A stretch of 64,000 nucleotides of DNA from the NCBI GenBank assembly GCA_944470555.2, contig OX104132.1, positions 5,031,755-5,095,754 on the forward strand, in the 5' to 3' direction. Source of the DNA: Heterobilharzia americana. Its lineage: Eukaryota; Platyhelminthes; Trematoda; Strigeidida; Schistosomatidae. Under the pieces are notes generated by a model. The model ran no database searches. It was not told the DNA's origin and saw only the letters and a list, made by a program, of their open reading frames with translations. A program made the translations under genes and the position numbers. Positions 1 through 64,000 of this stretch are shown piece after piece; the first letter of the stretch is position 1, and the number at the start of each line of letters is the position of its first letter.

Positions 1-723
1 CGTGGCGAATACTTTTGTATGATGCAGTCACGAGAGACTCAGTAGAAGAACTTGTCCAGGACCACTGGGAGGTAAAGCTAAATGACGGGCTGCTTCCTTA
101 AGAAGAACACAAGCCAGGCCAGTTCCAGGAACTCAAAGGGTTAATTCTGCCTTTTCAAGTAGTTTCTGCCCAACAAGAATACCTGACGCACCATCTCAAG
201 TTCGTCTATTCCAATGACTAAGTGGGCGTGACACACATGACTTTGAGGGGGAAACGTGCATAGACCAAACAGTGAACGATTGACGGTGACGGCACCAAAA
301 AGGCGATTAAGGGATGCCGGAAAACGACCCAAAGTGGTAACAGTGCAGCCGGTGAGTGATAACGCATTTCTGCTGTTGACCTGACCAACACCACATCTTC
401 GTCTTATGAACTGTCCGCCGGTGCAACCGTACAGGAGGCAGGAAAATTCTGTAATGTACGCGAGTGTGAGAAACTTATTTTAGTACCATAGAAGCCACCA
501 AGGAAACTGGGTGGGCTGAAGATGCTGGCGAGCCAGATGACTTTTCTCTTAACAGGTGGATACTTATGGCCGCACTCATGACACCGACAGTTTCACTCTC
601 TAAAAAGTCAATACTATTCTCGTCAAGTGTCGGTCATAATTTTTGAACTGACCGATTGAAACATCAGTCGGCTGCCACAACACTATCACCCAAGGTAACA
701 TGAGAAATGTGTGGTGGAGCACA
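1..723. other. Unrecognised sequence, no supported gene
   Basis: I see no long ORF, RNA gene or family motif here. Short ORFs on both strands lack recognisable domains. The base composition is richer in GC than the 29-60 kb part of the window and resembles the decayed transposon tracts that follow, so this is probably old repeat sequence. Confidence 0.3.
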
Positions 724-1062
724 GACACCATCTATTGTGTTGCAAAATCCTTGTCGTGAAAGGAAGAATTGAGGTCAATCATTCTGTGTCGAAAAGTGAG
801 CCGCAGCAATTTTGGTAAGCTCCCAGCAGGTTATGTGGGTAGATGCATAGGTGGGAATCCCTGCATCACCAGCTCTTCGTTTGCCCACCAACAGTACTTC
901 GAAGTGAAGCGTGTGACTGACGAAGTAGTCGAAAAGCGACAAGTTATCCTCAAATAACGCCGACTGCATATATGGATATAGCTCAAATGGCTGATCCATA
1001 GTGTGCGTAGACGGACGAGACTTATTTCTGGAGATTGTAAAGGTTGTTATTTTATGCCGAGT
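724..1062 (+). repeat. Left arm of a 339-bp inverted repeat
   Basis: Position x in this arm pairs with position 2591-x in the arm at 1529-1867. Where I compared the two arms, only scattered substitutions separate them. The spacer, 1063-1528, has no recognised content. A 93-residue open frame runs through each arm (minus strand here, plus strand in the other arm) and contains the segment MDQPFELYPYMQSALF, which I cannot assign to a family. The arms are much better preserved than the surroundings, so the inverted duplication is probably recent or homogenised. A foldback-type DNA element or a local inverted duplication would both fit. Confidence 0.85.
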
Positions 1063-1528
1063 ACTAGGATCGATCAAATTCCCTCCCAGGCCTAAAATAA
1101 CCTGGAAAGAAATTGATAAGGCTACCTCGCATAACTGTTTGGAAGCGGAGGGAACCATGAGGACAAGGCTACCGAAAATGTTTGAAGCTGAATTCCCCGG
1201 TATGTAGACACGCTGGGAAAGGCAAATGCCTTCCATGTACAAGAAAGTCTTAAATATGGTTGAGTGAAGTATAGTGTTACATGATGGTTATCGTCAAGTT
1301 CCATAACGTTTTGACTTGATGAAAACTACAGAGGTCAGTAAAAAAGCATGGAACAGTTTAACTGAAGAGGAAGATATTTCATTGTTGACTGGAACTAACT
1401 GGACTGCAGGCAGTTCTTTGCACCCTGAATAGGGTAGTTGTTGCTGCACATGCATTTGAGGATAAAGCTTGTGGTAATGCAGACGCACTGGTCCGATTCG
1501 TGTTGTTTCACAAATGATGGTAGATATC

Positions 1529-1867
1529 ACTCGGCATAAAGTAGCAACCTTTACAATCTCCAGAAATAAGTCTCGTCCGTCTACGCACACTATGGATCAG
1601 CCATTTGAGCTATATCCATATATGCAGTCGGCGTTATTTGAGGATAACTTGTCGCTTTTCGACTACTTCGTCAGTCACACGCTTCACTTCGAAGTACTGT
1701 TGGTGGGCAAACGAAGAGCTGGTGATGCAGGGATTCCCACCTATGCATCTACCCACATAACCTGCTGGGAGCTTACCAAAATTGCTGCGGCTCACTTTTC
1801 GACACAGAATGATTGACCTCAATTCTTCCTTTCACGACAAGGATTTTGCAACACAATAGGTGGTGTC
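1529..1867 (-). repeat. Right arm of the 339-bp inverted repeat
   Basis: Reverse complement of 724-1062. Identity stops at 1529/1062 on the inner side and near 1867/724 on the outer side. I saw no clear target-site duplication outside the arms. Confidence 0.85.
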
Positions 1868-2660
1868 AGTACTGCAACATACTTTACTCCTATGCATTAG
1901 GCATCTATAATTAGCGTGTATCTCCATTAAACTAGATTGAACTTCCCACCATTTGAAGTTTAAGAATAGATTGAGAATGTTTTACATCGACTTATGGCTC
2001 TACCTTGATGTGATGGTTGGACTTGCATGCTTCAATGACCCAACTAGTTATGCTCGTGGAGCAGCTGTTCACTAAAAGTTCTACCATGCATAAAAAGCCT
2101 GTACGGTAGTAGTGAGGTGAAAAACGACTGCAATCTTGACTTAAAGTGCCGCACTATGACGGGGTCTGAGGGCAAACTGGATAGGATGTGACCACATTGA
2201 GACGTTTTTCCCGGATGAATGTCAATGCCACACCGATCCCGCTCTCTCAATCGAAACGAGGGTCAAAACAGGTGAGCGCAGGCCAGTGTCGGTCGCGTGA
2301 ACCTCTTGTCCATCCAGTGTTGGAACAATCAAACCACAAAACAATAACACACATAAGGCTGTGTATGACAGGACTCTCGCAGATATCCCACTAGTTTTGT
2401 GGCCACGCGGATCTTTTTCTTCTTCAGATACCTTAGTAGGAAATGAACCTCCACTTGTGGGTGGGCCAGAAGGGTTAAACGTCTGCACGCTTCCACTAGT
2501 AGCACACCAGAACTAATCAAGAACATAACCCATCCTCCTCAACTCTCTCACCTTCTTCGCTCTCCCCCCTGAAACTAATATCAGACCCTGCCCGACCTCT
2601 CGTTTTGCAGGCATTGTAAACGACTGAAGCCGTCGAGGCCACATTCCTAGTCACCTAAGA
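1868..2660. other. Unrecognised sequence
   Basis: Only short ORFs without family motifs. Part of it may be the missing 5' region of the RTE relic that becomes recognisable just downstream, but no motif confirms this. Confidence 0.25.
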
Positions 2661-2689
2661 CCTCACTATCGATTTCACGTGATGGCTTT

Positions 2690-3606
2690 CAACACCTGAA
2701 CTGCACCCTGAACCTGGCGGCAAGCACTGCTCATCAGAACCCTGGAATCTTCAGGCATGGGTGTGTACTGTCTGCGGGACACAACAGAGGACTCGGATGT
2801 CGCCATCAAAGCGACCTCACCTAGCCATGGTAATGAATCTCCAAAAGTCACCCACTCAGTATCCAGAGATCCATTGAACTCGCTAGCGTGGGCATAGCAT
2901 TTGGCCTTAAGGCAGAAAGTGTGCTTCTTGACCGCATTTCAGTCACTAGCCTGTCATGTGGGGTTTGACTTAGTGGCCCTGTGAGAATTCGGAGGGGCCG
3001 TGAGACAAGCTGATATCTGCTCGTGATGTCCGCCTACGCACTTAGAGACTGTAGCTCGAATAATACTTGGGGATGAATCCTATGGGCGGCTATCGTTTTC
3101 ACTACAGGAAGCAAAATCTGCAGATGTGATTATAATGGGAGGTGACTCTGACACTCAAGTAGGGAAGCTGAGACAATAGGAGGGGCATTCTGGAGGTATT
3201 TACTGAATCCCACGCCAACGAACCGGCAACAGTGACTTTCTGCTTTGATTTTCCCCGACAACCACTTATTTCTGGCCGGTACCAACTTCGAGCATAAGGA
3301 GGGACATTGTCTCGCATGGCATCCACCGACTCCAAATCAACGGTGGACACGGACAGGTGGCCTTACCATAAGCCACCGTTGGAGGGGATTGCTGAAGGAT
3401 CACCGCTTCCAGTGGAGTGCATGGTTTGACTTCGATCATCAGTTAGTGAGAGCTACTGTGTGTCTGCATTCTACACGTTGCGGGCAACAAATATTACCGA
3501 AGCCTGTCTACGGTCAGTTGGAAGATGACAGTTTGAAGTTGGAATTTGAGGAGATATCTAAGGATTATTCTGAACATGATAGCAATGGTCATCCGAATGG
3601 GACCTA
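2690..3606 (+). pseudogene. RTE-type non-LTR retrotransposon, AP-endonuclease domain relic
   Basis: The stretch encodes a broken apurinic/apyrimidinic-like endonuclease, the enzyme that nicks target DNA for reverse transcription in RTE elements. Several frames must be joined. Near 2755-2800 a segment reads like the 'SETRxQD' endonuclease motif region (here CLRDTTEDSD). Near 3130-3160 the GDFNxQVG motif survives as GGDSDTQVG. From 3245 an open frame of 120 codons holds NTNFEHKE-, WHPPTPNQRWT- and HRWRGLLKD-type segments, with the terminal SDH motif changed to FDH. These segments are characteristic of the trematode RTE family often annotated as craniofacial-development-protein-2-like. No reverse transcriptase follows, so the copy is 3' truncated. 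It is clearly dead. A fragment at 27.32-27.6 kb appears to be the RT part of a related element. Confidence 0.75.
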
Positions 3607-4690
3607 ACGTGACACTGGGTCAGCTACAGAAACACTAGTAAAGACAGTTGGTGGCCTAAGCGTGAATATTAGTGAATGTCATTGGATCCCCGGAGCGTCA
3701 TTCAAAGGGTTAACATGAACTGACAGGACTTCATTTCAGCCCAGACAAGTTGAACTGATACTTTCACTGCGTCTCTAGGTTTCGTAACACCCAGTGAAAC
3801 GCCTACACCCCAGGCTCTTTGGGTAGTGTTGCACCGTTCAAAGTACTTGGCCAAAAGTAAGGGACCAGTCGAAGTGACATCACTGAGTAGGCAGTCACGC
3901 AACCACTCTGAGGACAGACAGAGAGAATCAACGTAGAAACTTGCACACAGCAATATAGAGGGACAGGTGGGTGGAGTAGTATCAAGGTGACCGAAGCTGA
4001 ATGAGGAAATAAACAGCTTGAAGTCGAGAGTTAGTACGAATTTTCAAGTTTAAGACTGCATCAAGGGATGGACAAATCTCTGCAAGCGCCAGTGACTATC
4101 AGTCATGTCGCCAAGGGTTCTCAACTGCTCATGCCTATTGTCTTGGAGACCCCAGCCAGGCACTCCACATCTCCCAACACTACCCAAACCGGCAGTCACA
4201 GCATTCATCAACTGGTATCACGTATTGGCCAGGCTACCCTGAACCCTCCCACAGCCTATCCAGCTTCACGTAGCGCGGTACATATAGGTGGGCGGCGACT
4301 CGGCACGCGCAACGAATGTCCAAGCCACCACAACCAGTGACGGCCCATGCCCTCATCAACCCACCTGCCCACCTTCCTCGGAACTTTAAAATTGGTCTAC
4401 TTCATAGAAATTACTGTTGATCATAATATTACTGATGGTAGTGATACTATTCCACAGTGCAACGTCCACGATTGAGCCAAAACAGTTGCAGATGTTACTT
4501 AACACTGGCGCCTCCTCCATTTCTCACGCTTTTGCCACCCGCCGCTATTGGCGATCGATGCGAAGACTCCTGGTCAATGCACATTTGAGTTGCTTCCGCT
4601 CTCCATACTGATCAGAGTCAGCTAGAATCAGCCTGCTTGTGTTGATCGGTTTGAACGACGCTGCAGGAATCCAGTGACATTTGCTAATCT
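3607..4690. other. Decayed repeat sequence with a short inverted similarity
   Basis: No gene is supported. The segment 3662-3718 (+) resembles 4634-4695 read on the minus strand: both encode an IS.CHWIP.ASFK-like peptide, at about three-quarters nucleotide identity by eye. This suggests two fragments of one unidentified repeat in opposite orientation. A plus-strand peptide LLNTGAS near 4480 resembles an aspartic-protease motif, but nothing around it supports a retroviral-type protease. Confidence 0.35.
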
Positions 4691-4699
4691 TCATGATTG

Positions 4700-6190
4700 G
4701 GCCACCAGTGGTCTTGGCCGCTAGCGGTGAAGAAAGATACGAAGCGCCGGCATGCAATCACCCCGTTTTCTGTAGTAGGACAGTGGGAATAAGGTTAGCC
4801 GATCTAGTCGTTTCTCACGGGGACGGGTTCGGAAGACCTGCGACAGGCCTAGTACCCATCCTTTGAATAGGCTGGAGTACGTGAGCATCCTGTTTTAGGC
4901 ATTGGTTGGCCACCCGAATGCTGTATTCCAAGTGAGGTCTAATGTTAGCAGAACGGAATGTCCCAAACACATCCTGGCGAAAACTTCTGAAAACTCTGCG
5001 AATGGACCGTGATACACTAACGCCCCCTGCTGCAGCGTCATTACTCTGCGCCGCTTCAAGTGAATACCCATCAACATCACTGTGCATCACTCTCAAAACG
5101 TCTACACCACCGTTGAACAGGATCACTGAAGAGTTGAACATGTGTTCATTCGTTGACATACAACAAGAAACATTTCCTGAGAAACCACTTATCACAGGTT
5201 TCCACCCGAAATCTGTCCAAGTAACCCTTGCCCTTTGACCTGATACAGGCTTGCAATACAGCGCCAAGCCTGAAAGAGGAGAGCCTCCTCAACAATACCA
5301 CATGAGACACTTTACCGAGAGCCTTACCGAAGTCCATAAACACGGGATCTATTGGCAGCCTGAAATCTCCAACCGAAACATATTGCTCGCTCGCCTTCAG
5401 GTTCGTTAAACAAGAGCGTCCAGTACGAAAACCGTGTTGCTTTGGCGCCAAAACATAATTTGATTCAAAATAGTCCAGTACCTTATCAAGAATTGTCCCC
5501 TCGAAAGCCTTAATATCTATACCAGCTAGACTTAGGGCGATAGTTAGCTACCGACTGGTGACTATCGGCTCTAGCAACTGTAGTGATTGCGGCATTTTTC
5601 CAGTCGCTAGGGTGGCGAGTCCTGAATAGGGACATATTGAGAAGATCGGTGACTGGCTCAGAAACAATGTCCACTAGCAAAGATATCAGTCTGAGGAGTA
5701 ACTCATCGGGAGCCGGAGATTTTTAAGGCTTAAGATTAATGAGAAAGTGGGGGACTATTTCCTTTGTTATGAACGCTGTATCCGTTGGTGGGGCAGTGCT
5801 GACATCACTATTGAGCATTTCACCACCATGGTCTACTGAGAAGGCCTCGCCAAAGTCGCCTGGTAGACATTCAGCCTTGAACAGACTAGATTCCGTCAGA
5901 CTACTGGGCTTTCCATCCGTCACCTCACAAGGAGTTTCTTCTAATGAATGAGAACGGTCTTTTAGAGCAGTTATGGCAATCCCTCAGGAGCTGCTTCTCG
6001 TTGGACACTCGAGGCTGTAACAAAAGTTTTGTATTCGCTCCCAAGGCCTAATAACCTAGAGGCCCACAACTTTATGATTGTTTTCCCTGTCACTTTGTTG
6101 AGCCTTAAGTTCGGCGAAAGCTTCTCTTCCTTTTGTTTGGTTTTCTAGAGGCTAGTCAGGCCAGATACGGATGTCCAAATTTCGTAGTTT
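4700..6190 (-). pseudogene. CR1-like non-LTR retrotransposon, reverse-transcriptase relic
   Basis: Read on the minus strand, several frames together give the order of a CR1-type reverse transcriptase. Near 5690-5730 is LKP.KSPAPDELLLRL, the conserved region before the fingers domain. Near 5580-5650 is HPSDWKNAAIT. At about 5451-5400 is QHGFRTGRSCLTNL. Near 5340 is PVFMDFGKALGKVSH, the motif A region with the catalytic aspartate present. Downstream are DVLRVMHSDVDGYSLEA, just past the FADD region (which has become FNGG), then NIRPHLEYSIRVAN, then DRLTLFPLSYYRKRGD near 4780. Indels and lost motifs show the copy is dead. It is a different CR1-like lineage from the elements at 8.6-22 kb. An SR2-like RTE 3' end lies immediately upstream of it. 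Confidence 0.8.
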
Positions 6191-6224
6191 GGATGCGTTA
6201 CTAATGAGTACATCCACTTCTTTC

Positions 6225-7066
6225 TGTTGCCCAATTTTATTGTTATTTCTCCTTTGAGCTCCAAGCAGAACATAGGGCCTCACTAGCATGTCGCCATTTC
6301 ACTGTCTTCTCTGCACTCTTTCCAGCCTGGCCCCTTGCTGCCCAGAAGCTTTAAATTCTTCCGCATACCATCTCCTCCATGTCACCCTCATCTCGGACGC
6401 CCAACTCCTCGCTTCCCCTTTGGATTCCACTCGAGGGCCTGGTATGGCTCGTGATGTTCCTAAACTGTCTTTGCAGCGTACGTCCAATACGATCCGTCTC
6501 CATTCTCTTCTGCATATTCGTTCGGCTATGGTTTCTCGGTTGACAGGCCAGACTTTCTTGTTTTCAGTTTTTCCTGACCATCTGATCTTGAACGTCAGTA
6601 TCGATTGAGCGTAGGCGTAGCTTGTTGGAAGTCCTTTTCTTGACGCGCAGTCTCTGGATAGCACTGGCTTGACTGACATTGGTGTCGGAAATCCGCATCT
6701 TGTTCTTTGTGCTGTCCGCAGAGCAGCGCAGTGCAGTAGATCTCCACACTGATTTCAGATTGATGATGGCCTGTCTTCCTGTCTTTCCGGTTTAGGCTGG
6801 CCTTGACATCCTCGTTTGTGCCTGTGCAGCCTGTATTTGATATAATGCTGCCCAGGCAGACAGGTAGGCAGATGGGTGAAAGAGGCAACTTCCTTTAGAC
6901 TTCTCCCGTTGACGGTGACTGGTGCATGCTGTTGTTGCTGTCGGTTGGGTATCTTCATCTCTTCTGTATTCACCACTTTCGCCTGAAGGAAGTCCCGTCC
7001 TCGCTGCCTCATCCTTTCTGCCAACTTGTTATTTTTCGCCTATAGATCCTCGAGTTTGTGCAACCT
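6225..7066 (-). pseudogene. SR2-like RTE retrotransposon, 5'-truncated 3' end (copy A)
   Basis: The minus strand encodes the C-terminal part of an RTE-type reverse transcriptase: remnant of KLEDL.AK near 7060, EEMKIPN followed by a glutamine run near 6960, VNGRSLKEVASFTHL near 6910, then a connection region with RICRREWRRI and WASEMRVTWRR near 6540-6360. It ends in an AT-rich tail close to 6240-6225, the simple-repeat type of 3' end seen in this family. The three related copies in this window (27.6-28.85, 51.4-52.3 and 61.2-64 kb) align to the same region. The 5' truncation at about 7066 is typical of incomplete target-primed reverse transcription. Confidence 0.85.
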
Positions 7067-8600
7067 TAGTCGTTGCCTAAAACAACCTTCAATATCCCCT
7101 TTTTATCAGGTTTCTCACCCTTTCTCATGTAGCCTGACTACTTTGGAGATGCATACTCCTTAAGACGTTTCATTTAGAATACGTTTAATGGGCAGCTCGA
7201 TTAGTTTCAAATCATGACTACGACATACTGAAGGATCTTGGTTCGACGGCTCTTCAACGTTCCAGAAGATCACATTGGGCGTCATCATCTGATGCCACAC
7301 TGGAACGGCAGATACCGTTGCCGCATGACTGTTTTTTGACCAGTGACATTTCAACCGACGATATATACCCATCTATTCATGAATAAGACGTGTATCAGCA
7401 GAGAAATATTTCTTCTCAGCTACCTCATTATCAAGCTGTATATCGTATTCATCCTCGGTTTAATGGCGGGTGATTGCACTAAAAAGTTGCTCAGTTCATA
7501 TGCGAACTACACAATGGGCGTAGGAAGTGGTATTTGTTCAAGAGGGAGAAACAGAAAATGGGTCATTGAATGAGGAACAAACTTATAACAAGTGGTGAGA
7601 TAAGAGACGCGCACTGCCAAAGGATTGTAAAAAGGCGATAATTTAGCTGAAACGTGCAAAATAGGTCAGTGAATAAGGAATGAATAAATATCAAGTTGTG
7701 AAATATGGGTTGAATGTTGCCAGTGAGATGAAAATTGGTGGTAATGCCGGATTAGTGCTGACAGGGGCTCACAGTAGAAATTATATAATCAGGGAGAAGC
7801 CGATTAGCTGCAACACTTGCACACTGTTGGTGTAAATCCGGCACAAACTTTGTAGAGCCAACATCCACAAGCATCACATTGCACACCTTCGTTGACTGGA
7901 AAGTTACAGATGGGCCTACCGTAAACGCGGTTGTCGCTAACCATGTTATTCGCAATTTATTCGAAGCTTTCACTAGTGTCATGTTCGGTCAAACTTCGGA
8001 CAGAAGGACGTTAGTTGTGACATTGCAGAAACCAGCCTTAAGCCTCAAAATGATGAAACTTCAAACACTGGCTGAACTGCCTTTTGTGAATTGTACATTA
8101 CGCTACAACATCAAGTCAATGTTTACAAGAAAGCCATATACGTGGTTTACACAACAAAGGCGAAAAATACCAGAAGCGTGAAAAATTTACTCTCGTGAAG
8201 TATGAATTGCACGCTCCTTGAATACCGACGTGTCTTGACTCGTCCGCATCCTCCTCGGAACTAAATACATACACCCCTTCCCAGTCGGATACTTCCTCTA
8301 CGGAAGTAACAGTTTTGCAGGGAAAAACATTCTTCTACGGAGCGTACGTCCTTCAGTCGATCAGTGCCACCACTCTCCGAACGGACTACTGGGTGGTAGG
8401 TTTAACTGTCTCGCCTACCTGCTATGGTTCGGGTTGCTGCGTTTGCAGCGCTGCTTATCCAACTAGATCATACACATTGGACTTTAACATTCTTCCGTGT
8501 CACACAACTGGGTAATTCTTGGTGAGGTTGACAACCTACTCTAGACGTCGTTGCCTCTCTACGTTCCACTTGATTGAACCATCTGTATCTCACTGATTTG
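7067..8600. other. Unrecognised sequence
   Basis: Overlapping short ORFs on both strands (for example 7752-7982 on minus and 7879-8181 on plus) have no recognisable motif. Around 8207-8245 the sequence is weakly similar to 13810-13845. Both places lie upstream of a copy of the PHD-finger CR1 family, so this may be that family's 5' untranslated region. Confidence 0.3.
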
Positions 8601-8879
8601 CATTTCCCCTGTAATCACCTGTGGAAATGAGTAACAACACCTCGGGTTAGCCTCACTTCAGCTGCTTACCTCTCCGCCCCTGGTAGGGCCAGAGGAAAGA
8701 GGCTTGATGCCGCAGCAGAAGAAAACTGGCTCACCTCAGGAGAACAGCCGGAGCTTCCAAATACCGGGAAAACCCGAAGAGCATGCCTTTCTAATACCAT
8801 CAACTCAAACCGTGATCTACCTGTGAGGGCTAACACTGAGGGTCGGAAGAGGAGGAAAAGAAAGTCTTTGACTAAACCT

Positions 8880-10080
8880 TCAGATCGAACTGACGACTGT
8901 CACACATGTGGTCCCATCGTAGTCAAGAGGGACTGTGCCTTAGAGTGTAACATCCGTAATAGGTGGGTACAAGGTCAGTGAGATAAGGACGTAATGAACC
9001 GATGTTGGGCCATCACGGCTGGCCACGTCTGTGCGTCGTTCGGGCACATCTTCCCACAGTGCCGTGTAGGGCAACTCTCTTCTACAGACTTGCTTAGCGA
9101 AGTCGTAAAAGACACCACAGTGGCAACTGTTATGCCGGCACCTGCACAGACCACTACCCCAGGTCCAAGTGGCAGGAGTGTCAGCAGCGTTCCCCGGTCA
9201 GTCACACCGGTGAATAGTCCAAAAAGTTCCAAACAGCGACCAGGCACGTGAACAACCGCGCCAGCCTCTAAACCTGAAGCCACTTTAACGGCTACCCCCA
9301 CTGTACATCAGGAAAAATGGGTCACATTGGAAAAGAAGGCGCACCCTTCCCATGAAAACCCACCTACGGTACACGGCAACAGAGAAGTTGATGACAGATC
9401 GAATTCCATTATCCCATTTAACGTCCCTGCATGCCCTAATAGCCTTCCTTAGAGAGGGGTCTTCTGGCAGACAGCAATACTAAACGGTATGAGCCATGCT
9501 GGGACTGAGTAGTTTAGAATAAAAGCTGTGCCGACCCTGCAATCGCAAACACTCACCTGAAGCAGAGCCCTCACCGACGAGAGTTACCCTAAGCTTGGCT
9601 AAAGAAGCGGAAAGATTTTTGCTAGTGTCACACATGCTAGTCATCGACAGGTCATCCAGACTCGGGGATAGGCCAGACTGGCCATGGTCAGCGAGAAATG
9701 TACCTCGCGAGGCGCCCCAAACGCTGAAATCAACAACTATGATTGTCCATGGTATACCGGAACTAACAACCGGCGCAGCCATAAAAAAGTATGCTCACGA
9801 CGTCCGGCAGTGGCAGTGGTTATTGGCGAGGATGGGGTCAAACGACAGAGTGGCGGCGGTCTGCAGACTGCCACGTCTCTCGCATTTGACGACGATAACA
9901 TCACCCCCAACCCTTCGGCTGTCAAGAACTTTTAACCAGAGTACCGGAAACTTGGTACACGATAAGGGATAACACTGGTGGGAGTGTCCGCTGCTGTGGA
10001 AGCAGGCCCAGGACACAGTGGCAGCAGCAAATGGCAACACTGCCAAATGCTGAAGCCACCATCACTGCCAACAATCAAGA
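8880..10080 (+). pseudogene. CR1 ORF1 relic with decayed PHD finger
   Basis: Near 8895-8990 a PHD-like zinc finger is traceable: C-x2-C (CHTCG), then a decayed second pair (CNIRNRW), then W and Q where H-C would be expected, so zinc binding is lost. Further on, an open frame at 9595-9972 encodes MIVHGIPE, HDVRQWQWL and RLPRLSHLTTI. These match the ORF1 core of the intact copy (IVVHGIPE, HDVQQWQWL, RLPRPAHLKTI). ORF1 of such elements is thought to bind the element RNA or chromatin. This copy is broken by stops and frameshifts throughout. Confidence 0.8.
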
Positions 10081-10086
10081 TGTAAT

Positions 10087-12721
10087 ATGGGAGAGCTACA
10101 ATCCCTCTGTTCCCATCTCACTCCAAAAATCATAATCCTGGCAGAAACTTGGTTATCACAGAATATTAGTCACATCGAAACTAGTATGGAAGGTGTACGT
10201 CTGTTCGGGAGAGAAAGGGAGTTTAAGGAAGGAAGCAGAGTGGCAATGTTTATAAGTGACCGTCTTAAAAGTGAATGAGCAACTGACTCTAATTTCAGGT
10301 CTCTCTGACCCCGTCTGGATCAGTTTACGGTTGGATACACCAAGTACATGGTCGGGAGCGTCTAAAGAACTCCTACTAGCGACGGGTACATAACTGACAA
10401 CTGCCGCGTGTAATGTCTGGAGTGACGTTCATCGGATATGACCAGGTCATTATATCCGGGGACAAAATGCTCCGACTCTCAATCTCGGGCAGGACAGAGA
10501 GACCTCAAGCCGAAGGTTCGACCGAAACCTACTGAACACTATCCAAAAGGCCGGACTGTAAGAGAATACTGACGATGATACTCGCTGGGGTCGGGCAGAA
10601 AACCGCCCAAACTGGACTACCCTTTTACCAGCGACCACCCAACGATTGAAAACGTTCGGGTTCAAACCTCCCTTGGTGGCAGCTATCACGACGTGGTGGT
10701 GTTTGATCTGGTATTCAGCAAAAAACTGTCATGGCGGGGACCTCGCCCACACTTTTGCCACAGCAAGGCGAACTGCGTGGCGATGAACCAGTATCTGTCG
10801 ACAGCATCATGGCTTAAGGGGTGGAGCAGCCTTCCTATTGATAGAAACTTGCAACCATTTTGAGACACAATGAAGAGGGCTGTCCCTGAAAACGTCCCCC
10901 CAATCCACGAAAATAACGAGGAAGCAAACCTTGTGGCTGAAGGGAGGCGATTAACGCCTTTCGAAATCCAAGAGGAAGGCATGGCACAGGTGGAGGACCT
11001 CCAAAAAAGATTTTCACTATGCCGCGCAGGTGACTAGGAAATCGGTGCGACATCAAAGTGGGGGGAGAGGAGGTCGCTCCAGTTGAACCTTCTTCCGAAG
11101 CCTGGGTCGAACCCCGAAAATCTATATCGAATAAGGGCGGGCAGAAAATCCACCAACCAGGGGGCCCGCGTTCTGAAAGGCCCGAACTGGGAGAACCACT
11201 CTTTACTTGGGACCGCGGAAACCCTTGTCAAAACTTCGACACACAGTTGAACATATCACCATCCAGCAGAAACTGCAAACTGCCTGACCGACATTCAGTA
11301 CTACTAAATGCAGTAGGGTTGCCTGGAATAAAGGTAACTTCTACTATGGTCATCGCAAAGCCAGCAAAGCTCCAGGATGCGATGACATCCGACTGGCTGT
11401 GTTGAAACAATGCATGAGCGTCCTATGAAGTTCGCTCTGTAGTCTGTTCCAAAGCTCCCTAGACAATCACGCGCTTCCATGAGAATGGCAGCATGCTTTT
11501 TCGTCCTCCGTCTTCACAGGAAGAGACGGGCGGAACACAGAATGCTGTAGACCCATAGCACCGCCAGTGGCGTCAAAAGTGGTGAACAGCCCAGTGGATG
11601 ACCATGTCGGGGAGTACTTGAAAAAGGGGGGAGCACTAAGCGATGCCCAACATGGTTTTAGAAAGGGTGGATCCTGCGCCTTGAACATTCTCGTGACCGG
11701 TGATGGGTGGACGGCATGTTGGGACCTCCAAATTCTTTTTCATGTCATTTTCTTGGATTCTGCTAAGATCTTCTCCACAGTCCCGCACACCATTCTTATT
11801 GGCAAGATGTCAAGGTTGGGGATCAAGTGTCCGCTGCTATTCATTCGTTTTGTGAACAATCTTCCACTGAATCTCAGCTCCCCAGTTCTACTTTACGCTG
11901 ACCATATCAAGTTATGGAGAGCTGTGATGTCCGAAGCGGAACCAAGTACACTGCAAAAGTGACCTCAAATTACTTGTAGAGTGAGTGGATATTAATGGAC
12001 TAGCATTTAGTTCGGATAGGTACCGAGCCATGTTTCTGCGCACTCCTGACTCTCAGAAGGTACTCTATTCTCTCCATGGAACACAACTCTCCCAAACCAC
12101 CACAGAGAACGACCTAGGACCAATACTGACCGACAGTCTGGCAACTGGCTCCAGTTATCCAGGAGATGCCTCCACAGCCTACGCAGTACTGTACTTCACG
12201 CGCAGACAACTGGGTCCCCTGACTGCAAAACTCTTTTTGAAGCTGTACGAGACCTACATAAAACCTCACCCGGGGGTACGCAACGTCACTCCACCACCAT
12301 ATCTGAAAAGAGGTGCGAACCTCCCAGAGAAATTCCGGAGGCGAGCTACAAGGGGTGTCATGGAAATGAGGCGAAAACCCCATGAGGACGGACTGACAGA
12401 TCTAGGACTGTCCTCTGTTAGCTACCGTAGATGCATGGTGACTTGATAACGGCATACAAAATACTACATAACCCAAGTCATCCGAACAGTGGAATCCTGC
12501 CGAACGGCCACTGTGGCGATCCTCGCGGCAACCCAGGGAAAATCGCCCACCAAAGGGCGAGAACCCACGCGCTTTCACACTTCTCTCTGCGAGTCTGCGG
12601 CCACTGGAACGCATTGCCTGCCGAGATTTCTACTACTCCGTCTGTTGACAGCATCAAGAAGAGGCTGGACAGTTGCACAGTGACGCACGGTCTGCGCTCA
12701 CCTAGCTGGGATATGGACTAA
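10087..12721 (+). pseudogene. CR1 ORF2 relic (endonuclease and reverse transcriptase)
   Basis: The endonuclease N-terminus is readable at 10087-10278 (IIILAETWLS, corresponding to IIFITESWLS in the intact copy). 10290-11280 holds a decayed endonuclease end and linker. The reverse transcriptase is readable at 11567-11962: DAQHGFRKGGSC, then HVIFLDSAKIFSTVP (motif A), then a deletion of about 45 codons that removes the SQG motif, then SPVLLYADHIKLWR, where the second catalytic aspartate of the [FY]ADD box is histidine. The C-terminal domain follows at 11985-12721, ending in a SLRVCGHWNALPAEI-type segment spread over two frames. This enzyme cannot be active. Confidence 0.85.
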
Positions 12722-13050
12722 GCTGACGCGACCTACTAACTCAGTATGGTCAACCCATTGCCGAATACTTTATAACACCACTGTCATTGAGAACTCGGCT
12801 CAGGCTTATACTTCTCTATAGATGTCCCCTCCAGTTACCGTCTCCTACCAGTAGAATCACAACCTCTGTTCCCATGTGCCATCCTGTAATGTTATTTTCT
12901 CCTCTTCCTACTGACTTTATGTTCACAGTCTTTAACGAAAGCTCTCCCTATCACCCCTCTGCCATGAATCTACAGAGGTTTTTCTTCCCTTCCGTTTCCT
13001 CCTATCTTATCCTTCGATGATTTCTTTTTCTTCGCACTTTCTCTCCCTTG
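12722..13050 (+). other. CR1 3' untranslated relic, pyrimidine-rich
   Basis: C/T-rich sequence without ORFs. It resembles the 3' untranslated region of the intact CR1 copy (18913-19200) in position and composition. Confidence 0.5.
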
Positions 13051-13250
13051 ATTTCTTTGGACATATTTTCAGCATACAGTGTACTACACTTTGTCCGCAG
13101 ACAACTAGGTGCCCTCACCCCAGAACTCCTTCTGGAGCCCTACAAGACTTACATACGATCCCGCTCGGAGGTCCATAATGTCTTTGCTCAACCACAACTT
13201 AAAAGAGGTATCTTTCCTACATATAGTCAAAAGGAAGAGTTTTGAAACGT
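13051..13250 (+). pseudogene. Third PHD-type CR1 copy, short C-terminal fragment
   Basis: The 65-codon frame at 13048-13245 contains AYSVLHFVRRQLGALTPEL and SEVHNVFAQPQLKR. These correspond to NAILHFLRRQLGALTPEL and LEVFNTVAPPTLKR in the intact copy near 18360-18500. It is a fragment of about 200 bp with no flanking element parts, placed just after the end of the decayed copy. Confidence 0.75.
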
Positions 13251-14289
13251 AGTTGTTGGCTTCCGGCCTGTCGACAAAGAAAACCCTGTTAAGCAAGTGA
13301 AAAAATTGCATTACATGCTTCTCTTTCTGATATTTATTCACCTTACCCCGATCTCAGCATGGCTAGTCTTGCAAAAGTGGAGCAGCCTAAGGAAATCCTA
13401 CATTTATATCCGTTCCCCTGAAGATAGTGAATTATATAAGATAGAGGACCAAAGAAGAAAACTGGAGTTGCCAAGAGGCAGGTTATGAAGGGTTAAGGGA
13501 AAGGAGTGGTCAAGGATAGGAGTCTGTCTAACTTATGGCAGCCCTTCTGGGCATCAGACTCAACTTGAACACTTCAAAGCGTTGGCGTAAACCACTGGGC
13601 CAGCCTCCACTTGCCAGGTACCTGTATTGCAACCTCTATTCTAGTTATGAGTATGCCTAAGGTTAAGGTTAACACATCTGAAGACCCACTTATGAAGTGT
13701 TGTAATTGCATTATGTGTTTTAAAATGTTTGCTAATAGCAGAGATCCGGACGACACAGGAGTTGACATACCTCATGCATTGTTGCATTGAACCTGCTAAG
13801 GAAGCAGTTAGCGCGCTCCTTGAATAGTGACGTGTTTTCTCTCGTCTCTCAGCTTTTGGATTTTTCCACATTGAAAAACTCCCACTTACAATACTCAATC
13901 TAAAAAGATCGAACGTTTGCAGCACTTCTGTCCGTCCACGCACCTCACCCCTGCGTATTCGTCAGCCCACTTCTCAACAGTTGAAAATTGGCATTATTAT
14001 TCCTTTGAACCAACCGGTCCACCTCCTGTCAGTGGTTCTTGGGCGTTTCAACTGCCAAACTGCCTTAGCTCTCGGTTCTCCTCGGAGGTCATTCCCCAGG
14101 AAATATCTTTCCTGGTTATACATACGCATCTGGAGCTTACGGTTAAACTCGTTGGTCAAGAGCAGAGGATCAAGTGACAAGTGTCTGAAGGTGAGCCAAC
14201 ATAAATTATCTTCCCTTTTCTATTCTGTCCTTTTGCTGCATTCAGTCTTCAACCCTCTTATTGTTGTTAACTACTTGTTTTCCCAAGAA
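13251..14289. other. Unrecognised sequence, possibly CR1 5' region in its last part
   Basis: No supported gene. The last few hundred bases before 14307 probably belong to the 5' untranslated region of the CR1 copy that follows, but I cannot place its start. Confidence 0.35.
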
Positions 14290-14306
14290 GTTTATATCAT
14301 AGCGAC

Positions 14307-16009
14307 ATGTCTGCCCAAAACGCTAGGTCTGAAGCTTTGACACGGATAACGCGGTCGTGCACAAAAACGGCCAAAAACACCCTAGACAACACACTAGTCT
14401 GTACTAGAATACAAACAGAGGTAGGGCAGAACACCGAACTTCTAAAGAAGTGGCCAACCCATGTTTCTAGAATTCCAGTAGCCATCAGACAGGTGACACA
14501 GAGTAGCACTAGCCCGTCACAAACTAGTCCTATCTTGAGCAAGGATCATACCATGCCTGAAAAAGAAGACGACGTAAAAGGCTTCAGAACAAGGCAGCCA
14601 CAAGCAGTTCGCCACAATCCGTAGCACCTTATTCATGGAAGGAAGGCTGTATTACGACACCCGATGGCTGCAGTGTTTGCACCAAAGTTGTTTCGGTAGT
14701 CGATGAGGCATTTGCATGCAACCTATGTCAACGATGGGCGCATTGCCACTGCGACACCAAAGTCCCCCGACAATACTATAAGCTGATGAAGAGACAACCA
14801 TGCAAGTGGTTCTGGTACATCTGTCCAGAGTGCAGGAAAATGCCCGCACTCCGCACAGAAAGCCTGAAGGAGATGCTCTCCGCCACGCAAAAGCTACCAG
14901 CACCCTCGAATAAAGTAGGGTTAACACCAAAGGATAACACAGAGAGACCTGGAAACAGACCTAGAGCTCCAGCTGTGGGCACGCCACCTCGCGTGGGGAC
15001 CATATTAGGTCAAGTCTCCATACCTCCTACCCGGCCCCAGGGGACGTCAAGCGTATGGCCAAAGACATCGACCGCTGAAGCCTCTACGAAACCCATTCCA
15101 AACACCCCACACACCGTGACTGAGAAACAACCAGTGGAATTACTCAAACCCATTGGGAAGTCGGGCGTGCCACCCACAACGAACCCAGGTCACAGGAGGA
15201 CCAACTCGATCATTTTGTTCAACGTCGATGTATCGACAGACTCATTGTTGGTCGAGAGGGAACGGTTTGACAGCCGAATGTGGACCGACTACTGTCAGAT
15301 GCTAGGACTCCCTCCCCTCCCTGCAACTTTGTGTCGCCTTTCTCGAGGAAGCCGTGCACCCCGAGATAAGCCACCCCCTTTACGTGTGTCCCTAAATACT
15401 ACCAAAGAGGCTGAAGACACACTCCTCCTCTCGCGACAACCGGACGTTGTTAATGCCTGTAAAATTCGGGCCAGGCCTGACAAGCCATGGTCAATAAGAG
15501 AGGAGGAGAGAAAGTCAGCGGTTGGAAATCCCAACAGAAACAACACTATAGTTGTACATGGGATTCCAGAATTGCCAAGTGACCGCTCGGTCAAAGATCG
15601 GTACTTTCACGACGTCCAACAATGGCAATGGCTCTCAACCAAAGTTGGTCTCAACAGTATACCGGCCAACAGCGTCAGTAGACTGCCAAGGCCAGCGCAC
15701 CTGAAGACCATACCCAATCCCAGACTACTCGCCGTCCAGTTCGACTCATATGCCTCCCTCACAGACGTTCTACAGGCATGGTATAATGCGAAGGATCGCA
15801 TGGGTGGCTCAATACGTATATGTGAAAGTAAGCCTAGACCCACAAGGCAAGAGGAGAGACGACAACCACCAAGACCTCTGGAGTCAGTGGTCGTCACACA
15901 GGCGCTGACCAGTGAGTTAGATACATCAAGTAAAGAAGCCACCACTGCCACAGCCCCCACCCAAGTTAATAACAAAACACCAAAAAACGGAACAATGCCA
16001 GTCCTATGA
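14307..16009 (+). pseudogene. CR1 ORF1 with PHD zinc finger (one frameshift)
   Basis: The N-terminal part is open in one frame from 14307 to 14624. From about 14560 the family sequence continues in another frame, so one frameshift separates the N-terminus from the rest. A PHD finger begins at 14669: C-x2-C (CSVC), C-x2-C (CNLC), then W-A-H-C, and finally C-P-E-C near 14821-14832, which gives the C4-H-C3 pattern. A proline- and threonine-rich linker follows, then the ORF1 core near 15540-15820 (IVVHGIPE, HDVQQWQWL, FDSYASLTDVLQAWYN), which looks like the RRM-like domain of many non-LTR ORF1 proteins. PHD domains in ORF1 of CR1 elements are known. The product would be an RNA- or chromatin-binding partner of ORF2. 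The frame from 14786 to 16009 alone is 407 codons. Confidence 0.85.
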
Positions 16010-16099
16010 GGACTGGCGAGGGTAGACCCAACCACATAAGCTCATCCTGCGAAAATACACAACCAGACCTCCCCCCTCACCAGGCACACTCTAATATGT

Positions 16100-18912
16100 A
16101 TGTACAGCAACGTTAGGGGGCTAAGAGGGAAGGTAGCAGAAATGAGGACGCTGCGTGCACATCAGCACTCCGACATCATATTCATCACCGAATCCTGGCT
16201 CTCGCCAGACATCTCCGACGAAGAGATGCATGTTACTGGCATGGAACTCTTCCGCAGGGACAGGGAACATAGAGCAGGAGGAGGAGTGGCTATCTACGTA
16301 AACTCTTGTTTAAAGGCAAGGATGGTTAGCGATACGGCCTTAACCCAGCTCCCAGAGTCCCTATGGTGCTACTTCACTCTCCACAGTACCAAATACCTGC
16401 TCGGAGTCATATATCGGTCCCCCACCTGCTCCCCTACACATAAGGAAATGATCATCAAGGCTATCTTAACGACTTCCTCTGCAAATTACGATTCCGTAGT
16501 CATTGCCGGCGACTTCAACACCCCGTCCATCCTCTTCGAGACGGAAGGGAGACGCATCAGATCCTTCAATCAGAAGCTGAAGGATGCAATTAAGACTGCT
16601 GGCCTCTCAGAGAAAGTGGGTGATGCTACACGCTGGGGACCTAACGGAAACGCATCGCGCCTTGACTACGTTCTGACGAACGATGAACTTCTCATTGAGG
16701 ATGTTTGCATCCAACCTCCCCTTGGCCTCAGTGACCACGCTGTAATCACCTTCTCCATGATAACTAGGGAGGCTCTGCAACTGGAGACGCCCAACACCTT
16801 CCCTTGCTACAGCAAGGCCAACTATGAGACCATGAGGGACTACCTCATGAATGCATCATGGCCAGTGGACTGGACTCATCTCACAATAGATGAACACTGG
16901 TTGGAGGTGAAGAAAATAATCACTGGGGCCATCAGTCACAGTGTACCAGAAGTAACACACAGACAATCAATGAGAACCTCATGGTTAAAGCGTGGGACAG
17001 AGAGGCTTATCCGGAGCAAGAAGCAGGCTTGGTTCAAGTGGCTTACATCACGCAGGGAGTCTGACTTCTTGAACTACAAAAGGATTCGCAATCTCTGTAA
17101 CATTAGAGTGCGTAACGACAGATTTTCCTACCAAACAAACTTGGCAGCGAGGTTACAAAGCAACCCCAAAAACCTGTACCGCTTCATGTCAAGAAGAAAG
17201 TCGACCAGTAAGGGAGTGAATCTTGTCACAGGCCATGACGGGAGTGTGCTAAGCAGTCTAGAGATTGCCGAGCTTTTGAGCTCACACTTCCAAGCCCAAC
17301 TCAGCACTGACACAAGATCCACACCGACTCGCCACGACACCGACCAGGTCGCAAATAACGAATACCTCTGTCACGTCTCTATTACAGAGAAAAAGGTGTT
17401 CGAGAAGCTATCTAGGCTACGTCCGGGCAAGTCCCCTGGCTGCGATAACCTGAAACCAGTGGTTCTGAAAAACTGCGCCGAGGTGCTTACCAAACCACTT
17501 CGCAACCTCTTTGAGCACTCAATAGACTCGTGCAAACTCCCTAAAGAATGGAAGAGTGCCATCTTGTCACCCATCTTCAAGGGAGGAGACAGAAAAAGCC
17601 CTGGCAGCTACAGGCCGATTGCCCTACTCCCTATTGTGTCGAAAGTGTTGGTAGCTGACACCATCTGGGAATTCCTCAATAGAGAAAACACTGTCCACAC
17701 TGCTCAGCACGGCTTTCGTAGTGGTCGCTCATGTGCCACCAACTTACTAACTGCCTGGGACGACTGGACACAAAGCTGGGATAATAGAAAACCTGTACAT
17801 GTTGTATTTCTCGACCTAGCCAAAGCATTTGACAGTGTCCCACCCACAGTACTGCTTCACAAGATCATGTCAGCTGGTATAAGTGGACCCCTACTCTCTT
17901 GGTTCAAGGAGTACCTGGAAGGGAGGCAGTTCTGCACTAAAGTGAACAGAATAAGGTCGGAGTGGAGACCGTCGACGTCAGGAGTATCCCAAGGAGCAAT
18001 CCTAGGACCGCTTCTGTTCCTCCTCTTTGTCAACGATCTGCCAGACAAAATATCCTCACCCATCCTCCTCTTCGCTGACGACATAAAAATTTGGAGGGTG
18101 GTAAACGAAGAAGCCGACTGTGCAGCACTACAAAAGGACTTGCAGCAACTCGAGCTCTGGTCGTCGGAAAATGGCCTGAGCTTCAACTGGAAAAGTGCAA
18201 AGTAATGCACATCAGTAAAAATGAGGCAAGTACGACCGACTTCCAGTACATGTTGAGCAACCGTGCTATCACCAGAGTGTCCATGGAGAAAGATTTGGGG
18301 CTCAACTTCTCCGACACCTTGGACACCAGCTCCAACTACAAAGGTATGACAACCAGAGCGAACGCCATTCTACACTTTCTGCGTAGACAGCTTGGCGCCC
18401 TCACTCCCGAACTCTTCCTCACCATTTTCAAATCCTACGTGCGGCCGCACCTAGAGGTCTTCAATACGGTGGCTCCTCCAACACTCAAGAGAGACTCTAA
18501 TCTCCTTGAAAGAATACAAAGAACTGCAACAAAATGTGTTGTGGGGCTAAGGGGAAAGACGTATCCTGAAAGACTTAAACACCTCAACCTATTTACCTTG
18601 GGTTATCGCAGGAAAAGGGGTGACCTCATTATGGCATACAAGATCGCCCATCAGGCAGACCATGCAAACAAATCAATTTTGCCTGCAACTGAACGATCTT
18701 CACGAGGAAACCCCATTAAGATAGCACACCAGAGAGCCAACACCACACTCAGGTCCAAATTTTTCTCCCTAAGAGTATGTGCTTTATGGAATGCCTTACC
18801 GCGACACATCGTTATAGCTCCTTCAATCGACTCTTTCAAGAGGCGATTAGACAGTTATGTCACCTCGCATGGACTACCACGGACGTACTCAGGTAGTCAC
18901 CAACCTCAGTAG
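16100..18912 (+). pseudogene. CR1 ORF2: AP-endonuclease and reverse transcriptase (one frameshift)
   Basis: Open for 701 codons from 16100 to 18205. Endonuclease motifs, by residue: SNVRGL at 3-8, ITESWLS around 31, AGDFN at 136-140, RLDYVLTND from 187, LSDH at 210-213. The reverse transcriptase begins near residue 430: LRPGKSPGCDN at 440-450, PKEWKSAILSPIFKGG at about 481-496, AQHGFRSGRSC from 535, FLDLAKAFDSV at 570-580 (motif A), SGVSQGAILGP at 627-637, and the active-site box FADD at 658-661. All catalytic residues I can check are present. The frame breaks close to 18190, where NLEKCKV is expected but NWKSAK-stop is read; a missing C explains it. The C-terminal domain then runs in the next frame to 18912 (YRRKRGDLIMAYKI, FFSLRVCALWNALP). 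One base therefore separates this from an intact ORF2, so the copy is young. No host gene resembles this arrangement. Confidence 0.92.
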
Positions 18913-19438
18913 CCCCCAACTCCCTCCTAACTACCACTCACTATCTCTCTCCTTAATACACCCACATTACCTACTAATTCTTCTGTAGGAACCAAACCCA
19001 CGCGACCATTCGGGCAATTCCCAAATACTTTTCTTTCGTTCTCATTTCTCTCTTCACCCCTTCTTTTCTTCTCCTTCCCTTTCTCTTCCCTACATTATTA
19101 TTACTATTATTTTTATTTATATTTATTTATTTATTTTTTTTACTCTTCCTTATTTCTCTCTTCATTCCTTTACCACTACCTTAATATTCTCTTTCAGGTA
19201 CCTACACAGACAGGAGTCACGGTTGTTCTCTAAACTTCCCAGCAGCCCGTAGCTCCGTAATCACTCTACAAATTACAACCTACTAACCCACAAAACATCC
19301 ACCTCACCGAAGCTAAAAGCAAGAAAGCAGAGGGGATTTCCTCGTCCACTGCAGGAGTGAACCGAACAACTGGAACCAAGCCCTAAGAACTAGACGCGAG
19401 AGATCAAAAAGTACCAGTTTTCTACGCTCGCACTATCA
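18913..19438 (+). other. 3' untranslated region of the CR1 element
   Basis: No ORF. A C/T-rich part is followed by an AT tract at about 19093-19142 made of TTTAT-like repeats, then unique sequence up to the repeat tail. It counts as untranslated region because it lies between the ORF2 stop and the CR1-type tail, and its first part resembles the decayed copy near 12760. Confidence 0.7.
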
Positions 19439-19462
19439 ATATTGGATATTGGATATTGGACA
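19439..19462 (+). repeat. CR1 3' tail, (ATATTGG)3
   Basis: Three tandem copies of a 7-bp unit mark the end of the CR1 element. CR1 elements typically end in a few copies of a short 6-9 bp repeat thought to be recognised by the reverse transcriptase. Confidence 0.8.
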
Positions 19463-19795
19463 GGGTTCAAATGGTTGTTGACGGAATAGAGGGTGTTACT
19501 TAAAGTTATCTCCTGACTTGTTATAGGTTATCGCGTGGATTTGGGAAATTGCGTGTTTTCTGTTGGTATTTCTTATTTTTTTCTAAACTATGAAACGCAG
19601 TTAATCATTTCGTCCTTTTTCTTACGGCCTATTTGCTGGACAACAGCCCGCTGTGCTATACGTCTTTATTTGAGAAATTGCAACTGACGTGTTATTTTAT
19701 TTGTAAGGGAAGACGGTCAGAAATGAAAGGATGATAATTGGGCTTTAAATTGTTATGACGAGGACTTTAGATTATAATGTTGACCTGTAGTCAAC
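19463..19795. other. Unrecognised spacer between two retrotransposons
   Basis: No ORF or motif. It separates the tail of the plus-strand CR1 element from the 3' end of a minus-strand CR1-like element. Confidence 0.4.
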
Positions 19796-22260
19796 CTGTC
19801 AATGATAGTAAATGAAGTCTAGAAGTAAATCAAAGAGCAGCTGTTCTTCCGACTAAATAAATAGAATAAGTCAGAAAAATTGGTAAATAAATAGAAAATT
19901 TTGGATAGGATGGGGATATTGTTTCTGGAGTTTCTGGAATAGGAGAAGCTTTCGCTTAACTGGCTTCCGCGTCTACAATCCATGGATCATTACTCCTTTT
20001 GGTTGTTAACCTGTTGTACAAGTAAAGAAAGGTGAGAAAGTGGCGATTAAAATGTGGAAATTCACTTAGTTCTGGGCAGATCCCAGACACACATCAAGTG
20101 GGTATCCAGTCAGCATTTAAAAGGTTCAGACGAAGTAGCCTGGATCACATCTTCAGGAAGAGCGTTCCAGGGTTTAACAACTCTAAGGGAATAAGAGTTG
20201 TGCCTGACACCCAGCCTGCTATGTCCCAGGCTTCGTTTCTGTGCATGTCCTCTAAGATTAGCGTTGCAGCTAAGATTTAATAAGTGACGGAGTGGGTCGC
20301 CAGGCGTGCTCAGAATGTTGTAAGTCATTATCAAGTCTCCTCGTAGCCTTCTGTATTCCAGAGGATACATATCCAGCGCAATCAGCCGTTCATCGTATGT
20401 TTTGGACCTGAGTCCTTGAACAGATTTTGTCGAACGCCTCTGGATGCGTTCTAAGCTCAATTTGTCCTTCTGGAGATAAGGGGGAAGACGACAGTCCCGA
20501 ACTCCAGGTAAGGCTGTATGAAGCTGTTGAAAATTTGGTGGAAGCATCTACGGTCGAAGTGCCCGGAAATTCGTCTAAGAGTTTCTAACGCCAAGTTTCC
20601 ACGAAGTGCGTTTCTGTCACAGTTGGCGTAGGATTTTAAGTCCTGGGGGACCAACACGCCCAAATCCTTTCCCGTCAGTGACGCTTCAAATTCCATGTCG
20701 TTGAGGCTATATACACGAGATACATCATGTTTTACGTGTATTACCTTGCATTTCTCAAGATTAAATGCAAGCCCATTGTTGACTGCCCAACTGTGAAGTC
20801 GAGTCAAGTCTTCCTGTAGAGAAACACTGTCTTCTTCACTTTTGATTTTCCTCCAGAGTTTCACGTCATCGGCAAAAAGAAGGATTGCGGAAGAGACCTG
20901 TTGAGGCACATCGTTTATGTATATTAGAAAAAGGAGAGGCCCTAGTACTGAACCTTGGGGAACACCACTAGGACATTCTATTTCTTTAGACACAGAGAAA
21001 CTCACCTGAACTCTGAATGAACAGCCCCGTAGATATGAAGACAACCAGTCAATGAGCGGAGGTCGAATCCCAATTAATTTTCGTTTATCGATAAGACAGT
21101 CGTGATTAACACGACCAAACGCCTTAGCAAAGTCCAGGTAGATAACGTCAATTTGTCCTCGACGATCAACAATGCTAGTCCATCTATCTACTGCAGTGAG
21201 CAAATTGGTAATGCAGGAGTACCCCTTTCGAAATCAATGTTGTTGGGGTGCAAAGAAACTTATCTTTGTGAGGTAATCCTTCAGTCCATCGTATATCAAC
21301 GATTCCATTACTTTGAAAGGTGTCACCGGTGTGTATTTCTTTGGGTTGCTTCGTTGACCCTCTTTGAAGATTGGCGTTATGTGGCCCAGCTTCCAAGAGT
21401 CAGGTGCTATCCCCTGACGCAGAGAACTCTAAAATAACTTACTTAAGGGTTCGGACAAGATTGAGGTTCCCTCCCGCAGGACCACCGGATGGATATTATC
21501 TGGTTCCGGAGAGGTGTCTCTGGTAAGCAGTAGCATTTTGCTCTGTACTAGGTCAACGCTTAGGTCGACTGCTGAGAGTCCTACTTCGTTAGTGGGATAT
21601 TTGTGAGCTGAGTAGGTGGACAATGACGAAAAGATTTGCAGATACTGCTCGGCCAAGAGCTCAGCTGCTTAAGTGTCGCCATTAGTCAGTCTGTTCACGC
21701 CTAGTAGTTGAGTGATTCCCGCTTTAGCCTGCTGGAATGAAGCAGCGTAGCGGAAGAGACTTCTCGGGTTAGACACAAACATGTTTGTGAGCCTGACTTG
21801 ATGCCACTGCCGATCGGCTCTCAAAGCCTTTGTACACACGCTTCTTGTCTGTTTGAATTGTCTGTAGGTACATTCAGTGCCATTCCTTTTGTGTTCATCC
21901 CAGTGGTGTCTATCTTAAATAGTTTGCGAGTGTGGTTCCTTATTACCTTAGGTAACTTGAGGCACTTCGGCCTCGGAAGTGAAACTGACTGACTGATCGC
22001 ATGCATGATCTTATCAAGTATGAATTTCCAATGGGTGTTCATATCTTGCCATGCATGGCTAACTTCCCAATGTCTGTTCTAGTGCGGTTAGAAGAGCCGG
22101 AGTGTTAAGTCGTCTGAAATTCCAACGATGTTCATTGAAAGGTCTGGTTAGATTGGTTTCACAAACAAATTGGAAGCCGATGGAAACGTGTTCACCACTG
22201 TGTCTTCTTGCCCACCGACAACTGTTATGAAATGGCTTTGGTGACAAGCTCAAATGGGAT
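19796..22260 (-). pseudogene. CR1-like (SR1-type) retrotransposon, 5'-truncated reverse transcriptase
   Basis: Minus strand. The longest frame, 21203-20457 (248 codons), holds VIYLDFAKAFGRVNHD (motif A), SGVPQGSVLGPLLFLIYINDVP and ILLFADDVKLWR, so the FADD box is intact. The C-terminal part continues in another frame at 20547-20110 with [42 protein letters not shown] and [14 protein letters not shown]. The upstream parts, up to 22253, are scattered over several frames and include TSPEPDNIHPVVLREGTSIL near 21500 (the conserved region before the fingers) and a linker near 22030-21820. No endonuclease remains, so the element is 5' truncated near 22260. The 3' untranslated region seems to reach about 19800. 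It is clearly a different family from the PHD-type CR1 elements next door. Confidence 0.85.
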
Positions 22261-22371
22261 TATAGTATACCAATGTCCATGTTTAACTTTTAAATTAATT
22301 CAAAATTACTCGCAGGATAATTCCAAACGCCAAGAGTCCTACGGATACAACTTTGATGAAAACCTGAATAC

Positions 22372-22810
22372 GACTTGTAGGGATGCGTGTCACAATTCCG
22401 TAACGTTTGATCAACCCTACTTAACTTGATGTGCTCTAGTACCTGCTTAACCAGTACTTTACCTAACGTGTAAGTACTGGTAACAAAACACAAATCAAAA
22501 GAACTGATACGCAATGTATTTAAAGGAGCTATGTATTTAAGGTAAATGTAATAATAATGAATGAGGGAAAAGTTTAATCAACTTATCTGGCTTGTAAGGC
22601 TGAACTAGGGACTCAGAGTACGTGCGTGGTAATCAGCACAATGGGGCGCAAAATGGCGTCCAAGCCTGCTCGGATGCATGCTCGTTAAAACAAAACTTAA
22701 AACACCCTAAGCATCCGGAGTCAAGCTAGAGATTTATTTAGTTAATTTAATTTAAACTATTGATTTTAGCTCTAGTTATATTTTGGTGCCAGGAAGGTGC
22801 ACTACAGACT
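22372..22810 (+). mobile_element. Solo LTR with 4-bp target duplication
   Basis: The LTR is 22376-22806 (431 bp). It starts TGTAGGG and ends CACTACA, giving the TG...CA ends and short terminal inverted repeat (TGTAG/CTACA) of retrotransposon LTRs. It is flanked directly on both sides by GACT (22372-22375 and 22807-22810), a 4-bp target duplication. Two more copies with the same ends sit in the palindrome arms at 36442-36876 and 38981-39415, flanked by a different 4-bp duplication. No internal gag or pol region is present, so this is a solo LTR left by recombination. A Ty3/gypsy-type origin is likely from the 4-bp duplication, but I cannot name the family. The plus orientation is arbitrary because no coding region is present. 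Confidence 0.85.
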
Positions 22811-24029
22811 CATGCCTTACACTTCTAACAGCTACGTCTCAGTCGCACAGAAAGATGGACCGAACTGGAGCGAAGTATATTTAACGGAGTGGTATATTTC
22901 CCCCGTTATCTTCAGAGATGACCTGGAAAATGCGAAAAAGCCTAATCTACCTGGCCTGGAATTTCGTTAGCAGCCAGCACCTTCGGCTTTGTGCATTTAG
23001 CCAAGTAAGTGAAGCGGTAAACAGAATTCGTTTCGAAACATATATATCACCATCATCTGATATAGGTAGTAAAGCTATCAACGCGTTGTATCTGTGACGC
23101 AGAGAAGTTACTTTGGGCACAAAATCATTGGTATGGTAGGAGTAAGCTTCCTTTCACACATTCATTTGCACCTTTGAATAAGTGCTTGGGATCACCGACC
23201 GTTTCATGAAGCAAACGTTTTGTTCCAGTGTATTGGCAGCATTTGCGGTATGTAGTTGATTACCTCATGTAGATACTTTGTGCCTACCAAAGATTGATGA
23301 AAATCAAGCTTCGACGGTTGAGTGATTAAGCGTTAGTTGGTGAGATCGGGGATTTTTAGCTGGTTGTGAATGTGAAGCTTGCGATATAAGTAGGTTATGT
23401 TTATCAGATAACTGTGTGATAGGGGGTTCTTAAGCTCGGATAACAAATGTCTCACCTGAGGGTACTTTTGGTTTTCTCTTCGATTTAGGCAAAAGCTGTT
23501 ATATTGTAATGAGGATAAAAAATTTTAAATGAATTATTTTAGCCTTGGTGGGGATGGCAACGGTTGGATGTCCGAGGCTGCTTAACGTGCGAGCATCTAA
23601 AATATCCACCGAAAAAAGCATGAGCACCTTTGGTTAGCGTGGAGGCTGGGCACCTGAACGAAATAGTTGACGTGAACATTATCGGACTAGTATATGAAAC
23701 AAGTACATCTTGTTGATTAAAGATTACTTAGCAAGGTGGTGTGTAGTTATACCCTTTGAGCAGACGAATGCCAGCATTGTTGTGTAGGCAATGTTCGACA
23801 CATGGATCGCCCACTGGAGAGTCGCCTAATAATTATACTGAGATCAAGATTTACATTTTGAAAGTTTAGTAGTACGGGGAGTGTGGTGGTTATTTGGGAT
23901 TCGTAAATCTCGGACTACTGCATATCATCCTGAAGGCAACGAGCAGAACGTTTAGATCGTTACTTCTCATATTTATAGAAATGAAACGAGAAACTTATTG
24001 GGATACCCTGTTACCAAGGTGCTCACTAG
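22811..24029. other. Unrecognised AT-rich sequence
   Basis: No supported gene. The segment around 23540-23600, with TGGGGATGGCAACGGTTGGATG, is faintly like the minus-strand end of the PLE coding region near 37021-37050, but too weakly to call a second Penelope copy. Confidence 0.3.
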
Positions 24030-24585
24030 CATCATCATCATCATTATCAACATAGGACCAGGCATTACTGCGTAACGGTCCGAGTTGCCACACCTCATAT
24101 CAGCACATCAAGTAAAAAGGTAGTGAGGTGAAAGATGAAGATAAGTGAATGCAGTCTAAAGAAATATAAAGCACGAGAAGAAAGGAAAGAGGAGTGACAA
24201 AATAGTGAGATTCGGTATATCGTTGTTAAGATGAGGATAATGTGTGTATACATCTGCGCCACTGACTTCGGTTCTGAGCCATGTGATCACCTAGGGTCTC
24301 CAACCACTGGTTCCTCTTGTCCCGTGGACCCCAACCACCTAGTCTGCATCGTCCTACATGGCTTAAACCAACAGTCAGAGGCTTCATACATTGGTGCCAT
24401 GTTTTAGTCTGGCCACCTTGGGCCTTTTTCCTTTCACTAGCATATAGAGAAAGTATACATCTCTGCACTGATCTGTTGTGGACAGGATGTGAGCTATGGT
24501 TACCGAGTGACACGTTGATTAGCACAGAATGGGATGACCGGCTGGTGGTTTCAGAAATGCTGGTAAGGTTGTGAGGGGGTGTCAC
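24030..24585 (-). pseudogene. Non-LTR retrotransposon 3' end (C-terminal peptide plus tail)
   Basis: On the minus strand a frame at 24585-24226 encodes GGQTKTWHQCMKPLTVGLSH, RLGGWGPRDKRNQWLETL and MAQNRSQWRRCIHTL. I recognise this W-rich pattern as the C-terminal end of trematode non-LTR retrotransposon polyproteins, from memory only. Downstream on the same strand, 24160-24040 is a conserved 3' untranslated block that ends in a GAT-rich microsatellite (24034-24050 as printed on plus). The same 3' block recurs at 33060-33215 (+) and, more diverged, at 29580-29690 (-). The element is heavily 5' truncated. Confidence 0.6.
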
Positions 24586-25469
24586 GAGGTATCACAGCTA
24601 CACCCGGGATGAACTTGTTAAGACGTGGCATCGGTGGAAACTACTACAACAGGGAAAATGTTTGACTTAAACAACCAAACAAGATCGGTACTTGTCGATG
24701 TAAGACGGCGCTAGAATGAACTGGACCGTATGTGTTCTTCCGGGCAATAACAGAAAACAACTATGAGGTGAGATGAAGAAATATGAGGGGGAGGGTGAAA
24801 CAACTGTGGTAGTTCATTATAGTCGATGGAAACGCTACGGACAGTGGCTGAGCTCCATGTCGATCATACCACATTCAGTGGCCACACTAATTGCATTTCT
24901 TACTCTCCTTGCAGGGACGATGACGACAAGACAACAGAAAGACTGGGATCGCAAAGCACCTGTAGACAATGTTGACTAGGTGAGAGAGTGATGTAGTGGT
25001 CAACGTTTTAAAAAAGAAAGAGAAGCACGTTCAAAAGTGGAAGTCGGAGCATGTTGACCCTTGCATGGTGCAGACAGATATTGGGTATCTTGTACAATTT
25101 ATCATATTGTAACTGAACGTATCTTACCTTGTTACCTGATTGTCCATGAAGTTGGTTCATATTGGTTTCTTGTTTTGCTGTTGAACTGGACGTGCCTGCC
25201 CTTTGTTTTGGTGTTCATTGCGCAACAGTATTACATTGTGTTGTGAACACATCCTCCATTATCTTCATTCGTATCTTCTGTTATACGTTGTCTGACGCTC
25301 GTGCATCAGCAACGTGGGAACACTAAGAAACGTGAAGGTATTTGGGTTCGCATATCCAAACTTGAAGTCAGGTGCACGTACGCTACAATACGGTCGAAAT
25401 ATGAAGAAAAGATATTTTCAGTGGATAAAGAATAGATTAAAATAACCTATCCTATGTGTTATAGAAAAT
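24586..25469. other. Unrecognised sequence
   Basis: Moderately complex sequence up to about 24980, which may be an older part of the neighbouring non-LTR element, then AT-rich sequence. No motif is recognisable. Confidence 0.3.
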
Positions 25470-25745
25470 TTGGTAGCATGGCTTGCCACAATATACACAG
25501 ATGCTTGGAAGTCATACATGCCGTTATCTGTGGTGGGTAACTGGGACTTCCCCATCAAGCTATTGTTCACAGGAGGCATTCCGTTGATTGGACAACTGGA
25601 ATGCACACAGACAACGTTGAAAGTAAGTGGAATTGTTCCAGAAAGTTTCTTAAACCTTCAACAGAATCACGAGGAGACACGCTATAGTGACATATGGATG
25701 AGTGGAAAACAGGAAGTGGTATAGTTTCGAGGATAGATTTATTGG
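25470..25745 (+). pseudogene. Merlin-superfamily DNA transposase relic
   Basis: Two plus-strand frames together give the C-terminal catalytic region of a Merlin (IS1016-like) DDE transposase. The first frame reads TIYTDAWKSYMPLS from about 25488, with the second catalytic aspartate in YTD. After a frameshift near 25545 the next frame reads HQAIVHRRHSVDWTTGMHTD and then NVESKW, matching the family pattern VNH..FVDP.TG.HT..VES.W that includes the catalytic glutamate. Remnants of the final 'YxDEW' region occur near 25695 (RHMDEW). The first catalytic aspartate and the N-terminus are missing. Merlin elements are known from schistosomes. I saw no terminal inverted repeats nearby, so only a coding scrap is called. 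Confidence 0.75.
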
Positions 25746-27319
25746 GAATCTAGATATCTTTATTTCTTGTGTAAAACAGATTTGTGAGTGTAGTGCCGTT
25801 TCCCACAATAACCAATACGCATGTCGACCAGATGTTTCTTTAGGCTAATGGATTATTCTTCACTGATATATTAAGTTATCGTCAGTATGCTTGTTGATTA
25901 CTGATTGAATCGAGTGATAGGCCATTAAACATCCTTTAGTGTTCTAAATTTTACCCATTTTTCTATGTGTAAATCCAGTCGCTTAGCTGACCATATACTT
26001 CGTTATGAACAATAGTGTGTTGTGATATTACTCTGAAAGCTCCCATCTCAGGTAGTGTTAGGCCACCAATATCATCGTTTAGAGTTACAAATATTCCTCA
26101 TTGGGTAGTGATCTGTCAATCAAAACATCGACTCATCAAGTGTTCGAATGTCATGGATGAATAGATATCAAACTTTATTTTTGGTAAACAACCACTTTAC
26201 CAAAAGACATTGACTGCGTTTCGGTTGAGCAAAGCAGTTAGCTCTAGCATTTTACGCCACACTATGGATCCCTCCCGTTGATTTTGTCTTTTGTTTTACT
26301 TGCGTAAGTCATTTCACTTGCATGCCAGCCTTTGGAGTTTAAAATTCATTTGATATTGGAAATGTGACCCTTTGGTCTGTCTTACTATTGATTGAAGGTG
26401 TTTACTAGGAGCTGTGCACATCTCTGTGTTTGATTTCTTCATTTGGGGCTTCAAGATTCATTTGGGATTTCCAAGTGAGTCTATAACCCTAACCATATGG
26501 CCAGATGGCCCGTCTTCTGGTTTCAAGGTAGATTTACAGAGTTACTATGTCAGTGAAACAGTTTAAATCTACCCCAGCCTCACTTCGTTTTACTCTTAGT
26601 TGAAATCTTTGTTATTGTGTTGTGCTTTTGTATGTATGTGTGTACTTTTGTTTGCTTTTCTGTGTGCAGTTCCAAGTGTTGAGTGAACTTCACTGTTCAA
26701 TTAAAACCCTTCATATATGAAAGTAAAATGCATTCTCATCTGCTCGTGCTACTAGTCAGTCAGTAATGTTGTGCTGTAGCCTGCAGAGTTGTGCATACAT
26801 GGAAGGCATCGAAACATTGGTAATGTACCACTTCTGTAATAAGTAGCATATTATATTAGTGGTTAGTGATGTAATTTATTATGACAGTGATAATATGCTT
26901 GTTCTATTTGAAACCATAGTTTTGTTTTCAGTACAGAATTCTAATCGAGTCCTCGAGGTCCTTCAAAGTGTAAATATGATGTCATGTTTTGTATCTTAGT
27001 TTACTCTGAGACTATATGATTGTGAGAGTAGTTTGTTCATTATTGAATTGACTACAGCAATCGAATAGTTTGAACACAACAGCGAAGACACAATGTCTAT
27101 AGTAAATTAAGAAGACTAGATAGAAGTGTGGATTATATGAAAAGAGTAATGATTACAACTGTTCATCAAGAGAAATCAATATCCAGCTGTTTTATTACAT
27201 ATCTACCGAGACTGCTGATAATCATCCAGAGGAGGCTTATTGGATCCACACTACTGATGGGTCACGACTGTGTTTTTATACGACCTCCCTCAGTTTGTGT
27301 TGATTTTACTTGAGTGTTC
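25746..27319. other. Unrecognised AT-rich sequence
   Basis: No ORF with recognisable content. Looks intergenic or intronic. Confidence 0.35.
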
Positions 27320-27605
27320 TAACGCCGGGTGGAGAGAACCCATAAGGTCAGTCCTCCAAATCTCTCTGAAGTTGAGAGAGCTGTGTTGGACCTGAAACTA
27401 TGCAAAGCAGTAGGACTTGACAGTTTGCTACCTGAAGTTTTCCCTGATGAAGGTAGGAAACTGCTGTTTAAAGTGACGGAGGTACTAGGTGGTGTATGGG
27501 AACCAAATGGAATGCTGTCAGATTGGTTTATTTCACTGATCATCTCAGTGTATAGGAAGGGAGAGAGATTGTCTTGTGACGATCATAGAGGAATTAGTTC
27601 GACCA
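27320..27605 (+). pseudogene. RTE retrotransposon fragment (second RTE family), reverse-transcriptase start
   Basis: The open frame from 27329 encodes SPPNLSEVERAVLDLKLCKA, then SLLPEVFPDEG, WFISLIISVYRKGE and DDHRGIS. These match the start of the reverse transcriptase in the trematode RTE family whose endonuclease relic lies at 2.7-3.6 kb. They differ from the equivalent region of the SR2-like family, seen at 62.6-62.85 kb on minus as SGKAAGPDGIP, DWKKGYTVKLPKKGDL. Just after DDHRGIS the similarity changes to the SR2-like family, so this piece ends at a junction near 27605. Confidence 0.75.
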
Positions 27606-28850
27606 GTTTTGTTCATATGACAAATAACTCGATTATTATTTGCATCAACGCTTCGCATCATCATAGAACAGAGCATAGAATGGCAGTCAGCTCTCTACCT
27701 CAACTTCATCGACTTTGACAAGGCCTTTGACAGCGTCGACCGAGAAGTAATTTGGAAACTGCTTCAATACTGCGGAGTGCCGCAAACCTTTATCCGCCTC
27801 ATTCAAAAACTATATGAAAACGCCACATGCCGGCCAAGTAATTCACAATGGGAAGCTCAATGATGCCTTTGAAGTGAAGACAGGGGTAGAACAAGGTTGC
27901 CTACTATCCCCCATGATATTCCTTATTGTGGTGGACTGGATCATGCAGCAAACAGTAGGCAGTGAGAAGAGGGGGATACACTGGACGACGGAAAAGAACC
28001 TAGAAGACTTGGATTTCGCCGATGACTTATGCCTAATGTCACACAAACTTGAAGATCTACAGGCAGAAACTAACAAGTTGACAGAAGAGGCAGGGCAGCG
28101 AAGACGGGACTTCAGGTGAATATAGAGAAGACAGAAGTGATGAAGATACCGCACCATCAACAACAACAACAAACTCCAATCACCGTCAGCGGGAGAAACT
28201 TGAAGGAAGTAACCTCCTTCACTTATCTAGGAAGCACTGTTTCAACTACAGGCGGGACGGACGAGGACGTCAAAGTCAGAATCGGAAAAGCAAGACAGGC
28301 GTTCATTAGCCTGAAACCAGTGGAGATCTTCTGCACTTAGCATGCGGAAAAAGATTCGGATTTTCAACACCAACGTCAAGTCAGTGCTCTTGTATGGTTG
28401 AGAGACTTGGCGCGTCACGAAAGGGATTTCCAATAAACTACAGACATTCATCAACAACTGCTTACGCTGGCTCGCTACTGAAGATCAGATGGCCAGAATA
28501 GTGAGAATAAGCAACAAGGAGCTCTGGGAACGAACCAACCAAGAACCTATCACGCAACAAATATGCAGGAAGAAGTGGAGATGGATTGGCCATGCACTGA
28601 GAAGGCCGACTGAGGACATCACGCGTCAGGCCAGTCCCTCGAGTGGAATCCCCATGGGAAGCGACGAGTTGGGCGTCTGAGGCGAGGGTGACATGGAGGA
28701 GGTCGTGTGAGGAAGAAATGAGAGCTTCTGGGCTGTCGTGGAGCCAGGTTCAAAAGATCTCAGAGAACAGAGTGGGATGGAGACGTGCTACTGAAGCCCT
28801 ATGTTCCACTAGGAACCCAAGGGACTAATAATAATAATTATTATTATTAT
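27606..28850 (+). pseudogene. SR2-like RTE retrotransposon, 3' half (copy B)
   Basis: Reverse transcriptase in several frames: IIIEQSIEWQSA near 27680 and AFDSVDREVIWKLL near 27730 (motif A), then an open frame 27814-28119 with VKTGVEQGCLLSP and LDFADDLCLMSHKLEDL, so the active-site box FADD is intact. The next frame, 28116-28340, has NIEKTEVMKIP followed by a glutamine run, SGRNLKEVTSFTYLGS and TDEDVKVRIGKARQAF. The connection and C-terminal region follows with many breaks (RISNKELWERTNQEPITQQI near 28500, RKKWRWIGHALRRP near 28570). The element ends in a TAA/TTA repeat at about 28827-28853. The 5' part is replaced by a fragment of another RTE family. Copy D breaks its frame at the same place before NIEKTE. 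Confidence 0.88.
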
Positions 28851-29579
28851 TTGCATATTACGCACAATTGACTGCTCATAATGAGGAAAGTTTCACAACA
28901 TTTGGTACTTAGTTTTGAGGGTTCTATCATTCTCTATGGTTTTATGTAAGTGATAGTAGAGTTTTGCACAAATGTGGAATGAGTGTTGGTTCGAGACTAG
29001 CGAAAACTATGTAAGCAGTTTTTCTCTTTCAACCTAATTATATTATTTTGTGCTACTGGTGCTGTATATGAGGCAGAAAGAGAAACGCAATCAACGTGGA
29101 ACTTGACACACAAATGCATCAGTTCAAGTTGCCATACTTGATAGAAGCATGTGAGGAACACGTGTATAGAAAGAGTGGTGTGGAAGTCCACACAGGTGTG
29201 TGGGAGGAGAACGGATTTGAAAATCAAGGTTAGTCAAAATATTCAAGCCTTGGAAGATGTTGAAGGGGGAATATATCTGCGTCAGTGTGACCGTTTTTCA
29301 GTTGTATCTCCAGGATACCTCAGTCACTGATCCCTATAATCTCGAGAACCTCAAGCAAGCATTATACACCTCCCTGAATGGCTCGGACGAACAGTGTCAG
29401 AGACTTTGTGAACCTTTGCGGCATCTTGGTGTGGCCACTGTATTCCCTCTTGCAACGCAATCCTACTTCTGCTGACATTGAGTGTCGATGTCGGTGGTGT
29501 GTGTTTATGCGCAGCGCATTTCGAAGCCACAACTTCATGAACTGGTCTTACCTTGCACCCTTAACCTGACCTGGACAGT
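28851..29579. other. Unrecognised sequence
   Basis: 29260-29570 is less AT-rich than its surroundings and holds short plus-strand frames without known motifs. It could be old repeat sequence upstream of the 3'-end fragment at 29580. Confidence 0.3.
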
Positions 29580-29690
29580 GCTAACATGGCGATTACAGCA
29601 TTACGGTCCGTGCTGACACTACACATTTTAGTACATCAAGTAAGAAAGTAATTCCATAGAAGAGGTAGAAATGGAGGAGAATCGGTAAGA
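29580..29690 (-). repeat. Diverged 3'-end block of the non-LTR family at 24 kb
   Basis: On plus, the segment from CAGCATTACGGTCCGTGC to GTACATCAAGTAAGAAAG corresponds to the block at 24063-24122 (GCATTACTGCGTAACGGTCC through CACATCAAGTAAAAAGG). It is the most diverged of the three copies. Confidence 0.6.
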
Positions 29691-30696
29691 AGCAGAAAAA
29701 AGAGAGGAAGGAGCAATGAGGAAATGCTTGATTAAATATTACAACCAACAGTGGAAACAATTTGAAGGATTCCAAGGCGGTGTGTGTTGTTCAAGGGTTG
29801 ACTACAAAATTATCAGCTCAGTCAGGCATTTTACGATAGTCGTAGAACACAAGAATCTTGTCCCAGTGTACTCTCAGCTGAACTCGTTAGAATGTCATGC
29901 TGATTTAGAAATTCGTCTCACATTTGAATGATGGTTAGGATGAATAGAAAAAAGAAGAAGAAGACAAAGAAGATCTATTCCGTGCTGAAAAAACATGGCT
30001 GTGCTCGCTGATTCTGTTTGGTGTGCTTCACGAAGCTCCATATCTCATTTCAAAATTTGTTATCGAATAAGCACTTGAAGTGTGTGAAGTAGAAGAATTT
30101 TGTTTTCTCAATGCACATCCCATAGGAAGTGAGTTTCCATTCTACTGCTACTGATGAGAATTTTGAATGATATTACTACTTTTACCGTTAATATTATTAT
30201 TGTTTCATATAATGATTATAGTTGAATTGTCTAAAAATGTTGATGGAGGGAAACTGGTGAAGTTTACCTTATCTAACTAACCAACGCCTATGCCAGTGGA
30301 GTGAATCTGTAATCAGAATGACGATCTGACAATCAGTTCAAGTAGGTATTATTTGTTTGTTATTAGTCTTGGTCACCTACTGATGGTGATGTTGGGACGA
30401 GGTGGGTGAAGGACTGAGTGGATGATTGTGTTCTCCGAGATGATATAAATTAGTGGTTAGAGGGACTGTAGACGAGATTGCTGAAAATCGATGACAGTGT
30501 TGTGGATTTATTCAATCTTTGACGTCTTTGAAAGCTTGCATGTTCTGAGTAAGCGTGAGTTTTGAATTCCCTCTCATTTATTTTGTCAGTGAACTGATTG
30601 TCCTGAACGAAGTTGACAATATGAGAGGTAGGTGGTAGTGATAAATTCTACGTTTCAAGCTATTCGCTGTGTGTAAATGTCAGGTTAATTTGCATG

Positions 30697-30697
<1 letters not shown>

Positions 30698-30737
<40 letters not shown>
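30698..30737 (+). repeat. (CA)n microsatellite
   Basis: About 20 uninterrupted CA units. Confidence 0.97.
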
Positions 30738-30741
<4 letters not shown>

Positions 30742-31855
30742 GACATCTCACCGTAATGTTAACTAGTCGAGTAGATGAAGTTGCTTACCGATTTGAATAT
30801 GGATCATCATCAAACTGCTGTTGTACTGAAACAGGTCAGCTGTTTCTCTGTCTATCTGTCATCCACTGATTTCATAGGAGATTAGTAGTGTAAACGTGGA
30901 ATTTGTAATCTGATGTGATTAGGGGTAGATGTGGGTGTTGTGTATTGTATGGCTCGGTTGTTGGTGTCAACAACTTTTGATTGACGACTCATCCATCTGT
31001 TTCATATGAGGGGTGGTGTTGTGTACGTCGAACTTTTAATCTGTTCTTGAGAGTGTTGTTTTTGTTGACATTTGAGTATATACTTGAATAGTACATTTCT
31101 TCATTATTGTTGTAGATTATCTGGAATTTGACCGCATACCTTGGCTTTTGGATTTCATCAACTTGTGTACAAATTACGAAGGCTTCTCTTCGTCATCTCC
31201 GAATGATCTATGAGGCAACTCTATTGTATCACTTTTCTTTCATCAAATGTATATGTTGCTTGTTGTTTAAGGCTGTTATTTTGTGCAGTTTTTAACATTA
31301 TATATCCACTTTTTATCCATTCGCCTATTGATAATAATAGTGGTAATAATAATAGTCACTTCACTCCAGGCAATATTTTTGATAGAGTAAGAAATTGGCA
31401 GTATGTAAAGTGCATGTCGTCGTAATATTAATAATCATGATCGTATGATATTGCAGACAATAATTTGAATCGACGAGTTGTTGTTAGGTTATCGTTTTGT
31501 CTGAAGGAGGGGTTTAGTGTGACGAGTGCGATGAATCGAGAAGCGTGTGTAATGTCGACATTGATGGTTTACTCATTAGTCAATACGCCAATCTGCAATT
31601 CGAACTAAGTGATTTGAGAAATGGCAGTGATATGGTGTATTGTTTTGCATTGGATAGTCGATTGTTCTTCATTTTATTGTTAACTTGGAAACTGAACATG
31701 AGATTGTTGTCCAGTGATGACTGCAGATTGACTTCTATTAATCATTTCGCAATGTGGTGAGTAATCTAGATGGGGCACGATCGTGGTTCACTTTGATGCA
31801 TATTAGTTGTTAGGAGGCAATCGATGAGAGTCCCTGGATTAAGACTTCGTGCTTG

Positions 31856-31858
<3 letters not shown>

Positions 31859-31889
<31 letters not shown>
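31859..31889. repeat. (AT)n microsatellite
   Basis: About 15 uninterrupted AT units. Confidence 0.97.
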
Positions 31890-31890
<1 letters not shown>

Positions 31891-33059
31891 CAGTTTCCGT
31901 TCTGGTGACTGCACGATTCGAAACAGTTTATTGTGGAATTGCTGTTTTTCGCATGAATCTGTAGTTGCTGTGTGCCTGTATTGGTTTTTAGAGTTTCTAA
32001 CACTTGAAATCTGTTAAAGAAGCAAAGCAGTATTTTATGATCTCAGTTTTTTCCGTTGAGCATGTGACAGATTTCACATCATCTTCTAAGTGAATCAAGA
32101 TTGATAAGTGTTACTTTTTGCATGTAGTCTTGACCACTGCCGACTATCAGGTAATCAGGAGCGTGGAGTGAACTTCATGAAGTCTCCCTGTAGAATGCAA
32201 TTCAGGCAACCTTGACTTCAATGTTCCACCTAGTGGTCTATGGTGTACTTGTGTGCACAATCACATGACAGCAGTTTTATTCTATTGATGCCCAAGTGGT
32301 GATTGTAAATGTGTTGAGGTAACTACTGATGAAAACATTTGTGATACTACCATCATCTCGCATAATGTAATGGATGAACCAGTGGTTGATACGGAATCAC
32401 GGTGAAAATCCTGTTACTCAAGGTTTTGGAACACGAGGATGTCGGTTACCTTGTATTCAGGAATCTAATAAGATTTTCCAAAGCCGCATCTTGTTTTGTT
32501 ATTAATCTGATAATCTTGAAATTGACCGGTAAATATTTTCGTTTATCTTGGTACTTTGAATTGAACTTCTATGGTTGTAGTAACTTACCTCCCTTTGGAT
32601 GTCGTCAGAAACGAGGAAGACTCGATTAGGAGACAGTGTAGTTAAAATTAAGTATGTACTGAGTCTGTACTTTGAAATCCTTGTTGGAGAGTGTGGTAGC
32701 TGATCTTTTCAGATGATCTGCTATGTAAACCGGGTTCCTCTTATTTCAATCGAAACTGTTACTAAGTGTCTGTTACCAGTCAATGTTGTGAATCATCGTC
32801 CCTGTATAATGTAACTGAAACATTTTTGCTAAGTTTATGTGTATGGAGCTTCGTCTGTATTGGAAGTGATTTGCATTCTGCGAATGCTAGCCTGGTGGCA
32901 TGAATGATTTTTTGGAAGTAATGAAGAAAACAGTACCAATAACTTATTCAATAGCATCCCTGATCGTAGTCAATATTGGTGGTTCACGATGGGTATTGTG
33001 CAGTTCACCGGTAATTGGTGCCTTGATCTTGTCGACCACCTGTTGTTAATTCCTTTCTC

Positions 33060-33215
33060 TCTTTTCGAACTTTATAATTCTTTCGACTGAATTTTCTTAT
33101 CTTCATCATGCACCTCACTGCCTCTTTACTTGATGTACTGATATAAGGTGTGGCAACTCGGACCGTTACGCAGTAATGCCTGATCCTATGTTGATATTGA
33201 TGATGATGGTGATGA
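33060..33215 (+). repeat. 3'-end block of the non-LTR family at 24 kb
   Basis: Inverted relative to 24040-24160 as printed. It shares GGTGTGGCAACTCGGACC and TTACGCAGTAATGCCTG and ends in GAT-rich repeats at 33191-33214. It is a 3' fragment alone, without coding sequence, as expected for a heavily 5'-truncated insertion. Confidence 0.75.
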
Positions 33216-35410
33216 ATTCTTTTCTTACCTAGTTCTCGTTTGCCAAACGTCCTTACCCCTATGCCCTTTTTATACCTACAGTTTTAAACTACTTTGTATT
33301 AATGAGTAGTTTAACTCATGTTTTCCTACAATGTTACTTTGTCCTTAACTTTGACAGTTCATTCTGTCCTCATCGGAGAAAAATATTCGCATCTTTTTGT
33401 ATTTCTTTCTAGATTGCTATGGATACAGCCTTGTTGTTTTTACTGTTGACCAACACTCTCTGTAGAGTGCTTTGATAGCTATAAACTCACAGATACTTCA
33501 CAATTCGAGGTTAGTAATTTATTAGCCACACTGTTGTTTATGAGTGCAGAAGCGTATTTCAAATGCATTCTGTGTATTGGATTTTATGCGTAACTCGAGC
33601 GTTAGGTTAATTGTTGGAGAAGTGCACGGTCGTTTTAGTTTCGGATGACTAGGTGGACGTTGAAGATCTTACAGAAGATCTGTAGGTGGACGTTATTTAC
33701 TGACATCAAATAGGGGACCTGAATATTGTTTCGTCCTTGAATAAAACAGTTTAGTTGGCTGAATAAAGAATGTAAATTTCTCTACTTGAAGTTCAAACTC
33801 ATAATTTACTGTGGTTTTTAAATAGAAGTGGCGTTTGCTCGACAAGTCTTCTCTATTTTCTACATTTATATCTTTGTGTTATAGTTATGCCAATGTGCAT
33901 AATTTCCATGACTTTTATGGGAAAATGGCCAGTAAAAATTCAGTATCGAGAGCAAGTTGAATGTTTTGAAAGAAAGTTTCATGAATATGGACCTTCGAAG
34001 GTGACTTTCAGTTTTCTACCACTGCTGTTTACAAATGTACTTCTGATAGATTAGACTTGACTAAAGACTTACCACTATTTAACTCAGCAGAGCTGTCTTT
34101 AGTTATGCGCTATGGATATATGTGGTTTCCAAAGGCCACAGTTATTCGTCAGGAGTACTCTAAGCACAAAAGATAGGAGGTTTTGACCATTGTCGGTGGT
34201 TTGATCAAATCGGATACTATGCGACATCATTCCATCATGGGTGAATGGCACTACTTAATGCACAAAGCAAAATCTTCCAAAAGTAACAACTCTGTCTTTA
34301 CATTGTTTGTCAAAAACAGCTTGTAATATTAGCCGTACAGGAGCAGTATAATTCAAAGAATAGTCTTTGAATGACTGAAGAACAAAAGTATCGGTCAAAA
34401 TGGTTATTTCACTGGACAATCTGGCAAGCTGAACTTTGTGTATGTAGCATGCATTTTGACAAATTGAGCTTACACTAGGTTTTTGCATCTCATCACTTAT
34501 ATTAAATAAATGACTTTAATTTGGTAAAAGAATATATGTATACCTTGAAAATGTCAACTGATTGGATAACTTTGTAAATGTTGCAAATCAAGTAGAACGA
34601 AGAACAGGTAATGGATGAGGTTTTTATATGGAGACACGTTACTGAAAAGCATGAGTAGAAGAAGAAATTTCTAATCTTACCTTAGAGTAGAGAGGCGTTT
34701 CCTATGGGAATCGTGTTGACACGATAGCTGGACAATTGGAAATCTACTCAACTGTGAATAATGTCAACGTTGATCATACAGTTTGTAAATAACTCACAAA
34801 CTGATACTTCAATTTAAGATTGTATAAGTTTAAACATAAACTTTTGGTTGTTTAAAAATGGCACTCATCACTGACTAACACAGGTTGGAGAATACTACAC
34901 CATTCACATCAAAATGTATTAGATTTGACTGTATCATTATCGCCTCATTGAGAAGTCATTCTGAAGTCAGAAACTGTAAGGCAGAGACTTCTTTGCTTAA
35001 CTCTGACTTATTAGAATTTGTCATCATGTCCATGAATTTATGAGATTTTCATGAAACTCTTCAGCTGAATACTCTACATAGATGGTAAATCGCATGAAAT
35101 CCAACTTTTGCCTCAGTACATAAACAGATTGAGGACAAAAAAGTTTTCAGTCCAGCATGTTATGCTTAGAAATGACGTTTCTATCGTGAATCAAGTAAAA
35201 TTTGACTTCAGTGAAATTCTGGTTCAAGGTTACAAAATGTCTACTAAGAAAATGTTGGGCGTTATGAATGCACTAGAAGTGGTAACAAGTGAAATCGTAT
35301 ATTTTTCAAAATATGTATAAAGAACTTTTTAACGGAACTCTATCATTCGCTGCGAATTCAAAAAGTCAGGAGATTAAAAGAAATGAAGTAATATGCATGT
35401 ACTATAACAG
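33216..35410. other. Unrecognised AT-rich sequence
   Basis: No supported gene or repeat relationship to the rest of the window. Confidence 0.4.
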
Positions 35411-37185
35411 ATGAAGACCAACCTTTATTTATTTTTACGGACAGAGATCTCTGTTATAGAATTGAACTGCATAAACCTCTGCAAATCCAAGTAGTCTTCT
35501 GTTTATCTGTTTGTACACCACTCTAAAAGTTATACAGACATTAACACCACGGAAACAGTCTAACAAGTACCATTTGATTAAATGTGTAGAGACACTGTCG
35601 TTTGTACTGAGTAACAGCCTGATGACAACTTTCTATGTAGAGGGGGTAAAGACCTATTTTCATACATTCATTGCATTTGCTTCCGCGAAAGAATACCAAT
35701 AAATTTATACGGTTTCATGTAGGAAGGATAGTAACCTCCGATTTTCCTATTATGATAACTTCCTTCTACGATAGTGTGCTATGAGTTATTCAGCGGCTGG
35801 TAGGTTTACTTCTCAGTCGTCTCACAGTGACATGTAACCACTTGGACGCAATCACTTCTCATAACTGATGGTCTGATAGACGCCTACTTGTAAATTGAAG
35901 TGACTTTTGTATATTATCTGTCCACTTTACGGCATTTCTGAATGTTTCACTCTGTGAGTCTGCTTTGAGTGGCATATTAGTTTGAAAGCCGTTATTCACT
36001 CCAATCACAAAATCAGGAAAAAATTTCTCTCACCGTTACGCATAATGTCAGAAGTCTGCAATTAACATATTACGTGTTTCAGGAAAATCTCTACATTCAG
36101 GTGTTTTGTTAGCTTTCAACTGATTTTCATATGAAAAGATAAGATGTGGTTTCAGTGAAGAAACATTTTTCTTTTCGACAAAGTCATTCACTAGGCTGTA
36201 CATTCATGAATATGCGTTACAGTGGGCAGAACGCTACAGAATTATCTCCGGTTAGGGGGCAAAATATACTGAGTAACTAAAGCAAGTTAATTAGTACGTA
36301 TTGCAGTTTGGAGTGGAAAAATAGATAGGGGGTTATGAAACTAAATGTAATTACGTAATACAGGATGAATGTATGGCAAAGCAGGGAAATGAACGAAGGG
36401 TTATGAAAATAAAACTGTGATTATGTAATACCGGATAAACCTATAGTGCACCTTCCTGGCACCAAAATATAACTAGAGCTAAAATCAATAGTTTAAATTA
36501 AATTAACTAAATAAATCTCTAGCTTGACTCCGGATGCTTAGGGTGTTTTAAGTTTTGTTTTAACGAGCATGCATCCGAGCAGGCTTGGACGCCATTTTGC
36601 GCTCCATTGTGCTGACTACCACGCACGTACTCCGAGTCCCTAGTTCAGCCTTACAAGCCAGATAAGCTGATTAGACTTTTCCCCCATTCATTATTATTAC
36701 ATTTACTTTAATTAAATACATACCTCCTTAAAATACATTGCGTATCAGTTCTTTTGATTTATGTTTTGTTATCAGTACTTACACGTTAGGTAAAGTACTG
36801 GTTAAGCAGGTACTAGAGCACATCAAGTTAAGTAGGGTTGATCAAACTTTACGGAATTGTAACACGCACCCCTACAAACCTGTGACAGTATGAAAATAAA
36901 CAGGGAGTCATGAAAATAAGATTGTAATTACGCCGTGCACGCTAAATCTATAACAGAGTAGAAAAATGAATAAGTTATGAAGAAGGGACATGTGTAGTTA
37001 CCTGATACAAAATGATGTTTATGATGGCCATGGCAAAGATGAAGGTTGGATGTACCTTTTTTGGACGTATAAAGCTGGTTTGAACTTCTGGATCGTTAGC
37101 ACTTCAGCTTTAGACAAATGCCTTGATCTTACTCTCTTCGAGTGGTTTGATTGAACCCTGTAGAGAATTTTGAATCATCTCTCGA
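35411..37185 (-). repeat. Left arm of the 1.78-kb inverted repeat (PLE 3' region)
   Basis: Reading outward from the centre on the minus strand, the arm contains the last codons of the PLE (to a TAA at 37019-37021), then tandem units of about 70 bp (37008-36877 and 36441-36297), interrupted by a solo LTR at 36442-36876, then non-coding sequence to 35411. A 63-codon frame at 35511-35702 is mirrored in the other arm and has no known motif. Confidence 0.9.
36442..36876 (-). mobile_element. Solo LTR nested in the left palindrome arm
   Basis: 435 bp, reverse complement of 38981-39415, with flanking AACC/AACC on plus (the same GGTT duplication read on the other strand). It inserted into the PLE terminal repeat before the arms were duplicated. 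Confidence 0.85.
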
Positions 37186-38706
37186 CAGGAGCTAAGTGGC
37201 CTAAGCTAACGAGGTGTTCTGTTATTGAACTTAAGATATATTTCCGTTCTTTCTTTGCCAGCCAAATTAGGCAGCATTCTCGGACACGTTTTATAAGCGG
37301 ACGCATGTTACGGTCGATGTACTCAGCTCCACAAGAGCAAGTAAACTGGTATACACACATTGATGTGGCCCAATGCTTTGGCTTGTCTTTCACACATTGA
37401 CCAAAACGTTTCTTACACGAGAAAATGATCCGAAGGTTAGCGGCGAAGTATGTTCTGTTTAGGGATTTTGACAGTCGTTTCCTCAAGATGTTTGCAGAAA
37501 TATCATTTTTGAATTCAGGATTCAACAGAAGAATCTTTTTCGTTCAGTTGGGTCCTTTGGCTTTATGTTTTTATCCATAAATCTGAGCGAGAACCTGTTT
37601 TCCGCTAGAGTTCGTCGAAGTATTTGCAGTTCTCCATCAACCGTGTCCTCAATACATATTTTCCTGATCCTCGAGGAAAGTGAATGAATAAGATTTCTTT
37701 TCCTGCATGGAGGGACTGAACTCTGAAAATTAACAAATTGTCCGTTCCACGTAGGCTTTCTGTAGATCGATCTACGAAGTGAACTATCATCTCCTGTTTC
37801 AAGTTGAACATCAAGAAAATGGAAGGTTGAGTTTGATTCTGATTCTAGAGAGAATTTGTTTGAAGAGTGGGCGTTGTTGAAGGTATGAAGCAAGTTTGCA
37901 AGATTCGTATCTTCACCACAAACTATAAACGTGTCATCCATGTATCTTTTGTAGACATGAAGTTCATTGATTGTTGATGATAATTTCACGTTTTGCAGGC
38001 TTTCCATGAAGCAATCAGCTAGGATGGGTCCTAGTGGAGAATCCATCGCCACACCATCTATCCACCTGTAGATCTCATCATTAAATCTGAAGTGTACATT
38101 GTAGGTACATCGAAGGAGAAGCTGTTTTAGGTAGTGAATTAGGATACCAACATCTATGTTATGACATTGAATGAATTCAAATAGGAAACAGATGGTTTCT
38201 GTCAGTGGGACATTTGTAAAGAGGGACACGACATTCAATGAAATCATTCTTTTACCTGTAAAACTAACATTCTTTATTGAGTCAACAAAATCAAATGGGA
38301 CACGTAGACTGTGGTTCAATAGCCTCTTTTTTACAGTTTGTAGTACTTCCACAATCCATTTCACGATTAAGTGATATGGAGAATTGAGCATATCTGGTAT
38401 TCGATGGAGTGGGATGCCTTTTTTGTGTATTCTGAGGAGACCGTATAGATGGGAGATCGTAGAACCCGATAGGCGAAGTTGTTCATATACTTCTTTGCTA
38501 ATGAATGACTCATCTCTCATTTTCTTCAATGTTTTCGACAATTGCAGCTCTGTTTGCTCATCGCGATCTTTCTGTGTTGTCTGATTTAAGAATTTATTGT
38601 TATCGGATAGAATGAGTGGAAGATTTCCAAATAGACTGATTTGTTCAGTGATACTGTTCTGATTGTTCATTTCGAGAGATGATTCAAAATTCTCTACAGG
38701 GTTCAA
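37019..38706 (-). pseudogene. Penelope-like reverse transcriptase with C-terminal GIY-YIG endonuclease (broken)
   Basis: Minus strand. The main frame, 38706-37522, has 394 codons. Recognisable parts: HLYGLLRIHKKGIPL at residues 87-100, SLNVVSLFTNVPL at 156-168, GVAMDSPLGPILAD at 218-231, and YMDDTF at 255-260, the active-site box typical of Penelope. The motif A aspartate (usually S[FL]DVVSLF) is asparagine (residue 158), so one of the three catalytic aspartates is lost. After a frameshift near 37530 the GIY-YIG domain follows (37525-37175): CVYQFTCSCGAEYIDR, with the second 'YIG' as YID, and SSITEHLVSLGH. A TGA at 37175-37177 interrupts the frame, but family sequence continues to a TAA at 37019. 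The family's N-terminal region is missing. The first codon of the main frame is TTG and lies inside the arm, so no genuine start is present. Confidence 0.88.
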
Positions 38707-40447
38707 TCAAACCACTCGAAGAGAGTAAGATCAAGGCATTTGTCTAAAGCTGAAGTGCTAACGATCCAGAAGTTCAAACCAGCTTTATACGTCCAAAAAA
38801 GGTACATCCAACCTTCATCTTTGCCATGGCCATCATAAACATCATTTTGTATCAGGTAACTACACATGTCCCTTCTTCATAACTTATTCATTTTTCTACT
38901 CTGTTATAGATTTAGCGTGCACGGCGTAATTACAATCTTATTTTCATGACTCCCTGTTTATTTTCATACTGTCACAGGTTTGTAGGGGTGCGTGTTACAA
39001 TTCCGTAAAGTTTGATCAACCCTACTTAACTTGATGTGCTCTAGTACCTGCTTAACCAGTACTTTACCTAACGTGTAAGTACTGATAACAAAACATAAAT
39101 CAAAAGAACTGATACGCAATGTATTTTAAGGAGGTATGTATTTAATTAAAGTAAATGTAATAATAATGAATGGGGGAAAAGTCTAATCAGCTTATCTGGC
39201 TTGTAAGGCTGAACTAGGGACTCGGAGTACGTGCGTGGTAGTCAGCACAATGGAGCGCAAAATGGCGTCCAAGCCTGCTCGGATGCATGCTCGTTAAAAC
39301 AAAACTTAAAACACCCTAAGCATCCGGAGTCAAGCTAGAGATTTATTTAGTTAATTTAATTTAAACTATTGATTTTAGCTCTAGTTATATTTTGGTGCCA
39401 GGAAGGTGCACTATAGGTTTATCCGGTATTACATAATCACAGTTTTATTTTCATAACCCTTCGTTCATTTCCCTGCTTTGCCATACATTCATCCTGTATT
39501 ACGTAATTACATTTAGTTTCATAACCCCCTATCTATTTTTCCACTCCAAACTGCAATACGTACTAATTAACTTGCTTTAGTTACTCAGTATATTTTGCCC
39601 CCTAACCGGAGATAATTCTGTAGCGTTCTGCCCACTGTAACGCATATTCATGAATGTACAGCCTAGTGAATGACTTTGTCGAAAAGAAAAATGTTTCTTC
39701 ACTGAAACCACATCTTATCTTTTCATATGAAAATCAGTTGAAAGCTAACAAAACACCTGAATGTAGAGATTTTCCTGAAACACGTAATATGTTAATTGCA
39801 GACTTCTGACATTATGCGTAACGGTGAGAGAAATTTTTTCCTGATTTTGTGATTGGAGTTGAATAACGGCTTTCAAACTAATATGCCACTCAAAGCAGAC
39901 TCACAGAGTGAAACATTCAGAAATGCCGTAAAGTGGACAGATAATATACAAAAGTCACTTCAATTTACAAGTAGGCGTCTATCAGACCATCAGTTATGAG
40001 AAGTGATTGCGTCCAAGTGGTTACATGTCACTGTGAGACGACTGAGAAGTAAACCTACCAGCCGCTGAATAACTCATAGCACACTATCGTAGAAGGAAGT
40101 TATCATAATAGGAAAATCGGAGGTTACTATCCTTCCTACATGAAACCGTATAAATTTATTGGTATTCTTTCGCGGAAGCAAATGCAATGAATGTATGAAA
40201 ATAGGTCTTTACCCCCTCTACATAGAAAGTTGTCATCAGGCTGTTACTCAGTACAAACGACAGTGTCTCTACACATTTAATCAAATGGTACTTGTTAGAC
40301 TGTTTCCGTGGTGTTAATGTCTGTATAACTTTTAGAGTGGTGTACAAACAGATAAACAGAAGACTACTTGGATTTGCAGAGGTTTATGCAGTTCAATTCT
40401 ATAACAGAGATCTCTGTCCGTAAAAATAAACAAAGGTTGGTTACTTC
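38672..40447 (+). repeat. Right arm of the 1.78-kb inverted repeat (PLE 3' region)
   Basis: Mirror of the left arm. Its inner 167 bp (38672-38838) encode the PLE C-terminal peptide on plus (KILYRVQSNHSKRVRS, KFKPALYVQKRYIQPS, LPWPS, stop). Four units of about 70 bp follow at roughly 38849-38913, 38914-38980, 39421-39490 and 39491-39560, split by the solo LTR. The units share a core of the type TATTACGTAATTACA followed by TTTTCATAACCC. Confidence 0.9.
38981..39415 (+). mobile_element. Solo LTR nested in the right palindrome arm
   Basis: 435 bp, starting TGTAGGG and ending CACTATA, flanked by GGTT on both sides (38977-38980 and 39416-39419). It belongs to the same LTR family as 22376-22806, which has a different target duplication, so the two represent separate insertion events. 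A single C-to-T change explains the CACTATA end. Confidence 0.88.
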
Positions 40448-41730
40448 ATTTCAGTTGATGCATTACTGGATTCAATAATGGTATTAATGCCAAAATACAT
40501 AATTAGGATGAAAGATTTGGACATAATTGGTGTATATTAGCTATTTATCTTTTAGACTAAAAAAGGGTATACTCTAGGTAAATAAATTACATTTTTAATA
40601 TTCATGCATCCAGCAAATCATAAGCGTGAAATTAACCGTCTATATGGAGGCTAAAATTGTATGACATCTTCAGGTACACGAAGGACAACGTCATGAAAAC
40701 GCTTAGAAAAAAATTCAAATACTGATGAAGCCGTAACCGACAACATGAAACATCCAGACCACTACTACTACTACTTCTTAGACGAAGGAGTTTATATCAT
40801 GTTTCATACTACTCGTTTCGTAATGCGCTGAGTCTGAATATCCAACTTAGTTGGTGATTTCACTCGTTTGGTGATACGGTATCGTATTTTGCACACAAAT
40901 AGAGAGTAGTTTATTCTCATATTAGGGGGACACAATGAAATTTCTCAAAAGTAGAGAAAACCAATTGGGGGAAACGTTTTTAATACGAAGGCTGAAGGAA
41001 CGGGTGACACTTTTATTCCAGACGATATGTAAAAGGAATATTCTCTTTACAATATTATGTTATGATTTACATCTGAGGAAGCTGAAAATATGGTTAGTGA
41101 CTTTGAGAACAAATGATTAATGTTTTCATCCTGACCAAGCTATCGAAAACTAAGTGAAACATGAGACGATTGTTACTGAACGAATCAGGTTGCCTTTATT
41201 AAGTGTCAACTGTTACAACAGCCCGAAAACTGAATATCGGATTATCATAAAAGTAGTTCATATCATACATTTGTCTGATAGCAGAATCTGTAACAACTTC
41301 ATGTAGTGACTTTGGAGACAGAAATGTAGATAGAAGATATGTGCATCGCACAAATACTCATGGTAGATGCTTTTTGGGTATAGTCAGAGTAGGGTTGATC
41401 TGTCCGGAACTCTTCTAATGTTTAGTGATTTGTTTTTCTGAAGTATTGGCATGTAGGCAGCAGAAAGCCAGTCCTATTCCCCTTTCGTACAAAATTATAA
41501 TTACGAAAGCATGTTGATTGTTGTTGTGATTTTACAGGTAACAAGAAAGTTATTGTAAAGTACCGGTAACATTTGATTGACGCTGTCCAGGAGTAACGGT
41601 ACTTAGTCAATTTTGGAACTAGGATTTCTTGAATAGATGTCTTCCAGAATATCCAGTTCATTATTGTTCCTTTCAAATGAATATGGGATGATATGATACA
41701 ATAGTAATAACAACAGTAATCACTTTGTGT
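40448..41730. other. Unrecognised AT-rich sequence
   Basis: No gene supported. A minus-strand frame at 41676-41422 contains KGNRTGFLLPTCQYF, vaguely like a reverse-transcriptase fingers segment but too weak to call. Confidence 0.3.
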
Positions 41731-42072
41731 AGTAATGATGGGCAGTGACTAGCAGTGGAATCCAGGATGCGCATTTCGTCCTGTCTGGGACTCGCCAGCT
41801 GGGTCTACCTGCCTCCCAGTGAGTGATGTTGTTCCCACCGGGACTCGGACGCGAGAGCGTTATCCACTACACCGCCGAGCCACGATAGCCCCTTCTTGTG
41901 TGACGGGTATAGGTTTAGTGATATTGCTTGTATTACACCGTCGTTGACTAGACTGAATTGACCAGTCTCTGTTGGCATATGGGCTCCTGTGAGGGTGCCT
42001 CGATATTGCCTGCCTTTTGACTATGTATAGTAATGATGGGGAGTGGCTGGCAGTGGAATCCAGAATGCGTAT
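41731..42072 (-). mobile_element. SM-alpha-like SINE: one full monomer plus a partial unit
   Basis: Minus strand. The segment AGCAGTGGAATCCAGGATGCG (41751-41771) recurs in similar form at 42050-42070, so equivalent ribozyme cleavage points lie 298 bp apart and bound one monomer (about 41766-42063). Inside it is a tRNA-like head with a box A-like TGGCTCGGCGG near 41878-41888 and a box B-like GTCCGAGTCCC near 41840-41850. At its 3' end is a hammerhead ribozyme (see separate entry). The sequence around the cleavage site (CTGGATTCCACTGC) and the overall plan match the schistosome SM-alpha family, a tRNA-related SINE with hammerhead domains. The outer partial unit keeps only the half downstream of the cleavage site. 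Confidence 0.85.
41752..41812 (-). ncRNA. Hammerhead ribozyme, SM-alpha type, one core substitution
   Basis: Minus strand. Stem I pairs CCAG before the core with CTGG after the cleavage site, with a distal GCAG/CTGC pairing. The core box CUGANGA reads CUGGCGA: position N7 may vary, but A6 is G (plus coordinate 41795). Stem II is GUCC/GGAC with loop CAGACA (41778-41791). GAAA is intact (41774-41777). Stem III is the self-complementary TGCGCA. The cleavage triplet is AUC, with cleavage expected between 41766 and 41765. The A6 change lies in the catalytic core and would be expected to weaken or abolish cleavage. The fold is my own reading of the sequence. Confidence 0.85.
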
Positions 42073-42545
42073 GATTTTCAGTAATCCCTTTATTCCAAAC
42101 ATGGTTTGGTACAGTTTGAAATTCTCAGTATGATATATTGCAACAACAACAAACTATGTATGTATATTTACTCCTTAACAACATCTCGAATAGTGTCATT
42201 ATAAAAATTTAAGTAATGTAAAGAATATTTTAAAAAAACCAGAAAACTTTACACTGTTAGTTAAATTATTGAAATGGGATTTTTAACTGTTACAAAGTTG
42301 ATATGGGATTTCTGTTCTAACACTTTTCTCCTCATATAATATGCGTGCTAGGCAAGAAGTACAGTCGAATTCTTGTACTTTGCTGTACGAGCGTACAGTC
42401 TTATGTAGTTTCTTCTTGTCCTCTCTGAAGAGATAAAGGAAGAGAGCTGTGAATGAAATGGATACTGAGTGTCAGTTAAAATTATCGAAATTAGTTGTCT
42501 ACTAGAATTTGAATGTCTGTCAACTAGTGTTAATCAGTTGGGCTA
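42073..42545. other. Unrecognised AT-rich sequence
   Basis: No ORF or repeat relationship seen. Confidence 0.35.
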
Positions 42546-43990
42546 GATGAATACCACTCACCCTACTGACAGCTTTCTAAACCCTACACAATACACCATT
42601 GTCCTTTTTTATTAGACCGGGAAAGACCAATGAGGAACAATAGAGAAGAATATGTAAGATGCAAGAATTAATAAATTGTAAAAGTAAAGGTTGAGTTATA
42701 CCAGATAGCCTCAGTTTCTTTATGTAATAAGTTAAACGAAAGATTTTTTTACAAGTCAACGAGATATGAAACGACCAATAAAGATCAGAAATAAATTTCA
42801 ATCCAAGATAGTTGCCACTGGATTTACTTTCTACGAAAATGCCATCAATGCAACAGGCGTCACACACACACACACAAGTCTTCTTTACATATGAGGCTAA
42901 AATCAGCAGTCTGACATTTAGAAGGGTTTAACTTGAGACCGCTTGAGAGAAACTATTAGCCAATTAGAAACAAAGATCCATTTAATTCAGAGGAATCTAG
43001 ATGACAGTTAGCTGGGACAGAAACCGTCAGGTGATCAGTATGCCTAATAAACTTAGTTTCAATAGAATAAGATAAATCACACTGAAAGAACAGAAACAGG
43101 AATGAAGAAAGTACTGTGCCTTGAGGAACTCCAGGTTTAGTAAGCAATGAAGTGGAGCACCTCCCTTTATAGACGGTATACTGTCTTTTTTCCGAAAAAT
43201 AAGAATGCAGCCCATTTGTAACCTATAGCTCAGTATGAGTTAAGGCAAGCTTGATTAACAAGAGTGGTCTAGAAACAAAGTCAATGGCTGATGAGTAATC
43301 CAAGAAGGCACAATGAATATACTTAACACCTTTGTCTAGACTAGAAACTATATTATGATACAAGATAGTGACAGCGTTTAAATTATTTCCTCTGTGTTTG
43401 TAAGCAAGTTGTTTTCAATCTCTGAAAGTCACCAGTGAAGGTTCAAGCACAAGAAGTAATTTATCAATTATCTTCAAAAGGGGAAGTTATAGCGATGTGT
43501 CGAAAATAAACATCTGGTCCAGAAGGTGACAAGCACAGGTATAACTTTGATCTCCTCTAAAGCAGCAGGTATTGTGTTTTTAGAAAACGATACTGCACCT
43601 TTTCTAAACATAATACTTAAAACACACCATCAGGACCTAAGCTTTGAGATGGATTCAAGGATTTACGATATTTAAATACATCATTTGTATTAAGACCTGG
43701 AAATCAGCTATCCATTTATATGACTATGAACACTAGGAAGGATAAAATCAGCTTGCCGATGTATGAATAACTTGTTTAACGGGTAGACATCCGAATAAGT
43801 TTTCACTACTATCCATTTTCTACCTGTAAGCTCTTTAAACAATTTCCATATATTGGAAGAGTTCTTACACAATAGGAATTTCTGGCTGTATATAGTATTT
43901 AGACGTTGTATTTCAAACTTAATTGAGCAGTTAAGTCTATTAACGTGATGATGATCTCTTGTCTTATAAAATCTTTCCTTTACTCTTTAG
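42546..43990 (-). pseudogene. Old CR1/jockey-like non-LTR reverse transcriptase relic
   Basis: Minus strand, AT-rich and strongly decayed, yet the order is right. Near 43320-43260 is YIHCAFLDYSSAIDFVSRPLL (motif A, aspartate present). At 43147-42956 is KPGVPQGTVLSSFLFLFF, then the active-site region near 43050-43020, which reads FIRHTDHLTV instead of a [FY]ADD box. At 42873-42577 is SSGNYLGLKFISDLYWSFHI followed by KKLRLSGITQPLLLQFINS. Remnants of the fingers region lie around 43620-43500. Its base composition matches its AT-rich surroundings, unlike the younger elements at 8-22 kb, which suggests great age. Confidence 0.7.
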
Positions 43991-45913
43991 TGTCTTATGT
44001 AATGAAGAGACGAAATTGTCTCAAATCTCATATAGATTGTTTCAACAGGGATGTAAATATCGAGATATGAAATTGTACTTTCACTTATAATCTGAGCAAA
44101 ACATCGCAATTAAAGTCACAAGGATTGTTGATGAATAATATATGTGTATGTTTTCATGAATCGTGTAAATATGAAGTAAAAAACACCCTGTAATGTCATG
44201 TTAATTAGAAAATAAACATTTTCCTTAAAATTAGTGGTAGTAAATGATGTCAATACTTTGAGTTGTGAAATGTTTTGCCTATCATATGACGCTTTCATCT
44301 TTGAATATGTAAATAAATATTTCATTAGCTATGTTGTGTAGTACTCAGTACAGTACTTAATTAAATGAAGTACATACTTTTGACAGTACAGAGTTATTTG
44401 ATGGTTAGTCACGTGGGTAATTGAAGCACAAGCATTCTTAATTCGTAGGGTGACGCTGATCAAGTTTATCAACAATTAAATTGACATTAAAAAAGAAATT
44501 TCCAGGAGATAATCTGCTCTAATAACATCTGAACATGCATAATACGACACGTACGCAATATTTCAAATTGATTGGTATAATGAGTTATGAAGAAGATTTT
44601 TTAAACTTTAGAAATGCATATAGATGCCACACATACCACTCACATGTAAAGTGAATGGTCTGAGTGATTGCTGGAAACAGCATCTTTGTAAGCATACAGT
44701 AAAACTTCATCTTCACAAATTACATAACGACTGATAATGTTAATGATTCAAAGGAACTGAACTGAAGTTTAACGAACAGGATGACTCACTTTGTTGCAGG
44801 TTGACGGTCCCTTGCAACTACCTTATTTTCATGTAGGGATAAATTATCACTAGATAAGTTCAGCAGAAATGTCCAATATATGGTAGATGTTACTGTGCCT
44901 GTATCACAAAAGAAGTTATACAGTTAAAAATATGTATAACATGTTTGCAAGTTATGGAATTATCTTGATAAGACTATTGACAATGTATTGTGTCTGTATT
45001 GTCATCTAATGAATACTGATGTTTCGCTGTGCGATTCATTCAATAAAAACAACAATACAGTAAACTACAATTACATCCTATCAGAAATGCCATGTAATAC
45101 ATTGATGTTAACCTTATGAAAACAGTTTTCATTTTGGTGAATCAATGTGGCGATATACGCTTACCGAATAACCTTCAAGTGGTTAGATTTTCTTCAAATT
45201 CTTTTTCGTGTCAAACCAAGTAATAATAACTTCTATATGACATCCTGACGTCTGTTCACCTTTATGATTGACGCATACTTAATCTGTTAGAATAAACATC
45301 GACGAAACGATGATGCGTAAATGATGAATTCATTTTGTTTCACTGAAATTTTCTCTCCCTATTGATGATGAGGATTACGCTGTACATTTTCGTGAACTTG
45401 CGTTTTGCATCGTACACTTGCATGTAGTGGTGAACTGCGTGGATTCTAGTATTTAAGTGGTCCTATTATTCTGATTGCGACACTAGAAACGAAAATCTGT
45501 GTGGAAGGATTGTACAAAGCGTCTTAAAATCACATCTAACCCGTTTGTTATTTTCATTAGTATGTCACCCATCAATCTAATAATCCAATTTTAACTCTAC
45601 ACAACATTATAAACGCTGCTTTCCCCATTTATTCACATAATCTCAGTCATTACAAAATGCAAACATCATTCGCAGGTATATCCAAATGAGAAGCTTGAAA
45701 ATAGATTTTCTGAATGACAATCGAAGCTGTGGAGTATACTGTTTGCTTCTCAGCATTGTTAATTATTTTGTTTAGCTTCTTGAAACATCACTTTATCTGA
45801 TGTGCATCAGTCCGAGTAAATAGATGAAAATATTGACCTCATACGAGTGAAACAGATGTCGGTAACATTAAGGCTTCCATCCTGCTTCATTCGGTACTTC
45901 AGGCACTAATGTT
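43991..45913. other. Unrecognised AT-rich sequence
   Basis: No supported gene. Confidence 0.4.
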
Positions 45914-46192
45914 TCACGGACGTCGGTGGGGTGAATCCAATTTCTTCTTCTTATACCTCAAAGTATGTATGAAATGATTGCATAGATGACGGATACCAAG
46001 TGAATACACTGAATCGACTGTCAGCATGATGGCGCCATATATGTTCACGGGAAACAAACATAGTGCTGCGAAGCTCATCGGAGATGGTATCGGGTAAGAG
46101 AAACGTAGGCCAGCAAACAAACAAAGTACGCTTATACTCAGGATGCTGAAGATGAAACATGCATCACTGAAATATACTTCGTAAATCATCAC
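45914..46192 (-). other. Unassigned 92-codon open frame with hydrophobic stretches
   Basis: A minus-strand frame with two hydrophobic segments (FIFSILSISVLCLFAGL and FAALCLFPVNIYGAIML), in a stretch less AT-rich than its neighbours. A second minus-strand frame overlaps it (46160-45951). I recognise no family. It might be an exon of an uncharacterised membrane protein, a repeat fragment or chance; chance is the simplest explanation given the window's many short ORFs. Confidence 0.15.
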
Positions 46193-49100
46193 CAGTCACG
46201 TAGAATGATATGAAGTTCATTAGATGGCTTGTGATTAGAGGTCTCAATTGACTCATTGTTCCTTACTGCTTTAACGCTGGTGGTGACCAGTATTCGGAAC
46301 AGGTTTCCATAGATTTGAATTCTATCTGTGCATTGTGATGTATGCAGGCGCGTCCGAAATGCTTAATGTTCACTTGTGAGGTAGTTTTAAATCAAGTCTC
46401 ACGAAAACGCATTTAGAAATCGAGAGATTTTCTACCAGAAACATTTCAACTCAACCTGGAAAACTTACCATCAATATCTGAAAATGGCGTTGGCAAGAAA
46501 GCGTTTGAATTGGATAACAGATATGATGATCACTTCAGCCCTGAGGTGAGAGAGAAGGTGTCTTCATGAACTAAGATATTGTAAAGTATTGATGCTAATA
46601 CGCACCTACCTCACGTACTTCAGAAAGTATATGGCAGTACATTTTATGTCCAGGAATTTTCTGTTGGGAACATTTCGAGTAAATATGTAGTGAGTATTCC
46701 TATCATCATTCTGAATGCTCACGCTTACCACCAGATGGAAACAACAAGTTGTGATGAATATGTTGATTGTTGCCACGTCGCAGAGGCATGCTGACTGTGA
46801 TGATGATGATGATGTTGACATGGGTGTCACTATCGGCTCTGCAGATTATATGATGCTAGTGTGTTTGGTGGTACTCATGCTTTTTGATGTAGCCCTGGGG
46901 ATTACACATTTTCTGACAAATTTTCACCTTCAGTTTGATTTCGCAGTAAATTAAATCTGTGGATCGTTTCTCCATTCCCAGTGGCACACAGAGTCAATTC
47001 CATCTTATTTAAAGATTTTTGTTTCACACTATCTCATCATAAATAACTTATATTTACATAAAAAGGAGCCGATGATTCGACTAGAATCATCCTCTTGACA
47101 CGACTGACTGTTTGATATTCATTATGTAGAGCCATGACTCAAGTGTTTTTAACTCTACTGAATTTCTAGCAGATCAGATGTAAGTTGTTCCATATTCATC
47201 TCTTTCTAGCTAGTTTCATGAGAAGTCTCTTTGATGTATATTGCTTGGCAGTCTAGGCATTTCATTTTATGTACGCAGTAAGATATTAAAATGTAGGGGG
47301 ATCTCGTCCTTCACATGATCCAACGTATTTTAAAATGTGGTTGATATTCTGTAGAACACTGATAATGCATTGAGCATTCAGCACTCTCCTAATCTCATAC
47401 ATGGTGTGTGACGTTTATGGGATGACTAGTGTTGTAACCACGTTCATCATAAATTACCACCCTATAGATGGTCGTCATCTTTGTCAATAATTTGACAGCG
47501 CTGAATCATCCACTGCGTAAATCTGAAATCAAATCATGATATAAAAGCTCGGATACTGCTCACATTGGCTTGCCACAACTTCAATAAGACTATGAGCCCT
47601 AAATAGTTAGACGTCAGTTAAAACAACTTTGTTCTGTTGTACATTAATTGGGAAGTACGTACAACGAAATGGTTCAAATTACTTTCTTGTAAAGTTGTCT
47701 TTGTGGTTAGTTCATAAAAGGCTTAATTAAGTACCACTCGTTTAGTGATGTCCTCTGACTTTCAAATTCTAATCCTTCAATTTCATCTGCATAGCCACCA
47801 CATCATACATTACTCTTCGGATTCATCTTCTTACGTACACGTTTTGATGATGGGAAGGAGAAAATGAGTCGATGCATGCAAATGAAGCGGGGATGAAAAT
47901 GCTGGAAGTTTATTCACACTTTTATATTCCACAAATAAAATAGAAAAGTATTTTGTGACATAATTTTTGAAGCTATTTCGAATGAAAGCCTACTTGAACA
48001 CATAAAGTCATAGCCTTCTGTACACACTAGTCTTAATTTCGGTGAGTTAATCATCGTGAGAAACTGAAGTGTTTTGAGAAATTTACCATATATTATCACG
48101 TTAATTTGACAACCGATAGCATATGATTCATTGAACAGTGAATGTGAGGTATGTGAGCTTCAGGTTGGTATTCATCATGGTTTGACTTCAGATGGATAAA
48201 CATTAGAAAGAGCACGTGTGACTGACATCAAGCAGATATTTTTTGGGATATGTCATGCAGTTACCTTTTAGCAGTAACTGCAATTTGAGTCGTCACAAGT
48301 TTCAACATGCTGAACTAATTGAAGGTCTATATTACTTTAGAGAAAGGGGAAACATCATAAGAAGAAACAGGTGCAAATCCTTGAAAATATAACTGAAAGA
48401 ATTTCCTCTCCACTTGCTGTTTGGTTATTTAAGATAATAAAAGATATTTTGATCTGATGACTTTTCAACAGACTGATACGATATGAATTAAAGAGTGAAG
48501 GACATACAGAGTGAATGAATGAAAATTGAAGAAGACTTCTTCACGCGTGTAAATAGAGAATTTGGGTTAAAGACATTTCATTGCTCCATCAATCACTGTT
48601 CATTTTATCAAAGTAACTTGTTCATTGTCTTCATATTTATATATCGTTTCCCATTAATCTTTTCATCTTGATGCTGTGGTATACGTGAATACGGGCTATT
48701 TTATTTCAATGATAAGGAAGTTTGGTAGCTCAAGAAAAGGGGTTAACAATAGTATGATGGTCGACGAGCTTTGAGATTGTGTCGTAGACGTTCCATCGAC
48801 CGTCAACAAGGTTGTTGAGATCCTCAGCACAAACTTCATCAAGAAATGAAGCATATTGAAATACTACACAAATATTTAGAAACTTTTTCCTGATATATAG
48901 ATAGTGGGTTGAAAATATGGATGAGAATTGCTGGAATTCCAAATAAACGTCAGTCAAGAGATCCTTGGTTACCCACCTAATCTACAACCTACTCCGAAGG
49001 AAAGTATCCAACCACGAACCAAATGCAAGATATCTGAAAAAGTCAAAGATGAAGAATAGTGTGGCATAACACAATTTTGTCCCAGTAAATACTCTCTTCC

Positions 49101-51424
49101 AACGTGACCGAATAAAAGTCAATATGTGATAAAAACTTTTTTCCTCAATTTACAAGTGGACAAAACTCTAGGTTATGAAAAGCACACAGTATAAACATTC
49201 CCGTTACATTTGAACAAGCTCCACTTGTTTATGAAGTCAGATGCGCTGAAGATATCAGCAATTCAGGTGATGAGATATCCACGTCAAAAGCCTGGAGAAC
49301 ACCAAAACGATATCAGCTGATCTATGTAGTTAGTTGATTTAGGAAGCATCAGTGAAGACCAAGCAATACAATGTCAATAGCTCTCCTAAGCATAACCATG
49401 ACTAGTAGCGATTTGACGTAATCACGTGACAAAATATCATATCATAAGTGTAAATACAAAAATCCTTAGCTATTTAAGAATTCTTGGTGTGATGATGTGG
49501 TTAATCAGAGTTTCAGATAATTTCAAATGGATTTCTTATCTATGTGAATAAATATCAATGGATAAGAGGCAGTCACCGATAAATGTCAGTAGCAAATGCG
49601 ACTTATAAATCTATTTCGAGCAATTCTTAATCTGAATCAAGTGATATATATGTGTATTCAATCCTCATGAGTGGTCAGGCCATTCAAAGTTATGGCAATA
49701 ACAGACGTGTTCATCTAAATAATTTGTGGATATTACACAATGTGATTAGGAGATGCGTTCAAGAACTCCCACCATGAGTATAGTACTAATAAAAACGAAA
49801 AGAAAACTAATATCGGTGAGGGTTGGGGATGAGTAATTTCTACTCATTTAGTTTTCTGTCAGTTTAGATTCTAATTGATGTTTTGAAAAGTGTGTTCACC
49901 TTTTCCACACAATTTGTACATGAAATTGACCTAATCTCCAAGTTAATCTTTTCATTGGATAAATTATTGCACATTTGAAGTAAACACAGAATAATTCATT
50001 GGAACTTGAACTTTGCGGATAGATACATGAAACAGGTAGATGATTTATGACGTTGTTTGCATATGTGCGAACCTGAAATTCATGGTTAAAGATGGATGAG
50101 GAGGAAACACTTCACATTTCATACATCGAGGTCAGTTATCAACGTTCAAGTTTCCTCTGAATCCAAGAATCATGTTCCTAATAGTTTTGATGCTAAGTGT
50201 TGCCAGATTAGTGGTCACATGGCAAAAAGTGATCGAAAGACTCTCGTCAACTGTGATAACGTAGGAATAGGCATGAAGTGTGAAGACGATGGTTTAGTTA
50301 AAATAAGTATTTACATTATTATCACTTGGAAAGATCGAAGTCTAAACTTCAACAGTTACTGTACTATAAGCTACAAGAAAGTTCTGTTTTGAACGCCTCA
50401 TGAGATAACGAAACAACTGAAGACAGTTTCGAAGCAGAACTTAAACTGAATGGACATTCCCTTACCAGTAATCGGTAGCTGTGGGGATTTGTGTAAAACT
50501 ATCTTGATGGTACGGAGGACAGCAAGGAATACAACACTGTAGAAGAGAAACCATTGTTCCTAAGATTAAGATTCGAGGCTGGAGATAATGCAGAGAGAAT
50601 AAACAGACCGACCGTAAACGCATCATCCAGAACTTAAGCTTCAGTTAATTACATTCTACTGTATTTGACACTGTACAACCTCGCCTAGTTCACTAGTAAC
50701 AAGTAGTATCAGAATATGACTGTAATTTGTCATGTTGAATGTATGGCAGACAAGTTGGGGTTAGTTAGTTTGAGTATTCAGCTGTAACAGGTGATTCATT
50801 CCTACGCTTTTCACAACTATTAAACGAATAACCGTGGACAGAATTTACCAATCAATACGTTGCTTTGTGCTTTGTTAACACCTTAACAAAACACGGAACT
50901 GCTTCTGATTTATTTTAATCTTGCAACCAAACCTGTTGGCTGAAATTTTGTAGGAAAGTGAATGTACGAAATGGTCACCCCTAAACTTCTCTCTGCACAT
51001 TATTTACAGTTGCCAGTATCGATCACCAGTATTTTCGGGACTTTGATAGTGAGAGAGACAAATAGGATTCAGTTTCTTTTTCTGTCCATTAACTGTAGAA
51101 AATTAAGAAGAGATATACTAAGTTTCTTCATTGACCCTTCTCTTTGGTATTTCTAAGCGATAATGAACGGATTGCATGTATCTAGAGGTCATATTTTGAC
51201 CTAAATACTAGACCTAACCATGTACAACTAATGGTTAGGACTTGCATAAACACATTCGATCACGTTTTGTCTGGAGTATAATTAAGTTACAAGAATGAAT
51301 ATTCAGGTTATCAACGAAACTCCCACTATCGTTGAATTTTTACATATTTATCATTCACTAGGATGCTGTGTACATCAGTGAATTGGGAACTTATGACATA
51401 CCCATTCGCATAGCTGTTCAGATT
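46193..51424. other. Unrecognised AT-rich sequence
   Basis: About 5.2 kb without recognisable genes, RNA genes or long repeats. Short ORFs (for example 50096-50392 on plus) carry no known motif. It could be intergenic DNA or a long intron. Confidence 0.4.
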
Positions 51425-52345
51425 ATTTATTTATTTTTTATTATTTCTCCGATTGCGTTCCTAGTGGAACATACGGCTTCAGTAGCACGTCTTCATTTCA
51501 CTCTCTTCTCTTCACTCTTTGCAACCTGGCTCCACCACTGCCCACAAGCTCTCATTTCTTCCTCACCCAATCTCCTCCATCTCATCCTGGGATGCCTAAC
51601 TCATCGGTTCCCATTTCGCTTCACCCAACAGCCTTGTATGGTGCGTGATATCCTCAATCGGTCTTCTCAGTGTATGCCCAATCCATCTCCACTTTCTTCT
51701 ACATATGTGTTGGACGATGGCTTCTTGGTTGGTTGGCTGGTTGACAGGCTAGAATTTCTAGTTAATTATTCTTATAATTCTGGTCATCTGATCTTCAGTG
51801 TCAGTATCGAGTGGGTGTAGGCGGTAGATGTTGATGTGTGATGTCTGTTGTTTGTTGGAAATGCTTTTCTTGACGCGCCAAGTCTCTGAACCACCACATC
51901 GAAGTACTGAGTTGACTGGCTTAGTGTTGAGAATCCGCATCTTGTTCTTTATGCTGTGTGCAGTATATCTACACAAAGATTTCCGATTGATGCAGCAAGA
52001 GCTGTCTTGCAAAAGCTCCGATCCTGGCTAGCTTTGACATCCTCATTTGTGCCACCACTGACTGTAGTTGAGACGATGCTGTCTAGGTAGGTAGGTAGGT
52101 AGGAAGGTAGGTGAGGGAGTCTACTTCATGCTTTAGGTTTCTCCCGTTAATGGTGGTTGTTGCTTGTTGTTGTTGTTGGTTGGGTATCTTCATCACCTCT
52201 GTCTTCTGTACGTTTACTTGACGTCCCGTCTTCGCTTCGCTCCCTCGCCTCTTCTGCCAACTTGTTTGTTTTCACCTGCACATCTTCGAATTTGTGCGAC
52301 ATTAGACATAAATCATCATCGACGAAATCCAAGACCCAAAGGACA
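51425..52345 (-). pseudogene. SR2-like RTE retrotransposon, 5'-truncated 3' end (copy C)
   Basis: Minus strand. It begins inside the reverse-transcriptase active-site region with VDDDLCLMSHKFEDVQVKTN near 52325-52270 (FADD is now FVDD), then the TEVMKIP/glutamine-run region near 52190, a TLR-like connection with RCGGSETWRVKKS near 51890, and the C-terminal region to about 51470. It ends in an A/T simple repeat around 51440-51424. A TAGG microsatellite expansion lies inside it at about 52084-52111. The coding frame is broken repeatedly. Confidence 0.82.
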
Positions 52346-53184
52346 AATTATGATATTAATAATTAACAGACCACTTGGTAAACTAGATTGGTTGGTTTAG
52401 TTTCTCTGACCCTCCAATACTTTGTAAGCATTCCTAATGTGTTGGTCTACATTTTATCGGGTATCAGTGTATACGTCATAATCCTGTTGAAGATCAACAG
52501 GTGATGTAATTCCGCAAGCAAAATTGAATGGCTGAACTGGTGTAAAGACTCAAGACTAATAGAATTTCATCTTTTTACTGTCATGGTTTGAGAAAATTCT
52601 TGAATGTTTTACCCTTTGAACTGACCAACAACGTGTAAATAATGATAGAAATTCACCAGATTTAATCATGATGCCATTGGCTAATGTATTGTATTTCAGC
52701 TTTTCATTAGTCTATGAGTATTTTTTTCCCCAATGATATTACTTTTTATTACTTGTCTTTGATTGAAAGGAAATGATCGAAGAATATTGGCTGACATACG
52801 GACTCCTCACTCTGACACCTTGATGTTACCAGTAACTCCAGTTTTGATAGTTATCATAGATTTCCGTGTGTTTTTGACAAATATCCAGCTTATCCACTTT
52901 TATTATTTGTCTTCTAGTCAAATCGTTTACACTATGCCTATGACATTGAACTCAAATCTTCATGTCATGTCAACATAATTGTACATTGTGAAATATTTTA
53001 CACATCAAAATAATTTGATTCATATGTAAATAAATACTAAATATTCTTTGATATTTTGTTCTCAGTGTTTTGAAATTGTAAATGGAAGCTTCATATCATG
53101 CAATCAATAGGATATTTTAACTCTAACAAGTACTGGTGGAAAAAAAGCCTTAGATGTTTATAGAAGGCATAATTTGTTTTCAAG
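52346..53184. other. Unrecognised AT-rich sequence
   Basis: No supported gene. Confidence 0.4.
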
Positions 53185-53376
53185 TGAAAGATTTTTAGAC
53201 GTAGTATTCATCATGGACTGATATCAGTTGAGGAACCATTGAAAATCTGGGAGCACTGGACATCTGTTTCGTCCTAGTATGGTATTCCTCAGCAGTACGC
53301 ACCCACGACCCGGCTAGGGATGGAACCCGGGACCTTCAGGTTTCACGGCGAACGCGTTAACCATTGAAAGATTTTT
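53185..53376 (-). mobile_element. Hammerhead SINE copy 3, with 12-bp target duplication
   Basis: The insert is 53197-53364, on the minus strand, flanked on both sides by TGAAAGATTTTT (53185-53196 and 53365-53376). This is a textbook target-site duplication and fixes both ends of the element. The 5' end begins inside box A (ATGGTTAACGCG), so the copy lacks roughly the first dozen bases of the tRNA-like head. Box B reads GGGTTCCATCC. The hammerhead region and a short 3' segment ending ...GATGAATACTACGTCT follow. There is no poly(A) tail. The copy proves that this sequence moves as a discrete retroposed unit. Confidence 0.88.
53249..53306 (-). ncRNA. Hammerhead ribozyme, SINE copy 3
   Basis: Core boxes are intact on minus: CUGAGGA and GAAA, cleavage triplet GUC, cleavage between 53259 and 53258. 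Stem I (GUACUG with CAGUGC, one G-U pair) is fine. Stem II is damaged: AUAC faces GGAC, so two of the four pairs are lost compared with copy 2. Activity is doubtful. Confidence 0.8.
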
Positions 53377-53570
53377 GTTTTCATCTTTGTTTCCATTTTA
53401 TTCAGATAAAATATGTTTTCTTAAGCTAAAAAATCTAATTTTAAACAATTAGCTACTTAAATATAAAATGATGCCTAATCTTGAATGTAATAACCATTTT
53501 TTACAAAGAAAATTGTGAGGGAGTTGTGAAGATTTGGAAATATTTCAAGTTTCGTTGGATTCTGACCCAG

Positions 53571-53623
53571 TGGCTTAACGGTAACGCGCTGGCCGCGGAA
53601 CCTGAAGATCGCGGGTTCGATCC
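53571..53623 (+). promoter_or_regulatory. Internal RNA polymerase III promoter (boxes A and B) of SINE copy 1
   Basis: Box A and box B fit the tRNA consensus (TRGCNNARYGG-like and GGTTCGANTCC-like) with a 42-bp offset between their starts. In copy 2 box B is GGGTGCGATCC, with the conserved T changed, and in copy 3 it is GGGTTCCATCC, so copy 1 has the best promoter although its ribozyme is damaged. Confidence 0.75.
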
Positions 53624-53638
53624 CTGCTGGTGCGGTCG

Positions 53639-53697
53639 TGGGTGCGCACTGCTGAGGAGTCTCATACTAGGACGGAACGGCTGTCCAGTGCTCCCAG
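53639..53697 (+). ncRNA. Hammerhead ribozyme, SINE copy 1, one core substitution
   Basis: CUGAGGA at 53652-53658. Stem II is GUCU/GGAC with one G-U pair. GAAA has become GGAA (A13 to G, within 53674-53677). The cleavage triplet is GUC with cleavage expected between 53685 and 53686. Stem I GCACUG/CAGUGC is perfect. The A13 change should impair catalysis. Confidence 0.85.
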
Positions 53698-54337
53698 GTT
53701 TCCTTTGTTCCTCCAACTGATGTCAGTCTTCGATGAATAACAACTTGAAGTAGTATATTAGAACAAATAACACAGTAAACAAATATTTTGTATTATTCCT
53801 CAACGTTTCGATCTTGCTAGGAGGATCCTTTTCAAGAGTATGAATCTGACATTAAGTTTTCAGGTTAATATTCAAGTTTTGGTGCACAAAGTGGTGACCT
53901 TTACAATCATCCAATTACATAGTGATATGGAGAAAAGATCAATGTAATACAGGTGAGTGAATAAGCAACTCGGTCAGAGAGGTTTTTCTGTTGTGCGAGT
54001 AAGGTGGGACAAAAAATAGGGTGGTAAAATTTTTTAGTTTGTCTATGAAAAGTACAATGGGGTTGTGAGACATCAAGGGTGAGAAAGATAAGGTTACCAG
54101 TTTGGAAGGATGAATATTTGAAGATGAGACAATATATCTTAAATAAATAATAATAATAATGATAACCATAAATGTACTTTTGATAACATTTGAAGTATAT
54201 TTTGAATATTAACCTGAAAACTTAATGTCAGATTCATACTCTTGAAAAGGATCCTCCTAGCAAGATCGAAACGTTGAGGAATACATACAAAATATTTGTT
54301 TACTTTGTTATTTGTTCTAATATACTACTTCAAGTTG

Positions 54338-54514
54338 TTATTCATCGAAGACTGACATCAGTTGGAGGAACAAAGGAAACCTGGGAGCACTGGACACCTG
54401 TTTCGTCCTAGTACGGGACTCCTCAGCAGTGCGCACCCACGACCCCACCAGCAGGGATCGCACCCGCGACCTTCAGGTTCCGCGACCAGCGCGTTACCAT
54501 TGAGCCACTGGGTC
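54338..54514 (-). mobile_element. Hammerhead SINE copy 2
   Basis: About 177 bp on minus, with box A TGGCTCAATGG and box B GGGTGCGATCC. It has the same plan as copy 1 and sits in the mirrored arm of the inverted repeat. This copy carries the complete ribozyme. Confidence 0.87.
54380..54438 (-). ncRNA. Hammerhead ribozyme, SINE copy 2, all core residues and stems intact
   Basis: Minus strand, read 5' to 3': stem I strand GCACUG; core CUGAGGA (C3-A9, N7 = G); stem II GUCC, loop CGUACUA, GGAC; core GAAA; stem III ACA/UGU closed by a 2-nt GG loop; cleavage triplet GUC; then stem I partner CAGUGC. An outer GGG/CCC pairing extends stem I beyond an internal loop, as in the known SM-alpha hammerheads. 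Cleavage is expected between 54393 and 54392. Every invariant position (CUGANGA, GAAA, NUH) is satisfied and all four pairs of stem II are canonical. I predict an active self-cleaving RNA. The very short stem III loop suggests cleavage is best in dimeric or tandem form. Confidence 0.9.
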
Positions 54515-54543
54515 AGAATCCAATGCTCCATATTTCCAACTTC

Positions 54544-57500
54544 TGTTAGCTCACGATATAGCGCAGAACGCCACCCAATGTCATCGTTGATAATCTGTCC
54601 TCACGGCCATCAGGCTTTGACTCCACCGGGATTACACAAGTGAAAATCCATCCATCATACTAACTCGGTGCCCAAGATTTTTCAAACCATCCAGTCCACT
54701 GTTGGCCAGGATACCTTCAAACATGTTTATGTTACTATTCAACAACATTCAGGCAATTATGTAAGCTTGTAAGCTCTAATATCTGATTGTCAAGTGTATT
54801 GTGTAAGCATTCAATAAAGGTAATATAATTAAACACCTGAATTAGATGAATATGATCTAGAACACATCTTTGACAATAGATGACTTATTGTATGATACGT
54901 TTTGTTATTCTGGCTATATGCCTTCAACTTTTGCTACTTTGGTAAGTTTGTAGATTTTTGCTTCAGTTTAGTAGGAGATACCTTTCTCGGGTTAGGGTAT
55001 AGATAACCATTGAATTTAGACAGAAAAGGATTTATGAATTCTGATTCATCTGTTAAATAAAAATGTATATGTGATCGAATGTATGTGATGATAAAAGGGA
55101 ATAATAATTATGATAAGCGGAGACAAAGAATCAGCTAGAATCTTTATAATTGACTTGCCACTTATGAATTAAATTCTTTGTAATTCAATTAGAATATGGG
55201 GGTAAGTGTAAAAACTGTTTTCATCAAAATATCATTCATTTCATTGTTTAAATGTAACATTTATCGATTGAGATAATTCACCAAATTTGAACTGCTTCCA
55301 TACATACAGACGATGAAGATATTTAAAGACTGAGAGATGAGTGATTCTTGGAGTAGAGTGTATATCTACTAAAACTTCGGGATTGTCAGTCAAGAAAGTA
55401 CTTGTTATGGAAATTTTGCTTAGGTATAACTTCAAAATATCCACCTTGTGAAAGACTACTGTATTGTAAGGAAGTTCCGCATTGCTAAAAACCATCAACT
55501 CAAGTTTAAACTTACATCTTTTAACAAAGTATTATCCATTAACTTATTTGAAGATAATACTGCGTCTGATGAACTATCAGACTTACAGAGGTTGAATATT
55601 TCATCAATAGTTTCTTTCTACTTATTTTCCGTTACCGAGTGAATCGCTACCTCATGCAATGCTGACAGAAATACGAAATTCTCTAAACACCCTCACTACG
55701 AATGTTTGAGGGAAACCACGTTTTCTGCTTGAACTTCACATTAAGTAATAGAAACAACCCGATAGTAAACGTCCTTCTAGAGAGGGGTAGAATGTTTCAA
55801 CGCCGCTGAAAGCATATGAAAATCACTGGATTTGGGATACCTTCTTTCTTGACAATAAACGTTTGAACGTTTTGACGCCTTTTTCTGTTTTCTAAAAACC
55901 CAGTTATCCTATGGATAAATCTTGAAGGTGAATGTTGAGAAGTCCACGCTCGTATCAGTTACTCATTTCATATCAATTTACTTTTGTCTAAATCAACTAA
56001 TCAAACAGTTCACCTCCAAATATGCTACAAACGGAAAGTTGCTATATCAGTGTCAAGACTCATTTTGCCATTTTTTATTGAGTCACACCAAGATTGTTAT
56101 TTATTGAAATAAAATGCTACTTTATTTACGCTGAGAAATGATTCTCTTTCAGTAAATGCTGGGTAAGTTCATTTATGGTATAAACCTCCCATGATTTCAA
56201 CATCTAACGAAGTATATTACGATGTTTCCAGTAATGACAAAAGTACATGAAAACACATGATATGGTTGAAGGGATATTTCTCTTCAATTAGTTCCTCGTC
56301 AATCGCTCTACACTAATATATGTATCATTTCCAAATTATAAAATTACATACCAGTCTAATGGTGATAACTGTTTCATAGTAGGTTATCAGTTGGAAAGTA
56401 TCAAGGGGTGATGATCAATCAGGGTAATTAAAACTGTGGGTGAGGCATTGAATAAGTGTGAGTGATGGGAATTGGGACGAAGCCAATTGAGATATTGAGA
56501 ATAAGACAAAGTAGATCAGCAGAGAGAATCCCCTAGTCGACGAATAACTCTCAGTGTGTGTACAATCGTATTTATTTTAATAACAAGTCAGCAGTAGGTC
56601 ATCAGAATGGAATGTTCTAAGGCGAAACAGTAGGACGTTCCTAGACTAACCATGAAGAAATCTGTTAGGAGAGGGGATTCATCACATATGAATAGCAGAT
56701 GTGTTGCCACTCCAACAATTTTAGCCTGAGCTCTACGTGCACAAGACCTAGATCCATTCTCTTATTCTGGTGTGGTCACAATCCCACCTCAATTGTATTT
56801 ATCGCCTGAACATTCAGCTCTCTCTAATTCAATGAATACTTTCATCTATCTCACCTCACGATTTACCTTCTCACCTGGTCGTCTCAGTTTCTGTATTAAT
56901 TAAAATTCCCGTAAAATATTTTACTCCACTTATGGATTATGACTAATAATATTATTTTGCCGATGCTGGACTGCATATTTTGCTTATCCACCCGGTGGTC
57001 ACGCAACCTCTCTCTCTCAATCTACAAATTATTTACTATTTCAACCCAGAACATTCCTCTTTGATAGCATGATGTTAACTTGTTAGCCGATAAATGATTG
57101 ACTTGTTTGTTTGTTTGTTATCACTTTGAGTAAGAGTGTACAGCCATTGCAAGTGATTCGTCGAGAACAAGAGTTACATCGTTGAATAACGTTGATTGGT
57201 TATTACAATAACTCCATGTTATGCTTGCTGCATGACAAAGCAGCGTTAAGCATCATTACTGTACTTGGAGGAAACATAGTCGAGATGCAGAGATCATGAA
57301 TAACTTTACACCTCTTCACGATAAATAAATTTACTCCTGGAAAATATCTAACAATGTGTTCTGCAGAAGACACATGGCTTTGTTGCATGTGTCATCAGCA
57401 GTGTAAACAACATTCATACATTCAGATGAAAAAAGTAACAACACAGGATCTATCAGTGCGAATATCTTGTTGAATGTGACAGACAGTAAAGTGTCTACAT

Positions 57501-60500
57501 TGACAACATCAGAATGTGTAGTGAACCTTAATTTCATAACCTTTACTGATATCTCACAAATGTAAGTCCTGATGCTGAATACTAACCTACAAAATACCAT
57601 AGTCTCATGCATCTGTTGGTTTCTCCAGTACTCACCATTGAGAAATGACGGCTAAAACTCTGAGTTCTTACTCAAGTCTTTGCTCAAACGTTGAGGTGTG
57701 TAACTATCCCGACACTGTTGATTGAATGAGTGACACGGGTTATGAAGTGTCGATTTGCTGTTTATGATTTCATTGAAATAGTGAGCTATTGAAAACGCAC
57801 ACACTTCTTGTTAAGCAGTAAAATACTTTCCAGACTGACCAATGGTACTCTCCCCTGTACCAGCATTACTTCATTTCTGAAGGCTCCTTTAAAAATTCAC
57901 CTCATTCAAATGTTGTTAGTCAGTTAGCGTGATGTGGACATAATGTATAAGTGAATGTAGAGTATCCAGTCTGCACTACCCATTTAGGAAATGCTAAGTA
58001 GCTACAAATTTTGAAGACCAAACAGGGCGCTTATCGTCCACTTTACATCCATTGTTTCTGGCATCACTGAGCTTCGATGAAACGTGATGGATTGAAGGAA
58101 GGTGAACGGTGTAAATGTGAAGTCCATCGAAGTATGGAATCAGTTCAATAATGTATTGGTTGGATAGTGTGACCAAGTGGAAATGATCTTCCAAAATGTA
58201 TCCTGTACTTTCAATAGTTAGTTGATTGAACATCTAATCATCACTTAATGTCAGTTTCTGCTATTCATGAAATTCGATCGAATTATAATAAACAACAGTG
58301 ACGAAGTTTTACTCTCATATTTATTCAACGAATATACTTGTTATTCGACGAGACGTTTGATCTCCGAGTCGACAAACCACGAGTACATCAACTTGTTTTC
58401 TTGCCTGGTATAATCAGCAGTATTCCATGCGACTTCTCTATGCACTAAAAATCTGTAAACATGAATCTTGATGTATCATATGTGTCATAAAATGGATGGT
58501 AATGTTTACTTCAATCAGTCTTCATCAAGAATGTTGTCTGTGTACTTACTCACATCATTATCACTCTAATCACCTTGACATTTTCTCATTTGGTCATCCG
58601 AAGTTTGTTGAAATTCAGTGGAACAATTTCGTACTAATTTCCACTTCTGTTTGATGACCTACCAGTGTATGATATTCACAATTTTGAAACAAGTTTTATG
58701 CCTGTAGTCTAGATTTGACAATGTGTAGAAGCACCTGCAAGCCAAGCATAGACTCACACATCTGCACCTGGTAAACACACCAACCTTCGGTTGCTTACAA
58801 CCTACACTTGAATGGAGGTGGGGGTATATTGGTGAGTATTGGAATCCAGGCTGCAACTCTCATCATATTTTACATGCAGTACCCATTGGCACTCAACTGG
58901 AATAGTGACACGTAAATTAACTGTTGTGAGCCTCAACTGTTCTATATGTCACACTGACTTCATTGTTACATGTGTTGTTGCAAAATATCCAGTGAACTTG
59001 GGATCATGTCTCGTTTTAGGCACGCAATTTCCTACACACTGAATGTGTAAAGTAGCACAGTAGGAAGTGATACATACAGATCCGTGTTAGCAAGGAAGCC
59101 GGAGGATTTCGCAGAACTATTCATTTGAAATGACAGAGCTTTATCCATTCGGTCACATTCGGTCAGCATAGCCTACATTGTGTTCATTAGCAATTACTGA
59201 ACAACCAAATCACACACCTGAACAGTGAACTCTTAATTCAAACAATTTTTCATTGTCTTTATCTTTCATGGGGCAGTGGAGAGTGAGTTCTTCAAATACT
59301 TCATATCATATATTTTCGACGAAATAGTCATCACGTATTGATAGTGTTTATTTCCCGATTAACAGTAAGAGCAAGAAATGACTGTGAGAGAATTAGGATT
59401 CAGTGAATTCGTGAATTCCACTACTTCACTTCAACTGGATACTCTGTATACATGACTATTCACATCATCTTCATTCTGTGTAATTTTGTGTCAGTAGTAG
59501 TGAGATTTCCTTGACCAACTCGCCAGTAATACTATGCAGTCAGTGAGTTCTTAAGGTCATGTCAGAATCAAATAATACTGCTATTCAGCTCGAAGTTATT
59601 GACTATACAAAGGATGTTACACTCACTATAAAGTGGAACTGAATCACATTCACTTCGATGATGAAAGTTGTAAGGATTGACACTATGCTGAATAGAAGGT
59701 GACATGAAATATGGTGAAGTGTGAATGAAAAATCAGGTAAACAGGGATATTAGAGGTGATACAAAGTGTTGTGAAGTCTTAGTCGTGTGTGCATGATAGG
59801 AAATCTCACCAATGGTTACTCAAAATTGCACAATATGAACATATAACTGTATGGTGTGAAGAAGGAGTTATTGAGAAGAATGATGTTGGTCGTTTGAAAT
59901 ATGATGTTGCTGATGAGGTGAGAGATGAGTTGTGTTTGAAGTTAGATAATGTCATTGGTTGCAGGATAGTTTGCTGTTGAATAAGATGCTTGATGACAGT
60001 ATTGGGCTAGACATCATAAGATAGCTCGGTATACACTACAACCGTTACTCTCTGCACTGAGAGTTTCAGTTCTGCACATTGAATCACACAGTAATCTGCC
60101 CTCCTACTCAACCATCTATTAATTTGTAAACACAGGTGCAATGTCAGATGAAACAGGCTGAGCATCTGATAGCAGGATATGTAGTTGCCTCCGAGGAGAC
60201 ACATCACTCCTGTACATGTTAAATTCTTCAACATCATTCAAACACTCCTTGTAACAAACATAATCAAATGACTGAAATTCAAAGCGATTTCATTCATTCA
60301 TCAGTTTCATTAGTGTTTCATTTCAAACACTCTACAACCAATTGAATCTTGCATTACTGTAATGCTAAACTATTATCACCGTTAACACTTGGAAACTTGA
60401 ATGTGCGCAATAACTGCATTTAGTTAAGACGTTCGGACAAATGAATATGATAAATAGTAATTGAGTGTGCCAGTTTCGACATCTGTTCACCGAATTCCAC

Positions 60501-61204
60501 TCGAAAATTGTCAACCAGATTTCGTCAAATATTAGATGAGCATTGAATCACCATACCTATGTGGGTGAGTATGTCGCAGACACTTTCCAAATTTATGTGT
60601 TTGACTCAAATATAATATTATGCATGTAACATTCAAATTTGATCATAATGGTAAGAATAGTGTAATTGGTGGATTCAGTGAAGCGTTTACAGTACAATGT
60701 AGAGAGATTGCTTGTGTCAGTTCATGTTTGTGAATGTTGTAACAAATTTGGAACTAGGCTACTACTTAAAATCTCAGCTACGTTCAGAGATGTATGTTAT
60801 ACCATGTGACATTCAGTATATTCACTGGGACACAAGATCATGTAGTTATTGAACTCTATGTGTTTGTGGAAATTCGACACACTAGTGTTGGATAGGTTGT
60901 TTCCTTGACTAGAGGTGTTCACATATATTCTTGTTAGTGGTCGTAATGACAACTAGATTTGCTTTACTTCAGAAAAACCTGTGATAACATAAATACCTGA
61001 GTTATTACTCTGCTTGATAGGCACTATTTCAATTTTCCACCCCATCAAATGTTCAATTTTGATGTTATTCACATACTTCCATTTTGGTCTGTTGTTTATT
61101 AGAAATGTCATATAGTGAAACAGTATCATTTACTAGATACTCAGGTTGTACTCTTACATTCACATACCTGGTTTGTGCAGAAATATTCGATGACGTGTTT
61201 GTGT
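54544..61204. other. Unrecognised AT-rich sequence
   Basis: About 6.7 kb without a supported gene, RNA gene or repeat relationship within the window. Only short ORFs without motifs are present. It could be intergenic or intronic. Confidence 0.4.
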
Positions 61205-64000
61205 ATTATTATCATTTGTTTCTTGGGTTCCTAGTTGAACGTACGGATTCAGTAGCTCGTCTCCAGTGCATTCTCTTCTCTGCAATCTTTTCAACTTAGC
61301 TCCACGACTGCCAAAAGCTCTCATTTCCTCCTCACAAGATCTCCTCCAAGTCACCTTCGCCTCCGACGCCTAACTCGCCGTTTCCCATCTAGGATCCAAT
61401 CGTGGACCTGGCCTGGTGCTTGATGTCCCCGAATGGTCTTCTCAGTGCTTGCCCAATCCATTTCCACTTACTTCTGAATATTTATTGAGCGATAGGTTAT
61501 TCCTTCGTTTGTTTGTTTCATGGCCAGAGTTCCTTTTCGCTTATGCTTATTATTCTGGCAATCTGAACTTCAGTAAGGAACCAGCGTAAGCAGTTAATTA
61601 TGAATATCTTTAGTTTGTTGGTAATGCTTTCGTAACTCCACAGATCTCTCAACCATATAGGAGCACTGACTTGACTGAGTTGGTGTTGAAAATCCGTATC
61701 TTGTTCACGCTTTGTGCTGAGTGCAGAAGATCTCCACACTGGTTTCAGGCTAATGAACGCCTATCTTGCTTTTCCGATTCTGACTTTGACATCCTCGTCT
61801 GTGCCTGTGCCGCCTGTAGTTGAAACATTGCTTCCTAGATAGGTGAAGGAGGTTACTTCCTTTAAGTTTCTCCCGTTGATGGTGATTGGAGTTTGTTGTT
61901 GTTGTTGGAGTTGTTGGTGCGGTATCTTCATCACTTCTGTCTTCTCTATATTCACTTGAAATCCCGTCTTCGCTGCCCTGCCTCTTCTGTCAACTTGTTA
62001 GTTTTCGCCTGTAGACCTTCAAGTTTGTGCGACATCAGACACAAGTCATCACTGGCGAAATCCAAGTCTTCTAGGTTTTTTCCGCGGTCCAGCGTATCCC
62101 CCTCTTCTCGCTCCACACTGTTGTCTGCTGCATGATCCAGTCGACCACAATCAGGAATATCATGGGTGATAGTAGACAGCCTTGTTTCACTCCTGTCTCC
62201 TGTCTTCACTTCAAAAGCATCACTGAGCTTCCCATTATGAATTACTTGGCATGTGGCATCTTCATATAGCTGTTGAATGAGATTGATAAAGGTTTGCGGT
62301 ACTCCATAGTAGTGAAGCAGTTTCCAAATTACCTCTCGGTTGACGCTATCAAAGGCTTTCTCAAAGTGGATAAAATTGAGGTGTAGAGTTGACTGCCATT
62401 CTATACTCTGTTCTATGATGATGAGCAGCGTTGCAATTTGGTCGGCACATGATTTTTTCTTCCTGAATCCAGCCAGCCTGTTCCGGTCGTAGTTTTGAAT
62501 CCAGTGCATCCTTAAGCCTCTCCAGGATGATGCGGCATAATATTTTGCTTGGAGCGGACAAGAGTGTGAGTGATTCCGTGCCAGTCCCTACAAAGACTTA
62601 GGTCTCCCTTCTTTGGGAGTTTGACAGTGTAGCCCTTCTTCCAATCGGCAGGTACCTCTCCATCCATTCTTCCTTCCTTTCAAAACTTCTGTAATAGTGG
62701 TATGAGCATGTCCAGTGCCGACGTCTCTGCGTCTGTTTCCAGTGCTTCTGGAGGAATTCCATCTGGCCCTGCTGCTTTCCCGGATTTCAGTAACATTTTG
62801 GCGATCAGGACTTCCCTTCTGCTTTTGTCGGATGGCTTGTGTTCATTGATTGTTCTGTGGGTGAACTGCTGTTGGTACTTATGGACGAGTTGCAGGTGGT
62901 GGTGGTTACAGTCGATTCAAGTGGTCAGCCAAACATTTCCTTTCTTTCTCCTCTTCAGTACAAACTAAGTTCCTTCACTACCTTTCACTGGTTCCATCAT
63001 TGGTATTCATCTCTTCCCAGATCGATAGAAACCAGGTTAATTGACACAATCTTGTGCGGTCTCTGTCTCTCCTACCAGTAGGCTGTTCTGTTTCACTTGC
63101 CAATGTGTCGCAGAAGTGTCTTTTGTCTTTGTGCACACTCTTCTTCACGTCTTTGTCCAGTGCAGTGTTTTATCGGTTGTGTTCAGTTCCTCTTTCCGTT
63201 GTTCATCCCATGCACTGCATTGAACTGTACTGCACTGGTTCATCTTCTGCTTCACCATCTTCCTTATCCTCCTCTTTCAGCTTGCATGTGGCCGTCGAGA
63301 TCCATTCCTTGCCTTGTCTTGTCTTATTTATCTCTTCTTCTTTCTTCCTAACATGGTTATGTAGGTTTCCTTCCACGTCTCTTACACAAAGTTCCAGGTT
63401 CCTTTCAAGCGCGTTTCCTCGGGGATGTTCCCTGATGTCTCCCATTTCTTCACACTGGTTGACTGACATGAAGATGTCTCTTGCAGTTTCTTCCTTCAGT
63501 GCAGTCTCTGTTCCCAGTGTTGCATTTCAATCGTGGTTTGACATCATCAGCTTCTTTGAGGACCCTCAACTCGATTTTGAAAGTGGGTTCCTTGCACTAG
63601 ATAATGAGGAGTCAGAACCACCTACACCTGTTCCACTTCTTCAAATTGTGTCGAGTATGCTGCGTCTCCACCTTCTTCAGATTCAGATCCAGTCGATCTG
63701 ATTTTAGTGTATCCATTTGGCGAAATCGCTTTATGGATATCCTCGTGTTTGTACACACTACCTCAAATCATCAAATCGTTGAATGCGCAGAAGTCTGCAA
63801 ACAGTTCTCAATCCTCATTGATTTCGCCGAGTGTCTCTCGACTTGTGATGAGTCTTTTTGCTGTGTTGTCCACTCCCAGTTCGCCATTCATGTCACCCCA
63901 CTCATTAGAAGTTTGATGTCACCATCGCCATCTGCAGTGCGGTTTTGAATACTACTGCTTGCAGTTGCCTGTAAAATTCCTTATTCTTCACTTAAACTGC
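61205..64000 (-). pseudogene. SR2-like RTE retrotransposon, long copy (copy D), cut by the window edge
   Basis: Minus strand. From the right edge: endonuclease remnants near 63885-63790 (DMNGELGVDN and ELFADFCAFNDL, matching GDxNAKVGxDN and FANLCAFNKL of the family); linker with KEWISTATCK near 63310; SGKAAGPDGIPPEALETDAE near 62790-62730; DWKKGYTVKLPKKGDLSLC near 62650-62590; PSKILCRIILERLKDALDSK near 62550-62490; AFDSVNREVIWKLL near 62350-62310 (motif A). The QG motif region (after FEVKTG, near 62190) is destroyed by indels, and the active-site box reads FASDD, with an extra serine. NIEKTEVMKIP and the glutamine run follow near 61950, then the C-terminal region, ending near 61205 in an A/T-rich tail. 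It is the longest copy of the family here but has many breaks. Confidence 0.87.

Follow-up and report, generated by a model that had tools for sequence, protein, structure and literature searches.

We consider it very likely that the type I hammerhead on the minus strand of our window, a 64,000-bp stretch of Heterobilharzia americana DNA, lies in a truncated copy of an abundant, non-autonomous retroposon that carries pol III boxes, that would be multimeric or circular as RNA, that would be inserted by a LINE enzyme, and that probably has its counterpart in the W26.2 or W27.2 family of Schistosoma mansoni. The hammerhead is real and probably active. Four hammerheads occur in the 64-kb window, and this one, in the repeat copy that we call A, is the only intact one among them (Table 1).

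Table 1. Coordinates of the hammerheads, the repeat copies and their associated features in the window.
Feature	Position	Strand	Evidence
Copy D, a separate SM-alpha-like element: hammerhead with core CUGGCGA, A6 = G	41760..41804	-	54.0 bits
Copy C, 3' target-site duplication, AAAAATCTTTCA, exact 12 bp	53185..53196	-	
Copy C, old, 82-83% identical, 168 bp between exact 12-bp repeats	53197..53364	-	blastn alignment 53205-53367
Copy C hammerhead, core letters unchanged, stem II reduced to 2 of its 4 pairs	53253..53298	-	29.3 bits, below cut-off
Copy C, 5' target-site duplication, AAAAATCTTTCA	53365..53376	-	
Inverted 3'-end piece (positions 358-399, 88%) adjoining copy B, -/+ inversion	53510..53551	-	blastn
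Copy B, monomer positions 171-365	53555..53749	+	blastn
Box A of copy B, 0 mismatches	53571..53581	+	
Copy B, box B GTTCGATCC, exact	53615..53623	+	match to consensus
Copy B hammerhead, core A13 = G (base 53675)	53646..53691	+	Rfam 38.3 bits; alignment
3' flank of copy B, common to copy A	53750..53875	+	
3' flank of copy A, common to copy B and L011, not to other fetched family copies	54202..54328	-	
Copy A (monomer positions 66-365), a 5'-truncated repeat, 96% identical to the L026 monomer	54329..54629	-	blastn
Extended stem I of copy A, with UGGG/CCCA as 4 outer pairs beyond a 3x1 internal loop and 6 inner pairs	54377..54442	-	
Type I hammerhead of copy A, core intact	54387..54432	-	Rfam 39.4 bits; strict pattern
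Copy A, box B GTGCGATCC, one letter off GWTCRANNC	54455..54463	-	match to consensus
Copy A, box A TGGCTCAATGG, exact	54497..54507	-	match to consensus

Results

Structure of the intact hammerhead

The first-pass annotation had proposed an intact hammerhead at this site, and its coordinates, strand, anatomy, invariant core and stems of 6, 4 and 3 bp all agree with our analysis, as does the predicted cleavage between 54393 and 54392. The covariance search of the window with Rfam matched the type I model (RF00163) above its cut-off of 34 bits (E=1.8e-6). Read along the minus strand from 54432 to 54387, stem I (GCACUG/CAGUGC) has six of six pairs, stem II (GUCC/GGAC) has four of four with a loop of 7 nt, and stem III (ACA/UGU) is closed by a GG loop of 2 nt. 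Every core letter is present (CUGAGGA, GAAA and GUC), so that CUGANGA, GAA, a UH cleavage site and an open stem I were all found. A strict pattern, composed of the core, all four stem II pairs, at least five of the six stem I pairs and three stem III pairs, matched this site alone on the two strands of the 64 kb and matched in 0 of 200 order-1 Markov windows. The outer pairs of the extended stem I are identical in copies A, B and C. Both A6 and A13 have roles in the hammerhead core, and the copy B hammerhead, with its changed A13, is predicted to be inactive or very slow. In the portions of the literature used here, G12 is described as essential or as the general base (PMC2576457, PMC6155905).

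Folding was evaluated through model energies, which are not a measure of activity. In the single-strand RNAfold prediction the preferred fold pairs the core, and the hammerhead is less favoured by 4.9 kcal/mol in the common form of the family, 4.1 in A, 7.2 in B, 0.4 in C, 4.7 in D and 4.0 in the Rfam consensus. Because the Rfam consensus and the common form misfold as well, we dropped the single-strand misfold as a sign of inactivity. When two strands were folded together, the best structure of the common form was a double hammerhead (gap 0.0 kcal/mol); the corresponding gaps of the Rfam consensus and of D, C, B and A were 1.2, 2.6, 4.6, 7.1 and 7.9 kcal/mol. The fold energy was not lower than that of shuffled sequences, 40 of 200 of which were as good. 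Standard pairs occupy 49 of 51 cells when copies A, B and C are taken together, compared with 29-49% in slid controls; none of the 17 pairs has changed on both sides, and shuffled partners reach the same pairing value in 500 of 500 trials, so that covariation among these three copies is no proof of the fold.

Copies of the repeat in the window

The first-pass annotation did not list two further copies of the family, at 53.2 and 53.6 kb, each with a hammerhead. Copy B is 94.6% identical to copy A over 224 bp, and copy C is 82% identical over 167 columns. Copies A and B lie in opposite orientation and have about 126 bp of nearly identical 3' flank; they differ at 11 of 145 columns in the repeat part and at 2 of 177 in the shared flank (p=0.0039, for a split chosen after seeing the data). 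Several readings of this neighbourhood were dropped: a 314-bp unit for copy B, because nearly all other scored genomic matches stop near position 198; a 13/14 target-site duplication of copy B, because its 5' half is the repeat's own inverted 3' end; and an inverted duplication of B, flanks included, as the source of copy A, because the words upstream in A belong to the family sequence. The repeat part of A is also 96-98% identical to the other scored copies compared with 94.2% to B, which argues against the same duplication. A 6-bp flanking repeat at copy A was equalled in 99 of 500 shuffles and had been measured at ends later found not to be those of A. The neighbourhood of B and C is repeated at L011 (contig 6, about 121 kb before copy A), apparently through segmental duplication, and a weak match to the repeat part just after the ribozyme (75.6% over 45 bp) occurs at 48158-48202 of the minus strand.

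Pol III boxes and extent of the element

Boxes A and B had been placed upstream of the ribozyme, and in copy A both are present there, box A in exact form and box B one letter away from the consensus. By the consensus, box A is exact in A and B and one letter off in D, whereas box B is exact in copy B and one letter off in A, C and D; copy C is cut off within box A. An intact ribozyme and intact boxes occur together in none of the copies in the window. The altered letter in copy A is a T to G substitution that is absent from the other 19 family rows with a readable box B, and the family box B is GGTTCGATC in 14 of the 20 readable rows among 28 aligned.

The element had also been described as tRNA-headed and 179 bp long. 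This description is not right, because the boxes, at monomer positions 187 and 231, are away from the 5' end of the element: upstream of them the family sequence runs for about 105 bp more in copy A and for up to about 175 bp in others. Alignment of the fetched loci places the 5' end farther out, and the 3' end farther in, than our first 322-nt query suggested. ARAGORN at its default setting called no tRNA, and the Rfam tRNA model had no match at E up to 10. At lowered thresholds the ARAGORN calls conflict, with Phe for A, Arg or Pro for B, a call on the other strand for C, and Ser or Glu for D. A tRNA origin of the element is thus weakly indicated.

Abundance and common form in the genome

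We searched the source genome of approximately 665 Mb (664,890,237 bp in 337 contigs) with 35-nt windows built from the letters of young copies. The family ribozyme pattern, with up to 3 mismatches, gave 6736 + 6713 = 13,449 matches in the whole genome, the window just 3' of the ribozyme 5290 + 5198 = 10,488, and the window just 5' of it 1482 + 1367 = 2849; each control gave 0. When 40 of the 4162 first-look candidates for the 322-nt query were scored, 43 matches were obtained, among which only A, B and L011 match the full 322 nt; the other long matches from these candidates end at query positions 193-206 with 96-98% identity.

Copy A was aligned with the 27 fetched copies most like it, which are hence young (28 rows). 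The core letters are intact in 22 of the 27 (23 of 28 with A), mutated in 2 and unreadable by our script in 3. Among the 25 rows in which stem III could be read, A, L024 and L036 lack the palindrome ACAGCUGU, which the other 22 keep; we therefore dropped drift of stem III within the family as a main theme. The common family form reaches 47.8 bits with RF00163. Copy A differs from most family copies in both box B and stem III. Because of its GG stem III and its changed box B, this copy should act at most as a monomer and should be transcribed mainly by read-through.

A general hammerhead pattern gave 6340 + 6675 matches in the genome compared with 1475 + 1366 in the control. Because this pattern takes 14 nt for stem II with its loop and misses the common form, which has 15 nt, SM-alpha-like and other hammerheads add thousands to the family counts. 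A motif with a GCCTTG/CAAGGT stem I and the core CTGATGA, below the Rfam cut-off, was seen at L007:1495-1540 and at about 1500-1600 of L008, where a box-B-like GGTTCGAATCCC lies on the same strand; it is possibly a third hammerhead type in this genome. A 29-letter pattern had 0 matches in viral_contigs and 0 in genome_contigs, neither of which is expected to hold flatworm DNA.

Structure of the insertions

Four monomers in L026, starting at 929, 1331, 1733 and 2135, give a period of 402 bp. To sample insertions we took contig 1 and its first 30 exact matches to the ribozyme core (L039-L068). L047 coincides with L048, and L050 with L051, which leaves 28 places, and some of the loci appear to be duplicated (L045/L046, L064/L065). 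Of the 30 loci, 10 contain a head-to-tail join across 402|1 and 17 contain abutting -/+ inversions, with heads together; +/- inversions, with tails together, were found in 0 of the 30. Inversions that are heads-together only are known from LINE-1 as the trace of twin priming during target-primed reverse transcription. The joins imply that the copied RNA was circular or exceeded one unit in length. The predicted ribozyme cut falls after monomer position 301, and insertion starts, which are scattered, do not cluster there, the nearest to 302 being 294 and 298; linear cut monomers are therefore not what is inserted. Upstream, the fetched copies end at varied points, as 5' truncation leaves them. 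Taken by their arrangement, the insertions look as if they were copied with twin priming from multimeric or circular RNA.

Apparent maintenance of the ribozyme

The head-to-tail joins within insertions, and the insertion ends that do not gather at the cut site, would also suit a ribozyme that is a passenger, in which case the repeat would spread without cutting, and cutting might even be avoided while multimers are inserted. The degree to which the ribozyme has been kept bears on this alternative. We compared non-central hits in the fetched loci that span monomer positions 205-355, binned by identity to the monomer, with copy C entering three times and the duplicates L045/L046 both included. 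Below 82% identity (n=7 hits) divergence is 0.155 in the ribozyme compared with 0.290 upstream and 0.260 downstream; at 82-90% (n=8) the values are 0.086, 0.276 and 0.121; at 90-96% (n=6) they are 0.070, 0.062 and 0.019; and above 96% (n=14) they are 0.011, 0.025 and 0.007. When each distinct copy below 90% identity is counted once, divergence is lower in the ribozyme than in the upstream part in 12 of 12, and lower than in the downstream part in 10 of 12. This constitutes moderate evidence, because local alignments favour well-kept stretches. In young copies of 90-96% identity the ribozyme is not less diverged than its flanks, and this absence of special conservation is what a passenger would show. 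Older copies that keep the ribozyme better than the flanks argue the other way, and so does the excess of genomic matches to the ribozyme over those to the 3' window and over those to the 5' window, though truncation should favour the 3' window; this excess despite 5' truncation also points to a ribozyme that is kept, with the reservation that the windows come from young copies. We consider a mere passenger unlikely. The ribozyme motif looks maintained, and the pattern of divergence is as expected if the source copies need the ribozyme and the inserted copies do not.

Other features of the window

An RT ORF of 394 aa on the minus strand at 37522-38706, which matches RVT_1 only in Pfam and which we take to be Penelope-like, has its nearest relatives in Trichobilharzia szidati (52%) and Schistosoma rodhaini (50%), among the 120 of 184 matches listed. 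On the plus strand, 14561-18912 contains three ORFs: one of 482 aa that has no Pfam match, then the endonuclease-RT ORF of 721 aa, then one of 277 aa that lies in another frame; the best relative of the endonuclease-RT ORF is at 53%, and the best named match of the ORF at 16040-18205 is T. szidati among the candidates scored. An RT piece at 61952-62587 is most similar to H. americana (72% over 85%, and another at 89% over 49%), with T. szidati at 63% over 81%, among the 120 of 207 matches listed. The G+C content drops along the window from 43-50% in 1-24000 to 36-37% in 32000-60000.

Discussion

According to the model that we prefer, the RNA of this repeat would be made from its pol III boxes or by read-through and would be multimeric or circular when copied. 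Its insertion would be the work of a LINE enzyme, through target-primed reverse transcription that often involves twin priming. The hammerhead would cut multimers into 402-nt units after monomer position 301, and it would cut best as a pair of ribozymes, because the family stem III ACAGCUGU is a palindrome. A narrower version would regard the family as a retrozyme with its own pol III boxes, which passes through 402-nt circles or multimers by means of a palindromic dimer ribozyme and is copied by a LINE enzyme with twin priming, so that thousands of insertions would carry head-to-tail joins and inversions with heads together. The unit-length circular RNA of retrozymes would be in keeping with the 10 of 30 loci that have head-to-tail joins, and we put this version forward tentatively, as possible but doubtful.

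If this narrower version is true, it would tie the hammerhead SINEs of schistosomes, the W satellites and the retrozymes of animals into one life cycle. Why some repeats carry a self-cutting ribozyme is a general question, and the present genome, with its 13,449 matches to the ribozyme pattern, shows what was inserted. The material inserted at the sampled loci appears as pieces of multimeric or circular RNA, not as cut linear monomers, and the link between ribozyme, satellite array and retrotransposition becomes testable by genome-wide counts of joins and ends.

Two other identities of the repeat need to be considered. The first is the terminal repeat of a Penelope-like element, which the RT ORF on the minus strand of the window might bring to mind. 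Penelope-like elements are described, in the part of the source used here, as carrying minimal type I hammerheads (PMC7761336). That ORF, however, is about 15 kb away, matches to the 3' flank near it are at chance level (E 1.1 or worse), and no Rfam hammerhead adjoins it at E up to 1, so that such an origin is very improbable. The second is a plain, diverged copy of SM-alpha. The layout of the repeat is similar to that of the SM-alpha-like unit at 41.7 kb, but the copy A repeat has no blastn match to this unit at E up to 5, and stem I, the stem II loop and the tail all differ; we give this reading hardly any weight. A second SM-alpha-like fragment (86.8% over 53 bp) lies at 42020-42072 of the minus strand and starts a few bases before the cut site; its interpretation as a cleavage product was rejected.

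The proposal of a second hammerhead family holds insofar as the repeat is separate from the SM-alpha-like unit of the window, but the suggestion that the family is undescribed is unsupported in view of W25.2, W26.2 and W27.2. According to the part of the satellite survey drawn on here (PMC8490949), four W families of S. mansoni carry hammerheads, W36.2 being SM-alpha and the others weakly similar to it, with lengths of 415-428 bp for W25.2, 399-402 for W26.2, 403 for W27.2 and 332-335 for W36.2. The same account reports orthologues of W25.2, W27.2 and W36.2 in all species examined, and cleavage in vitro by three of five tested candidates (W25.2 and W36.2 variants), the two others having a core mutation or a deletion of the cleavage site (PMC8490949). 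We think it likely that the present family is a local form of W26.2 or W27.2 (or of W25.2, or of Sj-alpha), which we matched by description only. This identity was judged likelier because the 402-bp period agrees with the lengths given above for W26.2 and W27.2; these families also have 25,162 and 55,303 autosomal pieces, in tandem and dispersed copies, and hammerheads weakly similar to SM-alpha (PMC8490949). Against it, the portion of the survey used here states that the W26.2 hammerhead was not found in S. japonicum (PMC8490949). A literature search with sequence strings returned no ribozyme paper by title. The W-family identity is compatible with our best explanation and bears on novelty alone; as a described object, the repeat is probably already known from S. 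mansoni.

In kind, the family is a relative of SM-alpha, and it is probably the counterpart of W26.2 or W27.2. SM-alpha and Sj-alpha are SINE-like elements with a hammerhead (sources among PMC8490949, PMC2770079, PMC5993326 and PMC2576457, each used in part), and SM-alpha resembles the present repeat in having a type I ribozyme together with pol III boxes; it differs in the length of W36.2 and, as compared through the SM-alpha-like unit of the window, in stem I and the stem II loop. Metazoan retrozymes, as far as the source is used here, are likewise short repeats with a type I hammerhead, a weak stem III and possible action as dimers, for which a circular RNA stage has been proposed or shown, whereas their units are about 150-300 bp and are described as without promoters, compared with 402 bp and pol III boxes here (PMC7761336). 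W26.2 and W27.2, compared by description only, are in S. mansoni described mainly as W-chromosome satellites in the part of the survey cited (PMC8490949), but they share with the present family a monomer of about 402 bp, tandem and dispersed copies, and a hammerhead.
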